Shown piece after piece: positions 1 to 64,000 of a stretch of DNA of 64,000 nt (positions are counted from its first letter, which is position 1; every line of letters starts with the position of its first letter). The notes beneath the pieces were generated by a model that saw only the letters and a list, made by a program, of their open reading frames with translations, was not told where the DNA came from and did no database searches. Source of the stretch: Halarcobacter sp. (lineage in GTDB: Bacteria; Campylobacterota; Campylobacteria; Campylobacterales; Arcobacteraceae); NCBI RefSeq assembly GCF_963675975.1, contig NZ_OY780939.1, positions 1,116,001 to 1,180,000 of the forward strand, written 5' to 3'. The position numbers and the translations under genes were made by a program.

Positions 1-173
1 ATGGAAAAGTTGATGTTGAGTTAGGTGATTATGAGTCAGCTATCGCTAAAGCTAAAGAAGAAGCTAAAGCTATTGCTGCTGATATGAAAAATCAAGCTGT
101 AAAAGATGCCGTAGCAAACGGTCAAGTTCCTCAAATTGTTGCATTAATTGCATATTTAAATTCTTTAAAATAA
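1..173 (+). CDS. ccoO: cbb3-type cytochrome c oxidase subunit II, C-terminal end (partial)
   Basis: An open frame runs in from the left edge and stops with TAA at 171-173. The 56 visible residues form an acidic/basic helix ending in IVALIAYLNSLK, the usual end of CcoO, the membrane-anchored mono-haem cytochrome c subunit of the cbb3 oxidase. The haem motif and membrane anchor lie outside the window. Identity rests mainly on position: ccoQ and ccoP follow within 10 bases, as in ccoNOQP operons. CcoO passes electrons from CcoP towards the CcoN haem-copper centre in the inner membrane. Confidence 0.9.
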   Translation, partial: GKVDVELGDYESAIAKAKEEAKAIAADMKNQAVKDAVANGQVPQIVALIAYLNSLK

Positions 174-182
174 GAGGTTAAA

Positions 183-407
183 ATGGATCAAGAAGCTTTA
201 CTTACGTTCCAAGGTTATGCGAAGTTTTTCCTAATCTTGGCAGTATTTATTATATTTTATTCTTACGCTTATTCTATCTATAAAAGGCAGAGAAAAGGTG
301 AAAGGGATTTTGAAAAATATTCAAATATAGTACATGATGATACAGCTTCTTCTGATCCTCTCGAAAAAAGAAAAGAAGAAAAAGAGAATAAAGAGAAGGA
401 GAAATAA
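183..407 (+). CDS. ccoQ: cbb3-type cytochrome c oxidase subunit CcoQ
   Basis: A 74-residue protein with one membrane segment at about residues 13-32 and a very charged, lysine/glutamate-rich cytoplasmic tail from about 34. Size, topology and position between ccoO and ccoP fit CcoQ (FixQ), a small subunit thought to stabilise the CcoP-core interaction of the cbb3 oxidase. The ATG is preceded by an AGAGG ribosome binding site just after the ccoO stop. The tail is longer and more charged than in many homologues. Recognition is by context more than by motif. Confidence 0.88.
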   Translation: MDQEALLTFQGYAKFFLILAVFIIFYSYAYSIYKRQRKGERDFEKYSNIVHDDTASSDPLEKRKEEKENKEKEK

Positions 408-408
408 G

Positions 409-1299
409 ATGAAATCTATGGTTATAGGTGGAATTATTCTTATCATCGCTTTAATAGCAGGAACTTACATTGTTGCAGGTGATGCTTTTGACAGCGGTGA
501 TTATATTAATAGTTTAACATTTTTAGGTGCTATTGCAATTATCACTATTACTGTTTTTGTTGCGCTTAAATATGTAAATCAAATTAAAAATGATACAGCT
601 AGTGGTGAATTAGCTGAAGAAAAATGGGATGGTATTGGTGAGTATAAAAACCCAATTCCTACTGGATGGGGACTTGCATTTATTGGAACAATGGTTTGGT
701 TACTATGGTACTGGACTGTTGGTTATCCAACAAATGGTTTCTCTCAAATTGGTCAGTACAATGAAGAAGTAAATGATTACAATGCAAAATTTGTTTCAAA
801 ATGGGAAAATCCATCTGAAGAAACACTTACTGCAATGGGTCAATCAGTATTTTTAGTACAATGTGCACCTTGTCATGGAGTTGATGCTGAAGGTATCAAT
901 GGAAAAGCACAAAACTTAACACAAAGAATCTCTAAAGAATCTGTTGAGTATGTTATTAAAAATGGTTCAAATAACTTAAAAGATGCATATCCTGCTGGTA
1001 TGCCACCTATGATGTTAACTGAGCAAGCTGATATTGATGCAGTTTCTTCATATGTTGCTGGTGGATTCCAAGGTGAACAACCAGCTGCTTTTGCAGTTTG
1101 TGCTGGATGTCACGGTGTAGATGGTAAAGGTATGGCTTATGTTGGTCCAAATATTAGAGAATATGATGATGCGTTAGTATTATCAGTATTAACTAATGGT
1201 AAAAAAGGTCATATTGGTGAAATGCCAAGCTTCAAAGGTAGACTTAATCCAACACAAGAGAAAGCACTTGCTGCTTACATTAGAAGTATAGGAGAGTAA
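409..1299 (+). CDS. ccoP: cbb3-type cytochrome c oxidase di-haem subunit III
   Basis: The 296-residue protein starts at the ATG at 409, one base after the ccoQ stop and directly behind AAGGAGA; an upstream in-frame ATG at 334 lies inside ccoQ and was rejected. Three hydrophobic segments (about 4-23, 36-53 and 88-105) precede two cytochrome c domains with haem motifs CAPCH (152-156) and CAGCH (231-235). Methionines in GMPPMM and EMPSF are likely axial ligands. CcoP is the entry point for electrons into the high-affinity cbb3 terminal oxidase at the periplasmic face, the enzyme used for microaerobic respiration in this phylum. Confidence 0.96.
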   Translation: MKSMVIGGIILIIALIAGTYIVAGDAFDSGDYINSLTFLGAIAIITITVFVALKYVNQIKNDTASGELAEEKWDGIGEYKNPIPTGWGLAFIGTMVWLLWYWTVGYPTNGFSQIGQYNEEVNDYNAKFVSKWENPSEETLTAMGQSVFLVQCAPCHGVDAEGINGKAQNLTQRISKESVEYVIKNGSNNLKDAYPAGMPPMMLTEQADIDAVSSYVAGGFQGEQPAAFAVCAGCHGVDGKGMAYVGPNIREYDDALVLSVLTNGKKGHIGEMPSFKGRLNPTQEKALAAYIRSIGE

Positions 1300-1301
1300 T
1301 T

Positions 1302-1541
1302 ATGGCTGGAAATACAGAAATGAACGACAATGAAAGAGGATTATTTTCTCTAGTACATGGTATTACAGGTATGTTAATTGCAGTAGTTTTACTTCTAACT
1401 ATTTTAGTCGTATTAGGATACAATGCTGTAATTGTACAACAAAATGAAGCTCAAAATTTTTATAAAATTAATCAAGACCTAAACGGTTTAGAAGCTAATA
1501 GTCCTGATAACCATAAACAATATGAGTTAATTGGAAAATAA
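1302..1541 (+). CDS. DUF4006 family small membrane protein
   Basis: A 79-residue protein whose start lies two bases after the ccoP stop, with a GGAGAG ribosome binding site inside the end of ccoP. The N-terminal LFSLVHGITGMLIAVVLL pattern with one membrane span (about 20-44) fits the DUF4006 family, which in Campylobacterota sits directly after ccoP. The C-terminal 35 residues are hydrophilic and probably periplasmic. No catalytic or metal motif is visible. From position it is likely an accessory or assembly factor of the cbb3 oxidase; its biochemical role is not established. Confidence 0.85.
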   Translation: MAGNTEMNDNERGLFSLVHGITGMLIAVVLLLTILVVLGYNAVIVQQNEAQNFYKINQDLNGLEANSPDNHKQYELIGK

Positions 1542-1551
1542 GGAGTAGATT

Positions 1552-1644
1552 ATGGATAAAATTATTTGGGTTTTAATGGGTGTTATGGCAGTAGTATCTG
1601 TATACTTAGGTTTCTTTGATTCTACAAGAGTGTTTGTTGGTTAA
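1552..1644 (+). CDS. 30-residue single-span membrane protein in the cbb3 cluster
   Basis: ATG at 1552 is preceded by a strong AAGGAG (1540-1545), and the frame ends in TAA at 1642-1644, sharing a base with the next start. The peptide is 30 residues, almost entirely one hydrophobic span (about 4-22), with an FFDSTRVFVG tail. Gene-like features are the ribosome binding site, tight spacing on both sides and an amphipathic end. It may correspond to the very small accessory subunits (CcoM-like) known in some cbb3 oxidases, but that link rests only on size, topology and position. Confidence 0.7.
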   Translation: MDKIIWVLMGVMAVVSVYLGFFDSTRVFVG

Positions 1645-2270
1645 TGAGAAATTATAACTTTTTAAAAGTAGCAGCGGTTTCGTTGCTACTTTTTTTATCT
1701 ACAAATATATACGCAAGCAAATTCATCTTAAATGATGGTGGAATAATTGACCAAAGAGCAATTGAAAAAATTGAACAAATTGGTAATGAATCTCAAACAA
1801 AACTTGGTGTAAATATTTATGTTTATGCTAATAAATCTCTAAATTTAAATGAAGATATTTCAACACAAGATAAAATTAAATATATAAAAGAGTATGAAAC
1901 TAAAATCACTAAAGATTTAGTTAAACCTTATGTTCTTTTTACAATTGCATTAGATGATACTCATGTAAATTTAATTGTATCTTCAGAACTAAAAGATGTT
2001 ATAGATAAAAATGATATTTTAAACGACTATGTAGTACCATTACTTGCTTCAAAAGATAAAAATTCTTTATTTGCAAAAGCTAGTGCCGCTATACTAAATG
2101 GTTATGCTGCAATTGCAGATAATCTTGCAGAATCTAAAAATGTAAAACTTGAAAGTAGTATAGGTAACTCAGGTAAAGTTGCTGGAACTATTTGGAAAGT
2201 ATTTATGTATACACTTGTGGTAGTTGGGATTTTGCTTTATACTTTTGCTGTACTAAAAAGAAAAAAATAG
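1644..2270 (+). CDS. TPM-domain-like membrane-anchored exported protein
   Basis: A 208-residue protein with an N-terminal signal or anchor (about 7-24), a roughly 150-residue periplasmic domain and a C-terminal membrane span (about 182-203) followed by KRKK. The segment FILNDGGIIDQRAIEKIEQI followed by a helix and a beta strand (LGVNIYVYA) resembles the TPM domain (TLP18.3/Psb32/MOLO-1), though divergent. Its start overlaps the preceding stop by one base. Other Campylobacterota carry a similar gene between ccoP and fixH, so a role in respiratory complex maintenance is plausible but only inferred. Confidence 0.65.
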   Translation: MRNYNFLKVAAVSLLLFLSTNIYASKFILNDGGIIDQRAIEKIEQIGNESQTKLGVNIYVYANKSLNLNEDISTQDKIKYIKEYETKITKDLVKPYVLFTIALDDTHVNLIVSSELKDVIDKNDILNDYVVPLLASKDKNSLFAKASAAILNGYAAIADNLAESKNVKLESSIGNSGKVAGTIWKVFMYTLVVVGILLYTFAVLKRKK

Positions 2271-2281
2271 GACGTTAAAAT

Positions 2282-2845
2282 ATGAAGAAGAGAAATTATT
2301 GGCCACTTTTTTTTATTGCAATATTTTCATTTGCATTTTCAATGATTATTTGGACAATTAAATCTGCAAGTAAAGTTCCAGTACACGATGATAAAAGTTT
2401 TTTAAGTTCTTATCATGATATTGATAGAGATTATAATAAAATTGCAACATCAAATATTAATTTTGAAAAAAAATATGATTTTACTCTTACAATTAATGGA
2501 AAAGTTTTCCCTTTAACTTATGCTGATATGTTTTTAGCTCAAAGAGCAATTGAGTTGAAATCTAAACATAAGGATCTATTTATATTTGGTAAAAACAGTA
2601 TAAAAATTACTATATCAGATAAAAATAGTGAAAAAGTTTTAAAAAATTTAAATATAAAACTTATGGTTACTGTACCAACTAATGATAGTCATACTATAAA
2701 CTTAAATTCTCAAGATTTTAATTTTACACAAGATGGCTATGAAGCTACGTTTGAATTACCATATAAAGGTAATTGGAACATTACAGGTAGTGTAGAAATT
2801 AACCAAGATTCAGGATATTTTTATATAAAATCAAATGCAATCTAG
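2282..2845 (+). CDS. FixH/CcoH family cbb3 oxidase assembly protein
   Basis: 187 residues with one N-terminal membrane span (about 8-27) and a periplasmic beta-rich domain. The pattern of a short linker, a DKSFLSSYHDIDRDYNKI segment and two later beta-sandwich stretches fits FixH/CcoH, which binds the cbb3 oxidase and is needed for its maturation and stability. It lies in the same run as ccoQP and its last 11 bases overlap the start of addB. It is longer than many FixH proteins. Family assignment is from topology, sequence style and context. Confidence 0.75.
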   Translation: MKKRNYWPLFFIAIFSFAFSMIIWTIKSASKVPVHDDKSFLSSYHDIDRDYNKIATSNINFEKKYDFTLTINGKVFPLTYADMFLAQRAIELKSKHKDLFIFGKNSIKITISDKNSEKVLKNLNIKLMVTVPTNDSHTINLNSQDFNFTQDGYEATFELPYKGNWNITGSVEINQDSGYFYIKSNAI

Positions 2846-5183
2846 AACTAAACTATTAGTTTTCCCTACTTCTAGGGCCATAAGAGAATATGTAAACTCT
2901 CAAAAAGAGGAAAATATTCTCTTACCTTCAATAATTACAATTGATGAACTTTTTAAAAAATCTTTACTTTTTGAAAATAAAAAATATTTAGATGAAGATG
3001 AAAGATTTTTATATTTAAAAGAAGCTGTAAAAGATGTAAATCTTGAAGCTTTAGGCATATCATCCAGTTTTTCTTATTTTATAAAACAAAGTGACTATAT
3101 ATATAGATTTTTCCTAGAATTGGCAAGTGAAAGTGTTGATATAAATACTTTAAATAGTATTGATACATACGGATTTTACAGTGAACATTTAGAGATATTA
3201 AAACAGATCCAAATAAATTTTTTAAATATCTTAGATAGGGAAAACTTTGTTGATAGAATAAATTTTCATAAATATTACAAAATAAATAGTGAATTTATAA
3301 ATAGATATGACGAAATTGAATTATATTTCGAAGGATATTTTACTAAATTTGAATTTGAGATAGTAAAAGACATATCTAAAAATACTAATTTAATTATCGA
3401 ATTTATATATAATGAATATAACCAAAAGTCAATTGAAAAATTTATTGAAATAGGCTTTGATCTAGAGATTAATAATAAGTATAAAATAGATTTTTCTAAT
3501 AAAAATATACTGTATAAAAACATAATTGAATCAAAAACTGATAATTTAGTACTTAAAGGATTTAGTTCTAGAATTAATCAAATAGCTTTTATAAAAAAAT
3601 CTATAGTTGATTTAGTAAATAATGGTATTGATTCATCAAAAATAGCATTGATATTGCCAGATGAATCTTTTACCAGTTCAATATCTCTTTTTGATAGTGA
3701 AAAATATTTTAATTACGCTATGGGGTTAAATATTTACACTACTAATATGTATAGGATTGCAGATGCTATATATAATTATTTAAATGAAGATGAGTTAAAA
3801 AATATAAAAAATCTAGAGTTTTTAGAGTGTGATAAACTTTTTATAGATAAGCTTTTTAAATCTAATTGGAATAACAATATTACTGTAAAAATTTTTGAAG
3901 ATATTATTGAATTTTTATTATCAAAAGAGAGTAATAAAGAATTAATAGAAAAGTTTAATGAGTTAGTATATAAGTTATATAAAATAATATTCTCATATGG
4001 AGATAAAATCACTTTAAAAGAAGCATATAAGCTTATATATCAACGTTTATGTAAAATAAGCCTAGATGATATTAATTCAGGAAAAATAACCGTTATGGGG
4101 CTATTAGAAAGCCGTATGATTAGTTTTGATGCTATTATAATATGTGATTTTAATGAGAGTTTAATTCCTAAAAGAAGTTTGAAGGATAAATTCTTATCAA
4201 CAAATTTAAAAAGAAAAGCAAATTTGCCCACCGCTACAGATAGAGAAAATTTACAAAAATACTATTACCAAAAATTAATATCAAATACAAATAATGTTTA
4301 TATCTCTTATTTAAAAAATGATAATGACCAAATTTCAAGATTTGCCAATTTAATATTTCCTGAAAAAATAGAAGATATTTTATATGATAATAACTATAAA
4401 CACATATTATACAATAATATGAAAATAGAGCATTTTAATGAAAATATTGAAGTTGATATAGATCTATCTTCATTAACTTGGAGTGCAAGTTCTTTAAAGG
4501 AGTTTTTAGAGTGTAAAAGAAAATTTTATTTAAATCATATTCTTAAAATTAAAGAGCATGATATCTCTTTAAAACCTAAAGGGTATGAGTTGGGTAATAT
4601 AGTTCATAACACATTAGAGGAGTATTATAAGCAAAATAATCATACCTATGATGTATTGATTGACATATTCAATAAAAACAGAAGTGATAATAGTTTTTTA
4701 AATCTTGATCTTGAGATATGGAAAAAGAGATTAATAGATTTTGTAGAAAAAGAGAAAAAAAGACTTGATACTGGTATAAATATTGTTTCATTGGAAGAAA
4801 GTTTTTTATTAGAATATAATGGGATTAAGCTTAGGGGAACTATTGATAGAATAGATAAATACAACGATACATATCTTGTTATAGATTATAAAACAAGTAG
4901 TAATTTAAAAGTTGATTCTAAAAGGGGATATGAGAAGGCTACAGACTTTCAGTTGGAGTTTTATTATATTGCTGTAAACAAGCTTTATAAAACAGATAAA
5001 ATAAAAACATTTTATTATGATTTGTATGAGATGCAGTTAAAAGATGAGATTGTATTAGATGAAAAATTAGAACTATTGACTAATGTTTTTTCAAATTTTA
5101 AAACAGAAAATGTAAATTTCGATAAGTGTGAAAATCTTCAAACATGTCAGTATTGCATCTACAAAACAACGTGCAATAGATAA
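2835..5183 (+). CDS. addB: AddB-like PD-(D/E)XK nuclease/helicase subunit
   Basis: A 782-residue protein. The N-terminal half has the LVFPTSRAIREY start and degenerate helicase blocks seen in AddB. The C-terminal nuclease domain carries GTIDRID and VIDYKTSS, the catalytic D and D-x-K elements. Cys560 plus Cys765, 771, 774 and 780 form the Fe-S cluster set that staples AddB nuclease domains. With AddA it would process double-strand breaks for RecA-dependent repair. It starts inside the end of fixH, so it is translationally coupled to the cbb3 cluster. Its partner addA is not adjacent but at 48422-51160. Confidence 0.9.
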   Translation: MQSRTKLLVFPTSRAIREYVNSQKEENILLPSIITIDELFKKSLLFENKKYLDEDERFLYLKEAVKDVNLEALGISSSFSYFIKQSDYIYRFFLELASESVDINTLNSIDTYGFYSEHLEILKQIQINFLNILDRENFVDRINFHKYYKINSEFINRYDEIELYFEGYFTKFEFEIVKDISKNTNLIIEFIYNEYNQKSIEKFIEIGFDLEINNKYKIDFSNKNILYKNIIESKTDNLVLKGFSSRINQIAFIKKSIVDLVNNGIDSSKIALILPDESFTSSISLFDSEKYFNYAMGLNIYTTNMYRIADAIYNYLNEDELKNIKNLEFLECDKLFIDKLFKSNWNNNITVKIFEDIIEFLLSKESNKELIEKFNELVYKLYKIIFSYGDKITLKEAYKLIYQRLCKISLDDINSGKITVMGLLESRMISFDAIIICDFNESLIPKRSLKDKFLSTNLKRKANLPTATDRENLQKYYYQKLISNTNNVYISYLKNDNDQISRFANLIFPEKIEDILYDNNYKHILYNNMKIEHFNENIEVDIDLSSLTWSASSLKEFLECKRKFYLNHILKIKEHDISLKPKGYELGNIVHNTLEEYYKQNNHTYDVLIDIFNKNRSDNSFLNLDLEIWKKRLIDFVEKEKKRLDTGINIVSLEESFLLEYNGIKLRGTIDRIDKYNDTYLVIDYKTSSNLKVDSKRGYEKATDFQLEFYYIAVNKLYKTDKIKTFYYDLYEMQLKDEIVLDEKLELLTNVFSNFKTENVNFDKCENLQTCQYCIYKTTCNR

Positions 5184-5386
5184 ATTTTGCTATTGGATAT
5201 TTTGTAAACAAAAAAGATATTTACATCATAAAAAAATATGTTAATATTTTATTGTTCTACTAAATTTTATAAATTTAAGAAAAACTTCTAAAGTTCTTTC
5301 TTAGATTTATATACAAAAATAAATCAAAAATTCGTTTTCATTTTCATTTTAAATTCTAAGTTAATCGTTTTATATTTTTTAGGCAT

Positions 5387-5419
5387 AAAAAAAGGCTAGA
5401 GTAAAACTCTAACCTTTTT
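5387..5419 (-). terminator. Intrinsic terminator of the porin gene at 5443-6585
   Basis: On the minus strand an AAAAAGGTTAGAGT arm, a 3-base loop and an ACTCTAGCCTTTTT arm form a long stem with one G-T pair, ending in a run of T. It lies 24 bases after the porin stop. Because the arms are A/T-flanked it could also end the addB transcript on the plus strand. The stem sequence is nearly repeated after the second porin (8481-8513). The rest of 5184-5442 is A/T-rich with no gene seen. Confidence 0.85.
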
Positions 5420-5442
5420 GAACTAAACTAAATAAGTTTATA

Positions 5443-6585
5443 TTAGAAAGAGTATTGTACGTGAACTCTTCCCATGTTTCCATCTTCTTCAGAGTTGTCA
5501 ACATTTAATTCACCGAATCTTACGTAAGTAGAGAAGTTTTTAGACATTTTGTATCCAATTTGAGCATAAACTTCATCAACATCAGATGCAGTTTTATAAT
5601 CAGCTTCAGAATAGTAAACACCTAAGCTTAATTTGTCTGTTACGTCAGCAGTTGCATGAACATATAAGTATTCAGTATCAGCAGAACCATCAGCTGTTAC
5701 TCTCCAGTGGTAATCCATATTTGTAGTAGCACCAGAATCAATATATACTAAACCACCTTCATCATCAGATTCACCATAAGCAACAAAACCAGAGAACATT
5801 CCGATATCAGCACTTAATCCTAATTGCCATAAAGCATTATCAAGAGTTGTACCTTCTAAATCTAAAGAAGAGTATCTAGCGAATGGAGATAATTTAACAG
5901 CACCTAAGTCAAATGATCCACTTAAACCAACAGTATATGCATCAAATACATCATCTAAGTCAGCATAGAATGCGTCTGCACTAACACCTGCAAATGAAGC
6001 CATTGCACCAATTACATAAATGTCATTTTCACTATAAGCACCTAACTCAGATTGATCAAAGTTAGTTTGGTTAAAGTATGCACCAACTAAAGTAGCAGGT
6101 CCAAATGTGTAAGCAGCAACGATACCAGTACCAGTTTGCTCATCACCCATAGCATCTCTAGCTACAGTCCATGGAGTAGCAATTCCTTGTTTACCAACAG
6201 TTACTGATAAACCTTGTACACCTGTATAAGTAAAGTTTACTTCAGAAAGAGTAACGTTAACTTGTCCATCACCATCATTTGATGTTCCTAATCCGATTGC
6301 ATCATTACCAAATCCAGATCCAATAATAAATCTAGTGTTAGCAGTGATATCATCATTTACTTTAGATTTAAGATTTACAGCTATTTTATAGTTGTTAGTA
6401 GCACTATCACTTGCAGGTGAAGCAGCTTTACTTCCTTTTGCTTGATCTTCATAATCATTATATCTGTATGCAACTGTACCAGATACATCAACATTTTTAA
6501 TTGCCTCAGTTAATGGTTGCGCAGATGCAGTTGTACCCGCTAACGCTAACGCTGCGATTAAACTCATTTTTGTAAATTTAGTCAT
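5443..6585 (-). CDS. Major outer membrane porin, Campylobacter MOMP family
   Basis: The start was set at the ATG at 6585, 13 codons inside the longest frame, because it follows AAAGGAA and opens a clean signal peptide (MTKFTKMSLIAALALAGTTASA, cleavage about 22). The mature 358-residue protein begins QPLTEAIKNVDVSGTVAYRY, a typical Campylobacter MOMP (PorA) N-terminus, and ends in VQYSF with the terminal aromatic used by the outer membrane assembly machinery. It is predicted to form a trimeric beta-barrel channel. A paralogue lies at 8542-9732. It follows prfB but has its own promoter-like sequence and terminator. Confidence 0.93.
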   Translation of the reverse strand: MTKFTKMSLIAALALAGTTASAQPLTEAIKNVDVSGTVAYRYNDYEDQAKGSKAASPASDSATNNYKIAVNLKSKVNDDITANTRFIIGSGFGNDAIGLGTSNDGDGQVNVTLSEVNFTYTGVQGLSVTVGKQGIATPWTVARDAMGDEQTGTGIVAAYTFGPATLVGAYFNQTNFDQSELGAYSENDIYVIGAMASFAGVSADAFYADLDDVFDAYTVGLSGSFDLGAVKLSPFARYSSLDLEGTTLDNALWQLGLSADIGMFSGFVAYGESDDEGGLVYIDSGATTNMDYHWRVTADGSADTEYLYVHATADVTDKLSLGVYYSEADYKTASDVDEVYAQIGYKMSKNFSTYVRFGELNVDNSEEDGNMGRVHVQYSF

Positions 6586-6615
6586 TTTGTTCCTTTTTGT
6601 GTTAAAGTAACCACA

Positions 6616-6621
6616 ATTATA
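6616..6621 (-). promoter_or_regulatory. Probable -10 box for the porin at 5443-6585
   Basis: TATAAT on the minus strand, 30 bases upstream of the porin ATG in the short A/T-rich gap after prfB, with T/A-rich sequence before it as is usual for Campylobacterota sigma-70 promoters, which lack a clear -35 box. This would allow the porin to be expressed independently of prfB. Confidence 0.6.
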
Positions 6622-6676
6622 CATTAAAATTATTAAAAAATTATTAAATCTATTGTAAAAAAAATATACATTTTTT

Positions 6677-7771
6677 TTATTTTGATTGAGAAATTAAAAC
6701 ATCTTCTATGATTTTGGTGATATCTCCATCTAATATAGCATCTACATTAGAATAGCCGATATTACTTCTTGTGTCTTTTACTTGTTGATAAGGTTGTAAA
6801 ACGTAAGATCTAATTTGGTGTCCCCAACCGATTTCACTCTTTTCTATTCCATCAGTTAAAGCTTTTTGTTTTTCTAATTCTAGTTCGTAAAGTCTAGACT
6901 TTAACATTTTCATAGCACTTGCTTTATTTTTATGTTGAGATCTGTCATTTTGACATTGAACTACTATCCCACTTTCAATATGAGTGATTCTAATAGCTGA
7001 TTCTGTTTTATTAACATGTTGACCACCAGCTCCACTTGCTCTATAAGTATCAATTCTAATATCTTTATCTTCTATTTCTATATCAATATTATCATCTATC
7101 TCTGGACTTACCATTACAGATGCAAAGGAAGTATGTCTTTTTGCATTTGAGTCAAATGGTGAGATACGTACTAATCGATGGATACCATTTTCAGCTTTTA
7201 AGTATCCATATGCATTTTCACCTTTGATTATAAAAGAAACATCTTTTATACCTGCTTCTTCCCCATCTTGGTAATCTAATAATTCAACTTTAAAATTTTG
7301 TCTTTCAGCCCATCTTAAATACATTCTGTAAAGAATAGAAGCCCAATCTTGTGATTCAGTACCACCTGCACCTGGGTGTATTGAAACAATTGCATTTGAT
7401 GCATCATCAGGATTACTCAGCATTACTGAGATTTCAGTACTTCTAATTAACTCTTCTAAATCTGATGATTCTTCGTATAACATCTCAATTGTTTCTTCAT
7501 CATTCTCTTCAATAGCCATTTCATAAAGTTCATTAGTACCACTTAATGCATCATTTGCTTTGTTAAATTTTGTAAATTTAGATAATAATCTATTTTTTTC
7601 AATACCTATTTTTGTTGCAGTATACACATCATTCCAGAAGTTTTGGTCAGCTTCAAGCTCTTCAATCTCTTTAAGTCTTGAAGAAAGCTCTTTAGGTTTT
7701 AATATATTTTCTATATTTTCTAATTTTTTATTTAAAAGTTTTAAAAGTTCTGAGTATTCATAAGCATCCAT
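6677..7771 (-). CDS. prfB: Peptide chain release factor 2
   Basis: A 364-residue class I release factor that recognises UGA and UAA stop codons. Visible motifs are the SPF tripeptide that reads the stop codon (204-206) and the catalytic GGQ loop (249-251, in [12 protein letters not shown]), whose glutamine positions water in the peptidyl transferase centre. The reading frame is continuous, with no in-frame UGA and hence no programmed +1 frameshift of the kind that autoregulates prfB in many bacteria. The ATG lies three bases after the stop of the cytochrome gene at 7775-8422, so the two are probably co-transcribed. Confidence 0.97.
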
Positions 7772-7774
7772 AAA

Positions 7775-8422
7775 TTACTTAGATTCCTCTTCATTTTTTT
7801 CTACTTCAGGTTTTTTTAGTGATTGGATATAAGAATAGATATTTTTTATATCTCTTGAATCGATTGCTGTTGCATATGGTCTCATAATCATAGCTTGACC
7901 TCTATCATACTCACCTAATATATAATCTCTCATAGTTAATTGGAACTCACTTAAGTCAAGAGTGTCTAAAGCTCTAGATGTACCATATATCTCATCAGCT
8001 TTTTCCCCATGACAGCTTTGACATTTTTCTATATATAATTTTTTACCACTTTTTGACATTCTTTGAAGTGTTTCTTGTTTTTTTATTTGTATTTCAGCTT
8101 TTTTTCTTTCTTCAAGTTTTTTTAATATTCTTTGTTCTAAAGCATCTTGGTCTAAAGAGCTACTATTATTTTCATCTTTTTTAAATATGTATATATAATT
8201 TGAGCCATTAGTAGTTTTTTCTATTTTAATATCTTCTACACTCCAGCCATCGTTTTTCATATCTTGAACACTTTTGTTAGAAGAACATTCTCCACCATCT
8301 AAAGCTATTGATTCTATAGTTGACATTGACGTATGGTTTTCTTTAAAACACATTGTTGTTTGAGCACTTAATGATGAAGCAGTAATTAATCCTAAAGTTA
8401 ACAAAGAAGTCAGTATTTTCAT
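7775..8422 (-). CDS. Periplasmic mono-haem c-type cytochrome with extended N-terminal domain
   Basis: 215 residues with a signal peptide (about 1-20). The N-terminal part (21-85) has two cysteines (25 and 46) and a beta-like end; residues 90-125 are a charged helix, probably coiled coil. The C-terminal part is a class I cytochrome c domain with CQSCH at 134-138 and a likely axial Met in the AMIMRP stretch. The fusion suggests a periplasmic electron carrier or sensor tethered to another function that I cannot name. It is immediately upstream of prfB in the same direction. Confidence 0.8.
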   Translation of the reverse strand: MKILTSLLTLGLITASSLSAQTTMCFKENHTSMSTIESIALDGGECSSNKSVQDMKNDGWSVEDIKIEKTTNGSNYIYIFKKDENNSSSLDQDALEQRILKKLEERKKAEIQIKKQETLQRMSKSGKKLYIEKCQSCHGEKADEIYGTSRALDTLDLSEFQLTMRDYILGEYDRGQAMIMRPYATAIDSRDIKNIYSYIQSLKKPEVEKNEEESK

Positions 8423-8480
8423 ATATAATATCCTTTTAAATTAAAAAAAATATTATATCATATAAATTCTTTTTTTAAAT

Positions 8481-8513
8481 AAAAAAAGGCTAGAGACTAA
8501 GTCCCTAACCTTT
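8481..8513 (-). terminator. Intrinsic terminator of the porin gene at 8542-9732
   Basis: Minus strand AAAGGTTAGGGAC, a TTA loop and GTCTCTAGCCTTT with two G-T pairs, followed by a T run. It lies 28 bases after the porin stop. The GGTTAG...CTAGCC core matches the terminator of the other porin, suggesting that the duplicated unit included the terminator. Confidence 0.85.
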
Positions 8514-8541
8514 ATGAGTTTAGTACGATTCTAATTTTATA

Positions 8542-9732
8542 TTAGAAAGAGTATTGAACTTGAAGTCTTCCTCTCATATCGTCAGTAGTTTCTATACCAG
8601 CTGCATTATCAGCAGTATATTTACCATATCTTACGTATGTAGAGAAGTTTTTAGACATTTTATATACAAATTGTGCATATAATTCTTCTTGTTCTGCGTC
8701 ACCTGCACCATATTCCATGTTAGAATAGTTAGCAGAGATATGTAATGAAGGTAAAGCTTGTACACCAAATACAACGTTATACATATCAGCATCAGCATAA
8801 CCGTTTGCATTCATGTTCCATGTTTGGTATGCAGTTTTCGCATCATTATCTAATGCTACTAAACCACCTTCTTCATCAGTTGCGATGTAAGCTAATTTAG
8901 CATTAAAAATTCCTGCTTTTGCAGTAAGAACTAATTTGTATAATGCATTATCAGTATCAGCTGGATCTAATAAATCATCAAGATCTAAAGAAGTATATCT
9001 ACCTTCAATTCCTAAGTTAACTGCATCTAAATCAAATTTAGCTTTTGCACCAATTGTGAAAGTGTCAAAAGTATTATCCATATCTAAATACCATGCATCA
9101 ATTGCAACAGGTCCAATATTTGCTATAGCAGCTAAAGTATAGATATCATCAGAAGAATCTAATAATCCACCTACACTAACAGCACCATTGATTTTTGCTT
9201 TTGAAGAAGCTGCTAAGTTAGTTTGGTTGAAGTATCCACCAGCTAAAGTAACAGGTCCAACGTTAGTTAAAGCTAAGATACCAGTACCAGTTTGCTCTTC
9301 AGAGTCAGCATCAATAGCTACAGTCCATGGAGTACCTAAACCTTGTTTACCTACATTGATTGTAGTGTTAGCTAATCCAGTGTATGAGAAGTAAACGTTT
9401 GATAATACAACGCTAACTTGACCATCTCCACCATTTTGAGTATCAAGTGAAGTAAGACCATTGTCTGCATCAGCAGTTACAAGAAATCTAGTTACTGCAG
9501 TAACATCATCATTAACTTTTGCTTTTGCAGTTAAACCAATTTTATAGTTATTAGTTGACTGAGAGAAGTTACTGTTTGTTGATGAATAATCATCATTGTA
9601 ATCGTTATATCTATATACAACAGACCCAGATACGTCTACGTTTTTAATAGCTTCAGTTAAAGGTTGTGCAGAAGCAGTAGTTCCAGCAACAGCTAATGCA
9701 GCTACTAAACTCATTTTTGCGAATTTTTTCAT
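8542..9732 (-). CDS. Major outer membrane porin, Campylobacter MOMP family (second copy)
   Basis: A 396-residue porin paralogous to the one at 5443-6585. It has the same signal peptide pattern (MKKFAKMSLVAALAVAGTTASA) and the same mature start QPLTEAIKNVDVSG, conserved GKQG-TPWTVA and KMSNFSTYVRYG-like segments, and the same VQYSF end. The middle differs by insertions (for example 60-70 and 175-195), probably surface loops that alter the channel or its recognition. The start follows AGGAGAAC. An unusually structured leader precedes it (9748-9825), so its expression may be regulated differently from the first copy. Confidence 0.93.
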   Translation of the reverse strand: MKKFAKMSLVAALAVAGTTASAQPLTEAIKNVDVSGSVVYRYNDYNDDYSSTNSNFSQSTNNYKIGLTAKAKVNDDVTAVTRFLVTADADNGLTSLDTQNGGDGQVSVVLSNVYFSYTGLANTTINVGKQGLGTPWTVAIDADSEEQTGTGILALTNVGPVTLAGGYFNQTNLAASSKAKINGAVSVGGLLDSSDDIYTLAAIANIGPVAIDAWYLDMDNTFDTFTIGAKAKFDLDAVNLGIEGRYTSLDLDDLLDPADTDNALYKLVLTAKAGIFNAKLAYIATDEEGGLVALDNDAKTAYQTWNMNANGYADADMYNVVFGVQALPSLHISANYSNMEYGAGDAEQEELYAQFVYKMSKNFSTYVRYGKYTADNAAGIETTDDMRGRLQVQYSF

Positions 9733-9747
9733 TTGTTCTCCTAAATT

Positions 9748-9825
9748 TTACAAATTTGTAAGTCAGTTAACCGGACGCGCGAACTATCGTAGTTATAAGG
9801 TAATTACGATACTTTTCCGGATGAC
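9748..9825 (-). promoter_or_regulatory. Structured leader with nested inverted repeats upstream of the second porin
   Basis: Nested complementary arms lie at 9762-9765/9822-9825 (GTCA/TGAC), 9771-9775/9816-9820 (CCGGA/TCCGG) and 9785-9791/9805-9811 (TATCGTA/TACGATA, 13-base loop). Next to them, a perfect 14-bp palindrome TTACAAATTTGTAA sits at 9748-9761, just upstream of the ribosome binding site. A CGCGCG stretch at 9776-9781 stands out in this A/T-rich DNA. A TTGACA lies upstream on the minus strand (9896-9891). The element could be a regulatory mRNA leader or paired operator sites; the sequence does not decide. Confidence 0.6.
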
Positions 9826-9928
9826 CGCTGCATAATTTTACATAAGTAAATTTTAAAGTTTTCTTAAAAAGATTTTAAATGTAACCAACTTGTCAACTTT
9901 TAAGTTAGGATTTAAATTTATAAAATAG

Positions 9929-10243
9929 TTATTTTTTTATAGAAACTATACAGTTTGTTAAAATATTTGGTTTAGATATAGATATTTTGAGCTTTTTAAG
10001 CTGATATTTCTTTTTTATAAATTTTTTTAAATAGATTATTGCATCTTCAATTAATTCAAATTTTTTCTCTTTCATAATAGTTTCAACATCTTTTGAAACT
10101 TCAGCATAATCAATAAAAGAGTTATTATTAATATAATTGTATTTGAAACTAAGATTTATACAAACTTTTTGTTCTTTTTTTCTTTCAAAGTCTAAAATAC
10201 CAATGATACAATAAAAAGTTAAATCAGTTATTTTTACTTTCAT
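9929..10243 (-). CDS. folB: Dihydroneopterin aldolase family protein
   Basis: 104 residues with the FolB pattern: LTFYCIIGILDFERKKEQ at the N-terminus (G-x-x-x-x-E-R region), a central FIDYAEVSKDVETIM helix and an FELIEDAI segment with the conserved glutamate, then a beta strand KLKISISKP. FolB converts dihydroneopterin to 6-hydroxymethyl-dihydropterin and glycolaldehyde in folate synthesis. It abuts plsY, starting one base before the plsY stop region, so the two are co-transcribed. The protein is slightly short and lysine-rich but keeps the core. Confidence 0.85.
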   Translation of the reverse strand: MKVKITDLTFYCIIGILDFERKKEQKVCINLSFKYNYINNNSFIDYAEVSKDVETIMKEKKFELIEDAIIYLKKFIKKKYQLKKLKISISKPNILTNCIVSIKK

Positions 10244-10867
10244 TTATATAACTCTTTTTTCTTCACCTTTTATTAGTCTTATAATATTTGGAAGATGTTT
10301 ATAATATATGATAAAAGCAATAATATACATAGGTGCATTACTACCCACATCTAATCCATTATTTAAAATAATTGCTGCTATAACTACACCTGTTAATCCT
10401 AATAAAGAAGAAAGAGATGAGATTTTTAATATTTTTCCAAATACAAACCAAAGTATTGCTCCAATTAAAGTGGGAATTGGAATTAAAACTAGGAAAACAC
10501 CAAGACCAGTTGCTACACCTTTTCCACCTTCTAGACTTAAGAAAACAGAATAGCAGTGTCCTAATACAGATAATACAGCAATTGCCCATAGTGTTGAAGC
10601 ACTTGCATCCATAGCCATAGCTATAAGTAAAACAATTGCACCTTTAAAAGCATCAAGGATTACTGTAGCAATACTTAATTTTTTTGCTAAAGATGGATTT
10701 GTTTCTTTTACAACTCTTAAAACATTTGTAGCTCCAATAGATCTACTTCCACTCTCTTTTATATTTACACCTGCAAAAATATTTGCTAAAAGAAGACCAA
10801 AAGGGATTGAACCAGCAAGATATGCAAAAAGATAGAATAAAATATTAAAATTGAAAAGAAAATCCAT
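10244..10867 (-). CDS. plsY: Glycerol-3-phosphate acyltransferase PlsY
   Basis: 207 residues and highly hydrophobic, with about five membrane spans. PlsY signatures are present: GSIPFGLLLA near 20-29, SGSRSIGATNVLR near 37-50 and the glycine-rich EGGKGVATGLG near 110-121. PlsY transfers the acyl group from acyl phosphate to glycerol-3-phosphate, the first step of phospholipid synthesis, at the inner membrane. It heads a two-gene unit with folB and is divergent from nadA; a TATAAT on the minus strand at 10914-10909 could be its -10 box. Confidence 0.95.
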   Translation of the reverse strand: MDFLFNFNILFYLFAYLAGSIPFGLLLANIFAGVNIKESGSRSIGATNVLRVVKETNPSLAKKLSIATVILDAFKGAIVLLIAMAMDASASTLWAIAVLSVLGHCYSVFLSLEGGKGVATGLGVFLVLIPIPTLIGAILWFVFGKILKISSLSSLLGLTGVVIAAIILNNGLDVGSNAPMYIIAFIIYYKHLPNIIRLIKGEEKRVI

Positions 10868-10987
10868 ATAAAACCTTGTATTTTTTTGTATTTAAATTTA
10901 GTAAGTGGATTATAACTAAAATTTTGTTATATTCCCATTTAATTTAAATGATATGATTTGATAAATTTTTAACTCAAGGTATAAAAA

Positions 10988-11977
10988 TTGAACTTAAAAG
11001 AAGAGATTTATAGATTAAAAGAAGAATTAGATGTTACACTTGTAGCACACTTCTACCAAAGAGACGAAGTTTTTGAGTTAGCAGATATAACTGGTGACTC
11101 ACTTGAATTAGCCAAAAAAGCAAAAGAAACAAGTTCTAAATATATTGTATTTTGTGGAGTCGGTTTTATGGGTGAAAGTGTAAAAGTTTTAAGCCCAGAA
11201 AAAACAGTTTTAATGCCAAAAATTGCCTGTTGTGCAATGGCAAGAATGATTGATGAAGGTTATTATGAACAAAACCTTAAGATGATAAATGATGCAGGAA
11301 TAGCAAACGAAAACATACTTCCAATAACATATATTAACTCAAGTGCTGCAGTAAAAGCAAAAGTTGGTCAAATGGGCGGTATGGTTTGTACCTCTTCAAA
11401 TGCTTATAAAATTATTGAAAAAGGTTTAGAGTCTGGTAAAAAAATATTTTTTGTTCCAGATAGATGTTTAGGTCAAAATTTTGCTAAATCATTAAATCTA
11501 AAATCTGCTGTGGTTGGAGATGGAAGTGATTTAAATGAAGCTGATATTATATGTTATAATGGTTTTTGTTCTGTTCATCAACTTTTTACAGTAGAAGATG
11601 TAGAATTTTATAGAGAAAAATATCCAGATATATTAGTAGCAGTTCATCCAGAGTGCGATCCTGCTGTTTGTGATGCAGCTGATTTTGTGGGTTCAACTTC
11701 ACAACTTATAAAATATATAAAAGAGTTACCTCTTGAACAAAAAGTTGTAGTTGGAACTGAATTTAATATGGTAAACAGATTAAGAGATAAAAACACATAT
11801 ATATTAAGTTCTACAAAACCAGAATGTCCAACTATGAATGAAACAACACTAGAAGATGTATATAGAACTTTAAAATCCATTGAAGATAATAATATTAGTG
11901 AAGAAACATTAATTAAAGTAAATGATGATGTAATAAAATGGGCAAGAGTTGCACTAGAGAGGATGCTAGAGATATGA
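10988..11977 (+). CDS. nadA: Quinolinate synthase
   Basis: 329 residues. The start is a TTG at 10988, eight bases after AAGG (10976-10979), since no earlier start exists. NadA condenses iminoaspartate with dihydroxyacetone phosphate to quinolinate using a 4Fe-4S cluster. Likely ligands are Cys81 (or 82), Cys194 in NGFCSVHQ and Cys280 in TKPECPTMNET, spaced as in other NadA proteins. HFYQRDEV and the HPEC motif (about 220) are also conserved. Its last bases overlap nadC. A TATGAT at 10952-10957 is a plausible -10 box. Confidence 0.96.
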   Translation: MNLKEEIYRLKEELDVTLVAHFYQRDEVFELADITGDSLELAKKAKETSSKYIVFCGVGFMGESVKVLSPEKTVLMPKIACCAMARMIDEGYYEQNLKMINDAGIANENILPITYINSSAAVKAKVGQMGGMVCTSSNAYKIIEKGLESGKKIFFVPDRCLGQNFAKSLNLKSAVVGDGSDLNEADIICYNGFCSVHQLFTVEDVEFYREKYPDILVAVHPECDPAVCDAADFVGSTSQLIKYIKELPLEQKVVVGTEFNMVNRLRDKNTYILSSTKPECPTMNETTLEDVYRTLKSIEDNNISEETLIKVNDDVIKWARVALERMLEI

Positions 11978-12795
11978 TAAATATTAAGAAATTTGTTAAA
12001 AATGCTATTATTGAAGATAATGGTAGAGGAGACCTTTTTTATGATGTGGCTCCAAAAGGTAGATTTAAAGCAAAAGCAATTGCGAAAGATGATGGTATCT
12101 TAGCTGGTGAACTTTATGCTAAAGCTTTAGCAAAAACTGAAAAATTTGATTGTAAGTTTTTAAAACATGACGGTCAAATATTAAAAAAGGGTGATGTTAT
12201 AGCAGTTTTAGAAGGTAAAGCTTCAATCCTTTTATCTAGTGAAAGAACATTTTTAAATATGTTACAACATGCAAGTGGAATTGCTACTATGGCAAATAAA
12301 TTTGCATCTAAAATTGAAGATTTAGATGTTGCTTTACTTGACACTAGAAAAACAAGACCCCAATTAAGAGATTTTGAAAAATACGCAAGTAGAGTAGGTG
12401 GAGCTATAAACCATAGACTTGGACTTGATGATTGTTTAATGTTAAAAGATACACACTTAAGAACAATTACTGATTTAAAATCATTTATAAGAGATGCAAG
12501 AAAAAGAATCTCTTGGGTAACTAAAATAGAGATTGAGTGTGAAACTTTTGAGCAAGTTAAAGAGGCTATGGAAGCTGGTGCTGATATTATTATGTGTGAT
12601 AATATGACTCCAATAGAGATTAAAGAGGTAGTTAAATTTAGAGATGATGTTCATCCACATGTATTATTAGAAGCATCTGGAAATATCTCTTTAAATACTG
12701 TTAGAGATTTTGCTTTGACAGGAGTTGATGCTATTAGTAGTGGAAGTATAATCCACCAAGCAACTTGGTTAGATTTTTCAATGAAATTTGACTAA
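11974..12795 (+). CDS. nadC: Nicotinate-nucleotide pyrophosphorylase (carboxylating)
   Basis: The start was set at the ATG at 11974, which overlaps the nadA stop as ATGA, giving 273 residues beginning MINIKKFVKNAIIEDNGRGD. A longer frame from 11938 lies inside nadA. NadC turns quinolinate and PRPP into nicotinate mononucleotide, the step after NadA. Conserved features include EDNGRGDLF, LLDTRKTRPQLRDFEKYA (phosphoribosyl-binding), GGAINHRLGLDD and the C-terminal EASGNISL and SSGSIIH phosphate-binding loops. The nadA-nadC coupling makes this a de novo NAD synthesis unit. Confidence 0.96.
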   Translation: MINIKKFVKNAIIEDNGRGDLFYDVAPKGRFKAKAIAKDDGILAGELYAKALAKTEKFDCKFLKHDGQILKKGDVIAVLEGKASILLSSERTFLNMLQHASGIATMANKFASKIEDLDVALLDTRKTRPQLRDFEKYASRVGGAINHRLGLDDCLMLKDTHLRTITDLKSFIRDARKRISWVTKIEIECETFEQVKEAMEAGADIIMCDNMTPIEIKEVVKFRDDVHPHVLLEASGNISLNTVRDFALTGVDAISSGSIIHQATWLDFSMKFD

Positions 12796-12833
12796 TTTAC
12801 AATTGGTTAATAAAAGTTAGGCATACTAAAAAA

Positions 12834-13823
12834 ATGAAAAAAGATTTTATTCTAAATAACAAGATAAATATGACAAATTTTTCAAAAGCTTTACAACTAA
12901 TTGAAAGTAGTAGATATATTTTGATAATAACACATGTTAATCCTGATGCAGACTCTATCTCTTCAGCTTTAGCATTATCAAATTTACTCCATGAAAATAA
13001 GATTAAACATAAAGTTTTTAATGTAAGTTCAGATTTACCTAGAAATTTAGATTTTATTAGTAGGTTTGACAAAATGACAGACCAACTGCCTAAATTTTAT
13101 GATTTAGTTATATCTTGCGATTGTGCATCTAAAAAAAGATTTGGGTTTGAAGTAGATGAATCAATACCTTTAATTAATTTTGATCACCATGCTTCAAATG
13201 ATAATTTTGGAACTATAAATTTAGTTGACCCTATGAAGAGTTCAACGGCTGAAATTGTATATGATTTTTTTAGATTTAATGGTCTTTATATTACTAAAAA
13301 TAGTGCAACAGCTTTATATGTAGGTATATATGATGATTCATTGGCTTTTTCTTTAAATAGATGTGATGAATTAACTTTTGAGAAAGTAAATCATTTAGTA
13401 GAGTTTGGAGCAAGTCCTTCAGATATCGCTAATAAAATAAAAAGAAGAGATTCTTTAGCAAAATATAGAATTATCCCAAAAGTTTTAGAGAGTTTAGAAC
13501 TTTATGATGAAGGGAAAGTTGCAACTATTTACGCAAAAGATGAATGGTTTAAACAAACAGGAGCTCATAATAGAGATTGCGAAGAAGCATTAAATATGAT
13601 TATGAGGATCCAAATTGTAAAAGTTGCTTTATTTGTCAGAGTGGTAAATGGAGTAAGTAGAATAAGTCTTAGATCAAAAGATAAGATTGATGTGACAAAA
13701 GTAGCTTCAATATTTGGTGGCGGTGGCCATACAAACGCAGCAGGGTTTTCAATTGATTCAACGGATATAGAAAGTGTAAGAAAAAGAGTTTTAAAGGAAA
13801 TACTTGAGACGACAAAAGAATAG
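12834..13823 (+). CDS. DHH/DHHA1 phosphoesterase, NrnA-like
   Basis: 329 residues with the DHH family signature: HVNPDADSIS (34-43), SCDCAS, the NFDHHASND motif and a C-terminal DHHA1 domain with the FGGGGHTNAAG substrate loop. Proteins of this architecture (NrnA) degrade short oligoribonucleotides and in some species hydrolyse pAp. An alternative start is the Met at residue 13 (12870); I kept the first ATG because neither site has a strong ribosome binding site. Its end overlaps the next gene by 20 bases, implying coupled translation. Confidence 0.88.
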   Translation: MKKDFILNNKINMTNFSKALQLIESSRYILIITHVNPDADSISSALALSNLLHENKIKHKVFNVSSDLPRNLDFISRFDKMTDQLPKFYDLVISCDCASKKRFGFEVDESIPLINFDHHASNDNFGTINLVDPMKSSTAEIVYDFFRFNGLYITKNSATALYVGIYDDSLAFSLNRCDELTFEKVNHLVEFGASPSDIANKIKRRDSLAKYRIIPKVLESLELYDEGKVATIYAKDEWFKQTGAHNRDCEEALNMIMRIQIVKVALFVRVVNGVSRISLRSKDKIDVTKVASIFGGGGHTNAAGFSIDSTDIESVRKRVLKEILETTKE

Positions 13824-15180
13824 TTTATTAAATATAGTTTTTGGATTTGTTTTTATTTTAATAATAGCTGGAGGAGGATTTGTTTATTTCTCTCCATTAT
13901 TTGAAAAACAACCAGCAAAGATAGTTCTGAACAGTTCAGGTTTTTGGAATCTAAAAGATTCTTTATCTGTTGATCTATTTGATGAAAGTGGAATCAAATC
14001 TTATAAAATCTATTATAAGTCTGGAAATAATATAGAAAAACTTTCTGAGAATACAATTTCTGCAAAACAAGAAAAAGTTGTATTAAATATCAAACCTTTA
14101 CCTTTAAGACCAAATATAAAAGAGGTAATTATTGCTATCGAGGTTTATGATAATTCTTTTTGGAATTTTTTTCAAGGAAATAAATCTTATAAAGAGTATA
14201 AACTAAATATAGATAAAAAAAGACCAATAGCTAGAGTTATTTCTAATTCATACAATATAAAAAGGGGTGGAAGTGCTGCTTTAGTTGTTGAAGTTAGGGA
14301 TGAAAACTTAAAAGATAAATATATCACTTTTAATAATGAATATAGATTTGAATTAATCCCATACTTAAAAGAGGGATTTTATGCTGCTATTATAGCTTGG
14401 CCTATTGATATAAAATTTGATGAGTTTTCTAGAGTAAATCTAGTTGCAATTGATCAAGCAAACAATGAGACTACAACAAAAGTACCTTTTTATATAAAAG
14501 ATTTAAAAATTAAAAATGATAAATTAACAATTAGTGATAACTTTATTAATAAAGTGTCAATTCCAGTATTACAAAAAAGTGATTATGAAATACCAAATAC
14601 AAATGAAGAGATATTTATAAAACAAAATAGAGAACTAAGAGCTAATAATGTAAATACTATAAAAGAAGAATCTATTAGTAATATGTCAAAAGAGATGATA
14701 ACAAGTTTTAATATTAAACCATTTAGAAGATTAAGTGGTTCAAAAACATTTGCAGGGTTTGCAGAAAGAAGAGAATACTCTTATGATGGACAAAAAATTG
14801 ACCAAGCTTGGCATTTAGGAATGGATTGGGCAAGTATAAAACATGCTGATGTTAAGATATCAAATAATGGAAAAGTTATATTTAATAATTATTTAGGAAT
14901 ATATGGGAATACACTTATTGTAGACCATGGCTTTGGGCTTCAAACTTTATATGCCCATACTAGTCAATTTCAAGTTACTAAAGGTGATGATGTAAGAGCA
15001 GGTCAAATAATAGCAAATACAGGAAGTACTGGAGCAGTTTTCGGAGATCACCTACACTTTGGAGTTTTAGTTCAAGGAATAGAAGTAAATCCAATAGAGT
15101 GGATGGATAGAAATTGGATTAAAACAAGAATCTCAAATATTTTAGCTGAAGCAAAACAAGAAATAAGAAGTAGTAAATGA
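13804..15180 (+). CDS. M23 family metallopeptidase (LytM-type cell wall endopeptidase)
   Basis: 458 residues starting at a TTG (13804) within the end of the preceding gene. One N-terminal membrane span (about 10-29) anchors a long periplasmic beta-rich region (about 40-320), followed by an M23 domain. The zinc motifs are HLGMD (His337, Asp341) and HLH (His416 and His418). The domain seems complete, so it is probably an active peptidoglycan endopeptidase acting on cross-links and affecting cell shape or division. The stop overlaps lpxC (ATGA). An M23 gene before lpxC also occurs in Campylobacter, as far as I recall. Confidence 0.9.
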   Translation: MRRQKNSLLNIVFGFVFILIIAGGGFVYFSPLFEKQPAKIVLNSSGFWNLKDSLSVDLFDESGIKSYKIYYKSGNNIEKLSENTISAKQEKVVLNIKPLPLRPNIKEVIIAIEVYDNSFWNFFQGNKSYKEYKLNIDKKRPIARVISNSYNIKRGGSAALVVEVRDENLKDKYITFNNEYRFELIPYLKEGFYAAIIAWPIDIKFDEFSRVNLVAIDQANNETTTKVPFYIKDLKIKNDKLTISDNFINKVSIPVLQKSDYEIPNTNEEIFIKQNRELRANNVNTIKEESISNMSKEMITSFNIKPFRRLSGSKTFAGFAERREYSYDGQKIDQAWHLGMDWASIKHADVKISNNGKVIFNNYLGIYGNTLIVDHGFGLQTLYAHTSQFQVTKGDDVRAGQIIANTGSTGAVFGDHLHFGVLVQGIEVNPIEWMDRNWIKTRISNILAEAKQEIRSSK

Positions 15181-16082
15181 GACAAAGAACTATAGAAAAA
15201 AGTGTAGAAATTATTGGAATAGGGCTTCATAAAGGCGTACCTGTTAAAATGAGACTTGAACCACTTGATTCTGATATGGGAATAATATTTTACAGAGTAG
15301 ATGCAGGTGTTACAATTCCATTAAAAATTGAAAATGTTGTAGATACTAAAATGGCTACTGTAATTGGTAAAGATGGTGTTGTTGTTTCAACAATAGAACA
15401 TCTTCTTTCAGCTGTATATGCCTATGGAATTGATAACTTAAGAGTAGTAATTGATAATGATGAGGTACCTGTTCTTGATGGAAGTTCATCAGGTTATTGT
15501 ATGTTAATTGATGAAGCTGGTATAAAAGAATTAGACAAATCAAAAAAAGCAATTAAGATTAAAAAAGATGTTCAAGTAACTACAGAAGATGGAAAAAAAG
15601 TTGCTTTAAAACCTTCAAACCATATCATATATGATTTTTCTATTGATTTTGAACATCCAGTTATAGGGGAACAACAATTTCATTTTGATTATTCTATTGC
15701 TGAATACAAAGAGAATATAAGTCGTGCTAGAACATTTGGATTTTTACATGAGGTTCAATATTTAAGAAGTATTGGTTTAGCTCAGGGTGGAAGCATGGAA
15801 AATGCAATAGTTTTAGACCATAGTAAAGTGTTAAATCCTGATGGATTAAGATATGAAGATGAATTTGTTAGACATAAAATTTTAGATGCAATTGGTGATA
15901 TGGCACTTTTGGGATACACTTTAGTTGGTGAATATGATGCCCATGCGGGAAGCCATCATTTAAATCATTTACTTACAAAAAAACTTTATGAAGATGAAGC
16001 AAATTACGAAATAATTGATTTAGAAGAAGCACAAGATGAAGCACAAGTATTTGAGCTAGCTTATTCAAAGGTTGAAGCATAA
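15177..16082 (+). CDS. lpxC: UDP-3-O-acyl-N-acetylglucosamine deacetylase
   Basis: 301 residues, the normal size. Zinc ligands are visible as His75 (in TIEHLLSA), His233 and Asp237 (in HKILDAIGD), and the catalytic His is in the GSHHLNH region near 263. LpxC carries out the first committed step of lipid A synthesis in the cytoplasm. The start ATG overlaps the stop of the M23 peptidase gene, which puts cell-wall hydrolysis and lipid A synthesis in one transcript. Confidence 0.97.
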   Translation: MRQRTIEKSVEIIGIGLHKGVPVKMRLEPLDSDMGIIFYRVDAGVTIPLKIENVVDTKMATVIGKDGVVVSTIEHLLSAVYAYGIDNLRVVIDNDEVPVLDGSSSGYCMLIDEAGIKELDKSKKAIKIKKDVQVTTEDGKKVALKPSNHIIYDFSIDFEHPVIGEQQFHFDYSIAEYKENISRARTFGFLHEVQYLRSIGLAQGGSMENAIVLDHSKVLNPDGLRYEDEFVRHKILDAIGDMALLGYTLVGEYDAHAGSHHLNHLLTKKLYEDEANYEIIDLEEAQDEAQVFELAYSKVEA

Positions 16083-16085
16083 TAT

Positions 16086-16538
16086 ATGATTGAAGTTTTA
16101 GTTATAAGTATTGCAAGACCCCTATTAGTTGGAATTTATGAAAATAAAAAACTAATAAAAATGTATGAAGAAGAGGGGATGACTTCTGATTTGTTACCTG
16201 TTCTTTTTAAAAAAGTTTTAGATGAATATACTATTGATAGATTAATTTATGTAAATACACCTGGTTCATATATGGCTATAAAAGTTGCATATGTATTTTT
16301 GAAAACGGTTTCTATCTCCCATAATATAGACTTAAAAGCCTGCAGTGGCTTTGAGTTTAATAATAATACTCCAATTAAAGCTTTAGGTAAAAAATACTTT
16401 ATTAATACAAGTGATGGTGTTAAAGTTGACTTTTTAGAAAATAACTGTAAAATGTCACCCTTTGAATTGCCAGACGTTTTAGAAAATATTAATATTTCAA
16501 CTGAAACTTTGCCAATATATAATTTACCTGCTGTTTAA
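16086..16538 (+). CDS. TsaB-like protein (tRNA t6A synthesis), short form
   Basis: 150 residues. The segment [24 protein letters not shown] matches the TsaB signature in which GPGSYTGIR-like residues follow a beta strand, and the N-terminus has the ASKHA-fold start ([19 protein letters not shown]). TsaB is a scaffold for TsaD in threonylcarbamoyl-adenosine formation on tRNA. This copy is about two thirds of the usual length and lacks most of the C-terminal half, as in other Campylobacterota by memory. It lies between lpxC and thrB with 3-10 base gaps. Confidence 0.72.
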
Positions 16539-16548
16539 AGGAAGAAGT

Positions 16549-17430
16549 TTGAAAATATCTGTGCCTGCTACTAGTGCCAATTTAGGACCTGGTTTTGATA
16601 CTTTAGGATTAGCAATATCATTGCATAATCAAGTTAGTATAAAACCATCGAAATTTCATAGTGTATCATTAAAAGGTGAGGGGTCAAATAACCCAGTGCT
16701 TAAAGACAACAATATGTTTATAGCAATTTTTAATGATTTTTATCATAATTTATCAAATAGAAAAAGACATTTTAGATTTGAATTTACAAATGAAATTCCC
16801 TTATCAAGAGGTTTAGGTAGTTCGTCAGCTGTTATAGTTTCAGCAATTGCAAGTGCATATGCGATTGAGGGTATAGAGATTGAAAAAGAAAAATTATTAA
16901 ATTTGGCATTAGCTTATGAGAGTCACCCTGATAATATTACACCTGCTGTAATGGGTGGTTTTAATGTAGCTACTGTTCAAGATAATGAAGTAAAATTTAT
17001 AAATAAAAATATGCCTAAATCTTTAAAAGCAATAGTTGTTATACCAAATAGACCTATATCAACTCAATTAGCTAGAAAAGCATTACCTTATAAATATTCA
17101 AAAGATGATACAGTGTTTAATATATCACATTCATCTTTATTAGCAGCAGCATTTATAAGTGAAGATTGGAAAATGTTGAAGATTGCATCTCAAGATAAAG
17201 TTCATCAAAAATATAGAATGAAACAGATGCCTGAACTTTTTGATGTTCAAAAAACAGCATTAAAAAATGGTGCATTAATGAGTACTTTATCTGGTTCTGG
17301 TTCAACATTATTTTCTATTGCATTTAATGATGATGCACATAGAATTGAAAAAGAATTAAAGAAGAGATTTCCACACTTTAAAGTTTTATCAAGAGACTTT
17401 GATAATGCTGGTGTGACCGTGGATTATTAA
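16549..17430 (+). CDS. thrB: Homoserine kinase
   Basis: 293 residues starting with TTG at 16549 behind AAAGGAAG. It is a GHMP kinase: [17 protein letters not shown] at the N-terminus, the ATP loop [15 protein letters not shown] (about 84-98) and the C-terminal [14 protein letters not shown] motif. ThrB phosphorylates homoserine, and ThrC (44031-45509 in this window) then makes threonine. In this genome thrB and thrC are unlinked. Confidence 0.96.
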
Positions 17431-17464
17431 AAACTATTAAATTAAGTATAAATTAGGTATAATA

Positions 17465-17743
17465 TTGACTATTTTAAAAAGACCCATACGAACTTGTGTC
17501 ATTTGTAGAGGAAAATCTCCTCAAAATGAACTGTTTCGTTTAAAATGTGAAGATAAGAAACTTGTACCATTTGATAATAATGGCAGAAGTTTTTATATCT
17601 GTAGTGATTGTCTTTCTATTTTTGAAAATTCACAAAACAATCAAAAAGAATTGAAAAGATTTGAAAAAACACTATGCAGAGTGTGTAAAAACAAAGATGA
17701 CTATATAGGACAACTTAAGGAGATATTAACGCATGTCAGATAA
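17465..17743 (+). CDS. YlxR family RNA-binding protein
   Basis: 92 residues with the DUF448/YlxR pattern [20 protein letters not shown], a central GRSFYIC turn and a lysine-rich helix. It starts with TTG at 17465 (no ATG is available) and overlaps infB by 11 bases. YlxR proteins sit upstream of infB in many bacteria; the Bacillus homologue (RnpM) binds RNase P RNA. The two CxxC-like pairs (TCVIC, ICSDC) may bind a metal in this lineage. Confidence 0.82.
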
Positions 17744-20408
17744 TGTAAGAGTTTATGAGATAGCTGAAGAGGCAGGAGCTAGTAGTAATGAAGTAATTAC
17801 CAAAGCCAAAGATTTAGGGATTGAACTTAAATCACCTCAAAGTGCAGTTTCATTTGAAGATGCTGAAGAGATAGCAAACTATATAATGACTGGTAAAAGT
17901 AGTAAGTTAAAAAAGAAACCAGTAAAACCAAAAAAAGTAGTAGTAAAAAAACAGAGCAATGAAGAGCCTGCTAAAACAGAAGTTAAAGAAGAAAAACCTT
18001 CTGAAGAACCATCTATTAAAAAAACAGTAGATGAAGATACAAAAACTGAAGAAGTTTCTGAAAAAGAGACTGAAGTAAAAAAAGATAAACCAGTTAAAAG
18101 CGTAACTCCAAATAAGATTGTTCCAAAAAGAAGAGGTTTAAAAATTGTTAAGAAGAAAAAACCTAAAGAGGATATTTCTAAACCTATAAATAATGAAATT
18201 ACTACTGGTGACTCACAACCTAAAAAAGCTATGAAATCATTGAGTGAGATTTTAGGTGGAAATGAATCAGAAGATAAAAAAGTTGCACAACCTGCAGCAG
18301 CTTCAACACAAGCAAAAACACAAGTTAAGAAAAAAGAGAAAAAAAGACAACCTGCAAAATCTCATGACCATGGTAAAGTGATTGAGTTTGAAGCTGGGAA
18401 CTCAACAGAAGAGTTTAAATCTTCTAGTGATGAATCTTTACTTGGTGAAGAAGTTGTATTATTAGATATGGGTTTAAGTGATACTTCAAAACTTTTTGAA
18501 GACTCAAATAATAAGAATAATGATAAAAATAAAAATCAATCAAGAGCTTCAAAACCTGCTGCCTTTGGAAATAGACCACAAGGTTTAAAAAGAGGTAAAA
18601 GAAAGAAAAGAATTAAGCAAGTTAGAGAAGAGGTTACTATTACAGAAGTAACTATACCTGAGGACATCAGAGTATATGAATTCGCAGAAGCTTGTGGTAA
18701 GTCACCAGCAGAAGTTATTACTGTACTATTTGGTTTAGGTATGATGGTTACTAAAAATGACTTCTTGAAACAAGATGAGTTAGAGATTCTTGGTGAAGAA
18801 TTTGGTATTGAAGTAACAGTAAAAGATGCCCTTGAAGATGTTAACTATGTAGAAGATTATCAAGATGAAGAGATTGATAAATCAAACTTTGTAACTAGAC
18901 CTCCAGTGGTTACTATAATGGGACATGTTGACCATGGTAAAACTTCATTATTAGATAAAATTAGAAGTTCAAAAATTGCATCAGCAGAAGCTGGTGGAAT
19001 TACTCAACACATTTCAGCTTATACTATAAAACAAAATAATCAAAAAATTACTTTTGTTGATACTCCAGGTCACGCCGCGTTCTCTGCTATGAGAGCTAGA
19101 GGTGCAGATGTAACTGATATTGTAATTATTGTTGTAGCAGCTGATGATGGTGTAATGCCTCAAACTGAAGAGGTTATATCACATGCAAAAGCTTCAGGTT
19201 GTCCTATTATTGTTGCAGTAAACAAAATGGATAAAGAAACTGCAAACATGGATATGGTTAAAGCACAAATGGCTGAAAGAGAAATGACTCCTGTAGATTG
19301 GGGTGGAGATATTGAATTCATTGGTGTATCAGCACATACTGGAATGGGAATTGATGATTTATTAGAAAATATCTTACTTCAAGCAGAGATTTTAGAACTT
19401 GAAGCTGATCCTAAAGCAAAAGCAAAAGCATCTGTAGTTGAATCATCACTTGAAAAAGGTAGAGGACCAGTTGCAACTGTTATTGTACAAAATGGTACAT
19501 TAAGAGTTGGAGATAATATTGTTTGTGATACTACTTATGGTAGAGTTAAAGCAATTACTAATGATTTAGGTAAACCTGTAAAAGAATTAGGTTTATCTGA
19601 AACTGGTACAATCTTAGGATTAAATGATGTTCCAGCAGCTGGAGCTATTATGGTTGCACAAGATTCAGATAAAGAAGCAAGAGAGATTGCTACAACTAGA
19701 GCTGAACATGCAAGAGCAAAAGAGCTTTCTAAATCTACAAAAGTATCTTTAGAAGAGATGAGTGGATTAATCGCTGAAGGAAAAATCAAACAATTACCAG
19801 TAATTATTAAAACTGATGTTGCTGGTTCTCTTGAAGCTATTAAAGGTTCATTAGAAAAAATTCAAAATGAAGAAGTAAAAGTAAAAGTTGTACATGCAGC
19901 AGTTGGTGGTATTACTGAATCTGACTTAGTACTTGCAAGTGCAAGTGAGGGTTGTATTATCCTAGGATTTAATGTAAGACCTACTGGTTCTGTTAAAAAT
20001 AAAGCAAAAGCTGATGGTATTACTATTAATACATATTCAATCATTTATGACTTAATTGATGATGTTAAAGATGCATTATCTGGTATGATGAGTGCAGTAA
20101 TTAGAGAAGAAAATACTGGACAAGCAGAAGTAAGAGATACATTTGTTGTTCCTAAAGTGGGAACAGTTGCTGGATGTATCGTAAGTGATGGTAAAGTTGT
20201 AAGAGGTGGACATGCTAGAATTATTAGAGATGGTGTTGTAACATATACTGGTAAAATTTCATCTCTAAAAAGATTCAAAGATGACGTTAAAGAAGTTGCT
20301 AACGGTTATGAGTGTGGTATTATGTTTGAAAAATTCAATGATATTAAAGTTGGTGATTTCATTGAAACATTTATTCAAATTGAAGAGAAAGTTCATATTG
20401 ACGGCTAA
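17733..20408 (+). CDS. infB: Translation initiation factor IF-2
   Basis: 891 residues. A short N-terminal IF2-N domain (about 1-50) is followed by about 270 residues of lysine/glutamate-rich low-complexity sequence, a second IF2-N domain (about 310-365) and the GTPase core with G1 GHVDHGKT (397-404), G3 DTPGH, G4 NKMD and G5 SAHT. Domains II, III and IV that bind fMet-tRNA complete the protein. IF-2 places initiator tRNA on the 30S subunit and promotes 50S joining. It heads the ribosome-maturation unit infB-rbfA-rimP. Confidence 0.97.
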
Positions 20409-20419
20409 AAGAGTTTATC

Positions 20420-20773
20420 TTGAAAAGTATTAATCTACAAAGAACGGAATCACTCCTAATGGAGTTGGTTCCAGAAGCATTATCAACACTTAGTGACGAA
20501 AGAATTCGTTCATTACCTATTACAGGTGTTAATTGTAAAAATGGTAAATATGATGCAACAGTATATTTTGACGGTAGTGATTTTAGTGATAAAGAGATAC
20601 CAGGGATAATATCTGCATTAACAAAAGCAAACGGTAGAATTAAATCATATGTATTAAGCTCTACAGGTTGGTATAAATGTCCAACATTTAAGTTTGTAAA
20701 CGATAAATCATTAGAATCATCAAAAAGTATAGAAGATCTATTTAGACAAATTGAAAAAGAGAAGAAATCATGA
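20420..20773 (+). CDS. rbfA: Ribosome-binding factor A
   Basis: 117 residues starting with TTG at 20420 eleven bases after infB. The KH-like fold is suggested by the N-terminal helix ([18 protein letters not shown]), the [12 protein letters not shown] strand region and DATVYFDGS. RbfA assists late maturation of the 30S subunit, especially 16S 5' end processing. Order infB-rbfA-rimP and the 4-base overlap with the next gene support the call even though the sequence is divergent. Confidence 0.85.
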
Positions 20774-21198
20774 ATTTAGAAGAATCAATTGAGATAGCTG
20801 TAAAGGGATGTGGTGCAGAACTTTATGATATAGTTTCTTTAAAAGAAAATGATAGTAATATCTTTAGAATATATGTAACACAACAAGGTGGAATATCTTT
20901 AGACAAGTGTGCTGAAATCTCTAGAATGATTTCTCCAATTTTAGATATTGAAGAACCTATGCAAGGTAAATATAATCTTGAAGTAAGTTCACCGGGTATT
21001 GAAAGAAAACTAAAAAAACCACAACATTATAAATCATCTGTTGGTGAAAAAATAAAATTAAAAGATTTTGAAAAAAATATTATCAAAGGTGAGATTATTG
21101 CTGCTGATGATAATGAAGTAAAAATTAAAACTGAACATGGTGAAGAGATTATAACATATGATGAAATATCAAGTGCTTCAACATATTTTGAATGGTAA
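20770..21198 (+). CDS. rimP: Ribosome maturation factor RimP
   Basis: 142 residues, with an ATGA overlap with rbfA. The protein has the RimP hallmarks: N-terminal [16 protein letters not shown], then [18 protein letters not shown] and the conserved [16 protein letters not shown] segment (about 75-90), followed by a small beta-barrel C-terminal domain. RimP is needed for 30S assembly. Conventional length and context. Confidence 0.95.
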
Positions 21199-21211
21199 TA
21201 TAGGCTAAAAA

Positions 21212-21838
21212 ATGAGTTTAGAAAGCTCTTTAACATTTTTTCTAGCAATATTAATATTTGGAATAACTCCTGGGCCTGGTGTATTTGCTCTTCTTGCAAG
21301 AGGTATGACACTTGGTGCTAAACAATGTATCCCTTTAGCTTTAGGTATGACAATAAGTGATGTAATTTATTTAATTTTTGCATGCTTAGGATTAGCTACT
21401 ATTGCACATAATTATGCTTTTTTATTTGAAGCAATTAGAATTTTTGGTGCAGTTTATCTATTTTATCTTGGGTATAAAATGTTTACAGCACCAATAGAGA
21501 TTGAAGAACCTCAAAAAAAAGAGAAGCTAAAAAAAGATTTTATTTTAGCTTTTGTACAGGGATTCCTTATTTCTGCTTCAAATCCAAAAGTTATACTTTT
21601 TTATATAGCTTTTCTACCAACATTTTTAGATATAAAATCATTGAGTGCAAATGATATTATTTGGGTATCTTTTTTAACAATTGTTGCTTTAATGATAGGA
21701 TTAATGTTTGTTTCAATCTTGGCAAATAAAGCTAAACAACTATTAAAATCAAAAAAATCACTAAAAAGATTAAATTATTCAGCTGGATCTATTATGATAG
21801 CAGCAGGTAGTTTTCTTTTATTTAATAAGCAGTCATAA
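21212..21838 (+). CDS. LysE/RhtB family amino acid exporter
   Basis: 208 residues with about six membrane spans and the LysE/RhtB start FGITPGPGVFALLARGMTLG, followed by QGFLISASNPKVILFYIAFLP, the conserved family motif. Members export amino acids or derivatives such as homoserine, threonine or lysine; the substrate cannot be told here. It starts 13 bases after rimP, and its stop shares a base with the ribD start (TAATG). Confidence 0.9.
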   Translation: MSLESSLTFFLAILIFGITPGPGVFALLARGMTLGAKQCIPLALGMTISDVIYLIFACLGLATIAHNYAFLFEAIRIFGAVYLFYLGYKMFTAPIEIEEPQKKEKLKKDFILAFVQGFLISASNPKVILFYIAFLPTFLDIKSLSANDIIWVSFLTIVALMIGLMFVSILANKAKQLLKSKKSLKRLNYSAGSIMIAAGSFLLFNKQS

Positions 21839-22851
21839 TGAAAATTGATGATAGCTTTTATATGAAGCTAGCTATAGATGAAGCTTGGAAGTATCAATTA
21901 TTAACATATCCTAATCCTGCTGTTGGTTGTGTAGTTGTAAAAAATGGTGAAATACTATCAATTGAAGCACATAAAGAGGCAGGACATGCCCATGCTGAAG
22001 TAAATGCTTTAAAAGCTGCTTATTTGAAAAAATATCCTAATGACTTAATTAAAATGAAAAAAACAAGTCATGATATTCATGAATATTTGATTAAAAATCA
22101 TAATGGATTTTTTGTGGATTGTGAAGTTTATGTTACATTAGAACCATGTAATCATATTGGAAAAACACCTGCTTGTGCAATTTTGTTAAAAGAATTGAAA
22201 CCTAAAAGAGTTATTATAGCTCATAAAGATATTAATAAAGAGGCAAGTGGGGGTATAGACACCCTAAAAGAAGAAAATATAGATGTTACCCTTGGTTGTA
22301 TGGAAAAAGAGGCTTATGAGCTTTTATATCCATTTATAAAATGGAATAGTGGTTCTTTTATATTTTTTAAAATGGCTATGACTCTAAATGGCTGTATAGA
22401 TGGCAAAATTTCATCAAATCAAACACTTGCCTTTACTCATACATTAAGAGATAAAATCGATTTAATGTTAATAGGTGGAAATACTGTAAGAGTAGACAAA
22501 CCAACATTAGATGCTAGATATATAGTTGGACGCGCACCAAATATATTTATATACTCAAAAAACAAAGTATTTGATAATAATATACCATTATTTAAAGTAC
22601 CTAATAGAGAGGTAATAATAAGTGATGATTTATTCAAACTATTAGATTATAAGTTTATTATGGTAGAAGGTACTTATACTTTAATGGAAACATTAAAAGA
22701 GAGAATTGATTATATTATATTACTAATAAGTCCTAAAATTAGAAAAGGACTTAATGCTTTAAATGAAATAGACCAAGACTTCGAAATTATACATGAAAAT
22801 AAATTAGGTAAAGAAAAAATAGTTTATTTAAAAAGAAAAAAAGTTAATTAA
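21838..22851 (+). CDS. ribD: Bifunctional riboflavin biosynthesis deaminase/reductase
   Basis: 337 residues. The N-terminal deaminase domain has NPAVGCVVV, the zinc motif HAEVNAL and PCNHIGKTPAC; the C-terminal reductase domain has MAMTLNGCIDGKI and a GGNTVRVDKPTLDAR stretch. RibD performs the second and third steps of riboflavin synthesis from GTP. The spacer between the two zinc segments (about 60-95) is longer than usual (a KKTSHDIHEYL insert). It is the last gene of the plus-strand run and overlaps the exporter gene by one base. Confidence 0.93.
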   Translation: MKIDDSFYMKLAIDEAWKYQLLTYPNPAVGCVVVKNGEILSIEAHKEAGHAHAEVNALKAAYLKKYPNDLIKMKKTSHDIHEYLIKNHNGFFVDCEVYVTLEPCNHIGKTPACAILLKELKPKRVIIAHKDINKEASGGIDTLKEENIDVTLGCMEKEAYELLYPFIKWNSGSFIFFKMAMTLNGCIDGKISSNQTLAFTHTLRDKIDLMLIGGNTVRVDKPTLDARYIVGRAPNIFIYSKNKVFDNNIPLFKVPNREVIISDDLFKLLDYKFIMVEGTYTLMETLKERIDYIILLISPKIRKGLNALNEIDQDFEIIHENKLGKEKIVYLKRKKVN

Positions 22852-22909
22852 ATTACTATTTTAAAAGGTTAAGATTTATTGGGGAAATCAAGATAGAGGT
22901 TTTTTTGAC

Positions 22910-22985
22910 AAAGGAACTGACTGTAGTCAGTGACTGAGGAAAAGAAAGCTATATCGCAGTATTTCCACGATAAAGCTTATCCTTT
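22910..22985 (+). ncRNA. Candidate structured RNA or terminator element between ribD and efp
   Basis: Complementary arms make a compact three-way junction of 76 bases. The closing stem is AAAGGA (22910-22915) with TCCTTT (22980-22985). Hairpin 1 is ACTGAC/GTCAGT (22916-22921/22926-22931). Hairpin 2 has two five-pair arms separated by an A-A mismatch (22946-22956/22968-22978). GGA at 22938-22940 can also pair with TCC at 22980-22982, so alternative folds exist. On the plus strand it ends in TTTTTATTTT. It may be a terminator for the ribD unit, a small RNA or a regulator; it matches no family I recognise. Confidence 0.5.
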
Positions 22986-23549
22986 TTATTTTACTTTTTC
23001 TAGGTATTCACCAGTTTTAGTATCAACTTTAATAACATCGTCTTCAACTAAGTGAAATGGAATTTGAACAACAGCTCCAGATTCTAAAGTAGCTGGTTTT
23101 TTACCACCTTGAGAATCACCTTTAAAGTTTGGTGGAGTTTCAACAATTTTAAGTTCAACTACTGCTGGTGGCTCAACTGTAATTGCATTACCATTGAAGA
23201 ACATCATATCAACATTCATTCCATCAATAATCCATTTTTCAGCATCACCAACTTGATCATATGTTAAACCAATTTGTTCATAAGATACATTATCCATGAA
23301 TTGTAACATTTCACCATCATCATATAGATATTGCATAGTTTTTTGTTGTAAATCTGGAGTAGAACATTTGTCACCCGCATGGAAAGTTTTCTCAATAACT
23401 TTTCCATTTAGGAATGATTTGATTTTACATCTAACAAATGCAGCACCTTTACCAGGTTTAACATGTTGGTATTCAGTGATTTTATATGGAATACCATCAA
23501 TCTCTATCTTTAGACCTTTTTTTAATTCATTCATTGAAATATTAGCCAT
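22986..23549 (-). CDS. efp: Elongation factor P
   Basis: 187 residues, the standard length. Domain I carries the loop [12 protein letters not shown] with Lys34 at the tip, the residue modified in many bacteria to reach the peptidyl transferase centre. Domain III ends in [16 protein letters not shown] relieves ribosomes stalled at polyproline stretches. It is the last gene of the serA-efp pair, 12 bases after serA with a GGAG ribosome binding site. No modification enzyme gene is seen in this window. Confidence 0.97.
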
Positions 23550-23561
23550 TTCAAATTCTCC

Positions 23562-25148
23562 TTAAATCTCTGCGTAAGAAACTGCAATTGCAGCTTCAAT
23601 ATCGCTAATTTCTTTTAATGTATCACTTTTAATTGTATCATCAACTAAGATAATCGCTAAAGCATCATTGTTTTTTCCACGAGCAAGTCTAAAGTCAGAG
23701 ATGTTTATTCCTCTGTCACCTAGAAGTTTACCAACTGTACCAATTACACCTGGAACATCGTTGTTTCTCATCATAATCATTTTACCTTTTGGCTCAATGT
23801 CAAAATCAAAACCATCTAAGTCAACAATTCTTTGTACATTATCATCAAATACAGTACCAGAGATTACATTAACTCTTTTTTCTGTAGTGATCTTAATAGT
23901 AACTTTATTGCTATAACCAACTGTGTGTTTGATTTCAGAAGTATCAAAAGTTATACCTTTTTCTTCTGCTAAGAATTTTGCATTTACGTAGTTAACTTCA
24001 TCACCAGCTGCTACACTTAATGCTCCAACAGTGGCAAAAGTAGTTAATGAGTCTAAATATTCAGTTATATCACCTTGAGCACATACAGAGATAGATCTAA
24101 TAGGAGATTTATCTAATTGTGCAGAAAGGAATGCAATTTTTTGCGTTAATTCTATATATGGTTTTACAAAAGAAGGAATTTTTGTTTCATCAATAGGTAG
24201 ATTTAATGCATTTGGATAAGAGATACCTCTTGCTGATTCAATTGCATTTTCTGCAGCTTGAACAGCGATTTTTTTCTGAGATTCTTTTGTATTTGCTCCT
24301 AAGTGAGCTGTTACAGTTATGTTTGGTAAATCTAATAGTTTATTATCAGTTGCAGGCTCTTTTTTGAAAACATCAATACCAGCCATTGCAATTTTTCCAG
24401 ATTTTAGATTGTTATATAGTGCATCTTCATTGTATAAACCACCTCTTGCGCAGTTTATTAAAATCACACCATCTTTCATCTTTGCAATCTCTTCTTCACC
24501 AATCATATCGATAGTCTCTTTATTTTTTGGTGTATGAATAGTAATTATATCACAAGATAAAATATCATCAAAATTAGTTGTATAAGAAATTCCTAAATCT
24601 GTAGCTTTAGTAGATGGAATATATGGGTCATATGCCACTACATCCATCTCAAAACTTTTTGCTCTTAATCCAACTCTATGACCAATATTACCAAATCCAA
24701 TAATACCTAGTTTTTTACCATATAGTTCATTACCATACCAGTCTTCTCTTTTCCAGATTCTATCATTTTTAAGTTGGTTATGAGCATAAGGAAATTTTCT
24801 CATACAAGAGAGCATGTGAGCCATAGTTAATTCAACAGCTGCAATAGTATTTGCAGTTGGAACATTCATAGCAATTATACCTCTTTTACTACAACCTTCC
24901 ATATCAACATTATCATAACCAACACCAGCTCTGATAATTGCTTTTAGATTTGTTGCAGCAGTTAAAAACTTCTCATCTACATCTGTTGAAGATCTAGTAA
25001 TAGCAACATCAGCATCTTTAATAACATCTAATAAAGCTACTTTATCGATGTCAGCTGCATATACATAGTTTACATCTTCAGTATTTTGTAAAATATTTAA
25101 TCCATCTTCATGAATGTGGTCACAAACAACAATTGTATGTTTACTCAT
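23562..25148 (-). CDS. serA: D-3-phosphoglycerate dehydrogenase
   Basis: 528 residues, the long type. Substrate-binding and NAD-binding domains include ITRSSTDVDE, the Rossmann loop GIIGFGNIGHRVG (about 148-160) and the catalytic NCARGG and TAHLGANT segments. An intervening domain (about 320-450) and a C-terminal ACT domain (NNDVPGVIGTVGKLL) follow, the latter suggesting serine feedback. SerA opens serine synthesis from 3-phosphoglycerate. It lies 19 bases after rpsA on the same strand. Confidence 0.97.
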   Translation of the reverse strand: MSKHTIVVCDHIHEDGLNILQNTEDVNYVYAADIDKVALLDVIKDADVAITRSSTDVDEKFLTAATNLKAIIRAGVGYDNVDMEGCSKRGIIAMNVPTANTIAAVELTMAHMLSCMRKFPYAHNQLKNDRIWKREDWYGNELYGKKLGIIGFGNIGHRVGLRAKSFEMDVVAYDPYIPSTKATDLGISYTTNFDDILSCDIITIHTPKNKETIDMIGEEEIAKMKDGVILINCARGGLYNEDALYNNLKSGKIAMAGIDVFKKEPATDNKLLDLPNITVTAHLGANTKESQKKIAVQAAENAIESARGISYPNALNLPIDETKIPSFVKPYIELTQKIAFLSAQLDKSPIRSISVCAQGDITEYLDSLTTFATVGALSVAAGDEVNYVNAKFLAEEKGITFDTSEIKHTVGYSNKVTIKITTEKRVNVISGTVFDDNVQRIVDLDGFDFDIEPKGKMIMMRNNDVPGVIGTVGKLLGDRGINISDFRLARGKNNDALAIILVDDTIKSDTLKEISDIEAAIAVSYAEI

Positions 25149-25167
25149 TTTTTCTTAATCCTTAAAA

Positions 25168-26820
25168 TTATTTCATTTGGTCTTTTAAAAGATCACCTAA
25201 AGTCATTGAAGTGTCATCATTAACAGCTTTTAAAACTTCTCTTTCTTGTTGTTGCTCTAATCTTTTTACTGATAATCTAACTCTATTCTTTTTAGTATCA
25301 ATATTGATAACTACAGCTTCAAGCTCATCTCCAATATTTACCTCTTCAGCATTTAATGGACCAAAGTCTTCATTTCTAATTAAACCATCTAAATTGTCAT
25401 CTAATTTGATGAAGATTCCGAAATCTTTTTTATCTTTAACAGGTCCTTTTACAATGTCACCCATTTTGTGTTCATTTTGGAAACTTTTTGCTGGAGAGTC
25501 AGAAATCTCTTTAACTGATAAAGAGATATTTTCTTTTTCTCTATCAATTTTAATAATTTTAACTTCAACTTCATCACCTTTTTTATAAAGTGATTTACAT
25601 TTTGCATTTGATTCCCATGAAGCTTCTTCATTGTGTAATAAACCATCAACATCACCAATTGTTACGAATGCACCAAAATCTGTAAGTGTTGCAACTTTTC
25701 CTTTAACAACATCACCAACTTTGTTTTCTTTCATAAATTTAGCAAATGGCTTTTCTTGTAAGTTTTTAAGAGATACTCTTAATCTTTTTTTGTTTATATC
25801 TAATTCAATAACTTCAACATTAATCTCTTCACCTAATGTTAATAAATCTTTTGGATTTTTAAGATTTTTATTCCATGAAATTTCAGAGATATGTAATAAA
25901 CCTTCAATATCATTTCCTAAATCAACAAATGCACCATAAGATTCAAAGTTAGAAACAGTTACAGTGATTGTATCTCCAACTTCTAATTCATCTTTAATCT
26001 CTTCCCATGGATTAGCAAGAGCAGCTTTAATTGATAAAGATAAGTGTTGTTTAGTTTTGTCGTAAGATAATACTACAACAGAAACTTCATCACCTTCATT
26101 ATAGTAGTTCGCAGGGTTAACTGGCCCTTTGTAAGAGATTTCATTGTAGTTTACTAAACCATCAATTCCACCTAAATCAATAAACATACCATAAGATGTG
26201 ATTTTTTTAACGATACCATTTACTGGCTCATTTTTTTCTAAGATTTCATTTACTTTTGAATCTTTTTGTAATTTAGATTCTTCAATAAGTTTTTTTCTTG
26301 AAACTATGATTGAGTTTTGTGCAGAGTTTACTTTTAAAACTTTTGCTTTTACTTTTTTACCAACAGCGCCATGAGATTTTAAGTAAGATTGAGCCATAGG
26401 CATAAAATATTCTAATCCACTATCATCTTCAATAATAAAACCACCTCTGTTTTTTACAGAAATAATTTTACCTTCAATTGTAATGTCTTCAACATTCTCA
26501 CCGTGCTCTTTTACAAATGCATCAAATTTTTCTTTTTGAAGTACTTTTTTGTAAGAGATAGAAGGTCTTTCACCTTTGTTACCCATTAGCATAACAGGGA
26601 TTGTATCTCCTGCTTTGAATTGAACTTCACCACCGATTGTTATTTCAGAGATGTTAAGTTTTCCTTCAATCTTTTGACCAACGTCAACAAGTACACTATC
26701 ACCAGTAATTTCTACAATTACACCATCAACTACAGAGTTATTTTCAGCATTCTCAAAAGACTCTTCTAGCATTTGAGCAAAATCAAAGTCTTCACCTAGT
26801 TCTATATCATCGATACCCAT
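25168..26820 (-). CDS. rpsA: 30S ribosomal protein S1
   Basis: 550 residues made of about six S1 (OB-fold) repeats. Recurrent elements include KVNSAQNSIIVSRK, GMFIDLGGIDGLV, GAFVDLGNDIEGLLHISEISW and FGAFVTIGDVDGLLHNEE. S1 binds mRNA leaders on the 30S subunit and helps initiation on structured messages. A TATAAT (26868-26863, minus) lies about 43 bases upstream. It is followed closely by serA and efp. Slightly shorter than the E. coli protein but usual for this phylum. Confidence 0.96.
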   Translation of the reverse strand: MGIDDIELGEDFDFAQMLEESFENAENNSVVDGVIVEITGDSVLVDVGQKIEGKLNISEITIGGEVQFKAGDTIPVMLMGNKGERPSISYKKVLQKEKFDAFVKEHGENVEDITIEGKIISVKNRGGFIIEDDSGLEYFMPMAQSYLKSHGAVGKKVKAKVLKVNSAQNSIIVSRKKLIEESKLQKDSKVNEILEKNEPVNGIVKKITSYGMFIDLGGIDGLVNYNEISYKGPVNPANYYNEGDEVSVVVLSYDKTKQHLSLSIKAALANPWEEIKDELEVGDTITVTVSNFESYGAFVDLGNDIEGLLHISEISWNKNLKNPKDLLTLGEEINVEVIELDINKKRLRVSLKNLQEKPFAKFMKENKVGDVVKGKVATLTDFGAFVTIGDVDGLLHNEEASWESNAKCKSLYKKGDEVEVKIIKIDREKENISLSVKEISDSPAKSFQNEHKMGDIVKGPVKDKKDFGIFIKLDDNLDGLIRNEDFGPLNAEEVNIGDELEAVVINIDTKKNRVRLSVKRLEQQQEREVLKAVNDDTSMTLGDLLKDQMK

Positions 26821-26862
26821 TTTATTCCTTCGTATTAACCGTTTTTTTATTAAATGGTGATG

Positions 26863-26868
26863 ATTATA
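26863..26868 (-). promoter_or_regulatory. Probable -10 box for rpsA
   Basis: TATAAT on the minus strand in the ispH-rpsA gap, 43 bases before the rpsA ATG; AAGGAA just before the ATG is the ribosome binding site. No clear -35 box, as is common in this phylum. Confidence 0.55.
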
Positions 26869-26894
26869 TCGAAAGTTTACTTAAAGTAGAAAGT

Positions 26895-27728
26895 TTATAA
26901 TTCTTCTATACTTTCTACTACTTGTTGAATAATCCAATCAGGAGTTGATGCACCGGCTGTTATACCGCATAGTTTCTTGTTTTCAAACCATTTAGATTCT
27001 ATCTCTTTAACATTTTCAATTAAATAAGAATTTTCACAATTTTCAAGACAAATTGAATGAAGTTGTTTTGTATTTGAAGAGTTTTTTCCACCAATTACAA
27101 CCATAACATCAACCTCTTTTGATAGTTCTCTAGCGGCATCTTGATTCTCAAATGTGGCATCACAAATTGTATTAAATACTCTTACTTCTTTATTTTTTAA
27201 AATAAGTTCATTTACAATCTCTAAGTAAATCTCTTTTTTTCTTGTTGTTTGAGCAACTGTAGCAATTTTGTCATATTTAAATTTTATATCTTTTAGTTCC
27301 TCTTTTGTTAAAACCACATGAACATCACCTTCATCTTTTCCATAAGATTTTACACCTTTTACTTCAGGGTGATTTTCATCTCCAAAGATAAGAATTGAGT
27401 AGTTTTCTTCAGACATTTTTTTAACATTTTGTTGAGGAGTTGTAACAAAAGGACAAGTTGCATTTATAACTTTTTCACTTCTTTTTTTCAATTCTTTTAA
27501 GTCATTTTTTGGAATACCATGGGTTCTAATAATAACTGTATCATTAGGTTTTACATCAGAAAGATTTTCATATAAACCTACATTATAGTCATTTTTTAAT
27601 CTATCTATTTCATTTTGATTATGAATTAATGGTCCCATAGTTGCAGAGTTTTCATAACCTTCTGCAATTTTAATTGCTCTTTTTACTCCAAAGCAAAAGC
27701 CATAGCTAGAAGCTAATTTTACTTTCAT
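26895..27728 (-). CDS. ispH: 4-hydroxy-3-methylbut-2-enyl diphosphate reductase
   Basis: 277 residues. The three cysteines that bind the Fe-S cluster are visible in GFCFGVKRA (Cys12), INATCPFVT and NTICDATFEN; the TTRKKE and GASTPDW motifs are also present. IspH makes isopentenyl and dimethylallyl diphosphate at the end of the MEP pathway. The start follows AAGGATAAAG. In the gap before it (27745-27758) CCCAATTTATTGGG forms a short perfect palindrome, possibly a weak hairpin. Gene order aroA-ispH-rpsA is shared with Campylobacter. Confidence 0.97.
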   Translation of the reverse strand: MKVKLASSYGFCFGVKRAIKIAEGYENSATMGPLIHNQNEIDRLKNDYNVGLYENLSDVKPNDTVIIRTHGIPKNDLKELKKRSEKVINATCPFVTTPQQNVKKMSEENYSILIFGDENHPEVKGVKSYGKDEGDVHVVLTKEELKDIKFKYDKIATVAQTTRKKEIYLEIVNELILKNKEVRVFNTICDATFENQDAARELSKEVDVMVVIGGKNSSNTKQLHSICLENCENSYLIENVKEIESKWFENKKLCGITAGASTPDWIIQQVVESIEEL

Positions 27729-27837
27729 TCTTTATCCTTAAGTAGTCCCAATTTATTGGGTATATATATTTTTACTTTTTTAAAAATCTGATTTTATTTA
27801 AAGAAGTAAATTTAAAAATAAATAATATAGATTACTT

Positions 27838-29118
27838 TTAATTTCTAAGTGAGTCTAGAATCTCTTTGAAATTTGGAAATGAAGTTAGAATACAATCTAC
27901 ATCTTCAATATCCATTCCACAAATTAATCCAGCAATAGAAAAACTCATTGCGATTCTATGATCTCCATGTGAATTTATACTTGCTTTATTTAAACTTCCA
28001 CCTGTTATCTCATAACCATCTTCAAATTCTGTATATTCTACACCACATTTTTCTAAGTTAGATACAACAGACTTAATTCTATCTGATTCTTTTACTCTTA
28101 ATTCAGCTGCATTTTTAACTAATGATTTTCCCTTAGCTAAACTCATTGCAATAGATAAAGCTGGTAATTCATCAATTAGCCAAGAGATATGCTCTTCAAC
28201 AACAACACCATTTAATTCTTTATGTTTAACTTCAATATCTCCAATAGGTTCATAAATATTCTCTTTTTCAATAAAGTTAATCTCTACACCCATTTTTTCT
28301 AAGATTTTATATGCTCCAATTCTTGTAGGATTTAAACTTACATTTTTTAGTAAAACTCTACTATTAGGTGTAATTGCAGCTGCAACTGCAAAGAAAAAGG
28401 CAGAACTAGGATCAGTCGGTATTGTTATATTTAGAGGTTTTAAATGACCTTCTAGAGGATGAATATTTATAAACCCTTCATCATCAGTTTCTATTTTTGC
28501 ACCCATACCTTTTAACATTCGCTCCGTATGGTCACGTGTAAGTTCATTTTCTTTATATTTTGATACTCCAGTTGCTCTAAGTGCTGCTAAAATCATAGCT
28601 GATTTAACTTGTGCAGAATCTACAGGAGAAGTGTATACAAAAGGTTTAAGCTCTTTAACACCTCTTATAAAAAGTGGAGCTTTATTTCCATTATCTCGCC
28701 CATCGATATTTGCACCAATACTTCTTAAAGGGTCAGCAACTCTTTTCATAGGTCTTTCTCTTAAGTATTTATCACCTGTTAGAGTAAATGCTCCATCAAT
28801 AGAAGCTAAAAGACCACAAAATAGTCTCATTCCAGTTCCTGCATTCCCACAGTCTAAAACATCTTTTGGCTCTTTTAATTCTTTTGTTGGAGTAATTTCA
28901 ACATATTTTCCATCTCTAACAACTTTTGCTCCAAGTTGTTCAACGATACTTAAAGAGTTTAATGTATCTTCAGCTGTTAAGAAGTTGTTTATATGCGATG
29001 TTTCATCTGAAAATATTGAAAACATTGCACATCTATGTGAGATAGATTTATCACTAGCTATAGAATCTATTTCTATATCAAAGGGCTTAGTTAATTTTTC
29101 TATGTTGAAATTTTCCAT
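27838..29118 (-). CDS. aroA: 3-phosphoshikimate 1-carboxyvinyltransferase (EPSP synthase)
   Basis: 426 residues. Conserved sites include SDKSISHR (about 23-30), [12 protein letters not shown] (about 88-99), the LRERPM loop and [14 protein letters not shown]. AroA condenses shikimate-3-phosphate with phosphoenolpyruvate in aromatic amino acid synthesis. The NAGTG loop is intact. It sits between pheT and ispH on the same strand with about 110-base gaps on each side, so it may have its own control. Confidence 0.97.
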
Positions 29119-29160
29119 TTTTATCCTTAAAAATGTCCATTTTTATGGGACCTTAATTTA

Positions 29161-29231
29161 ATGAATTCTTTTAACACTGGAACAAAAGTCCCAGTTAAAG
29201 AATCAAATCCTAAAGGAGTAACGAGTTACTC
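29161..29231 (-). terminator. Two hairpins between pheT and aroA (terminator or leader)
   Basis: On the minus strand, just after the pheT stop, GAGTAA/TTACTC forms a tight stem (29231-29216). A longer stem follows with arms TTCTTTAACTGG and CCAGTGTTAAAAGAA (about 29208-29165) and a ten-base loop. The second stem is not followed by a T run, so simple termination is not clear; processing or attenuation before aroA is possible. Confidence 0.45.
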
Positions 29232-31559
29232 TTAGTCTCTTAATCCAATTCCAAGTTTTTCATTTAATGCTTCTAAAATATTATTCATAGATGAAGTGAT
29301 ATCTTCCTCTTCTAATGTTTTATCATCATTTTGTAAAACAAATCTAATTGTTAAACTCTCTTTATCTTCAAGTTTTTCATCACTGTATATATCAATTAGA
29401 TTAAATTGTTTTATGTTTTTATCTCCAATTGAATTTATAGTTTTTTTGATTTCACTATATTCCATAGTTTTTGGAACAATAATACTTAAATCTTTTTTTG
29501 AAGCTTGGAATTTTGAATATGTTTCAACTTTTGTTAAATCGTTACAAATTTTATCAAATTCAATCTCTGCTATAAAAGTATCACTTAAATCATAATCATC
29601 TGCAACACTTGGATGTAGTTTTGAAATAAATCCTACTTCTTGACCATCAATTATAATTGAACCATTTTGGTATGGATGAACTAAATCATTAGGTAGTTTC
29701 TTCATTGGTTCTAAATCAAATTTTCCAACTGTATTTAAAACTTTTTTTGCAAATTCAAAAAATTCTATATTTTGAGGTTTACCTGCATTAAAGAAAGATT
29801 CAAGCTCTTTTTGTCCACTAAATACAAATGATATTACACTTTTTTCAACTCTGTTTATATCAAAAACTTTTCCAATTTCAAAAAATGCAGCTGATTTAAA
29901 TCCAAGTTTCATATTATTTGAACAAGCTTCTATAAGATTTAAACTTATAGTAGTTCTAAATGTATCTAACTCTTTTACGATAGGATTTAAAATATCTAAT
30001 GATTCTTTTACTGTATCAATTGAGTATTTTTGAAGTTTTTCTTTATCTGCAAATACATAAGTTACAGTTTCATAAAAACCATTCTCAATTGCTTTAAATC
30101 TTAGTTTGTTTCTTTTGATTAGATTTACTGATGTTGCATTTGTTCTACTTGCTTCATCTATAGCTAAAGGTTTTGCTTTGATATTATCAATACCAATGAT
30201 TCTTACAATCTCTTCTGTAACATCTGCAATATTTTTAATATCATGTCTAAATGCAGGAATTTGTAATGATAATACACCATTTGCTACATCTTTAACAATA
30301 AATCCTAATGAACTTAAAATCTTTTCAATTGTTGCTTTTTCTATATCTTGACCAATAATAGAATTGATTTTATTTACATTTACATCTAAAGTGTGTTTTT
30401 CATTATAATCATTATAAGCTTCTGTACCATTATAAAGTTTTCCACCGGCTTTTGAGATAAGTGAACAGAAAATATCAATACCAAACTCTAAACATGGCTC
30501 ACTTCCCCTTGAAGATCTGTAATATATATCTCCAGTTTTCTTTTTAGTTTCAAAAACTTTTTTTGATAAAAATTCAGGGTCTATATATGTTGCTTCAATA
30601 ATATATTCACTATTTTTGTCATCACTAGTTTTTTCTTGATTTATAGAAATTGTACTTAATTGTTTTTCACCCTCAACGATATCAAACCCTTGAGAATCTT
30701 TCTTAATACTTAATACCGAGATATTGTCATCTTTAGCTTTTAAGTCAGATTTTGCATAAGCATTTAAAATAACACCTGTAGCATGAGTAACATAGTTTAC
30801 AGTATCTCTTAAATCACACTCTTCAAATTTATCTATTATTCCAACTCTTAATTTATATACTAAAGGTAGTTTGAAATCTTCTAATGCTGCAACTTTATAG
30901 ATATATTTGCTATCAATCTCATTTGTACTTTCAACTTCAAGTGTTTGTCCAATTCCTAAATTGTTTAATTCTAAGCTGTATTCTTGCTCAGTTAATGGAA
31001 TATTATAGTATGCAGATAACTCTCTTGCAACGCCATGGATACTTAAACAGTCACCTCTGTTTGCAGTTAATTCTATTTCTATAACATCATCATTAAAAAG
31101 TGGATAATCTTTTAATTCTCTACCAATTACAAGCTCTCCAACTGAAGAGTCTAATTCTAAAATTCCATCATTTAGTTTAGCTAAACCAATCTCTGTAGAT
31201 GAACAAATCATACCATTTGATTCTACACCTCTTAGTTTTGCTTTTTTTATTTTAAAATCATCACCTAATTTACACCCAACAACTGCAACAGGTACAAATT
31301 GCCCAGCATCAACATTTTTAGCACCACAAACAATTTGAACAGTTTCTCCACCAATATCAACTTGACAAATATTTAATTTATCTGCATCAGGGTGTTTCTC
31401 TTTTTCTAAAACTTTTCCAACTACAACTTTAGAAGGTACTCTTTGAAGTTCTAAACTATCAACCTCTAATCCTATAGAGTTTAATGTTTTACAGATATCA
31501 TCTGTAGATATTTTGGAAATATCAACGTATTCTTGTAACCAATTTCTTGTAATAATCAT
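29232..31559 (-). CDS. pheT: Phenylalanine-tRNA ligase beta subunit
   Basis: 775 residues. Domain order: N-terminal tRNA-binding OB domain (about 40-150, with [16 protein letters not shown]), the B3/B4 region, B5 (about 400-470), the core, and the C-terminal FDX-ACB domain that holds the tRNA anticodon stem ([17 protein letters not shown]). It pairs with the alpha subunit as an alpha2-beta2 enzyme charging tRNA-Phe. Its start overlaps the pheS stop by four bases (ATGA). The B3/B4 editing region looks divergent. Confidence 0.96.
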
Positions 31560-32548
31560 TTAAACTGTCCTAATAATCTTAAATCACTTTCAAATAAAGA
31601 TCTTAAGTCTCCAATATTGTGCGTTAACATTGCAACTCTTTCTATTCCTAAACCAAATGCATATCCTGATTTATTTTCGTATCCAACTGCATCAAATACA
31701 TTTTGATCTACAACTCCACAACCAAGTATTTCTAGCCATCCTGTATGTGAACAAACTCTACATCCGTCTCCACCACAAAATACACATGAGATATCAACTT
31801 CTGCTGAAGGTTCTGTAAAAGGGAAAAATGATGGTCTAAATCTAACATCAACTTCTCCAAACATATGATGTAAAAATTCAACTAATACATGTTTTAAGTT
31901 GGCAAATGAGATTTTATCTGCATCATCAACTACTAATGCTTCAATTTGGTGAAACATTGGAGTGTGTGTAATATCATAATCTCTTCTAAAAACTGTACCT
32001 GGAGCAATCATTCTAATTGGAGTTGGCTGAGATAACATAGTTCTAATTTGAACAGGTGATGTATGTGTTCTTAAAAGTGAAAAATCTTTATTATAAAAAG
32101 TATCCTGCATATCCCTTGCCGGATGGTACTTTGGAAGATTTAATGCTTCAAAGTTATGGAAATCATCTTCTACTAATGGTCCCTCTTCAACAGAGAAGTT
32201 TAGATTTTGAAAATATGTTACTATTCTATCCATTGTATCAATTACAGGATGCACCGCACCTGATGTGATTTCATTATTAAATCTTGTTACATCTATTTTA
32301 TCATCTTTTAATTTTGCTTCTAATGCTTCTTTTTCTAAAACAATTTTTTTATTTTCTAAAGCTTCTGTTATTTGTGCTTTTTGTTTATTTAAATTTGCTG
32401 CAAAATCTTTTTTCTCAGGACCTGGTATATCCTTCATTTTTGCAAATTGTGCAGTAATTACACCTTTTTTTCCTAATGTTTCCACTCTTAAGTTCTCTAA
32501 AACTTGGAGTGAATCAGCGTTATCTATTTTTTCTAGCCATTCAGTCAC
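31556..32548 (-). CDS. pheS: Phenylalanine-tRNA ligase alpha subunit
   Basis: 330 residues starting with GTG at 32548 behind a strong GGGGAGA. Class II synthetase motifs are present: motif 1 around [14 protein letters not shown], motif 2 around [18 protein letters not shown] and motif 3 [10 protein letters not shown] near the C-terminus. An N-terminal helical arm (1-80) binds tRNA. A CxxC...C cluster ([13 protein letters not shown], about 262-274) may hold zinc, an insertion I do not recall in all PheS proteins. It is coupled to pheT. Confidence 0.97.
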
Positions 32549-32599
32549 TACTAGTTTCTCCCCTGATTTTTATATGTTTATTTGTTGTTAATTTTTGGG

Positions 32600-32635
32600 A
32601 TTATACTTAAAAATTTATTAGAGTTTGGTTATAAT
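32600..32635. promoter_or_regulatory. Divergent promoter region for pheST (-) and the HIT gene (+)
   Basis: TATAAT occurs on the minus strand at 32605-32600 (52 bases before the pheS GTG) and on the plus strand at 32630-32635 (28 bases before the HIT-family ATG). Both are in a 115-base A/T-rich gap between divergent genes, so each is a likely -10 box. Confidence 0.55.
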
Positions 32636-32663
32636 TTTTTTTAAACTAGGTAAAGGAAAATAG

Positions 32664-32993
32664 ATGTGTATTTTTTGTAAAATCGTAAAAGGTGAGATCC
32701 CTAATCAAACTGTACTTGAAGATGAAAATTTTTTAGCATTTAATGATATTAATCCAGCTAGAAAAGTTCACGTATTAGTTATTCCAAAAGAGCATTATGA
32801 TTCTTTTGATGTAATTCCTCCAAAAGTGATGAGTAATATGACAGAGTTTATTCATAAAGTTGTTTCAAAACTTGGAATAAAAGAGTCTGGATATAGAATG
32901 ATTACAAATATTGGTAGTGATGGAGGGCAAGAAGTACCCCATTTACATTTTCATATATTAGGTGGAGAGCCAGTTGGCAAACTAGTTAGATAA
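32664..32993 (+). CDS. HIT family nucleotide-binding protein (HinT-like)
   Basis: 109 residues: CIFCKIVKGEIP at the N-terminus, FNDINPARKVHVLVIPKEH in the middle and the histidine triad PHLHFHILGG near the C-terminus. HinT-type proteins hydrolyse purine phosphoramidates and acyl-AMP adducts. A zinc site from the N-terminal CxxC and a later His is typical. It is a lone plus-strand gene between minus-strand operons, with AAAGGAAA as ribosome binding site; the terminator overlaps its stop. Confidence 0.93.
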   Translation: MCIFCKIVKGEIPNQTVLEDENFLAFNDINPARKVHVLVIPKEHYDSFDVIPPKVMSNMTEFIHKVVSKLGIKESGYRMITNIGSDGGQEVPHLHFHILGGEPVGKLVR

Positions 32994-33018
32994 GAGTTGT
33001 AGTTAAACTACAATTCTT
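32992..33018. terminator. Bidirectional terminator overlapping two stop codons
   Basis: AAGAGTTGTAGT, a TAA loop and ACTACAATTCTT form a 12-base inverted repeat with one mismatch. The left arm includes the last bases of the HIT gene stop and the right arm reaches the accA stop, so one compact hairpin serves both convergent genes. Confidence 0.75.
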
Positions 33019-33961
33019 ATTTTGTATCTTCTTGAAATTTTCCTAAATTCATTAGTTTTTCATATTTCATTTGAAGTCTTTGAGCAGGTGTTAATTGTTT
33101 TAATTCTTCTAGAGTAGTCAAGAAATAATCACCTAAAGCTTTAATAGCTTCCTCTTTTTTTCTATGTCCACCAATTAGTGGCTCATTTATTACATCGTCA
33201 ATTAGTTCTAAATCTTTTAAAGCTTCAGCTGTAATTTTTAAAGCATTAGCAGCAGTTTCAACTTTTGCTGGATCATTCCATAAAATTGCACTACAACCTT
33301 CTGGAGAAATAACTGCATAAACAGAGTATCTCATCATTGCTAATTTATCCGCTACAGAAATAGCAAGAGCTCCACCTGAACCACCTTCTCCAATTACAAC
33401 AGAGATAGTTGGAGTAGTTAAATCAGAAAACTCATAAAGGTTTTTTGCAATAGCTTCAGATTGATTTCTCTCTTCTGCTCCAAGTCCTGGATATGCACCC
33501 GGAGTGTCAACTAACATTAAGATTGGAATATTAAACTTTTCAGCCATTTTTGCAGCTCTTAAAGCTTTTCTATAACCTTCAGGATTAGGCATACCAAAAT
33601 TTCTTTTTAGTTTATTTTTAGTACCTCTACCTTTTTGTTCTCCAATAACCATTACTTTTTCTTTACCAATATAACCTAAGTAACAAACTATTGCATTATC
33701 ATCATTGAAGTGTCTATCCCCATGAATCTCATAATAGTTTGTCATTAAACCTCTAACATAGTCTAAGGCATAAGGTCTATCTGGATGACGCGCAAGTTGA
33801 AGCTTTTGATAATCGTTTAAATTTTTAAATGTTTTTTCAACTTCTTTTTCCAGTTTTTTTTCTAATATTTCAGCTGCATGGTCATCTGATTTTGTCCTTG
33901 CAATTGTAATATCTTCTTCTAGTTTTTTGATTTTATCTTCAAAGTCTAAATATGTTGCCAA
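33017..33961 (-). CDS. accA: Acetyl-CoA carboxylase carboxyltransferase subunit alpha
   Basis: 314 residues starting with TTG at 33961 after AAGGGAT. Conserved features: the N-terminal helical arm [67 protein letters not shown] and [11 protein letters not shown]. AccA with AccD moves carboxyl from biotin to acetyl-CoA to give malonyl-CoA, the first step of fatty acid synthesis. It is the last gene of the fabG-acpP-fabF-accA cluster. Confidence 0.97.
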
Positions 33962-33984
33962 ATTAATATCCCTTTTAGGCTCTA

Positions 33985-35244
33985 CTACTTATTATATTTT
34001 TTAAAAATTATTGAGCCATTTGTTCCACCAAAACCAAAGTTATTACTCATAACAATGTCTAATGTAGCTTCTCTTGCTGTATCAGGTACATAGTCTAAAG
34101 TACACTCTTCATCTTGGTTTTGAATGTTTATTGTTGGAGGAATTATTCCTTCAGTTAATGCTTTTATAGCAAAAATTGCTTCAATTGCACCAGCTGCACC
34201 TAAGCAGTGTCCAATTTGTCCTTTTGTTGAAGTAACTGGAGGACAATTTTCAATTCCGTTAAATAGTTCCACTATTGCTTTTGATTCATTAACATCACCA
34301 ACTGGTGTAGATGTTCCATGTGTATTTACATAATCAACTTTAATATCTTCACCAATTACACTTTTAGCCATGTTTAAAGCAGCTTTCATTGCTCTTAATG
34401 GTCCATCCATAACTGGTGCTGTAATATGGTTTGCATCTGCACTTTCACCAATACCAATAATCTCACAATAGATTTTTGCACCTCTTGCTAATGCTGAGTC
34501 TAAGTCTTCAACCACTAATGCTCCAGCACCTTCACCCATAACAAATCCATCTCTATCTTTGTCAAATGGTCTAGATGCAGTTTTAGGATCATCATTTCTT
34601 GTTGATAAGGCTTTCATTGCTGCAAAACCACCAACTCCAGCACCACAAATAGCACTTTCTGCCCCAACTACTAAAATTCTATCTGCACCATTAGTCATAA
34701 TAGTTTTTACAGCGTCAGCTAAAGCATGAGTTGATGCTGCACATGCAGTTACATGGGATAATGATGGACCTTTTAAACCATGTTCAATTGAAATAAATCC
34801 ACCAAGCATATTTACTAATGAAGATGGAATAAAGAATGGTGAAATTCTTTTTGGTCCTCTATTTTCACAAACTACAGAGTTTTTTTCAATAGTTGATAAT
34901 CCACCAATACCTGAAGCTGAAATAATACCAAATCTATCCGCAATAGAGTCTTCAACTTTTTTATTTTCACCTGTAACATATCCAGAGTCAATCATTGCTT
35001 CTAATGCTGCTTTAATTCCTAATTGAATAAATCTATCAGCTTTTTTTACCTCTTTTTTATCCATAACTGTAGTAGGATCGAAATCTTTAACTTCAGCTGC
35101 TATTTGTACAGAATAATTGCTTGCATCAAAAAGTGAAATTTTATCAACACCACATTCCCCTGCAACTACAGCTTTAAAAGAATCTTCTACACAATGTCCT
35201 ACAGAATTAATCGTACCAAGACCAGTTATTACAACTCTTTTCAT
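33985..35244 (-). CDS. fabF: 3-oxoacyl-ACP synthase II (KAS II)
   Basis: 419 residues from the ATG at 35244, chosen because it follows GGAGC at good spacing and begins [10 protein letters not shown] as FabF does; a longer frame from 35280 is not supported. The catalytic Cys is in TACAAST and the two His are in [11 protein letters not shown] and [12 protein letters not shown]. FabF condenses malonyl-ACP with acyl-ACP and controls the unsaturated C16 to C18 step. It lies between acpP and accA, but the acpP terminator and a 130-base gap precede it. Confidence 0.97.
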
Positions 35245-35321
35245 CACATATGCTCCAAAATAAATATTTATATAATTCAATTTTTAAAAAAAAATTCAAC
35301 AATACAAATAAAAAAAAGATA

Positions 35322-35350
35322 GAAAAAAAGCCAGTACAAAATACTGGCTT
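35322..35350 (-). terminator. Terminator after acpP
   Basis: Minus strand AAGCCAGTA, a five-base loop and TACTGGCTT, followed by seven T. It starts 25 bases after the acpP stop. It is perfect over nine pairs and would end or thin the transcript before fabF, allowing high acpP expression relative to fabF. Confidence 0.88.
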
Positions 35351-35374
35351 ATAGTTTTTTAATAAAGCGTTAAA

Positions 35375-35605
35375 TTACGCGTTATCTTCGATGTATTTAA
35401 TAGCATCAGCTACAGTTAAAATACCTTCTGCATCTTCATCAGGGATCTCAATATCGAACTTTTCTTCTAAAGCCATAACTAATTCAACAACGTCTAAAGA
35501 GTCAGCACCTAAGTCCTCGATGAATTTTGATTCCTCTTTAACTTCAGCTGGATCACAATCAAGTTGCTCAACTACTACTTCTTTTACATCATCTAATAAT
35601 GCCAT
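35375..35605 (-). CDS. acpP: Acyl carrier protein
   Basis: 76 residues from the ATG at 35605, behind AAAGGA; the longest frame begins ten codons earlier without support. The phosphopantetheine site is Ser36 in [16 protein letters not shown]. It is highly acidic, as expected. AcpP carries growing acyl chains for fatty acid and lipid A synthesis. It has its own -10 box (35641-35636, minus) and a strong terminator, so it is likely expressed far above its neighbours. Confidence 0.97.
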
Positions 35606-35635
35606 ATTTTTTTCCTTTAATAAAATTATCGCCAA

Positions 35636-35641
35636 ATTATA
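35636..35641 (-). promoter_or_regulatory. Probable -10 box for acpP
   Basis: TATAAT on the minus strand 31 bases upstream of the acpP ATG, in the short gap after fabG. The upstream sequence is T-rich as in Campylobacterota promoters. Confidence 0.6.
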
Positions 35642-35667
35642 TCACAAAAAGATTTAATTAATCTTTT

Positions 35668-36411
35668 TTAAACATATAATCCACCATTTACTTTTAATAT
35701 TTCACCAGTTATATATGATGAATGATCACTCAGTAAAAACGCTACAGCATCGGCTATTTCTTTAGGTTGACCAAATCTACTTAATGGAATATTTTTCTCA
35801 TATTCTGCTTTAACTTCATCTTTTAATTCATCAGTCATATCTGTTTGAATAAAACCTGGTGTAACCGCATTGTATCTTATACCTCTTGCAGCTGCTTCTT
35901 TAGCAAAAGATTTAGTCATTGCATTTAATCCACCCTTAGAAGCAGAATAATTTGTTTGACCAGGATTTCCCATTTCACCAACAATTGAAGAGATATTTAC
36001 AATTGAACCAAATCTTTTTTTACCCATATTTTTTAGAGCTGCTTTACAACCTATAAATGCTGATGTTAAGTTTGCAGAAATAACATCATTAAAATCCTCT
36101 ACAGACATTCTTAAAGCTAATTTATCCCTTGTAATTCCTGCATTATTAACTAGATATGAAATTTCACCATCTGCATCTATAATTGTTTTAATAGCATTGT
36201 TAAATTCATCTTCTTTTGTTACATCGGCTTTAACAATCGCAGCTTTTCCACCTTTAGCTTCAATTTCAGCTTTAATAGCTTCAGCAGCCTCTGCGCCACT
36301 TCTATAATTAATCCAAACTTTTAGTCCAAAATCAGCAAGAGTTTTTGCAATCTCTGCACCAATTCCTCTACTTGCACCTGTTACTAATACATTAGATCCA
36401 GTAAATTTCAT
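35668..36411 (-). CDS. fabG: 3-oxoacyl-ACP reductase
   Basis: 247 residues, a classical short-chain dehydrogenase. NADPH binding: TGASRGIGAEIA (about 11-22). Catalytic residues: Ser in VNISSIVG, Tyr and Lys in YSASKGG (about 155-161), and Asn in LVNNAGI. It reduces 3-oxoacyl-ACP in each elongation cycle. It is first in the fab cluster here; two TATAAT boxes lie within 40 bases upstream. Confidence 0.96.
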   Translation of the reverse strand: MKFTGSNVLVTGASRGIGAEIAKTLADFGLKVWINYRSGAEAAEAIKAEIEAKGGKAAIVKADVTKEDEFNNAIKTIIDADGEISYLVNNAGITRDKLALRMSVEDFNDVISANLTSAFIGCKAALKNMGKKRFGSIVNISSIVGEMGNPGQTNYSASKGGLNAMTKSFAKEAAARGIRYNAVTPGFIQTDMTDELKDEVKAEYEKNIPLSRFGQPKEIADAVAFLLSDHSSYITGEILKVNGGLYV

Positions 36412-36448
36412 TTAAATCCTTTTGAAAATTATAATCTTTAAAATATAC

Positions 36449-36454
36449 ATTATA
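36449..36454 (-). promoter_or_regulatory. Probable -10 box for fabG
   Basis: TATAAT on the minus strand 38 bases upstream of fabG; a second TATAAT lies closer to the gene (about 36433-36428). Both are in the 54-base gap after queE. Confidence 0.5.
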
Positions 36455-36465
36455 GCTACAATTAG

Positions 36466-37215
36466 CTAAACACCTCTTTTATTGTCCCAAACCCTTATAT
36501 GAAGCCTATCACAATATTTGTAACCTTTTTCTATAGCCATATCTATCACAGCTTCACTATTTTCATTTATTTGTGCAGCTGTATCTCCCATAGGCATAAG
36601 ATAAACTTCTGCTTTAGGAATTTCATTTACAATATTATCAATCTCTTTTGTAGCTTCTTTTATAAATTTTTTATCAATAACAAATTTTAGATAAGAATCT
36701 TTTGTATTCTCTAATATTTTTGTTAAAGTATTGTTATTTATTCTCTTTTTTATAGGTTCTAAAGAGTTAGATAGTTTAACACTCATAGAAAAAAGAATCT
36801 CTTTTTGGTATTCTTTTGTAAACTCAATATCCAAAGATGCATTGGTTTCAATTGTGATTTTATAATTATTTTCTATATAGTATTTTAAAAGTGACTGAAA
36901 CTCTTCATTGTTCCAATATAGAAGTGGCTCACCACCTGTAATAACAATATCAACGTTGTAGTTAGGTTTTAACTCTTCTACTTTTTTTATAATATCTTCT
37001 GTAGACATTTTATGCCATTGATCTTTAAAAGCTGTATCAACTGCATAATATGAATCACAAGAACATTTTTTTATACCACTAGGAGTTTCATATTCAACAT
37101 TGAAACCAACACATTTCATATTACATTTACCAAAACGTATAAATATTGAAGGTGTCCCTACTAGTTTTCCTTCACCTTGAATAGTAGGGCCAAAAATCTC
37201 ATTTATCTCAAGCAT
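36466..37215 (-). CDS. queE: 7-carboxy-7-deazaguanine synthase (QueE)
   Basis: 249 residues from the ATG at 37215, beginning MLEINEIFGPTIQGEG, the QueE signature start; an ATG 11 codons earlier is inside queD. QueE is a radical-SAM enzyme making the 7-deazaguanine core of queuosine. Its cluster cysteines are unusual: FGKCNMKC, then about 15 residues, then CSCD, instead of a compact CxxxCxxC. VDIVITGGEPLL, the GGE SAM-binding motif, is intact. It overlaps queD by 8 bases. Confidence 0.9.
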   Translation of the reverse strand: MLEINEIFGPTIQGEGKLVGTPSIFIRFGKCNMKCVGFNVEYETPSGIKKCSCDSYYAVDTAFKDQWHKMSTEDIIKKVEELKPNYNVDIVITGGEPLLYWNNEEFQSLLKYYIENNYKITIETNASLDIEFTKEYQKEILFSMSVKLSNSLEPIKKRINNNTLTKILENTKDSYLKFVIDKKFIKEATKEIDNIVNEIPKAEVYLMPMGDTAAQINENSEAVIDMAIEKGYKYCDRLHIRVWDNKRGV

Positions 37216-37741
37216 ACACGTGGCTTTTACTTTTTGGTGTTTCTGCAAACTCTACACTGGCAACTTTTATACCAATCTTTTTCATCTTTTTTGAAGCTAT
37301 TTGTAAAAACCATGCTGAAAGGTTTTCACTAGTTGGTACAAAATCAACTAAAACATAACCCTCATACATCTCTTTTATATGAGCTGGTTCATTTTTGATT
37401 TTTGTTAAGTCAACTAATTTATAACCCTCTTCAAATTCTAGTAATTCATTTTTCTCATAGTGTGGAAGTAGAGTTTCAAAAAGTGGATCATTTATATCTA
37501 TAATAAACTTATGGTCTAAAACATCATCTAAAAATTGTTTAAACCAATTTAGGTGTTTAAAATCTGTCACCATTCCATTTTTTAACTCACTAGCTTCAAG
37601 AAATATTTTTATTTTACCTTGATGTCCATGTAGATGTCTACACTTTAAACAAGGATCAAGAGAGTAATCTGGATTTAACTCCTGAGACCAAACTCTATGA
37701 CCATAACAAAAGTCAAATGATTTAGATATTTTCCAAGTCAA
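37208..37741 (-). CDS. queD: 6-carboxy-5,6,7,8-tetrahydropterin synthase (QueD)
   Basis: 177 residues starting with TTG at 37741, three bases after queC. Family features: the N-terminal FDFCYGHRVW with the catalytic Cys and zinc His, the zinc pair in CRHLHGHQGK, DFKHLNWF and LDHKFII. It is longer than usual because of an insert (about 95-130) and has the CLKC pair ahead of the HLHGH motif. QueD converts dihydroneopterin triphosphate to carboxytetrahydropterin for QueE. Confidence 0.9.
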   Translation of the reverse strand: MTWKISKSFDFCYGHRVWSQELNPDYSLDPCLKCRHLHGHQGKIKIFLEASELKNGMVTDFKHLNWFKQFLDDVLDHKFIIDINDPLFETLLPHYEKNELLEFEEGYKLVDLTKIKNEPAHIKEMYEGYVLVDFVPTSENLSAWFLQIASKKMKKIGIKVASVEFAETPKSKSHVYA

Positions 37742-37743
37742 AA

Positions 37744-38415
37744 TTATGCCTTATATGGTATTGGGTCAGTTGCATTTGCTTCTTTAAAACCATTAAGTCT
37801 TAGTCTACAAGAATCACAAACTCCACAAGCTTCTTCTTCCTCTTTATAACATGACCAAGTGTGTTCTAAAGGAACATTTAATTTAATAGCTTCTTTTACA
37901 ATATCACTTTTCATAAGTTTAACTAGTGGGGTTTTTATCTCTAGTTTTGTTGATTCTTTTGTTCCTTCATTTATGGCCCCAGTCATTTTTGATATAAATG
38001 AGTCAGTACAATCTGGATACCCAGAACTATCCTCTTCAACAACACCTATAAAAAGAGCTTGGGCTTCCTCTTTTTCTGCAATTGCGCTGGCAATTGATAA
38101 GAAAATACCATTTCTAAAAGGTACATATGTTATAGGAACACCAGGTTTTACACCTTCTGTTGGAACATCAATATTTTTATCAGTTAAGGCACTAGCTCCA
38201 ATTTGAGAAAAAAATGGAATATCAATTTCATATTTTTCTTTTATCTCTAAATCTTCACAGATATTTCTAAACGCTTGAAGCTCTCTTCTTTCTGTTCTTT
38301 GTCCGTAGTTGAAATGAACTGCAATAATATCATAGCCCTCATTTTTTGCTATGTATGATGCTAAAGTTGAGTCCATTCCTCCACTTAATATACAAACTGC
38401 TTTTTTATTGTTCAT
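37744..38415 (-). CDS. queC: 7-cyano-7-deazaguanine synthase (QueC)
   Basis: 223 residues. PP-loop SGGMDSTLA (about 11-19) binds ATP; the zinc site is the C-terminal CYKEEEEACGVCDSCRLR. QueC forms the nitrile preQ0 from carboxy-deazaguanine. Order queC-queD-queE on one transcript completes the preQ0 branch of queuosine synthesis, missing only queF and tgt in this window. Its start lies inside the end of moeA. Confidence 0.95.
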   Translation of the reverse strand: MNNKKAVCILSGGMDSTLASYIAKNEGYDIIAVHFNYGQRTERRELQAFRNICEDLEIKEKYEIDIPFFSQIGASALTDKNIDVPTEGVKPGVPITYVPFRNGIFLSIASAIAEKEEAQALFIGVVEEDSSGYPDCTDSFISKMTGAINEGTKESTKLEIKTPLVKLMKSDIVKEAIKLNVPLEHTWSCYKEEEEACGVCDSCRLRLNGFKEANATDPIPYKA

Positions 38416-39631
38416 TTGTTAAAAAATCCTTATTATATTTTTCAAAAAACTTCCAAGATATAGGAAGAACTTTTACTGGTGAATCTTTTTTTAATAAAGA
38501 AACATTTTCATCTAATACAATAATTGAATTACATTTTGAAAGGGTTGAAACCATACCTGGACTTCTTTTTTGTTCACTTATAAAATATTCACCATCAAAA
38601 AAGCCTGGAATTATAGTGATTCTTCCTTTTTTATTTCTTAACTCTTCACCTATCTTTGCAAAAATAAAATTATGATAAGTTCTATTTGAACCTAAAAGTT
38701 TTTGAATAATCAATTTACCAAAAAGTTCAAAGATAAGTGCACCTGCAAGGGGATTACCTGGTAGGTTTAAAATATAAGTATCTTTGATTTTCCCAAAAAC
38801 TGTTGGTTTTCCTGGTTTGATTTTTATACCTTCAAAAATATTTTTACAATCTAATTCTTTAAAAGCATCTTTTGTAAAATCTGCATCACCAACAGATACT
38901 CCCCCTGAAGTGATAATTAAATCTGCATCAGTTGAGTTTTGTATTAACTCTTTTATTGAATCGATTGAATCGTGAGCTTGACCTATAAAATCAACTTGGC
39001 ATCCTAATTCTAAACATCTACTTATGAAAGTAGGGGTATTTGAGTTAAAAATTTGATAATCTTCAGCTTTTTCATAATGAAGTTTTAACTCTTCACCACT
39101 AGCAAAAACTATAATTTTAGGTTTTTTAAATACTTTTATATGACTTATACCTTGGCTAGATAAAAGTGTTATTTTCGAAAAGTCTATTTCATCATGTTTA
39201 TTTATAAGTATATCTTCTTTATTTATATCTTCACCAATAAATCTAATATGCAAATTTTTTTTAATATTATCTGGGATTTTAACTTGAGTATCATTAATGA
39301 TTTCACAATCTTCTTTAGGAATAACAGCTGTACAATTTTCAGGTATTGGGGCTCCTGTCATTATTTTAACTGTTGAACCTTTTTCTAAAAGTAGATTATT
39401 CTCATCTCCTGCAAAAATTGTATCTTTTATATTTAATATTTTCCCTGCATCTTCATGTAATACAGCATAACCATCCATGGCAGAGTTATTAAATTTTGGT
39501 AAACAAACTTTAGCTTTAATAGTTTGGGCTAATATTCTTCCAATAGAGTTTTCAATAGGTAGTATTTCAAAATTTGTTTTAATTTCTAAATCATTTATAA
39601 TATTTATTACTTCGTCCATATTTATGGCCAT
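38405..39631 (-). CDS. moeA: Molybdopterin molybdenumtransferase
   Basis: 408 residues. Family motifs: PKFNNSAMDGYAV (about 44-56), IMTGAPIPENCTAVIPKED, ITSGGVSVGDADFTKDAF (the MoCF-type loop) and LPGNPLAGALIFELF. MoeA inserts molybdate into adenylated molybdopterin, needed for enzymes such as formate dehydrogenase and nitrate reductase. The ATG at 39631 follows AAAGGAT; a Met four codons later is an alternative. Its end overlaps queC by 11 bases, so it probably leads the queuosine operon. Confidence 0.95.
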   Translation of the reverse strand: MAINMDEVINIINDLEIKTNFEILPIENSIGRILAQTIKAKVCLPKFNNSAMDGYAVLHEDAGKILNIKDTIFAGDENNLLLEKGSTVKIMTGAPIPENCTAVIPKEDCEIINDTQVKIPDNIKKNLHIRFIGEDINKEDILINKHDEIDFSKITLLSSQGISHIKVFKKPKIIVFASGEELKLHYEKAEDYQIFNSNTPTFISRCLELGCQVDFIGQAHDSIDSIKELIQNSTDADLIITSGGVSVGDADFTKDAFKELDCKNIFEGIKIKPGKPTVFGKIKDTYILNLPGNPLAGALIFELFGKLIIQKLLGSNRTYHNFIFAKIGEELRNKKGRITIIPGFFDGEYFISEQKRSPGMVSTLSKCNSIIVLDENVSLLKKDSPVKVLPISWKFFEKYNKDFLTNEQ

Positions 39632-39667
39632 AATAATCCTTTTACTAACACCTTATGACATTTGAGG

Positions 39668-39673
39668 TATAAT
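39668..39673 (+). promoter_or_regulatory. Probable -10 box for the membrane protein-rsmE pair
   Basis: TATAAT within the palindrome GGTATAATACC, 28 bases before the ATG at 39702, in the 70-base divergent gap with moeA. The palindrome could also be read for moeA on the other strand. Confidence 0.5.
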
Positions 39674-39701
39674 ACCAAAATTTTTTAAAAGTGAGATTAA
39701 C

Positions 39702-40106
39702 ATGGAATTGATGGGCAGTGCTGTTACAACACACGTATATGCTATATATGTTTTTTTATTAATAATGTTTTTTAATTTATATTCTGTTTTAAGTGTAAAT
39801 GAACACATAAAATTAGCAAAAAGATTAAAATTTATGACTCCAATTTATCATCTTTCAAATGCAATTGTTATGTATACAGGAGCAATTGTTGCTGCTTATG
39901 CGAATACCTTTTCAATAACAATAGCTCTTATGATACCAACTTCTATATTTTTAATGGTTATTGAGATAAAAAGATATAAAAAAATGAGAGTGATTAAATC
40001 TGCTGATACAAAACTTCAAGAAGAGTTTAGAGCTTATGCAAAAAAGATTTATACAATTGAGATTGCAGTTTTAATTTTAGTATATGTTATCAGTAAGGTG
40101 TTTTAA
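39702..40106 (+). CDS. Conserved hypothetical inner membrane protein
   Basis: 134 residues with four predicted membrane spans (about 11-31, 48-66, 70-87 and 115-133) joined by lysine-rich cytoplasmic loops. No motif with known function was recognised. The segment EHIKLAKRLKFMTPIYHLSNA carries a conserved-looking histidine pair. Its stop overlaps the rsmE start (TAATG), so it is translated together with rsmE. It may be a CopD-like or uncharacterised Campylobacterota family; I cannot decide. Confidence 0.8.
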   Translation: MELMGSAVTTHVYAIYVFLLIMFFNLYSVLSVNEHIKLAKRLKFMTPIYHLSNAIVMYTGAIVAAYANTFSITIALMIPTSIFLMVIEIKRYKKMRVIKSADTKLQEEFRAYAKKIYTIEIAVLILVYVISKVF

Positions 40107-40777
40107 TGCAGTTCTCTTTTCACGAAAAAGCAGGTGAATCAAATATTGAAATTTTAGATGATTTATATAAATATTTAATAAAAGCTAGAAGACATAAAGT
40201 TGATGAGATTATCCCTTTTAGAAATCTCTTAGATAATATTATCTATTTTTATAAAATCACTTCTATAGATAGAAAAAAAGCTTTTTTAAATTTAGAATCA
40301 AGTGAAGAAAAAATTGTTGAAAATACAAATAAACTCCACCTTGCTTGGTGTGTTGTTGATCCTAAAACTGTTGAAAAATCTATAGCTTCTTTAAACGAAT
40401 TAGGACTTGATAAAATTACTTTTATTTATTGTGAGTATTCTCAAAAGAATTTTAAAATGAATTTTGAAAAATTAAACAAGATATTGATTAATTCATCTTC
40501 TCAATGTGGAAGAAGTTCAATTATTAAACTAGAAGAAAAATCTTCATTGGATGAATTTTTAAAACAGAATCCTCAATCTTATATTTTAGATTTTTCAAAA
40601 AAATCAATTGATGAAGTTAGTGAAAACATAGATACAATTATTTTAGGTTGTGAAGGTGGTTTTTCAAAACTTGAAAGAGATAAATTTGATAGTGAAAAAA
40701 TAATTGGATTTAAATCTAATTTGATTTTAAAGAGTGAAACAGCTGCAGTTTCAGCAGTTTCAAAAATATTGATTTAA
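40106..40777 (+). CDS. rsmE: 16S rRNA m3U1498 methyltransferase
   Basis: 223 residues with an N-terminal PUA-like domain and a SPOUT (knotted) methyltransferase domain: QCGRSSIIKLEE, ILGCEGGFSKLERDKF (the knot loop that binds SAM) and a C-terminal ILKSETAAVSAVSKIL, the typical L-R-x-E-T-A end with K for R. RsmE methylates U1498 in the decoding region. Length is slightly under average. A bidirectional hairpin follows its stop. Confidence 0.92.
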   Translation: MQFSFHEKAGESNIEILDDLYKYLIKARRHKVDEIIPFRNLLDNIIYFYKITSIDRKKAFLNLESSEEKIVENTNKLHLAWCVVDPKTVEKSIASLNELGLDKITFIYCEYSQKNFKMNFEKLNKILINSSSQCGRSSIIKLEEKSSLDEFLKQNPQSYILDFSKKSIDEVSENIDTIILGCEGGFSKLERDKFDSEKIIGFKSNLILKSETAAVSAVSKILI

Positions 40778-40800
40778 AAGTAGAGTAGGTCTCTACTTTT
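40776..40800. terminator. Bidirectional terminator between rsmE and the cytochrome gene
   Basis: AAAAGTAGAG, a five-base loop and CTCTACTTTT form a perfect ten-pair stem with T-rich flanks both ways. It overlaps the last two bases of the rsmE stop and lies eight bases after the end of the convergent cytochrome gene. Confidence 0.88.
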
Positions 40801-40807
40801 AATTTAA

Positions 40808-41203
40808 TTACCAGCTTCTAACAATAGAGTGGCATCTAGCACATGCGTTTAATACATCAGAATATGCATTAGCAGCATTAATATATGCTTTTTCTTCTAA
40901 GTTAAGTTCTAAAACACTTACATCAAGTTCAATTCTTTTTGCAGCATTTTCAGCAACATTAACCATATGTTTTTTATTATCTGGTAAATATACTGTGATG
41001 ATGTTTTTGTTAGAAAATAGTTTATTCCCTTCTTTTACTAACTTTGCACCACTTTCAATTAATTGTACGTTGTTATTTAAAAAACCTTTTTGGATTTGAG
41101 TCATTCCCTCTTCCATAATTGACATAGATTTTTGCATAACATCTTGAGCAGATGCAACTGAAATCGTTAAAGCTGCAGCAGTTAAAATATTAATAAATTT
41201 CAT
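40808..41203 (-). CDS. Periplasmic cytochrome c'-like protein
   Basis: 131 residues with a signal peptide (about 1-19). The mature protein is helical and has a single CARCH haem motif at the very C-terminus (121-125), the arrangement of the cytochrome c' / c556 four-helix bundle rather than a class I cytochrome. Such proteins bind NO or act as electron carriers. It follows petC by 36 bases on the same strand, and a hairpin lies at the petC end (41232-41252), so it may be a member of, or a separately adjusted addition to, the bc1 operon. Confidence 0.8.
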   Translation of the reverse strand: MKFINILTAAALTISVASAQDVMQKSMSIMEEGMTQIQKGFLNNNVQLIESGAKLVKEGNKLFSNKNIITVYLPDNKKHMVNVAENAAKRIELDVSVLELNLEEKAYINAANAYSDVLNACARCHSIVRSW

Positions 41204-41231
41204 TTTTTCCCCTAGATATTTTTATAAGAGA

Positions 41232-41252
41232 AGAAGTTCTTAATGAACTTCT
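41232..41252 (-). terminator. Hairpin overlapping the petC stop
   Basis: On the minus strand AGAAGTTC and GAACTTCT pair over eight bases around a five-base loop, spanning the petC stop at 41240-41242. No T run follows directly, so it may act as a partial terminator or an RNA-processing and stability element between petC and the cytochrome c'-like gene. Confidence 0.5.
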
Positions 41253-42124
41253 CTCCATTTACTTGCTTTCCATAACCATGCAAAGATTGCAAAAATTACT
41301 AAGTAAATTAAGAATTTTGGTCCTAATTCTTCTCTTTCTTGTTTTTTAGAATCCCCAACTTTTTCCATATAAGATACAACTTGTTTCTCTGCATCATGAG
41401 TTAAACCAACTCTAGGCATAGCTGTACCCTCTAAATGTTTTTGTGGATCATTAACAAATTCGTGAATATATTGAGCACCTCTTGATCTAATATATTGTGA
41501 TAAATCAGGTGGAATTTTCCCCATATATGCTTTGATATTTTCAACTGGTGTTTTAGCACCCATTGTACCATTCATCATATCTCCATATTTAATACCATGA
41601 CATCTTTGACAAGCATTTTGGAATACTTCTTTATCTGTCATCTCTTTTGGAGCAATTGCTTGTAAATAAGCTACCATATCAGCAATCTCTTGAGGTTGCA
41701 TCCATCCATAACCAGGCATTGGGTGAACTTTTCCATCAACAAATTTGTGTGAAGTTTTAGTAGCTTTTGCTGGGTCTTTAATAAATGCAGCTAAGAAGTC
41801 AGGATTATAAAGTTTTCCTGCTGTTCCTAAATCTGGAGGAACTACACCATAAGCTGCAGCTGAGCTAGCATCATCCATAAGTTGTGGAAAACCTTGAGCT
41901 TCAATTGAGTGACAAGCAGTACAATTAGCTTGCACTAATACTGCACCATTTTCTGCATTACCTGTTAATGCTTTTATATCAGCAACATCTGCTTGTACAT
42001 CTTCAAATGAATAATCAGCAGGTTCAACATGTGGGTGCATTTGTGAGTGTGCGAATGGCTCAACACCCCAGTAAGTAACAAGTGTTAATACAACTACTAC
42101 AGCTAATATTTTTAATTCTCTCAT
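41240..42124 (-). CDS. petC: Ubiquinol/menaquinol-cytochrome c reductase, di-haem cytochrome c subunit
   Basis: 294 residues with an N-terminal anchor (about 5-20), two cytochrome c domains with CTACH (68-72) and CQRCH (172-176), and a C-terminal membrane span (about 270-289). The tandem c domains fit the Campylobacterota type of bc1 complex in which the c1 role is taken by a two-haem protein. It receives electrons from the Rieske protein and passes them to soluble c carriers and the cbb3 oxidase. Its start shares a base with the petB stop (TAATG). Confidence 0.93.
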   Translation of the reverse strand: MRELKILAVVVVLTLVTYWGVEPFAHSQMHPHVEPADYSFEDVQADVADIKALTGNAENGAVLVQANCTACHSIEAQGFPQLMDDASSAAAYGVVPPDLGTAGKLYNPDFLAAFIKDPAKATKTSHKFVDGKVHPMPGYGWMQPQEIADMVAYLQAIAPKEMTDKEVFQNACQRCHGIKYGDMMNGTMGAKTPVENIKAYMGKIPPDLSQYIRSRGAQYIHEFVNDPQKHLEGTAMPRVGLTHDAEKQVVSYMEKVGDSKKQEREELGPKFLIYLVIFAIFAWLWKASKWREVH

Positions 42125-43371
42125 TACTCACCTCTCTTTTTAGCATCAATTTTTGTAACAATTGGAAGTATTACAAATAATAGGATAAATGCTGTTGCTG
42201 CAAAGAATCCAATCCATGCGTTTGTACCTGTTGGAGGTAATTTACCCCAAATTGTTAATACGATTAAGTCAACCATTAAAATCCAGAACCATACAAAGAA
42301 AGCTGGTCTTTTATGAGCTGGTAAAATTTTTGTATCTCTATCTAACCAAGGTAATACAAGGAAAATAGCATTTGCAAAACCAAATGCAGCTAAACCAATA
42401 TCAAATGCTTTAACAGGACCAACATCAAAGAAGAATCCTCTTAACACTTCATATGACCATAAGAAATACCATTCTGGATAAATGTGTGCAGGAGTAACCA
42501 TGTTATCAGCAGGATCGAAGTTAACTGGGTCCATTGCAAAGTTATAATGGAAGAATACTAAATAGAAATAGAAAATTAAGAAAATACCTAATACAGCTAA
42601 ATCTTTAGAGATAAAAATTGGCCAGAAAGGGATAACTTTTGACTCTTTTTTATTTCCACTTAGATATTTTTCAGCTTCAGCATCAAAATCTAAATCTTCA
42701 GAAGTTTGGTTGTTTACGTGTGGAATTCTTAGTGTGTAAAAGTGGAATGCAATAAGAGCCATAATTACGATTGGTAATAAGAATACGTGTAACATAAAGA
42801 ATCTTGTTAATGTAGCATCTGCAACGTTAAAGTCACCTCTAATCCATACAACAAGAGCGTCACCAATAACTGGAACACCACCAAATAGGTTAGTAATAAC
42901 CATAGCAGCCCAGTAAGACATTTGTCCCCATGGTAACATATATCCAGAGAATCCAGCAGCTGAGAATGTCATAAATAATAACATACCAGAGATCCAAATC
43001 ATCTCTCTACCTTGTTTATAAGAACCATAATAGATACCTGTAAACATGTGAATATAGATAATTAAGAATACAACAGAAGCTGCTACACCGTGCATATGTC
43101 TAAATAACCAACCAAATGCAACTTCTTGCATAATTGTATAGTTAACTGAATCAAATGCTAAATTTACATCTGGTTTGTAATACATCATTAAGAAGATACC
43201 AGAAATAACAAGGATACCAAAAGTAGTTGCTAAAAGAACACCCATAGCCCATAAGAAGTTGATATCTTTTGGAATCCAGTATTCAGTCATCATTACTTTG
43301 TTAAACGTAGTAGTGTTTAATCTTTGGTCTAACCACTCCCCAACAGAGTTAGCTTTAGTAATTTTTGCCAT
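42124..43371 (-). CDS. petB: Cytochrome b of the bc1 complex
   Basis: 415 residues with about eight membrane spans. Haem ligands are His pairs in WLFRHMHGVAASVVFL and FFMLHVFLLP...FHFYTLRIPH. The quinol-site motif reads PEWYF (in PAHIYPEWYFLWSYEVLRG), the PEWY loop of bc1 and b6f complexes. Cytochrome b moves electrons across the membrane in the Q cycle. It follows petA by 10 bases. Full length, including the C-terminal half, so not the split b6f type. Confidence 0.96.
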   Translation of the reverse strand: MAKITKANSVGEWLDQRLNTTTFNKVMMTEYWIPKDINFLWAMGVLLATTFGILVISGIFLMMYYKPDVNLAFDSVNYTIMQEVAFGWLFRHMHGVAASVVFLIIYIHMFTGIYYGSYKQGREMIWISGMLLFMTFSAAGFSGYMLPWGQMSYWAAMVITNLFGGVPVIGDALVVWIRGDFNVADATLTRFFMLHVFLLPIVIMALIAFHFYTLRIPHVNNQTSEDLDFDAEAEKYLSGNKKESKVIPFWPIFISKDLAVLGIFLIFYFYLVFFHYNFAMDPVNFDPADNMVTPAHIYPEWYFLWSYEVLRGFFFDVGPVKAFDIGLAAFGFANAIFLVLPWLDRDTKILPAHKRPAFFVWFWILMVDLIVLTIWGKLPPTGTNAWIGFFAATAFILLFVILPIVTKIDAKKRGE

Positions 43372-43381
43372 ACTCTACTCC

Positions 43382-43882
43382 TTATGCCATCATCGCAGTA
43401 GCGATTTTTTTGTACTCAGGACCCTCTTCACCAAGAACAATCTCTGTACCTTTTAGACTAAAAGGTGGTAAATCAAGTGGTCTAGGAGGTGGACCAAATA
43501 CTTGCTCTGCACTTGGGTTAAATTCCCCACCGTGACATGCACATTTCCATTTTGTTTTTTTCCATGCAGGAATACAACCTAAGTGAGTACATAATCCAAT
43601 TGCAACAGTAAATCTTTCACCATTAACAACTAGGTCTCTTTTGTTATCTTCCATCTCAGGAGTTTTTTTAAGAATAAATATTGGCTTACCTCTCCATGTA
43701 ACAATAATCGGCTCACCAGCTTTTATTCCACTAAGTTCAACAGTCGTAAAACCTCCAGCTAATACACTTGGAAGTGGATCCCATGCTTGTTTCATACCTA
43801 CAAGCGAAGCTGCACCACCGACAGCTGCAACAGCTGCAAATGTATAACCTAGAAAATCTCGTCTATTAGTTTCGTTAGACAT
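43382..43882 (-). CDS. petA: Rieske iron-sulfur protein of the bc1 complex
   Basis: 166 residues. A twin-arginine signal and anchor (RRDFLGYTFAAVAAVGG, residues 7-23) leads to the Rieske domain with CTHLGC (98-103) and CACHGGEF (114-121), which ligate the 2Fe-2S cluster by two Cys and two His and include the disulfide pair. The PRPLDLP proline loop follows. First gene of petABC; AAGGAAG is the ribosome binding site and TATAAT at 43920-43915 the likely -10 box. Confidence 0.97.
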   Translation of the reverse strand: MSNETNRRDFLGYTFAAVAAVGGAASLVGMKQAWDPLPSVLAGGFTTVELSGIKAGEPIIVTWRGKPIFILKKTPEMEDNKRDLVVNGERFTVAIGLCTHLGCIPAWKKTKWKCACHGGEFNPSAEQVFGPPPRPLDLPPFSLKGTEIVLGEEGPEYKKIATAMMA

Positions 43883-43914
43883 TTAGCTTCCTTATTTTAA
43901 ATTTAAATCTGTTA

Positions 43915-43920
43915 ATTATA
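43915..43920 (-). promoter_or_regulatory. Probable -10 box for petABC
   Basis: TATAAT on the minus strand 33 bases before the petA ATG. Upstream are A/T-rich sequence, a spaced TTGG...CCAA inverted pair (about 43950-43967) and the palindrome at 43981-43995, possible control sites. Confidence 0.55.
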
Positions 43921-43980
43921 TTGATAATTTTCTTAAAAGATAATGATATTGGTCAAAAAGTGCCAATTTATGAGAGTAAA

Positions 43981-44041
43981 TGTAGATTATCTACACATAG
44001 TAATTATAAGCTGAACTTATTAGAGATTTATTAATCTCTAA
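43981..44041 (-). terminator. Two inverted repeats after thrC
   Basis: AATCTCTAA/TTAGAGATT (44041-44033/44028-44020) form a stem around the thrC stop. Further on, TGTAGA TTA TCTACA (43981-43995) is a perfect 6-base inverted repeat. The first is a plausible weak terminator of thrC; the second could be terminator, operator for petA, or both. No gene is seen in 43883-44030. Confidence 0.5.
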
Positions 44042-45509
44042 TAAATTTCACAATTTCGTCTTCTATATTTTCTTTTTCAACAATAATTTTATGTCTTATT
44101 TCAGCTGAAAATAATCCTTTGATTGATTCAGGAAGTTTTGCATTATATTCTTTTGAAATTATATCTAAAGCCTCTTTATCTGGGTGTGAAATGCTATTTT
44201 CATGCAACGCTTGAAGTACTGTTGGTGAAAATTTTGTCCACTCTGCTGTAGAATAAATAACCACTTTTAAGTCTTTTTCTTTTAAATTTTGGTATGCTTT
44301 TATACAAGTTGCTGTATGTGGATCCATTAAATATTTTAAATTTAAAAATTCTTTTATAATTTTTGCACCATATTTATCATCTGAGTTTATTGCAGAAAAA
44401 TATTTTTGAAGTTTTTTAGTCTCTTCTTCATTCATTTTAAAGATTTTATTGTTATTTAAATCTTCCATTAACTCTTTTGTTCTTTGTGCTCCACAAATAG
44501 AAAATATTACCCTTTCTATATTTGATGATTTTAAAATATCCATAGCTGGAGATTTTGTAAGTTTTAATTCTTTGTCTCTTATGTCATAAATACCAGTATT
44601 TATCCATTGAGTTAGAATATCATTTTCATTTGAAGCAACAAGAAGTTTTTCAACTGGTACACCCATTTGTTGAGCATAAAAACCACCTAAAACATTTCCA
44701 AAGTTACCGCTTGGAACTACTAAATAGATTTTTTCACCATTTTTAATCTCTTCTTGTTTTAGAAGCTGGATATATGACCAAAAATGATAAATGATTTGAA
44801 AGATAATTCTTCCAAAGTTAACAGAGTTTGCAGCACTTAGTTTTATTCCATCATTTTCTAACTCTTTTTTAAAGCTTTCAGATGCAAGTAGATTTTTTAG
44901 TGCAGTTTGTGCATCATCAAAATTTCCTTTAATACCAATAACTTTTAGATTTTCTCCATCTTCACAAACCATTTGTAGTCTTTGCACATCAGAAGTTCCA
45001 CCATCAGGATATAAACATACAACTTGGATATTCTCTTTGTTTTTAAAAGTATTTAGTGCAGCAGGTCCAGTATCACCAGATGTTGCAGCAAGAATTAAAT
45101 ATTTCTCATCTTTCTTTTTTGCAATTGAACTTAAAATAGAACCAAATGGTTGTAGTGCCATGTCTTTGAAAGCTCTAGTTGGTCCATGGTATTGTTCATG
45201 TACAAAAAGATCATCTTTAACTTTTACTACTGGACAAGGATTTGATGGATCATCAAAATTATCATATAAAGCTAAGGCTTTGTTTATCTCATCTTCTTCA
45301 ATATCAATCTCAAATGCTTTTAAAATATCATATGCTAACTCTTTATATGAAGAGTTAAGATGATTTAAAATGAAATTGTCTTCTAGTTTTGGTAACTCTT
45401 TTGGTACATAAAGACCTCCAAAAGAAGCACTTGGATTTAAAATCGCTTCACTAAATGTAACCTCTTTAGCTCTATTATTATCATTTCCTCTAGTTTCAAT
45501 AAAATTCAT
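44031..45509 (-). CDS. thrC: Threonine synthase
   Basis: 492 residues, the longer type of threonine synthase. PLP lysine lies in HGPTRAFKDMALQPFG (about 112-127). The phosphate-binding region includes ATSGDTGPAAL, and SGNFGNVLGG is also conserved. ThrC converts O-phosphohomoserine (product of ThrB) to threonine. It follows argB by 8 bases, so argB-thrC form an operon that unites arginine and threonine genes; no shared regulation is obvious. Confidence 0.97.
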   Translation of the reverse strand: MNFIETRGNDNNRAKEVTFSEAILNPSASFGGLYVPKELPKLEDNFILNHLNSSYKELAYDILKAFEIDIEEDEINKALALYDNFDDPSNPCPVVKVKDDLFVHEQYHGPTRAFKDMALQPFGSILSSIAKKKDEKYLILAATSGDTGPAALNTFKNKENIQVVCLYPDGGTSDVQRLQMVCEDGENLKVIGIKGNFDDAQTALKNLLASESFKKELENDGIKLSAANSVNFGRIIFQIIYHFWSYIQLLKQEEIKNGEKIYLVVPSGNFGNVLGGFYAQQMGVPVEKLLVASNENDILTQWINTGIYDIRDKELKLTKSPAMDILKSSNIERVIFSICGAQRTKELMEDLNNNKIFKMNEEETKKLQKYFSAINSDDKYGAKIIKEFLNLKYLMDPHTATCIKAYQNLKEKDLKVVIYSTAEWTKFSPTVLQALHENSISHPDKEALDIISKEYNAKLPESIKGLFSAEIRHKIIVEKENIEDEIVKFIRD

Positions 45510-45517
45510 TTTTGTCC

Positions 45518-46417
45518 TTAGTCGTTTAAAAGTTTTTCCATATCAATGCCATTGTTTGGATTGTCTTTTCTTAAAAATTGTGTTCCTACACCATCACTTG
45601 TAAATAGTTCTAATAAAATTGAGTGTTCAACTCTTCCATCTATAATATGAGCTTTATTTACACCGTTATAAATTGCATCTATACATGAGTCAACTTTTGG
45701 AATCATACCACCTGCAATTGTTCCATTATCTTTATAGCCTTGTACATCTTCTTTATCTAAAGAGTTAAGAAGATTTCCCTCTTTATCTAATACTCCAACA
45801 GTATCTGTTAAAAATAGAACCTTCTGTGCATTAACAGCTTGTGCAATTTTTGAAGCAGCTACATCTGCATTGATATTGTATCCAGGGTGATTTGGTTCTG
45901 CACTATCTGCAATTGGAGCAATTACAGGAATAAATCCCTCTTTTACTAGGTTATTAATCATTGTGCCATTAACTTCTGTAATAACACCTGTATAACCAAA
46001 CTTGCCATCATCTTTTGGTTTAGCTTTTATAATTGCAGAATCTTTTCCTGATATACCAATAGCTTTTGCACCATGATAATTTAAAAGTGAAGTGATATTT
46101 TTATTTATTTCACCAGAAAGAACCATCTCTACAACTCTCATTGTTTCTTCAGAGGTAACTCTGTGTCCATCAACAAACTCTGAATGAATCTCTAATTTAT
46201 CTAAAAGTTCTGAAATTCTTGCTCCTCCACCATGAACAATAATAGGTTTAATACCTACAAGTGAAAGAAGAACAATATCTTCAGCAAATTTTTCTTTTAA
46301 TTCTGGGCTTGTTTGTGCTGATCCACCATATTTAATCACAATAGTTTTTCCATAAAACTTTTTTATATGTGGAATAGCATCTAGTAGTGTTTGTACTTTA
46401 TGTTGTTTTTTTTGCAT
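45518..46417 (-). CDS. argB: Acetylglutamate kinase
   Basis: 299 residues. Amino acid kinase fold: VIKYGGSAQ (about 27-35), PIIVHGGGARISELL, SGEINKNITSLL, DSAEPNHPGYNINADVAASKIA and GTIAGGMIPKVDSC. The N-terminal helix (MQKKQHKVQTLLDAIPHIKKF) is the extension found in arginine-feedback hexameric forms, so regulation by arginine is likely. ArgB is the second step of arginine synthesis. A TATAAT (46454-46449, minus) lies 32 bases upstream. Confidence 0.96.
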   Translation of the reverse strand: MQKKQHKVQTLLDAIPHIKKFYGKTIVIKYGGSAQTSPELKEKFAEDIVLLSLVGIKPIIVHGGGARISELLDKLEIHSEFVDGHRVTSEETMRVVEMVLSGEINKNITSLLNYHGAKAIGISGKDSAIIKAKPKDDGKFGYTGVITEVNGTMINNLVKEGFIPVIAPIADSAEPNHPGYNINADVAASKIAQAVNAQKVLFLTDTVGVLDKEGNLLNSLDKEDVQGYKDNGTIAGGMIPKVDSCIDAIYNGVNKAHIIDGRVEHSILLELFTSDGVGTQFLRKDNPNNGIDMEKLLND

Positions 46418-46448
46418 AGAAAATCCTAGTACTATTTTAGAAAGGGCG

Positions 46449-46454
46449 ATTATA
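46449..46454 (-). promoter_or_regulatory. Probable -10 box for argB-thrC
   Basis: TATAAT on the minus strand 32 bases before the argB ATG, in the 45-base gap after the GGDEF gene, preceded by T/A-rich sequence. Confidence 0.55.
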
Positions 46455-46462
46455 TCTAAAAT

Positions 46463-48307
46463 TTACTTAGATTTATTTTGAAGTTCAAATATAGATTTTG
46501 TAAATCTAACTACTGTATTTCTCCCATTATTTTTTGCTTTATAAAGTGCTAAATCGGCAAATCTAATTGCTTCTTTAATATCATCTGTATCTTTTGGATA
46601 CATAGAAACACCTATACTTAAAGTTTTTCTAACTGTTGCCATTCCACCTGTAGGGATTTCTGCTTTAGAAAAATTCATTCTAATTTTTTGTGCTACTTCG
46701 ATAATTGATTCTTCATCACAATTATAAAGAAGAATCATAAACTCTTCTCCACCATATCTAATTGCAATATCAGATTCTCTAATATTGTCATTTAAAATCT
46801 CAGCTACAATTTTAATTGCATTATCTCCAATCTCATGTCCATAAGTATCATTTATAATTTTGAAGAAATCAATATCTAACATTAAAATACCGTATTCAAT
46901 CTCTAATCTATTTGTTTGAGCTGTAATTTTTGGAACTATATCTTCTAAATATTTTCTGTTGAATAGTCCAGTTAAGGCATCTGTTTGTGCATTTTTTTCA
47001 AGTATATGCATCAGTTTTTTACTTACAATTACTGTTTTTGCCACATCAACATAATCTTGAATATATGGTGTTAGGTTCTGAACTCTTTCAATCTCTTTTT
47101 CACTTTCTGTAAATATAGAGATAATAAGATCTAGCTCATTTGAAATTGAGTATGGAATACAGAAATAATTGTATTTATCACATGTATGACAGGCTGGGCA
47201 CATATCTTTAAAGTGTGTAGAATCAATCATTGTATTAGTTCTATCAGCTCTACAACCCTCTTCAAATATATTACAAAAGATATTTTTTTCTTTATGTACT
47301 ACCGTGATTTCGCCACTAACTGTATTTGCTTCAAAAAAGTTAAAATTTTCTATGCCTGTTTTATCTTTGATAATTTGAGCTAATCTATCATATACTTGCT
47401 CTATAGTTTCATCATATTCTATTGTTTTTCTAAATTTATAAACATCTGAAAGTCTTTCAACAGTATTTTTTACATTTATTAGGTGGTCTTTATCCATTTT
47501 TCTTTGATTTTCTGAAAGGAAAATTGATATTTTTGCATCTATAGAATCTAAAGTAATCTCTAATTTTTCCAAAAATCCATTAATCCATGTTGATACATCT
47601 TCTGATTCTTTACCTTTAACTCCAATAATACGATATGAATAATCACCTTTTTGAGCTTTATTCATAACTTTTCTAATAGAATCAAAAAGGCTTAAAAATG
47701 GAGATATTATTATATTTAAGATGAAGATAATTACTACCATTAGTATTAAAGCGATGGTAATAGTGTTTGTCATAGTTTTTATACCAACTTGTTTAGACTC
47801 ATCAATTGACATTTGAATAGTAATTGCACCCAATGTATCACCCTCATCGGCATTACTATGACATGAGATACAGTTTATTTTACCTGCACTTGTTGCATTA
47901 TATGGAATAGTAATTCTATAATTACTTTCAGAAAAAATATTTTCATCTATGACTCTTTTTGTTTTCCCTGTACGTAATACTTCTTCATCTACACTATCTT
48001 TTACATGCTCATTAAGTAAGCCAACACCATAAAGTTCTATAACTTTTTGACCTCTACTTAACCAGATCTTATCAATGTTTGGGATGTTTTTTAATTGACT
48101 TAAAAATAACTCCCTATCATCAATAACGCCAGATACCATTTGAGAAGTTAAAGCATGCTCAACAGTCTTTGCAATAGCATGAGCTTTATCGTCAATAGAT
48201 TTAATACCATACTCTCTAAAGTTGTATACCATATCTGCAGTTATAAGGATAAACATAAAACTTATAATTGAGATAACTAATAAAATAATTTTGTTTTTTG
48301 TTTTCAT
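46463..48307 (-). CDS. Haem-binding sensor diguanylate cyclase (GGDEF)
   Basis: 614 residues. Domains in order: membrane span (about 7-25); periplasmic sensor (about 30-180) with a c-type haem motif CISCH (146-150); second span (182-204); a HAMP-like segment (205-258); a GAF-like cytoplasmic domain (about 290-430) with six cysteines (345, 352, 370, 373, 376, 383); and a GGDEF domain with intact active site GGEEF (519-523). It should make cyclic di-GMP, likely in response to redox or a gas sensed by the haem. The second CxxCH (370-374) is cytoplasmic and probably binds a metal or Fe-S cluster instead. Confidence 0.88.
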   Translation of the reverse strand: MKTKNKIILLVISIISFMFILITADMVYNFREYGIKSIDDKAHAIAKTVEHALTSQMVSGVIDDRELFLSQLKNIPNIDKIWLSRGQKVIELYGVGLLNEHVKDSVDEEVLRTGKTKRVIDENIFSESNYRITIPYNATSAGKINCISCHSNADEGDTLGAITIQMSIDESKQVGIKTMTNTITIALILMVVIIFILNIIISPFLSLFDSIRKVMNKAQKGDYSYRIIGVKGKESEDVSTWINGFLEKLEITLDSIDAKISIFLSENQRKMDKDHLINVKNTVERLSDVYKFRKTIEYDETIEQVYDRLAQIIKDKTGIENFNFFEANTVSGEITVVHKEKNIFCNIFEEGCRADRTNTMIDSTHFKDMCPACHTCDKYNYFCIPYSISNELDLIISIFTESEKEIERVQNLTPYIQDYVDVAKTVIVSKKLMHILEKNAQTDALTGLFNRKYLEDIVPKITAQTNRLEIEYGILMLDIDFFKIINDTYGHEIGDNAIKIVAEILNDNIRESDIAIRYGGEEFMILLYNCDEESIIEVAQKIRMNFSKAEIPTGGMATVRKTLSIGVSMYPKDTDDIKEAIRFADLALYKAKNNGRNTVVRFTKSIFELQNKSK

Positions 48308-48338
48308 AGAATATTACTCATAATTTAAAAATAGATTT

Positions 48339-48344
48339 ATTATA
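48339..48344 (-). promoter_or_regulatory. Probable -10 box for the GGDEF gene
   Basis: TATAAT on the minus strand 32 bases before the ATG at 48307, in the A/T-rich divergent gap with addA. Confidence 0.5.
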
Positions 48345-48421
48345 TCAATAAAAAAATTAATTAAAGTTAATCTTAAGTTAAATTAGTGGAAAAATTAATT
48401 TTAATAATGTATTATTTCAAT

Positions 48422-51160
48422 ATGAAACAGTTTTTAGCATTAAAAGCAAGTGCAGGAAGTGGAAAAACTTTTGCCTTGACAGTACGATATATTTCCCTAC
48501 TATTATTAAACGCAAAACCTAAAGAGATATTAACACTTACTTTTACTAATAAAGCGGCAAATGAGATGAGTGAGAGAATCTATAATACCTTACTTAACTT
48601 AGGTAATGATGAAGCTTATTTAAATGAAATATCTAAAGAATCAGGTTTATCAAAAGAGAGAATCTTAGAAAAAAAAGATAGATTGATAAACAATTATACA
48701 AATGCAACTTTATCTATTTTTACAATTGATAAATTTATAAATATGATATTAAGAGAGTTTTGCGGATATATTGGGATTAGTGATGATTTTGAGATAAAAG
48801 AGGATGATATTGAAAGCTTAAGTATTAAGTTTTTGGAATCTTTATCTTTAGAAGATTTTGATAAATTGGTTGATTTTCAAATCTATGAGAAGAAAAAATA
48901 TAATTCACTTTTTGAGATATTCCAAAATCTTTTAGAAAAAAATGAAGAGATAGTAACAGTAAATATTGATGCAAGTCTTTTGGGCGTACAAAAGAAGAGT
49001 GTAGTTGATGAAGCATTAAAAATAAAAGAGTTTATACTAAACTGTCCTCAAGCATCAAATAGTGCAAAAAATGCAGTTGATTTTGAAACTTTTGAAGAGT
49101 TGATGTCTAAAGGGAAAACATGGCTTAGTAAAGATAGTGTGTTTGAGTTTTCATATTTTAAAAAATGTGCAAATGATTTACTTGAAACCTTCTTTTTAAA
49201 TGTAAAAAAAGAGATGGCTGTATATTATAAGATTAGAGCTGGTTATAGTATCAGCAAGCTGTTTGAATTGTATAGATTATTTAAAGAGTATAAATTTAAA
49301 TATAACAAATCAAAAAACTATTTACACTTTAGTGATATTTCAAATTTAACCTATGAATTACTTTCAAAAAAAATTGATAAAGACTTTTTATATTTTAGAT
49401 TAGATTCAAAATTTTCACATATATTAATTGATGAGTTTCAAGATACCTCTTTACTTCAATATAAAATTTTACAACCTTTAATTGAAGAGATATTATCTTC
49501 AAGTGAATTTAAAACATTTTTCTATGTTGGAGATACAAAACAATCTATTTATAGATTTAGAGGTGGGAAAAGGGAACTTTTTGATTATGTACTTAAATCA
49601 AATAAACAAGTTGAAGTTGAGATTTTAAATACAAATTATCGTTCTTGTGAAAACATAGTAAATTTTGTAAATACAAGTTTTTCAAAACTTCCATCTTATG
49701 AGTACCATGACCAAATGTCATTGCATAAAGATGGATATGTTGAGGTTTTAGAAGATGAAGCTTTATTAGAAGAGGACAAATATGAAAATATAGCAAAAAA
49801 GATTTCATCCTTAATGCAAAGTGGTGTAAATAGTAATGATATCGCAATATTAACTTATACAAATGATGATGTATTAAATATCTATTCATATTTAAAAAAG
49901 ATGTTTCCAAGTTTGAAAATATCTACAGAGATGACTTCAAAACTTATAAATCAAGAAAATGTAAAAGCTTTGATAAATATGGTTAAGTATCTTTATTTTC
50001 AAGAAGAGATTTATAAAGAGAATGTAAATGCAATATTGGGAAAAGCACCTGCATCAAAACTTGAAATAAAAGTTGACATAAAAAGATATAGCTTGCAAGA
50101 GGTTCTTTACAGTATTTCAAATCTATTAAATATAGTTGATGATAATGTTATAAAACTTATAGAATTGAGTAATCAATATAAAAATATTATTGATTTTATT
50201 TATGAGATAGATAAGTTGGATGCTTCAATAGAAAACTCAGAACAAATAGGTTTACAAATACTTACCATATTTAAATCAAAAGGTTTAGAGTTTCATACTG
50301 TTATATTACTTGATAGAATTAAACAAAAAAATGCTGACAAAAGCTCATTACTTTTTGAATATGATGAGGTAAATCTAAAAAATATCTATTATAAAATATC
50401 TGGTTTAGAAAACTATAATGAGGATTATAAAAAAGCGTTAGAAAAAGAAAAAGCTCTAAATTTTGAAGATGAATTAAATATTTTATATGTTGCTTTAACA
50501 AGGGCAAAAAAGAATCTTATAGTGCATAAGAAAAATCATAAAAGTTCAGTTTTTAATCTTATAGATTTGGTAAAAAGTGAAATTGGACAAATTCAAATTA
50601 GTGACAATAAAACAAAAAACTATGAAAAAAGTGAAAAGGTTATATATAAACCTTTAAATTTAGGTTTACAAGATAAACCAGTAAAAAAAGATGATGATGA
50701 CAAAGAGTATTCTTTGTATTCAAGATATTATGGGATAGCTACACACTATTGTCTTGAGATGATGAATAAGTTTGATGAGGTTTCATTAAAATATGCATTA
50801 AATCTTACAAAAAACAGATATTCAAGCTATTTAGTTGATAAAGATTTTGTTAGTATTGAACAAAGAATAAATTATCTAATTCAACACAAAGAGTTTAAAC
50901 AAATAGTTGAGGGTGCCAATTTTAATAAAGAGCAATCTTTACTTTATAACAAAGAGTTGAAGATAATCGATTTATTGGCTATAAAAGATGATACCTATTA
51001 TATCTTTGATTATAAGACTACCCAAAATGAATTGCCAGAGCATGAAATACAAGTAAAAACTTATAAGAAAGCCATAGAAGAGATTTCAGGTGGCAAAAGA
51101 GTTTTTACTTTTATTATCTATTTAAAAGAGAATGAAGCTATTTTAAAAAAACTTATATAA
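48422..51160 (+). CDS. addA: AddA-like helicase-nuclease
   Basis: 912 residues from the ATG at 48422 (MKQFLALKASAGSGKT, the common start of Campylobacterota AddA). A longer frame from GTG 48386 exists; no site has a clear ribosome binding site, so the start is by homology. UvrD-type helicase: Walker A ASAGSGKT (9-16), TFTNKAANEMSERI, DEFQDTS, GDTKQSIYRFRGG, ALTRAKKNL. The C-terminal nuclease has IIDLLAIKDDTYYIFDYKTTQ. It works with AddB (2835-5183) on DNA ends. It overlaps the convergent tenI-like gene by 8 bases. Confidence 0.93.
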   Translation: MKQFLALKASAGSGKTFALTVRYISLLLLNAKPKEILTLTFTNKAANEMSERIYNTLLNLGNDEAYLNEISKESGLSKERILEKKDRLINNYTNATLSIFTIDKFINMILREFCGYIGISDDFEIKEDDIESLSIKFLESLSLEDFDKLVDFQIYEKKKYNSLFEIFQNLLEKNEEIVTVNIDASLLGVQKKSVVDEALKIKEFILNCPQASNSAKNAVDFETFEELMSKGKTWLSKDSVFEFSYFKKCANDLLETFFLNVKKEMAVYYKIRAGYSISKLFELYRLFKEYKFKYNKSKNYLHFSDISNLTYELLSKKIDKDFLYFRLDSKFSHILIDEFQDTSLLQYKILQPLIEEILSSSEFKTFFYVGDTKQSIYRFRGGKRELFDYVLKSNKQVEVEILNTNYRSCENIVNFVNTSFSKLPSYEYHDQMSLHKDGYVEVLEDEALLEEDKYENIAKKISSLMQSGVNSNDIAILTYTNDDVLNIYSYLKKMFPSLKISTEMTSKLINQENVKALINMVKYLYFQEEIYKENVNAILGKAPASKLEIKVDIKRYSLQEVLYSISNLLNIVDDNVIKLIELSNQYKNIIDFIYEIDKLDASIENSEQIGLQILTIFKSKGLEFHTVILLDRIKQKNADKSSLLFEYDEVNLKNIYYKISGLENYNEDYKKALEKEKALNFEDELNILYVALTRAKKNLIVHKKNHKSSVFNLIDLVKSEIGQIQISDNKTKNYEKSEKVIYKPLNLGLQDKPVKKDDDDKEYSLYSRYYGIATHYCLEMMNKFDEVSLKYALNLTKNRYSSYLVDKDFVSIEQRINYLIQHKEFKQIVEGANFNKEQSLLYNKELKIIDLLAIKDDTYYIFDYKTTQNELPEHEIQVKTYKKAIEEISGGKRVFTFIIYLKENEAILKKLI

Positions 51161-51719
51161 AATACCTAATAGAAGCGAAACCAAAAGCTTTTGCTTTTTT
51201 TATCTCTTCTATTTGAGTGTCTGTAATAATTCCACCCAAAGCAATAATATTTAAATCTTCATATATTTTAACTGCTTCTTTTAAGTTACTTATACCTTTT
51301 GGCTCACCTTTGTTTGGTGTGTTATAAATAGGTGAATAAGTTACTGCATTTACATGAAATTTTAATGCCAAGTCAAGCTCTTTATAGTTGTGACAAGAGA
51401 TAATTGTATATAGATCTAAACTCTTAGCCTCTTTGATTTTATCAAACTGTGTTGAGTTTAGATGAACTCCATTTGCACCTAAGTTATATGCTAATTCAAT
51501 ATTACTATTGATTAAGATTTTTTCTATATTGTTCTGTTTGCAAACATCTACAAATATAGAAGCTAACTCTTCTATATTTTCTGATTCTTTATCTCTAAAG
51601 CAAGCTATATTAACATCTTTAGATTTTAGTGCTTTTTCTAAATTTTTTTTGAAAAGTGTTGGATTGTTTGAATAATATTTTGGATCAGTTATCAAATAAC
51701 TAATAAAATCTTCATCCAT
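51153..51719 (-). CDS. ThiE/TenI family protein
   Basis: 188 residues with a TIM-barrel thiamine phosphate synthase-like sequence: YLITDPKYY at the start, ANGVHLNSTQ (substrate loop), ISCHNYKELDLALKF, VTYSPIYNTPNKGEPKG and IIALGGIITDTQIEEI (phosphate loop). It is shorter than typical ThiE (about 205-220) and several catalytic positions are hard to place, so it may be TenI-like (thiazole tautomerase) rather than ThiE. A lone minus-strand gene whose end overlaps addA. Confidence 0.78.
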   Translation of the reverse strand: MDEDFISYLITDPKYYSNNPTLFKKNLEKALKSKDVNIACFRDKESENIEELASIFVDVCKQNNIEKILINSNIELAYNLGANGVHLNSTQFDKIKEAKSLDLYTIISCHNYKELDLALKFHVNAVTYSPIYNTPNKGEPKGISNLKEAVKIYEDLNIIALGGIITDTQIEEIKKAKAFGFASIRYFI

Positions 51720-51783
51720 TTGTAAACCTCTATATTAAATATTTTAAAGATTTTATTATAGTTTTTATTAAAAAGAGGGCATA

Positions 51784-51816
51784 AAAAAAGGGGAAAGAAA
51801 ATCTTTCCCCTTTTTT
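51784..51816. terminator. Strong bidirectional terminator after atpB
   Basis: AAAAAAGGGGAAAGA, a three-base loop and TCTTTCCCCTTTTTT form a perfect stem of about 15 pairs with A and T runs on either side. It lies 18 bases after the atpB stop and would end that transcript; it also isolates the thiE-like gene upstream region. Confidence 0.93.
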
Positions 51817-51833
51817 GTTAGTCAAACTAGTTT

Positions 51834-52520
51834 CTAGTGACCTTCTTCTTCCATCATAATAGATCCTGCAATATATACATATGTTAGGATACTGAAAATA
51901 AATGCTTGTAAGAATCCAAATGCAGTTAACATAAAGAAACCTGCCATTGGTAATAACCATGGAACTAACATTAAAAGTACCATAGTAAACATATCATCAC
52001 CTTTTATCGAACCAAAAAGTCTGAATGATAATGAAATAATTCTTGATAAGTGAGAAATTATTTCAATTGGGAACATTAATGGAGCAAGTACAGGCATTGG
52101 ACCCATAAAGTGTTTGAAATAGTTTACAAAACCATTCTTTTTAATACCTAAGTAGTTATAGTAAACAAATACAATTAGAGCTAAACTAAGTGTAAAGTTG
52201 ATATTAGCAGTTGGAGATTCAAATCCTGGGATAATACCTAACATATTACTAAAGAAAATAACTAACGCTAATGAACCAATTAATGGTAAATATCTTCTTG
52301 CGTTTTGTTCTCCCATTGTATCAGCACCCATGCTGATAATTCCACCAATAAATGCTTCTAAAAGATTTTGTGAACCAGTTGGTACTAGTTGCATTTTTTT
52401 AGTAGCAGCTCTTGAAAGTAAAAAGATAACTCCAATTACTATTGCAAAATGTGATAAGATAAGCCATTCTTGACCGTGCCCACCAATTGCACCTAAGAAT
52501 GTAAACAGTCTTCCTTCCAT
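51834..52520 (-). CDS. atpB: F0F1 ATP synthase subunit a
   Basis: 228 residues with five to six membrane spans. The essential arginine is in SLSFRLFGSIKGDDMF (about 160-175), with further conserved residues in LRSF-like ISHLSRIISL and the final QAFIFSILTYVYIAGSI. Subunit a forms the proton half-channels against the c-ring. As in other Campylobacterota it is separate from the other atp genes. AAAGGAAG precedes the ATG and TATAAT lies at 52569-52564 (minus). Confidence 0.96.
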   Translation of the reverse strand: MEGRLFTFLGAIGGHGQEWLILSHFAIVIGVIFLLSRAATKKMQLVPTGSQNLLEAFIGGIISMGADTMGEQNARRYLPLIGSLALVIFFSNMLGIIPGFESPTANINFTLSLALIVFVYYNYLGIKKNGFVNYFKHFMGPMPVLAPLMFPIEIISHLSRIISLSFRLFGSIKGDDMFTMVLLMLVPWLLPMAGFFMLTAFGFLQAFIFSILTYVYIAGSIMMEEEGH

Positions 52521-52563
52521 TGTCTTCCTTTTATGATTTCTTTCTTTGACTAAAATATCAGAT

Positions 52564-52569
52564 ATTATA
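52564..52569 (-). promoter_or_regulatory. Probable -10 box for atpB
   Basis: TATAAT on the minus strand 44 bases before the atpB ATG in the 91-base gap after ilvA. The gene has its own terminator too, so it is likely a single-gene unit. Confidence 0.5.
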
Positions 52570-52611
52570 TATTTTATTTTCTAAATATTTTATAAATGTG
52601 TACTATAAAAT

Positions 52612-53817
52612 TTATATTTGTTTATATCTGTAACCATTTTGTTTCAATTTTTCCCTTATCTCTTTTTGGTGCTCTTCACCTTTTGTTTCTAAAGAAATAG
52701 TTATGTGAGCCTCTCCAAAGTCCAGTTTTACCGAATCTCTATCGTAATCTATTTGAACTATGTTAGCTGCACAATCTTTAAATATTTCAGATAATTCTGT
52801 AAGTGAACCTGGTTTGTCTCTTAAAGTAACAATTAGATTCATTTTTCTATAAGATTTAACTAAACCTTTTTCAATAATTTGTGAAAGCATAGTAACATCA
52901 ATATTTCCTCCACTAATAACTGCACAAACTTTTGAATCTTCTATTTCAACTTTTTCGTGTAAGATTGCTGCTGTTGAAACTGCACCTGCTCCTTCAACTA
53001 CAAGTTTATGTTTTTCTAGTAAAAATAAAATAGCATTTGCTATTTCATTATCTGTTACTTCAACAATATGGTCAACATAATCTATAATGATCTCTAAAAG
53101 TTTTGGATTTACATCTCTAACTGCAATACCATCTGCAATTGTTCTAACTGAAACAGAATCAATTGGCATTTGTGATTTGTATGATTCTTTCATCCCTGGA
53201 GCACCAGCTGCTACAACTCCAATAATCTTAATATCTGGGTTTATTGCTTTTGCTGCTATTGCAATTCCTGAGATTAGACCTCCACCACCAATTGGTACAA
53301 TTAGTTGTTTTAAATCTGGAATTTGTTCTAAAATCTCCAAGGAGATTGTTCCTTGACCCGCTATTACTTCATCATCTGCAAAAGGGTGAATAAATTCACT
53401 ATTGTTTTCTTGGCAAAATTTCATTGAAGCTTCGTATGCTTCATCAAAGTTTTCACCTGTTAAAACAACATTGGCACCATAAGATTTTACACCACTAACT
53501 TTTGTAAGAGGAGTTGCTTCTGGCATAAAAATAGTTGCTTCACAACCAAAATATTGAGCTGAAAAAGCCACACCTTGAGCATGATTTCCTGCACTTGCTG
53601 CAACAACACCTTTCTTTCTTTTTTCTTCACTTAGTTTTGCAATTCTGTTAAATGCACCTCTTAATTTAAAACTACCAGTTAATTGTAAGTTTTCTTTTTT
53701 TAAATAGATTTCACTATTAAAAGTTTTACTTAATATTGGTGCTCTTGTTAATGGAGTATTTTCTGCAACATTTTCTAAGTTACTTTTTGCTTCTTTTATA
53801 TCACTTAATGTAATCAT
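52612..53817 (-). CDS. ilvA: Threonine ammonia-lyase (threonine deaminase)
   Basis: 401 residues from the ATG at 53817, beginning MITLSDIKEAKSNL; the longer frame from 53856 has no ribosome binding site. PLP Lys is in TGSFKLRGAFNRI (about 45-57); GGGGLISGIA binds the cofactor phosphate. The C-terminal 75 residues (RKMNLIVTLRDKPGSLTEL) are a single ACT domain, the short regulated form. IlvA turns threonine into 2-oxobutanoate for isoleucine. It is transcribed divergently from trmD. Confidence 0.94.
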   Translation of the reverse strand: MITLSDIKEAKSNLENVAENTPLTRAPILSKTFNSEIYLKKENLQLTGSFKLRGAFNRIAKLSEEKRKKGVVAASAGNHAQGVAFSAQYFGCEATIFMPEATPLTKVSGVKSYGANVVLTGENFDEAYEASMKFCQENNSEFIHPFADDEVIAGQGTISLEILEQIPDLKQLIVPIGGGGLISGIAIAAKAINPDIKIIGVVAAGAPGMKESYKSQMPIDSVSVRTIADGIAVRDVNPKLLEIIIDYVDHIVEVTDNEIANAILFLLEKHKLVVEGAGAVSTAAILHEKVEIEDSKVCAVISGGNIDVTMLSQIIEKGLVKSYRKMNLIVTLRDKPGSLTELSEIFKDCAANIVQIDYDRDSVKLDFGEAHITISLETKGEEHQKEIREKLKQNGYRYKQI

Positions 53818-53974
53818 TTTATCTTCTTCTTTATATTGTATGTGGAATATTATCAAAAATAAGTTTTTACACTTATAAATAGAGATAGAATATATATGAA
53901 TAATTTTAATTCTTTTGTTTGTTTAAATTAATTATGATAAACTTTCAAAAATATAAGGATACTTCAATTTATAT

Positions 53975-54664
53975 ATGAAATTTACATTTGTGACATTATT
54001 TCCAAACTTGATAGAGCCATATTTTTATGATTCTATATTAAAAAGAGCGATTGATTCAGAATTTTTAAGTTATGAGTTTTATAATCCAAGAGATTACACA
54101 AAAAACAAACACTTAAAAGTAGATTCACCAATGGTTGGTGGCGGGGCAGGGATGCTTATGAATTGTCAACCACTTTTTGATTGTTTAGATGAGATAAAAA
54201 GTAAAAATGAAGATGCTTATATTATCTTTCCCTTAGCAGCAGCAAAACCTTTTAGACAAAATGATGCTAAAAGATTAGCAAAGAAAAAAAATTTAGTTTT
54301 TGTAAGTGGAAGATATGAGGGAATTGATGAGAGAGTTATAGAAAAATATGCTAATGAAGTATTTTCTATAGGAGAATTTATACTTACAGGTGGAGAATTG
54401 CCATCTTTAGTTATGGCTGATGCCATTGCTAGGAATGTTGATGGTGTTCTTGGAAATGCTGATTCTTTAACTATGGAAAGCTATGAAAACAATCTTTTAG
54501 AAGCCCCATCTTTTTCAAAACCTGAAAATTTTGAAAATTTAAGTGTAATTAAAGAATTCTTAAAGGGAAATCATAGTAAAATTGCCGACCTAAAAAACAA
54601 TCTGGCTATTTGCAAAACAAAATATTTTAGACCAGGATTGATTACAAGAAAAAAAACAAAATAG
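53975..54664 (+). CDS. trmD: tRNA (guanine-N1-)-methyltransferase
   Basis: 229 residues. SPOUT knot and SAM binding are in [12 protein letters not shown] and [15 protein letters not shown], and the substrate loop in [12 protein letters not shown]. TrmD methylates G37 next to the anticodon and prevents frameshifting. The ribosome binding site is weak (AAGGA about 16 bases upstream). It is followed by rplS, as in many bacteria, but rpsP and rimM are not directly upstream here. A TATGAT at 53933-53938 is a candidate -10 box. Confidence 0.96.
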
Positions 54665-54668
54665 AAGC

Positions 54669-54705
54669 GTGATATCCCGCAACTTGCAAATGCGGGCACT
54701 TTCAC
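54669..54705 (+). promoter_or_regulatory. Hairpin leader between trmD and rplS
   Basis: GTGA (54669-54672)/TCAC (54702-54705) and CCCGCA (54676-54681)/TGCGGG (54691-54696) are nested complementary arms with a nine-base loop, ending just before the rplS ribosome binding site AAAGGGA (54708-54714). The G/C-rich stem is distinctive here. It could be a binding site for L19 feedback, or a processing site; this is inferred from position. Confidence 0.5.
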
Positions 54706-54719
54706 CAAAGGGAAATACA

Positions 54720-55076
54720 ATGAAAAATAGATATATTGCGAGCTTTGAAGCAGCGCAACTTGCAGAAAAAGAGATTCCACAGTTTAGAGCAGGTGATACT
54801 GTTAGACTTGGTGTTGAGATTAAAGAAGGTGAGAAGAAGAGAGTTCAAACTTACGAAGGTGTAGTTATTGCTAGAAGCGGAAACGGTGTAGATGCTACAT
54901 TTACAGTAAGAAAAATCGGAGCTAACTCTGTTGGTGTAGAGAGAATTTTCCCTCTATATTCTGAATCTATCAAAACTTTTGAGGTAATCAGAAGAGGTAA
55001 AGTAAGAAGAGCTAAATTACACTACCTAAGAGGTCTTACTGGTAAAAAAGCTAAGATTAAAGAACTTAGAAAATAA
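54720..55076 (+). CDS. rplS: 50S ribosomal protein L19
   Basis: 118 residues from the ATG at 54720 after AAAGGGA; the in-frame GTG at 54669 lies in the hairpin leader. Conserved L19 segments: [55 protein letters not shown] and the basic [15 protein letters not shown]19 sits at the 30S/50S interface. A perfect terminator follows (55086-55112). Confidence 0.98.
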
Positions 55077-55085
55077 TAAAGCTTT

Positions 55086-55112
55086 AAAAACTAAGACTTC
55101 GGTCTTAGTTTT
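55086..55112 (+). terminator. Intrinsic terminator after rplS
   Basis: AAAAACTAAGAC, a UUCG tetraloop and GTCTTAGTTTT form an 11-pair stem followed by a short T-rich stretch; it starts ten bases after the rplS stop and ends just before the next gene at 55119. A textbook terminator with A/T arms that would also work on the other strand. Confidence 0.93.
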
Positions 55113-55118
55113 ACTTTC

Positions 55119-55655
55119 ATGTCTAAGACATTTATCCACACAGCCTTACTATCAGAAGCACAAGCATTAATTAACTCTTTAAAACTAAAACAGGATAATT
55201 CTGTCCAAAATCTACCTAAAAACAGTAAACTATTTAAAGATGAAGATGAAAAATATTTATTAATAGTATCTGGTATGGGGAAAGAGAATTGCATAAACTC
55301 TTTAGAATATGTTTATGAAAACTACAAAATATCAAAAGCTATTAATATTGGAATTGCTGGGTGTAGCGATTCATCAGTCAAAATTGGAACACTATTTTGT
55401 ACAAATAGACTGCTTCCAAATATAAATTTTGCTCCAATTACAACAGTAGATGAACCTTTGGAAGATGATGAAAATCTAGAAACACTTTTAGTGGATATGG
55501 AAGCAAAATATTTTTTGGAAACTTCAAAAAAGTATTGTGATAATCTTTTTTGTTTTAAAGTTGTTTCTGATTATCTGGAGATAGAAATCCCTAAAAAATC
55601 CTTTGTGATTGAGCTTATTGAAAAAACAAAACAAAGCTGGAAAAAGTATTTATGA
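55119..55655 (+). CDS. Nucleoside phosphorylase/nucleosidase family protein (MTA/SAH nucleosidase-like)
   Basis: 178 residues. KAINIGIAGCSDSSVKIGT resembles the G-x-A-G loop of the PNP/UDP fold, and LLVDMEAKYFLETS matches the V-D-M-E motif that binds ribose and the methylthio group in MTA/SAH nucleosidase. The fold seems shortened at the N-terminus, and the usual catalytic Asp (S-D region VVSDYLE) is present. It is coupled to the radical-SAM gene after it (ATGA overlap), which suggests it may clear 5'-deoxyadenosine or act on that enzyme's product; this is inferred. Confidence 0.72.
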   Translation: MSKTFIHTALLSEAQALINSLKLKQDNSVQNLPKNSKLFKDEDEKYLLIVSGMGKENCINSLEYVYENYKISKAINIGIAGCSDSSVKIGTLFCTNRLLPNINFAPITTVDEPLEDDENLETLLVDMEAKYFLETSKKYCDNLFCFKVVSDYLEIEIPKKSFVIELIEKTKQSWKKYL

Positions 55656-56905
55656 CTTATAAAGAAAAGTTTGAGGAATCTCTTCCTAAAACAAACTTCA
55701 AAAACCTTAGTTTTGAAAATCAAGAGTTTATTACAAAAATTGCATTTCTTTATGAGTTTTCTTTCCAAGAATTAAAACAGATAATAGACTTCGCAATTGA
55801 TTTTAATATGTGGCATGAACCTGATATCTCTAAGCTTTTTAACGAAGAGTATGCAAATAGAAAAAATGCTTTTAACGATATAAGAAAAAAGTGGGAAAAT
55901 TTTAGGTCAAAACCAAACTCATATAAAAACTTTTCAAAAGATTTGTATAAAGATGATGTAAGAAAGTTTTCATTTACTAAATTTGAAGGTGAAAAAACTG
56001 CTTTAGGTTCTTGCCCTGTTGCAAGTGCTAACACTAGATGTTGTAATTTACTTACATTAGATGCAGTTCAATCTTGTGGTTTTGATTGTTCATATTGTTC
56101 TATTCAATCTTTTTACAATCAAGATAAAATAGGTTTTGATGTAAACTTTAAAAAGAATCTTGAAAATCTAAAATTAGACCCAAATCAAACTTATCATATA
56201 GGAACAGGGCAAAGTTCAGATTCACTTATGTGGGGAAATAAAGAGGGGATTTTAGATGCCTTATTTGAGTTTGCAAGAAAAAATCCAAATGTAATACTTG
56301 AATTTAAAACAAAATCAAACAACATAAAATACTTTTTAGAAAATGAAGTTCCTAAAAACATAATTTGTACTTGGTCTTTAAATACACAAACTATAATTGA
56401 CAATGAAGAACATCTAGCAGCAAGTTTAAACCAAAGAATCGAAGCAGCAAAAAAAGTAAGCGATAAAGGTGTTTTAGTAGGTTTTCACTTTCACCCAATA
56501 GTTCACTATGAAAACTATTTAGAAGAGTATGAAGAGGTTTATAAAACTCTTATTGATACTTTTGATTCAAAAAAAGTAGCCTTGGTTTCACTTGGAACTT
56601 TAACCTTTATAAAACCAGTTATAAACAAAATAAGAAGTAGAAAGTTTAAATCAAAAATCCTACAAATGCCACTAACAGATGCAAATGGAAAACAGTCTTA
56701 TCCATTAGAAATAAAAAGAGAGATGTTCAAACATGCATATGACACTTTCAAACCTTGGCATCAAGATGTATATTTTTATATGTGTATGGAAGATGAATCT
56801 TTATGGAAAGATGTATTTGGTTATGAATACTCAAGCAATAATCAAATGGAAGAGTTTATGAAGATGAGTTATATGGGGAAGATATACAAAAATAATACTT
56901 TGTAG
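55652..56905 (+). CDS. Radical SAM protein, spore photoproduct lyase (SPL) family
   Basis: 417 residues. The 4Fe-4S/SAM motif is CGFDCSYC (Cys142, 146 and 149) within a sequence like spore photoproduct lyase; GTGQSSDSLMWGN and VLVGFHFHPIVHYENY are typical of the SPL-like branch. The organism does not sporulate, so the substrate is unknown, perhaps DNA or a nucleoside lesion. The start overlaps the nucleosidase-like gene by four bases. The last 27 codons carry the left copy of a direct repeat; its other copy is at 59497. Confidence 0.85.
   Translation: MTYKEKFEESLPKTNFKNLSFENQEFITKIAFLYEFSFQELKQIIDFAIDFNMWHEPDISKLFNEEYANRKNAFNDIRKKWENFRSKPNSYKNFSKDLYKDDVRKFSFTKFEGEKTALGSCPVASANTRCCNLLTLDAVQSCGFDCSYCSIQSFYNQDKIGFDVNFKKNLENLKLDPNQTYHIGTGQSSDSLMWGNKEGILDALFEFARKNPNVILEFKTKSNNIKYFLENEVPKNIICTWSLNTQTIIDNEEHLAASLNQRIEAAKKVSDKGVLVGFHFHPIVHYENYLEEYEEVYKTLIDTFDSKKVALVSLGTLTFIKPVINKIRSRKFKSKILQMPLTDANGKQSYPLEIKREMFKHAYDTFKPWHQDVYFYMCMEDESLWKDVFGYEYSSNNQMEEFMKMSYMGKIYKNNTL
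56825..56876 (+). repeat. Left copy of a 52-bp direct repeat (end of SPL gene)
   Basis: This 52-base segment encodes EYSSNNQMEEFMKMSYM near the end of the SPL protein and matches 59497-59548 at 50 of 52 positions; the two differences (C/T at 56830, T/C at 56869) are silent in the shared frame. Beyond it the copies diverge but keep a similar lysine/asparagine tail and stop. It is the left boundary of the accessory region 56906-59496 and may be an attachment-type site. Confidence 0.85.
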
Positions 56906-57020
56906 ATATTCTTTATATTTTATTGAAAAGTCTTTAGTATAAAAGAATATTAAAATAAAGTGTTTAATAAATTAACTATAATTAACAAAAATTCTAATTA
57001 TATTAAGATAAAATAATCTT

Positions 57021-57195
57021 ATGACATATAAATACGATTATGATAAAACTCTATACAGACTTATAATAATTTTAAAAAAATTAAATGATGGTGGAAAATT
57101 ATCTGTTGAAAATTTGGCGGAAAAATTTAATGTATCTATATAGTACTATTCAAAGGGATTTAAGTGGAAGCTTTAATATGTCAAGAAAGTCGTAA
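57021..57195 (+). pseudogene. Frameshifted N-terminal remnant of an HTH (WYL-type) regulator
   Basis: From ATG 57021 the frame reads TYKYDYDKTLYRLIIILKKL then an HTH start (GGKLSVENLAEKFNVSI) and stops at TAG 57141-57143. Skipping one base there restores the recognition helix STIQRDLSGSFNMSRKS up to TAA 57193-57195. A V-S-x-x-T-I-Q-R-D-L helix after a winged-helix start is typical of WYL-domain regulators of the YafY type. So this is a regulator broken by a one-base insertion and cut short before its WYL domain. Such regulators often precede defence genes. Confidence 0.8.
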
Positions 57196-57229
57196 ATGAG
57201 AATAAATTAAAATTTATGGATAATAACAC

Positions 57230-57826
57230 ATGAAAATACTACATACAACAGATTTACACTTTAATAAAAATTGGTTTGAATGGTTAATTAAACAACAAAA
57301 CAATTATGATGTATTTTGTATCACTGGTGATTTTTTGGAAGATTCAAAAAATGAAACACTCTTAGAACAGATAGAGTGGATAACAAATTGGATGAAAAAA
57401 TTTAAGAAACCTTTGTTTATTTGCAGTGGTAATCATGATATAGAAGAGTTGGAAAATGAAGATTGGTTTAGTAAAATTTCAAATGTGTATAGCGATAATA
57501 CAATAAAAATAATTGATGGCATAAAATTTGGATGTATTCCTTATATAGCACCAGAATTTTATGAATATGATGAATGTGACGTGATTTTATACCATTTACC
57601 ACCCTCTTATACAAAAACAGCAATACACAATAAAACGAATGAAGATTGGGGAGATAATGAGTTTTATAGAAATATAAAAAATGGTGTACTATCACCAAAA
57701 GTTATACTTTGTGGTCATATGCATCATCCAATAGATATTATTGATAAAATAAATAATACTATGATTTATAATACAGGTGTTGACAAGAAAAAAGATATTC
57801 CAAACCATTTTTGTATTGAAATTTGA
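57230..57826 (+). CDS. Calcineurin-like metallophosphoesterase
   Basis: 198 residues with all five motifs of the family: TDLHF (Asp8, His10), TGDF (about 32-35), SGNHDIE (about 64-70), the single His of YHLPP and CGHMHHP (about 162-168). This gives a two-metal site for phosphodiester or phosphomonoester cleavage. No extra domain is present. Relatives include small nucleases and nucleotide phosphodiesterases; the substrate cannot be deduced. It has no strong ribosome binding site. It lies just after the broken regulator and about 220 bases before a nuclease gene. Confidence 0.9.
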   Translation: MKILHTTDLHFNKNWFEWLIKQQNNYDVFCITGDFLEDSKNETLLEQIEWITNWMKKFKKPLFICSGNHDIEELENEDWFSKISNVYSDNTIKIIDGIKFGCIPYIAPEFYEYDECDVILYHLPPSYTKTAIHNKTNEDWGDNEFYRNIKNGVLSPKVILCGHMHHPIDIIDKINNTMIYNTGVDKKKDIPNHFCIEI

Positions 57827-57854
57827 TACAAAATGAAATGAATTAATTGAATTA

Positions 57855-58037
57855 TTGAAAAATTTATCTAATTTTGTTTATAAAAATTTGTTGAATCTGT
57901 ATAGGTTAAAAATAGTATGTAAGTGTAAAAATGGGAAAATCTATCAATCTACATACTTTAACGGTGCTACATATAAAATAAATGTTGCTGAGTGTGAAAG
58001 AACTATTGGAAGCAACTATTTTGAGAGAATAATCTAG
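57855..58037 (+). CDS. Small hypothetical protein
   Basis: A 60-residue frame starting with TTG at 57855, 29 bases after the phosphoesterase stop and ending 10 bases before the nuclease start. It has a basic N-terminal half and a C-terminal KIYQSTYFNGATYKINVAECERTI stretch with two cysteines at 22 and 24 (VCKCKNG). No family was recognised. Reasons for calling it a gene: it fills the gap between two genes and has neighbour-like base use. The start and even coding status are uncertain; it may be a remnant. Confidence 0.45.
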   Translation: MKNLSNFVYKNLLNLYRLKIVCKCKNGKIYQSTYFNGATYKINVAECERTIGSNYFERII

Positions 58038-58047
58038 GGAGCAAATA

Positions 58048-59202
58048 ATGAGTAATGATAAAAATGAATATGAACAGTTAGAAGAATTTATTTTTAACGA
58101 TGAAGTACAAAATACATTATCTGAAATAAGTGATAATGTAATGGATTTTAATATACTTGAAATTACAGGTATGGGTACACAAGAAGTTAAACATTCTAAT
58201 ATTTTAGGTTGGTTATTTGATGATAGTGAACATAATTTAGAATATCTAATTTTAGAAGATTTTTTGAAAAAAGTAGTCGATGAAAATAATAATAAAAAAA
58301 TTGAGTCACTAAAACATTATTTGTATCTACCAAAAAATAAAAATAGAGATATTACAGTTTTTAGAGAAAAAGATTATATTGATTTACTTATTGTCGATGA
58401 AGCAAATAAATTTGTTATAACGATAGAAAATAAATTATATGCAAGTGAAAGAGTTGAAGATGGCGGTGGTGGGCAGCTTAATGACTATGAAAGAATAATA
58501 AATGAAAAATATTCAGATGAATACACTAAGTATTTCATTTTCTTAACTATTAATCTTGAAGAACCTACTAGAAACAACTGGTTAAAAGCAAGTCATACGA
58601 TGGTTGCAAATACAATTGAAAACATTTTAAAATCAAAAGATATTTCTGTAAAAACTAAAATATTGTTAGAAAGCTATATAGATTTAATGAAAAGGAGAGG
58701 TATTGTGGAAGATAAAAAACTAGAAGAATTATGTGAAAAAATTTGGTTGAATAAAGATTATGCTGAAGCTTTAAATATTTTAATTCAACATAAAACAACT
58801 ATCACAAAAAAATTTTATGAAGATAAACTTGATGATGAATTTGATTTTAAGGATGATTCGGTTTTTATAAAATTAGAAAGTACAGATAAAATATATGAAA
58901 TATTAGACTTAAATTGGGATGACATAGAAGAAACAATATTTGATATTTCTTGTGAATATGAAAATGAAGATATAGTTTTATATTTTTCACATCGTGCATT
59001 ATATAATGAAGATATGAATGAAGATATACAAAATATTTGTAATAAAATCAAAAATAAGAAATCTAAAAAATATGAAGAAATAAAAAGGTACACAATTGAT
59101 GATTTTGTTAATAAAGGGGAAAAATTTGTCATTGATGACATGAAAGAAACTATTAATAGAATTGATACAACATTATTATCTATGTTAAATAAGCTAAATT
59201 AA
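58048..59202 (+). CDS. PD-(D/E)XK nuclease superfamily protein
   Basis: 384 residues behind AGGGAG. The N-terminal third matches PDDEXK_4-type proteins: Glu46 in QEVKHSNILGWLF, Asp112 in DYIDLLIVDE and Glu127-Asn-Lys129 in VITIENKLYA, followed by Gln143 and Tyr147 (QLNDY). This is a complete D-x(n)-E-x-K core. The C-terminal 200 residues are helical and acidic with no known domain. Such stand-alone nucleases occur in defence and mobile regions, but their targets are mostly unknown. No methyltransferase partner is nearby, so it is not an ordinary restriction enzyme. Confidence 0.85.
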   Translation: MSNDKNEYEQLEEFIFNDEVQNTLSEISDNVMDFNILEITGMGTQEVKHSNILGWLFDDSEHNLEYLILEDFLKKVVDENNNKKIESLKHYLYLPKNKNRDITVFREKDYIDLLIVDEANKFVITIENKLYASERVEDGGGGQLNDYERIINEKYSDEYTKYFIFLTINLEEPTRNNWLKASHTMVANTIENILKSKDISVKTKILLESYIDLMKRRGIVEDKKLEELCEKIWLNKDYAEALNILIQHKTTITKKFYEDKLDDEFDFKDDSVFIKLESTDKIYEILDLNWDDIEETIFDISCEYENEDIVLYFSHRALYNEDMNEDIQNICNKIKNKKSKKYEEIKRYTIDDFVNKGEKFVIDDMKETINRIDTTLLSMLNKLN

Positions 59203-59206
59203 TATC

Positions 59207-59380
59207 ATGAGTATCCCAAATCAAGAAACAATATTTGGAACAATAGATTTTCAAGGAAAAACTTACAGTTTATTATCTCAGTCATTAAGTGATGAACAAT
59301 TTGAGCAGATAAATTAATACAAAAAAGAGAATAACTGTGGTAGTTCATCAGCTCCTTGGAGTGTAAATAGACTTAATTAA
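59207..59380 (+). pseudogene. Decayed or split small ORF
   Basis: From ATG 59207, four bases after the nuclease stop, 36 codons end at TAA 59315-59317. The same frame then continues for 20 codons (YKKENNCGSSSAPWSVNRLN) to TAA 59378-59380. Read through, it would be a 57-residue protein with FGTIDFQGKTYSLLSQSLSD at the front. The internal stop suggests decay, but a 36-residue gene is also possible. No family recognised. The rest of 59381-59496 holds only a short imperfect hairpin (59396-59418). Confidence 0.4.
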
Positions 59381-59496
59381 AAAAATTTTGTACCATTTTA
59401 AACCACTTCGTAGTGATTAAAAGTGTATAAAAAGAGGTATAGTTTTGTAGATTATTTAATCTATCCCTTATTACATAGGCTATAGAGAGTCAGTTA

Positions 59497-59571
59497 GAAT
59501 ATTCAAGCAATAATCAAATGGAAGAGTTTATGAAGATGAGCTATATGGATAAAATACTTCTTAATAAATAA
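59497..59571 (+). pseudogene. Orphan C-terminal fragment of the SPL-family gene (right repeat copy)
   Basis: Twenty-four codons (EYSSNNQMEEFMKMSYMDKI then LLNK) ending at TAA 59569-59571; 50 of 52 bases match 56825-56876. The upstream frame is closed by a stop at 59476-59478, so it is not part of a longer gene. It looks like the original end of the SPL gene displaced by the accessory segment, or the residue of a second copy. The 166 bases to the next gene at 59738 hold no gene. Confidence 0.8.
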
Positions 59572-59737
59572 CTAATAGATTCTAATTTATTATTAAACTT
59601 TACTATGCATAAAAACTATACATAATTACCGCTAGAAAAGATATTTAAATGTTATACTTGATTAGAGCTTATTTTTATCTTTTTTGACTTAATACCTTGA
59701 CTAATATTTTCTGTAGCTCAGTTTAAAGGAGCTAATT

Positions 59738-60838
59738 ATGAATTCACATGCTGTTAAAGAAGCTTTTGAAAAAGCTATGCAACTTCAAAAATCTGGATCA
59801 ACTACACAAGCAATAACAATTTATGAAGATATTTTGTTTGAGGATAAAACTAATTTTGAAGCAAATTTTGAAATTGGTAATTGTCATAAAACTAATAAAA
59901 ACTACAATAAGGCGCTTTTTTATTTAAAAGAAGCTAGTAAGGCTAATACTGAGTGTTATACTTGCCATTTTAATATGGCACAAATCTATGATAAACTTTG
60001 TAAATATGAGTTTTCACTTTTTCATTTGGAAAAGGTTATGAAAGTTTGTCCTGAGTTTTATGAAGCTCTTTTTTCTATAGCTCAATGTTATAGAAAAATG
60101 AAAAATGAAGGAAAAATGTATGAGTATCTAAAAAGAACTCTTGCAAAACTACCAGAACATCCAGGAGCAAACCATCTTTTAGCATCTTTAAATGAAGAGA
60201 CTAGCAGTGAATACTCATCTTTGTATGCAAGAGACCTTTTTGATAGATATGCTGGACATTTTGAGGAACATCTTGTTAGTTCTCTAAAGTATCAAGTTCC
60301 TTTTATCATAAAAGAAAAATTATTCTCATTAAACTCTTCAAAAGATTCTAAAATATTAGATTTAGGTTGTGGTACGGGGTTATTAGGTAAAACTATTGTT
60401 GAATCTTTTCCAAACTTAGTTGGTGTTGATATATCTTCAAATATGATAGATGAAACAAGAAAAAAAGATATATATTCTGAACTTCATACAAATGATATTC
60501 ATAAATTTCTTTTAGAAAGTGTTAAAGAATACGATTTAATCATAGCTGCTGATGTATTTATATATATTGGGGCTTTAAAAACTATTTTCTCGAGCATTAA
60601 AAAAACTATAAATAGTGATAGCCATTTTATCTTCACAATAGAGCTTTTAGATGAACTTGAAAAGGAAAGTTTCCAATTGGGAAAAAGTGGAAGGTTTTCT
60701 CATACTATAAAATATATAGAATCATTGTGCAAAGATTTTGGTTTTGAGCTTATAGATAAAGAAGAGATTATCTTAAGAGAAGAGAATAAAATAGGGCAGA
60801 AGGGTGCTATTTTTATCTTAAAAACTTGTGATATTTAA
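59738..60838 (+). CDS. TPR-domain SAM-dependent methyltransferase
   Basis: 366 residues. Residues about 1-150 are four to five tetratricopeptide repeats (for example QAITIYEDILFEDKTNFEANF, KALFYLKEASKA, EFSLFHLEKVMKVCPEFYEALF). Then a class I methyltransferase domain (about 165-366) with SAM motif ILDLGCGTGLLG (about 206-217) and LIIAADVFIYIG. The TPR part probably binds a protein or peptide partner; the substrate is unknown. It has a good AAAGGAG ribosome binding site and is the first intact gene after the island's right boundary. Confidence 0.87.
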   Translation: MNSHAVKEAFEKAMQLQKSGSTTQAITIYEDILFEDKTNFEANFEIGNCHKTNKNYNKALFYLKEASKANTECYTCHFNMAQIYDKLCKYEFSLFHLEKVMKVCPEFYEALFSIAQCYRKMKNEGKMYEYLKRTLAKLPEHPGANHLLASLNEETSSEYSSLYARDLFDRYAGHFEEHLVSSLKYQVPFIIKEKLFSLNSSKDSKILDLGCGTGLLGKTIVESFPNLVGVDISSNMIDETRKKDIYSELHTNDIHKFLLESVKEYDLIIAADVFIYIGALKTIFSSIKKTINSDSHFIFTIELLDELEKESFQLGKSGRFSHTIKYIESLCKDFGFELIDKEEIILREENKIGQKGAIFILKTCDI

Positions 60839-60859
60839 GAGAAAAAAGTAAATTGCTAT

Positions 60860-62542
60860 TTATTCTTTGTTAAGAATGAGTTTAAAACAAGCTCCTTCTT
60901 TTGTGTTTGAAACTTCTATTTGTCCGTTCATATTTTTTTCTATAATTATTTTACTCATGTAAAGCCCTAGTCCTGAACCATTTTTTTCAAGTTTTGTTGA
61001 GCTGTATGGTTCAAATAGATTTTCTAAAACCTCATTTTTTATCCCTTTCCCACTGTCTTCAAATTTGATTATGATTTGATTTTTATCAAGTTTTATTGAT
61101 ACATGAATATATTTTTTTTCATCTTCTTTTGTATTCTCTTGTATAGCGTCAATTGAGTTATTTAGTAGGTTTATAAATACTTGTTCTAGTTCATCTTGGA
61201 AAGTTTTTATTATAAAATTTTTATAGTTATCTTTGTTGTATAAGATTTTGTATTTTATATTTGCATTTTTTAGTTTGATATCAACTATACTAAAAGATTT
61301 ATCAATTAGGTCTATGATATTTAACTCTTTTCTTTCTTTTTGCGGTTTTAAAAAATCTCTAAAATTATCAATTGTTTTTGACATATACATTAGTTTGTGT
61401 TTTATATTTTCAGTGATACTTTTTTGTTCCTCTTTAGTTAAAATATCTCTTTCAAATTTTATTTGCATCTCTTGCATTAGAACAGATATTGCGTTTAAAG
61501 GTTGTCTCCATTGGTGGGCAAGCATTGAGGTCATTTCTCCCATTGCTGCTATTTTTGATTGTTGTATTAGTATCTTTTGTTGTTTATCTAATTCATCAAA
61601 GAGTTTTTTTGGAATTATTGCTAAAAGTTTACCTAAAACAAATGATATAAAAATTACAATCAGTATGAGAAAGAATATCTCTTTGTTTATTAGCTCTAAG
61701 AAGTGATTTAATGAGTCTTTTGGTGTTAAACCTATATATAATATTTCACCATTTTTAGTATCAATTAGTATATCTTTATAGATATACTTTTTTTCTTTTA
61801 TATTTGAGATATTATCTAAATATCTAGTCCAATTTTTTTTATTGCTTGATACTAAAATATGTTTATCTTGGTCATAAATGTCAACATCAAAAGATTTTGA
61901 ATCTGATATTTCATTTAGTAAACTTTGTGCAAAAATATTTACTACAATAATCCCTTGTTTATTAAAATCCAAGAAAACTGGTGTAGCAAATCTTAATACA
62001 GGTTTATATGGAATTTCTATTTTTTTATTTTCTATATTTAAATCTAATTTGGAAACAAAGATTTCATTTTTATTTTTTTTCATAGTTTCAATAAAATAGT
62101 CTCTATGTTTTTTATTTTGTAAATTATTTTTTTCTATAAGTTTTATTGGTGTATTTATTTTAACTTTATCTATTCTTACAATCTCTTGCCCTTGGTTATT
62201 TATATATCTTAGTTGGGTAATATATTTTTCATGTTTTGATAAGGTTTCAAATAGGGTTATTAAATCTTTTTTATGTTCATTTGTAGGATTATTTATATAG
62301 CTTGTAAAAAATCTATTTGTTGTAATTGTAAAAAGAAATTTTTCAAAATGCTCATAAAACTCTAAAGTTTTTTCTTTTTTTAGATTTATTTCATATTGAG
62401 CTTTATCTTTATCGCTTTTATATTGATAGGTTTTAAGTTCAGAAAAAATTACAAATACTATAAGTATTGCAAAACTTGTACCTGTCAAAATAAATAAAAG
62501 AGTAAAGTTTTTTGTATAATTTATTCTTTTTATAAAATCCAT
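60860..62542 (-). CDS. Membrane sensor histidine kinase
   Basis: 560 residues. Membrane spans at about 13-33 and 287-309 enclose a periplasmic domain of about 250 residues with Cache-like features (YINNQGQEIVRID, RFATPVFLDFNKQGIIVVNI). A short helix leads to the phosphoacceptor His343 in MLAHQWRQPLNAIS, then a HATPase domain with NLLNNSIDAIQ, DSGKGI and GSGLGLYMSK. The HQWRQPLN type is frequent in Campylobacterota. No HAMP and no response regulator gene are seen nearby; the next gene (same strand, 9 bases upstream) is a GGDEF/EAL protein. Confidence 0.92.
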   Translation of the reverse strand: MDFIKRINYTKNFTLLFILTGTSFAILIVFVIFSELKTYQYKSDKDKAQYEINLKKEKTLEFYEHFEKFLFTITTNRFFTSYINNPTNEHKKDLITLFETLSKHEKYITQLRYINNQGQEIVRIDKVKINTPIKLIEKNNLQNKKHRDYFIETMKKNKNEIFVSKLDLNIENKKIEIPYKPVLRFATPVFLDFNKQGIIVVNIFAQSLLNEISDSKSFDVDIYDQDKHILVSSNKKNWTRYLDNISNIKEKKYIYKDILIDTKNGEILYIGLTPKDSLNHFLELINKEIFFLILIVIFISFVLGKLLAIIPKKLFDELDKQQKILIQQSKIAAMGEMTSMLAHQWRQPLNAISVLMQEMQIKFERDILTKEEQKSITENIKHKLMYMSKTIDNFRDFLKPQKERKELNIIDLIDKSFSIVDIKLKNANIKYKILYNKDNYKNFIIKTFQDELEQVFINLLNNSIDAIQENTKEDEKKYIHVSIKLDKNQIIIKFEDSGKGIKNEVLENLFEPYSSTKLEKNGSGLGLYMSKIIIEKNMNGQIEVSNTKEGACFKLILNKE

Positions 62543-62551
62543 AATTTATAC

Positions 62552-64000
62552 TTATGTTTTCTTTAAAATCTCTTCTAAAGGTTTTGGTTTATCAAAATAG
62601 TATCCTTGATAATAATCAACATCCAAAGATTTTAGTTTTTCAAAAATTATTTCATCTTCTACAAACTCTGCTATAACTTTTATATCTAATTTTTTGGCAA
62701 AAGAGACTATAGATTCTATAAGAATATAACCTTTATAATCTGTAATTCTTTTTACTATTGAACCGTCAAGTTTAATTACATCAAGTGGAACATCAAAAAA
62801 GTAATCATAGTTTGAATATCCAGAACCAAAATCATCAATAGCTATTTTTGCACCATAACTTTTCATAATGCTACAAAAATTGTTTGTTTTTTCAATATCT
62901 TGTAAACCTTCAGATTCCAAAAATTCTAAAGTAATAGGATAAGGATGATTTTTAAGTACTTTTTCCAAATAGTTTATTATTACTGGGTTTGTAATATCTT
63001 CATATGATAGATTTATACTTATTGATTGTTTAAAAAGCAGTGAAGCTTCAATTGATTTTTTAATCATGGTCATGGTAAATATCTCATATACTTTTGAGTC
63101 TTGAACAACATCTAGGAAGAAATATGGTGAGATGATATTTTTATTATCATCTGGGTCTATAACTCTTGCTAGAGATTCATATTTTATTAGATTCATATTT
63201 TTATCAACAATTGGTTGAAAGTAGGGAACCACTAAATCTTTTGCTAAAGCTTTTTTAACTTTTTGTTGCATTGTGATATTTTTTATATAAATATCTTTAG
63301 GATTTTTTAATTCTTTATAACATTTATAGGGGCTTTTACTTGTATATGCTGCATCTAACGCAATAAATGATTCAAGTAATAAATCTGTAGTTCCTAAAGT
63401 ACTTGAACCTATGGTTACTGAGATATCTATAGTTAGTTTATCAATTTTAACAATATACTTATCAAAATAATCTATTAGTTTTTGTGCAAATTCTTTTATC
63501 TGATTTGTAGTTGAATCTTCATTAATCTCTACAACTATTGCAAAAATAGAGCTTTCAAGTTTATAAAAAGTTTTTTTATTTGAATCAATTTTTAAAGAGT
63601 AGTTTTTTATCTCATTAGCTAAATTTTTTAAAATATTATCTGCAAATACAAAGCCATAAGTTTGTTTGTATTTTTTAAAATTATCTAAGCTAACTAAAAC
63701 TAAAGATGCTTTTTTTTCTTCTTTATTTAGATAGTTTATAAGAGAGTGTCTATTTGGTAATTCTGTTACTAAATCTTTATATAACTCTTCAATCTTTTCA
63801 TTTTTTTTTCTTAGTGTATCAGTTAAATTTTTCAAAATAATACTTATGGTTTTTATCTCATCCTCTTCTATATAAGAAGCAAATCCTGTCATATTTAAAG
63901 TAAAAAAATTTTTATTTATATTAAGAACAATATCTTTTGAAAAAATCTCAAAATTCATAATCTTTGAAAACATCACTTCTCTTATTTTATCTTTAGAACC
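62552..64000 (-). CDS. GGDEF/EAL protein, likely c-di-GMP phosphodiesterase (5' end outside the window)
   Basis: The frame stays open to the right edge, so the start is not in the window; an internal GTG at 63976 was not taken as the start. Visible: a helical linker (EEDEIKTISIILKNLTDTL), a GGDEF domain with the LPNRHSL start but the catalytic GGDEF replaced by KLESSIF (about 139-145 from 63976), and an EAL domain with ESLAR (ExLxR), LEFLE, IDDFGSGYS, VIKLDGS, EFVED and YYQGYYF. The cyclase part is probably inactive and the EAL part active, degrading c-di-GMP. Only 9 bases separate it from the kinase gene after it, which it likely shares a transcript with. Confidence 0.88.
   Translation of the reverse strand, partial: GSKDKIREVMFSKIMNFEIFSKDIVLNINKNFFTLNMTGFASYIEEDEIKTISIILKNLTDTLRKKNEKIEELYKDLVTELPNRHSLINYLNKEEKKASLVLVSLDNFKKYKQTYGFVFADNILKNLANEIKNYSLKIDSNKKTFYKLESSIFAIVVEINEDSTTNQIKEFAQKLIDYFDKYIVKIDKLTIDISVTIGSSTLGTTDLLLESFIALDAAYTSKSPYKCYKELKNPKDIYIKNITMQQKVKKALAKDLVVPYFQPIVDKNMNLIKYESLARVIDPDDNKNIISPYFFLDVVQDSKVYEIFTMTMIKKSIEASLLFKQSISINLSYEDITNPVIINYLEKVLKNHPYPITLEFLESEGLQDIEKTNNFCSIMKSYGAKIAIDDFGSGYSNYDYFFDVPLDVIKLDGSIVKRITDYKGYILIESIVSFAKKLDIKVIAEFVEDEIIFEKLKSLDVDYYQGYYFDKPKPLEEILKKT

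Follow-up and report, generated by a model that had tools for sequence, protein, structure and literature searches.

Cis-mobilizable elements (CIMEs) carry the attachment sites attL and attR at their flanks, have no genes for integration or transfer, can be mobilised after accretion, and derive by decay from an ICE or IME, as set out in the passages of PMC5704250 that deal with them. The same passages describe IMEs with tyrosine integrases that insert at the 3' ends of protein genes, such as SGI1 at thdF (PMC5704250). The Streptomyces phage Samy has its attB in a radical-SAM gene weakly similar to SplB; this phage employs a serine integrase, and integration in its native host inactivates the target gene (PMC12924846).

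The locus described here lies in a window of 64 kb, by which we mean the whole stretch of Halarcobacter sp. DNA (genome G000 in our numbering) that was analysed. At the 3' end of a gene similar to that of spore photoproduct lyase (SPL), this window contains a cassette of 2.6 kb with the features of a CIME: its putative attL and attR flanks match at 50 of 52 positions, its site and nearly its edge are those of an integrase-bearing element in a relative (G081), the end of the target gene is restored, and the four ORFs scanned include no recognised genes for integration or transfer. It differs from the described CIMEs in that no accretion with an intact element is seen and in its setting, an SPL-like gene in Arcobacteraceae. 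On CIMEs, PMC5704250 cites Pavlovic et al. 2004. With SGI1-type IMEs the locus has in common the restored gene end, repeats of tens of bases and, in G081, an integrase module at one end. The window element differs from them in its SPL-like target and does not encode the integrase by which tyrosine-integrase elements are defined. The target of Samy also resembles spore photoproduct lyase and is an independent precedent, although the phage uses a serine integrase and inactivates its target, whereas the gene is restored at the window locus.

No report of an SPL-end site in Arcobacteraceae was found in the literature searched, which includes few subscription papers and no preprints from bioRxiv. 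Elements of this kind are already known, and the landing site is newly noticed. By comparison we show the repeats, the apparently native gene end, the empty sites of relatives, the integrase of one relative and an end motif common to it and the window. Judged from sequence, the cassette is probably (at a probability of roughly 0.8) a CIME left by the decay of a tyrosine-integrase element at the SPL 3' end.

The repeat pair and the SPL-like gene

The preliminary description had pointed to a match of 52 bases between 56825–56876 and 59497–59548, and to a right copy that has its own stop and no gene body before it. Both observations hold. The copies are identical at 50 of the 52 positions, the two differences (C/T at position 6 and T/C at position 45) being silent, and a repeat search gives a longer pair of 60 nt at 92%. 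The left copy forms the last part of an open ORF (Table 1), and the right copy consists of 24 codons and its own stop, in frame (EYSSNNQMEEFMKMSYMDKILLNK, then stop). For the intact gene the label SPL stands in part: the NCBIfam model for spore photoproduct lyase is matched at E 5e-20, but this is far below the model's cut-off, and SPL-like radical-SAM gene is therefore the safer name, for which SPL is used here as shorthand.

The most similar SPL in the family (96%) is that of genome G068. Its product ends in ...SYMDKILLNR and that of the right copy in ...SYMDKILLNK, each followed by the stop, and 68 of 75 bases are identical through the stop. The left copy equals G068 as far as the middle of the core and then diverges (...SYMGKIYKNNTL, then stop). 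Beyond the right copy, the flank before the TPR-methyltransferase gene is identical to G068 at 128 of 147 aligned positions, and the product of this gene is 86% identical to its counterpart there. The right copy appears to be the native gene end, and the tail of the left copy appears to be that of the newcomer. A native end on the far side, together with a gene body that has received a new end, has the polarity that integration should produce when the gene is restored.

It had been suggested beforehand that a relative might carry an intact SPL whose end is like that of the right copy and which runs straight into the TPR-methyltransferase gene. G068 provides such an ending but not the direct junction, because a LysE-like gene lies between the two, and it is for this reason not a perfect empty site. 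Within the core, moreover, the two window copies agree with each other at bases where G068 differs, so that integration alone would be insufficient and host variation or conversion would be needed in addition. The gene names LysE, ABC, DedA and recO applied at the SPL loci denote what we take these genes to be from our own reading, and are not results of family searches.

Table 1. Features of the SPL-like gene, the cassette and its right flank, in window positions.
Feature	Position	Strand	Basis or remark
SPL-like radical-SAM gene, 417 aa	55652..56905	+	post-core codons GKIYKNNTL and stop read as element-brought end
Left direct repeat (putative attL), within SPL 3' end	56825..56884	+	repeat search; left edge at most 1 base from that of the G081 repeat
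Possible left arm-type site AAAATAAAGTGT	56952..56963	+	common to integrase-side end of G081 element; weak alone
HTH/WYL regulator remnant, about 51 of 309 codons, stop after codon 40	57021..57173	+	HTH_DeoR, just below cut-off
Calcineurin-like metallophosphoesterase, 198 aa, open	57230..57826	+	Pfam Metallophos 3e-14; PADLOC PDC-S10 6e-13
60-aa ORF, like C-terminus of a 146-aa protein of G009	57855..58037	+	49% over 35 aa, E 5e-7
PD-(D/E)XK nuclease-like protein, 384 aa, open	58048..59202	+	Pfam PDDEXK_4 7e-18; PADLOC PDC-S26 8e-56
Decayed ORF, 36 codons to in-frame stop	59207..59317	+	sequence reading
Possible right arm-type site AAAGTGTATAAAAA	59420..59433	+	its GTGTATAA starts 74 nt before right repeat
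Right direct repeat (putative attR), apparently the displaced native SPL 3' end, own stop	59497..59571	+	68 of 75 bases as in G068 SPL end
Apparently native right flank with TPR-methyltransferase gene (59738-60838; label from preliminary description)	59572..60838	+	matches G068

Occupied and empty sites in relatives

A match to SPL was found in 40 of the 104 genomes of the family. The loci examined comprised 37 of these 40, namely 36 downstream regions and, for G000, the window (G049, G071 and G073 lay outside the sample), those of 43 of the 108 order genomes with a C-terminal match outside the family, and 11 further named loci, one of them with 12 nt downstream only. The regions were scanned for a recurrence of the locus's own SPL 3' end downstream, and then searched with a profile of that 3' end. 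Downstream lengths were about 1.3 to 17 kb, with less than 6 kb at nine loci (G041, G046, G077 and G103 in the family; G142, G331, G344, G433 and G438 outside it), and since no locus extends beyond about 17 kb, longer islands would be missed.

A clear second SPL end is present in three genomes, each a single case: G000 (the right copy of the window, E 3e-12), G081 (2e-12) and G032 (1e-4). The next-best profile match in the downstream regions had an E of 2.4, and the profile search of these regions revealed no occupied site beyond the three. Within the lengths examined, 3 of 37 family loci are occupied, as against 0 of 43 in other families; the self-repeat scans otherwise gave weak short matches only (E 0.001 or worse). 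The core motif, with up to three mismatches allowed, was found in 10 of the 104 genomes and occurs twice only in G000 and G081. A decoy of this motif gave none among the matches listed, and the SPL-end motif had no match in viral contigs. Two outcomes that the preliminary description had named as fatal to an integration event did not materialise. Relatives do not all carry the cassette, as 34 of the 37 family loci have no second SPL end, and no second full SPL gene exists in the 40 genomes with an SPL match, in which the extra matches stem from the short ends of G000 and G081 and from the SPL of G073, split over two contigs. The different cargo to be looked for at the same gene end is found in G081 (7.9 kb with an integrase) and in G032 (a patatin gene).

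The element of G081 is flanked by a repeat of 67 bp (66 of 67 identical), which starts with AATATTCAAGCAATAATC, that of the window starting with GAATAYTCAAGCAATAATC; the left edges are at most 1 base apart. Its first gene, 141 nt after the SPL stop, encodes a tyrosine integrase (Pfam Phage_integrase 7e-12; phrog_1 1e-32), and its last gene is excisionase-like (phrog_66 8e-6). Inside the element there is also a replication-protein match below the cut-off; another ORF we take to be relaxase-like, a reading supported by no library, the 479-aa protein having no match in Pfam, PHROGs or NCBIfam. The tail of the right copy resembles the SPL ends of the sister genomes G078 and G079, and in each of the three genomes a match to the same LysE-like gene begins 11 nt behind the stop (identities of 96% and 95%). 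This is a clean comparison of a putatively occupied site with empty ones, and the right copy is native-like in G081 too. Among the matches listed for 26 genomes, an integrase stands beside SPL only in G081.

In G032, SPL is followed by the patatin gene (Pfam Patatin 2e-27) and then by a diverged second SPL end, 81% similar over 65 positions, which finishes with YLRKINKRR and a stop and runs into an ABC-transporter gene. Empty sites are found in G033 and G034, where SPL (...KINKRR and ...KIDKRR, respectively, then stop) stands directly before the same ABC gene (96% and 92%). The gene end is restored and the native end displaced in the window, in G081 and in G032. The end motif considered below was not found in the G032 stretch before the second-end remnant. 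Furthermore, G060 has an 86% identical patatin gene directly after SPL and no second SPL end, for which reason the G032 case might be one of homologous exchange instead. Overall, the displaced native end, the other cargo and the empty sites of relatives support integration at a gene 3' end, the reading put forward at the outset.

Downstream of SPL, a DedA-like gene follows within 0.1 kb in G077, G086, G087, G102 and G103, and in others the two are separated by differing genes that take up 0.7 to about 17 kb. Since most of the variable loci have no second SPL end, this variation is not all attributable to the attachment site.

Motifs at the element ends

The word AAAGTGTATAA stands at the right end of the cassette and also closely precedes the integrase of G081 and its three closest homologues, starting 70 nt (G081), 76 nt (G051), 47 nt (G070) and about 80 nt (G073) before the integrase match. 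It is present in all four integrase loci of at least 43% identity (G081 included), as against none of the four at 39% or less (300–400 nt inspected); this count excludes three fragmentary integrase matches, one of which, that of G047, is preceded by the word at 62 nt. Searched on both strands, 1.33 Mb of partly overlapping background loci yielded two matches, one (L096) in the end of an ORF and the other (L104) read by eye only. The end motif was chosen after inspection of the ends, and the integrase homologues are the more independent test.

The 64-kb window has a single copy of the word GTGTATAA, at 59423, as against 3.1 occurrences expected by chance, and shows no enrichment of it. The 17.5-kb stretch of G081 has five copies, a number reached in none of 200 shuffles. 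The element ends account for four of these, two at the left end (2876 and 2907) and two at the right end (10554 and 10566), the right-hand ones lying 76 and 64 nt before the right repeat. When the ends of the two elements were aligned, the left end of G081 and the right end of the window reached a score of 40, which was attained by 0 of 500 shuffle pairs (largest 32). The alignment of the two left ends scored 38, a borderline value reached by 24 of 500 shuffle pairs, and those of the two right ends (24; 81 of 500) and of the G081 right with the window left end (31; 122 of 500) were not significant. Post-SPL stretches of 16 other genomes, taken as a control, scored 14–31 against the left and 16–36 against the right end of G081, and none of them contains GTGTATAA. 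The ends of G081 and of the window have 26 ten-base words in common; for random pieces, which are mostly coding, the mean is 3.4 and the 95th percentile 12. The case that the window element may have been handled by an integrase of the G081 clade is good but not conclusive.

Among plasmids, relatives of this integrase comprised six records, all below 60% identity, and viral contigs gave 11 pattern matches, none of which was confirmed. The relative in G051 lies just downstream of another gene, and no flanking repeat was found around it within 12 kb. A further occurrence of AAAGTGTATAA, 5.9 kb upstream of the 37% identical integrase homologue in G096, was counted against the association, and we offer no explanation for it.

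Cargo and origin of the cassette

The gene list of the preliminary description was borne out, the HTH/WYL ORF being broken and the genes for the phosphoesterase and the PD-(D/E)XK protein open. Its statement that no integrase is present agrees with the ORF list and with the Pfam and PHROGs scans of four ORFs, in which neither an integrase nor transfer genes were recognised between the repeats. By pattern, the phosphoesterase has the motifs D-x-H, GD, GNHD and GHxH, which we take to be the metal-binding ones under their usual names, and the nuclease keeps the D...E-N-K motif. The cassette has a G+C content of 23.8%, as against 28.6% for the window. The PADLOC families matched by the phosphoesterase and the nuclease (PDC-S10 and PDC-S26) are candidate models, and a literature search for 'PDC-S26' found no paper; on these candidate-family matches a defence role of the cassette genes is plausible, and an anti-phage function of the cargo would be a guess. 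The original suggestion of a new mobile or defence cassette thus holds for the origin in a mobile element, but probably not for a compact new system, given the truncated genes and the lack of an integrase, and for defence it comes down to the candidate families.

The truncations become apparent from G009, in which a row of genes on one strand encodes a WYL regulator (Pfam WYL, WCX), a 173-aa protein, a 146-aa protein and a phosphoesterase. The regulator remnant matches the first 51 codons of the WYL protein at 55% and the cassette phosphoesterase matches that of G009 at 69%. No counterpart of the 173-aa protein was found in the cassette; this protein has nothing in Pfam or NCBIfam and presumably, by our own reading, contains a GIY-YIG motif. 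Genes truncated relative to this row imply deletions in the cassette or its ancestor, which favours the decay of a larger island.

In the mechanism we propose, the SPL 3' end would serve as chromosomal attB for tyrosine-integrase elements in Arcobacteraceae. An element with an SPL 3' end of its own would recombine at the resident SPL 3' end, the resident gene keeping its body and gaining the tail of the element, with the native tail displaced to the far side. Loss of the integrase and of any transfer genes would then leave the 2.6-kb CIME in the order attL, truncated WYL regulator, phosphoesterase, gene fragment, PD-(D/E)XK nuclease, arm-type site and attR. We infer that an integrase of the G081 clade was the agent, and that the missing genes were lost once the element had arrived, not absent from the start. 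Because relatives have different inserts at the same spot, one of them with an integrase, a worn-down remnant of a known kind of element is most likely, and the intact parent element of the cassette was not found in the genomes examined.

An integrase would be dispensable if circular DNA with a piece of a foreign SPL 3' end and the cargo had entered by a RecA crossover, that is, by homologous insertion of the Campbell type. The repeats do lie in coding sequence with real homology, no integrase is recognised in the cassette, and the patatin insert of G032 resembles the SPL–patatin junction of G060, where there is no second SPL end. However, the repeats of the window and of G081 belong to different genera and start at most 1 base apart, and such near-identical edges count against this route because homologous exchange is expected to give random ones; since an integrase is present at one site of the three and the window has an end motif in common with it, we consider this route improbable. 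The preliminary description had itself offered a different alternative, a former tandem SPL gene that was mostly deleted. It would account for the short second SPL end, but none of the 40 family genomes in which SPL was matched has a second full gene, and an almost identical edge occurs with different cargo in other genera. A tandem duplication was rejected on the tails, the right one being like G068 and the left one unlike it, and this alternative has hardly any probability left.

A further possibility concerns the history of the element and not the integration step, which it has in common with decay to a CIME, so that the likelihoods we assign to the two are not exclusive: the cassette could be a compact passenger without an integrase, moved in trans, rather than a decayed remnant. 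The nearly identical att copies, the two open cargo genes and the small size fit such a passenger, and the G032 insert, a single gene, is even smaller. Against it stand the truncation of the regulator and the small gene relative to the G009 row, and a host genome in which no relative of the G081 integrase was found (0 matches at 1e-15); of its ten PF00589 matches, the nearest among the eight listed is about 250 kb away. The nuclease, moreover, was found in 1 of 298 order genomes, the window's own (1e-15; at most six candidates scored per genome), and neither cargo gene occurs at any other SPL locus examined. We therefore regard the passenger as unlikely, if worth keeping in mind. Somewhat more speculative is the broader idea that the SPL 3' end is a hotspot for tiny integrase-less cassettes with one to few defence-like genes, delivered and swapped in trans through the integrase of elements that are resident or passing; such a gene-end system would stand midway between CIMEs and integron cassettes, a status that we likewise think doubtful.

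Taken as a CIME remnant, the locus would give Arcobacteraceae a site of integration together with a clade of integrases and a probable end motif, the occupied and empty loci being spread over three genera. It would allow islands at the SPL locus to be called even after loss of the integrase, and it opens a simple test of the excision in trans of a cassette without one. As to the cargo, the pair of phosphoesterase and nuclease was not seen elsewhere in the genomes examined, and 17 plasmid records had relatives of the nuclease, none covering 80% of the query. Relatives of the phosphoesterase are present in four other of the 104 family genomes (1e-12); those in G058, G075 and G009 have other partners, and that in G058 has a tyrosine integrase about 6.6 kb away and a replication-type gene at a distance of one gene.

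The interval downstream of the SPL gene

Between the SPL-like radical-SAM gene and the DedA-like gene lies an interval of none to ~17 kb, whose gene content differs by genome (Arcobacteraceae loci L035–L054, L086–L101 and L148, and the window). The region downstream of SPL in Arcobacteraceae is a variable locus, extending past the three occupied attachment sites.

Accessory genes beside the phosphoesterase

Accessory genes near relatives of the cassette's calcineurin-like phosphoesterase recur across three genomes (Table): G058 and G075 hold either pieces of the G009 gene row or a different partner gene. These phosphoesterase-associated genes possibly constitute a defence module that is as yet undescribed and whose partner genes are interchangeable. 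Judged by eye, the 173-aa protein of G009 is GIY-YIG-like.

Table. Coordinates of the compared features
Feature	Genome	Locus and positions
WYL regulator, 173-aa protein, 146-aa protein, phosphoesterase	G009	L161:8100-10691
Phosphoesterase neighbourhood	G058	L159:9406-10509
Phosphoesterase neighbourhood	G075	L160:2133-9764
Integrase locus	G051	L154:3486-5360
Integrase locus	G067	L157:8630-18760
AAAGTGTATAAAAA	G073	L155:527-540 and 3992-4005
AAAGTGTATAA	G096	L158:1312

Further integrase loci and the end motif

In G051, a 52% relative of the tyrosine integrase from the G081 element starts ~160 nt past the stop of a gene that we read as recO-like, with three GTGTAT repeats in between; perhaps this is the G081 clade at the 3' end of a different gene. 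At a further tyrosine-integrase locus, in G067, the flanks are duplicated (246 nt at 75%, ~9.9 kb apart; 40 nt at 92.5%, ~9.5 kb apart) and, on our reading, sit in a transporter gene's 3' end.

The candidate end motif AAAGTGTATAAAAA occurs twice on a 4.4-kb contig of G073 that also bears an integrase, and the two copies possibly mark both ends of a small element. G096 encodes a relative of the G081 integrase at 37% identity, with AAAGTGTATAA 5.9 kb upstream.
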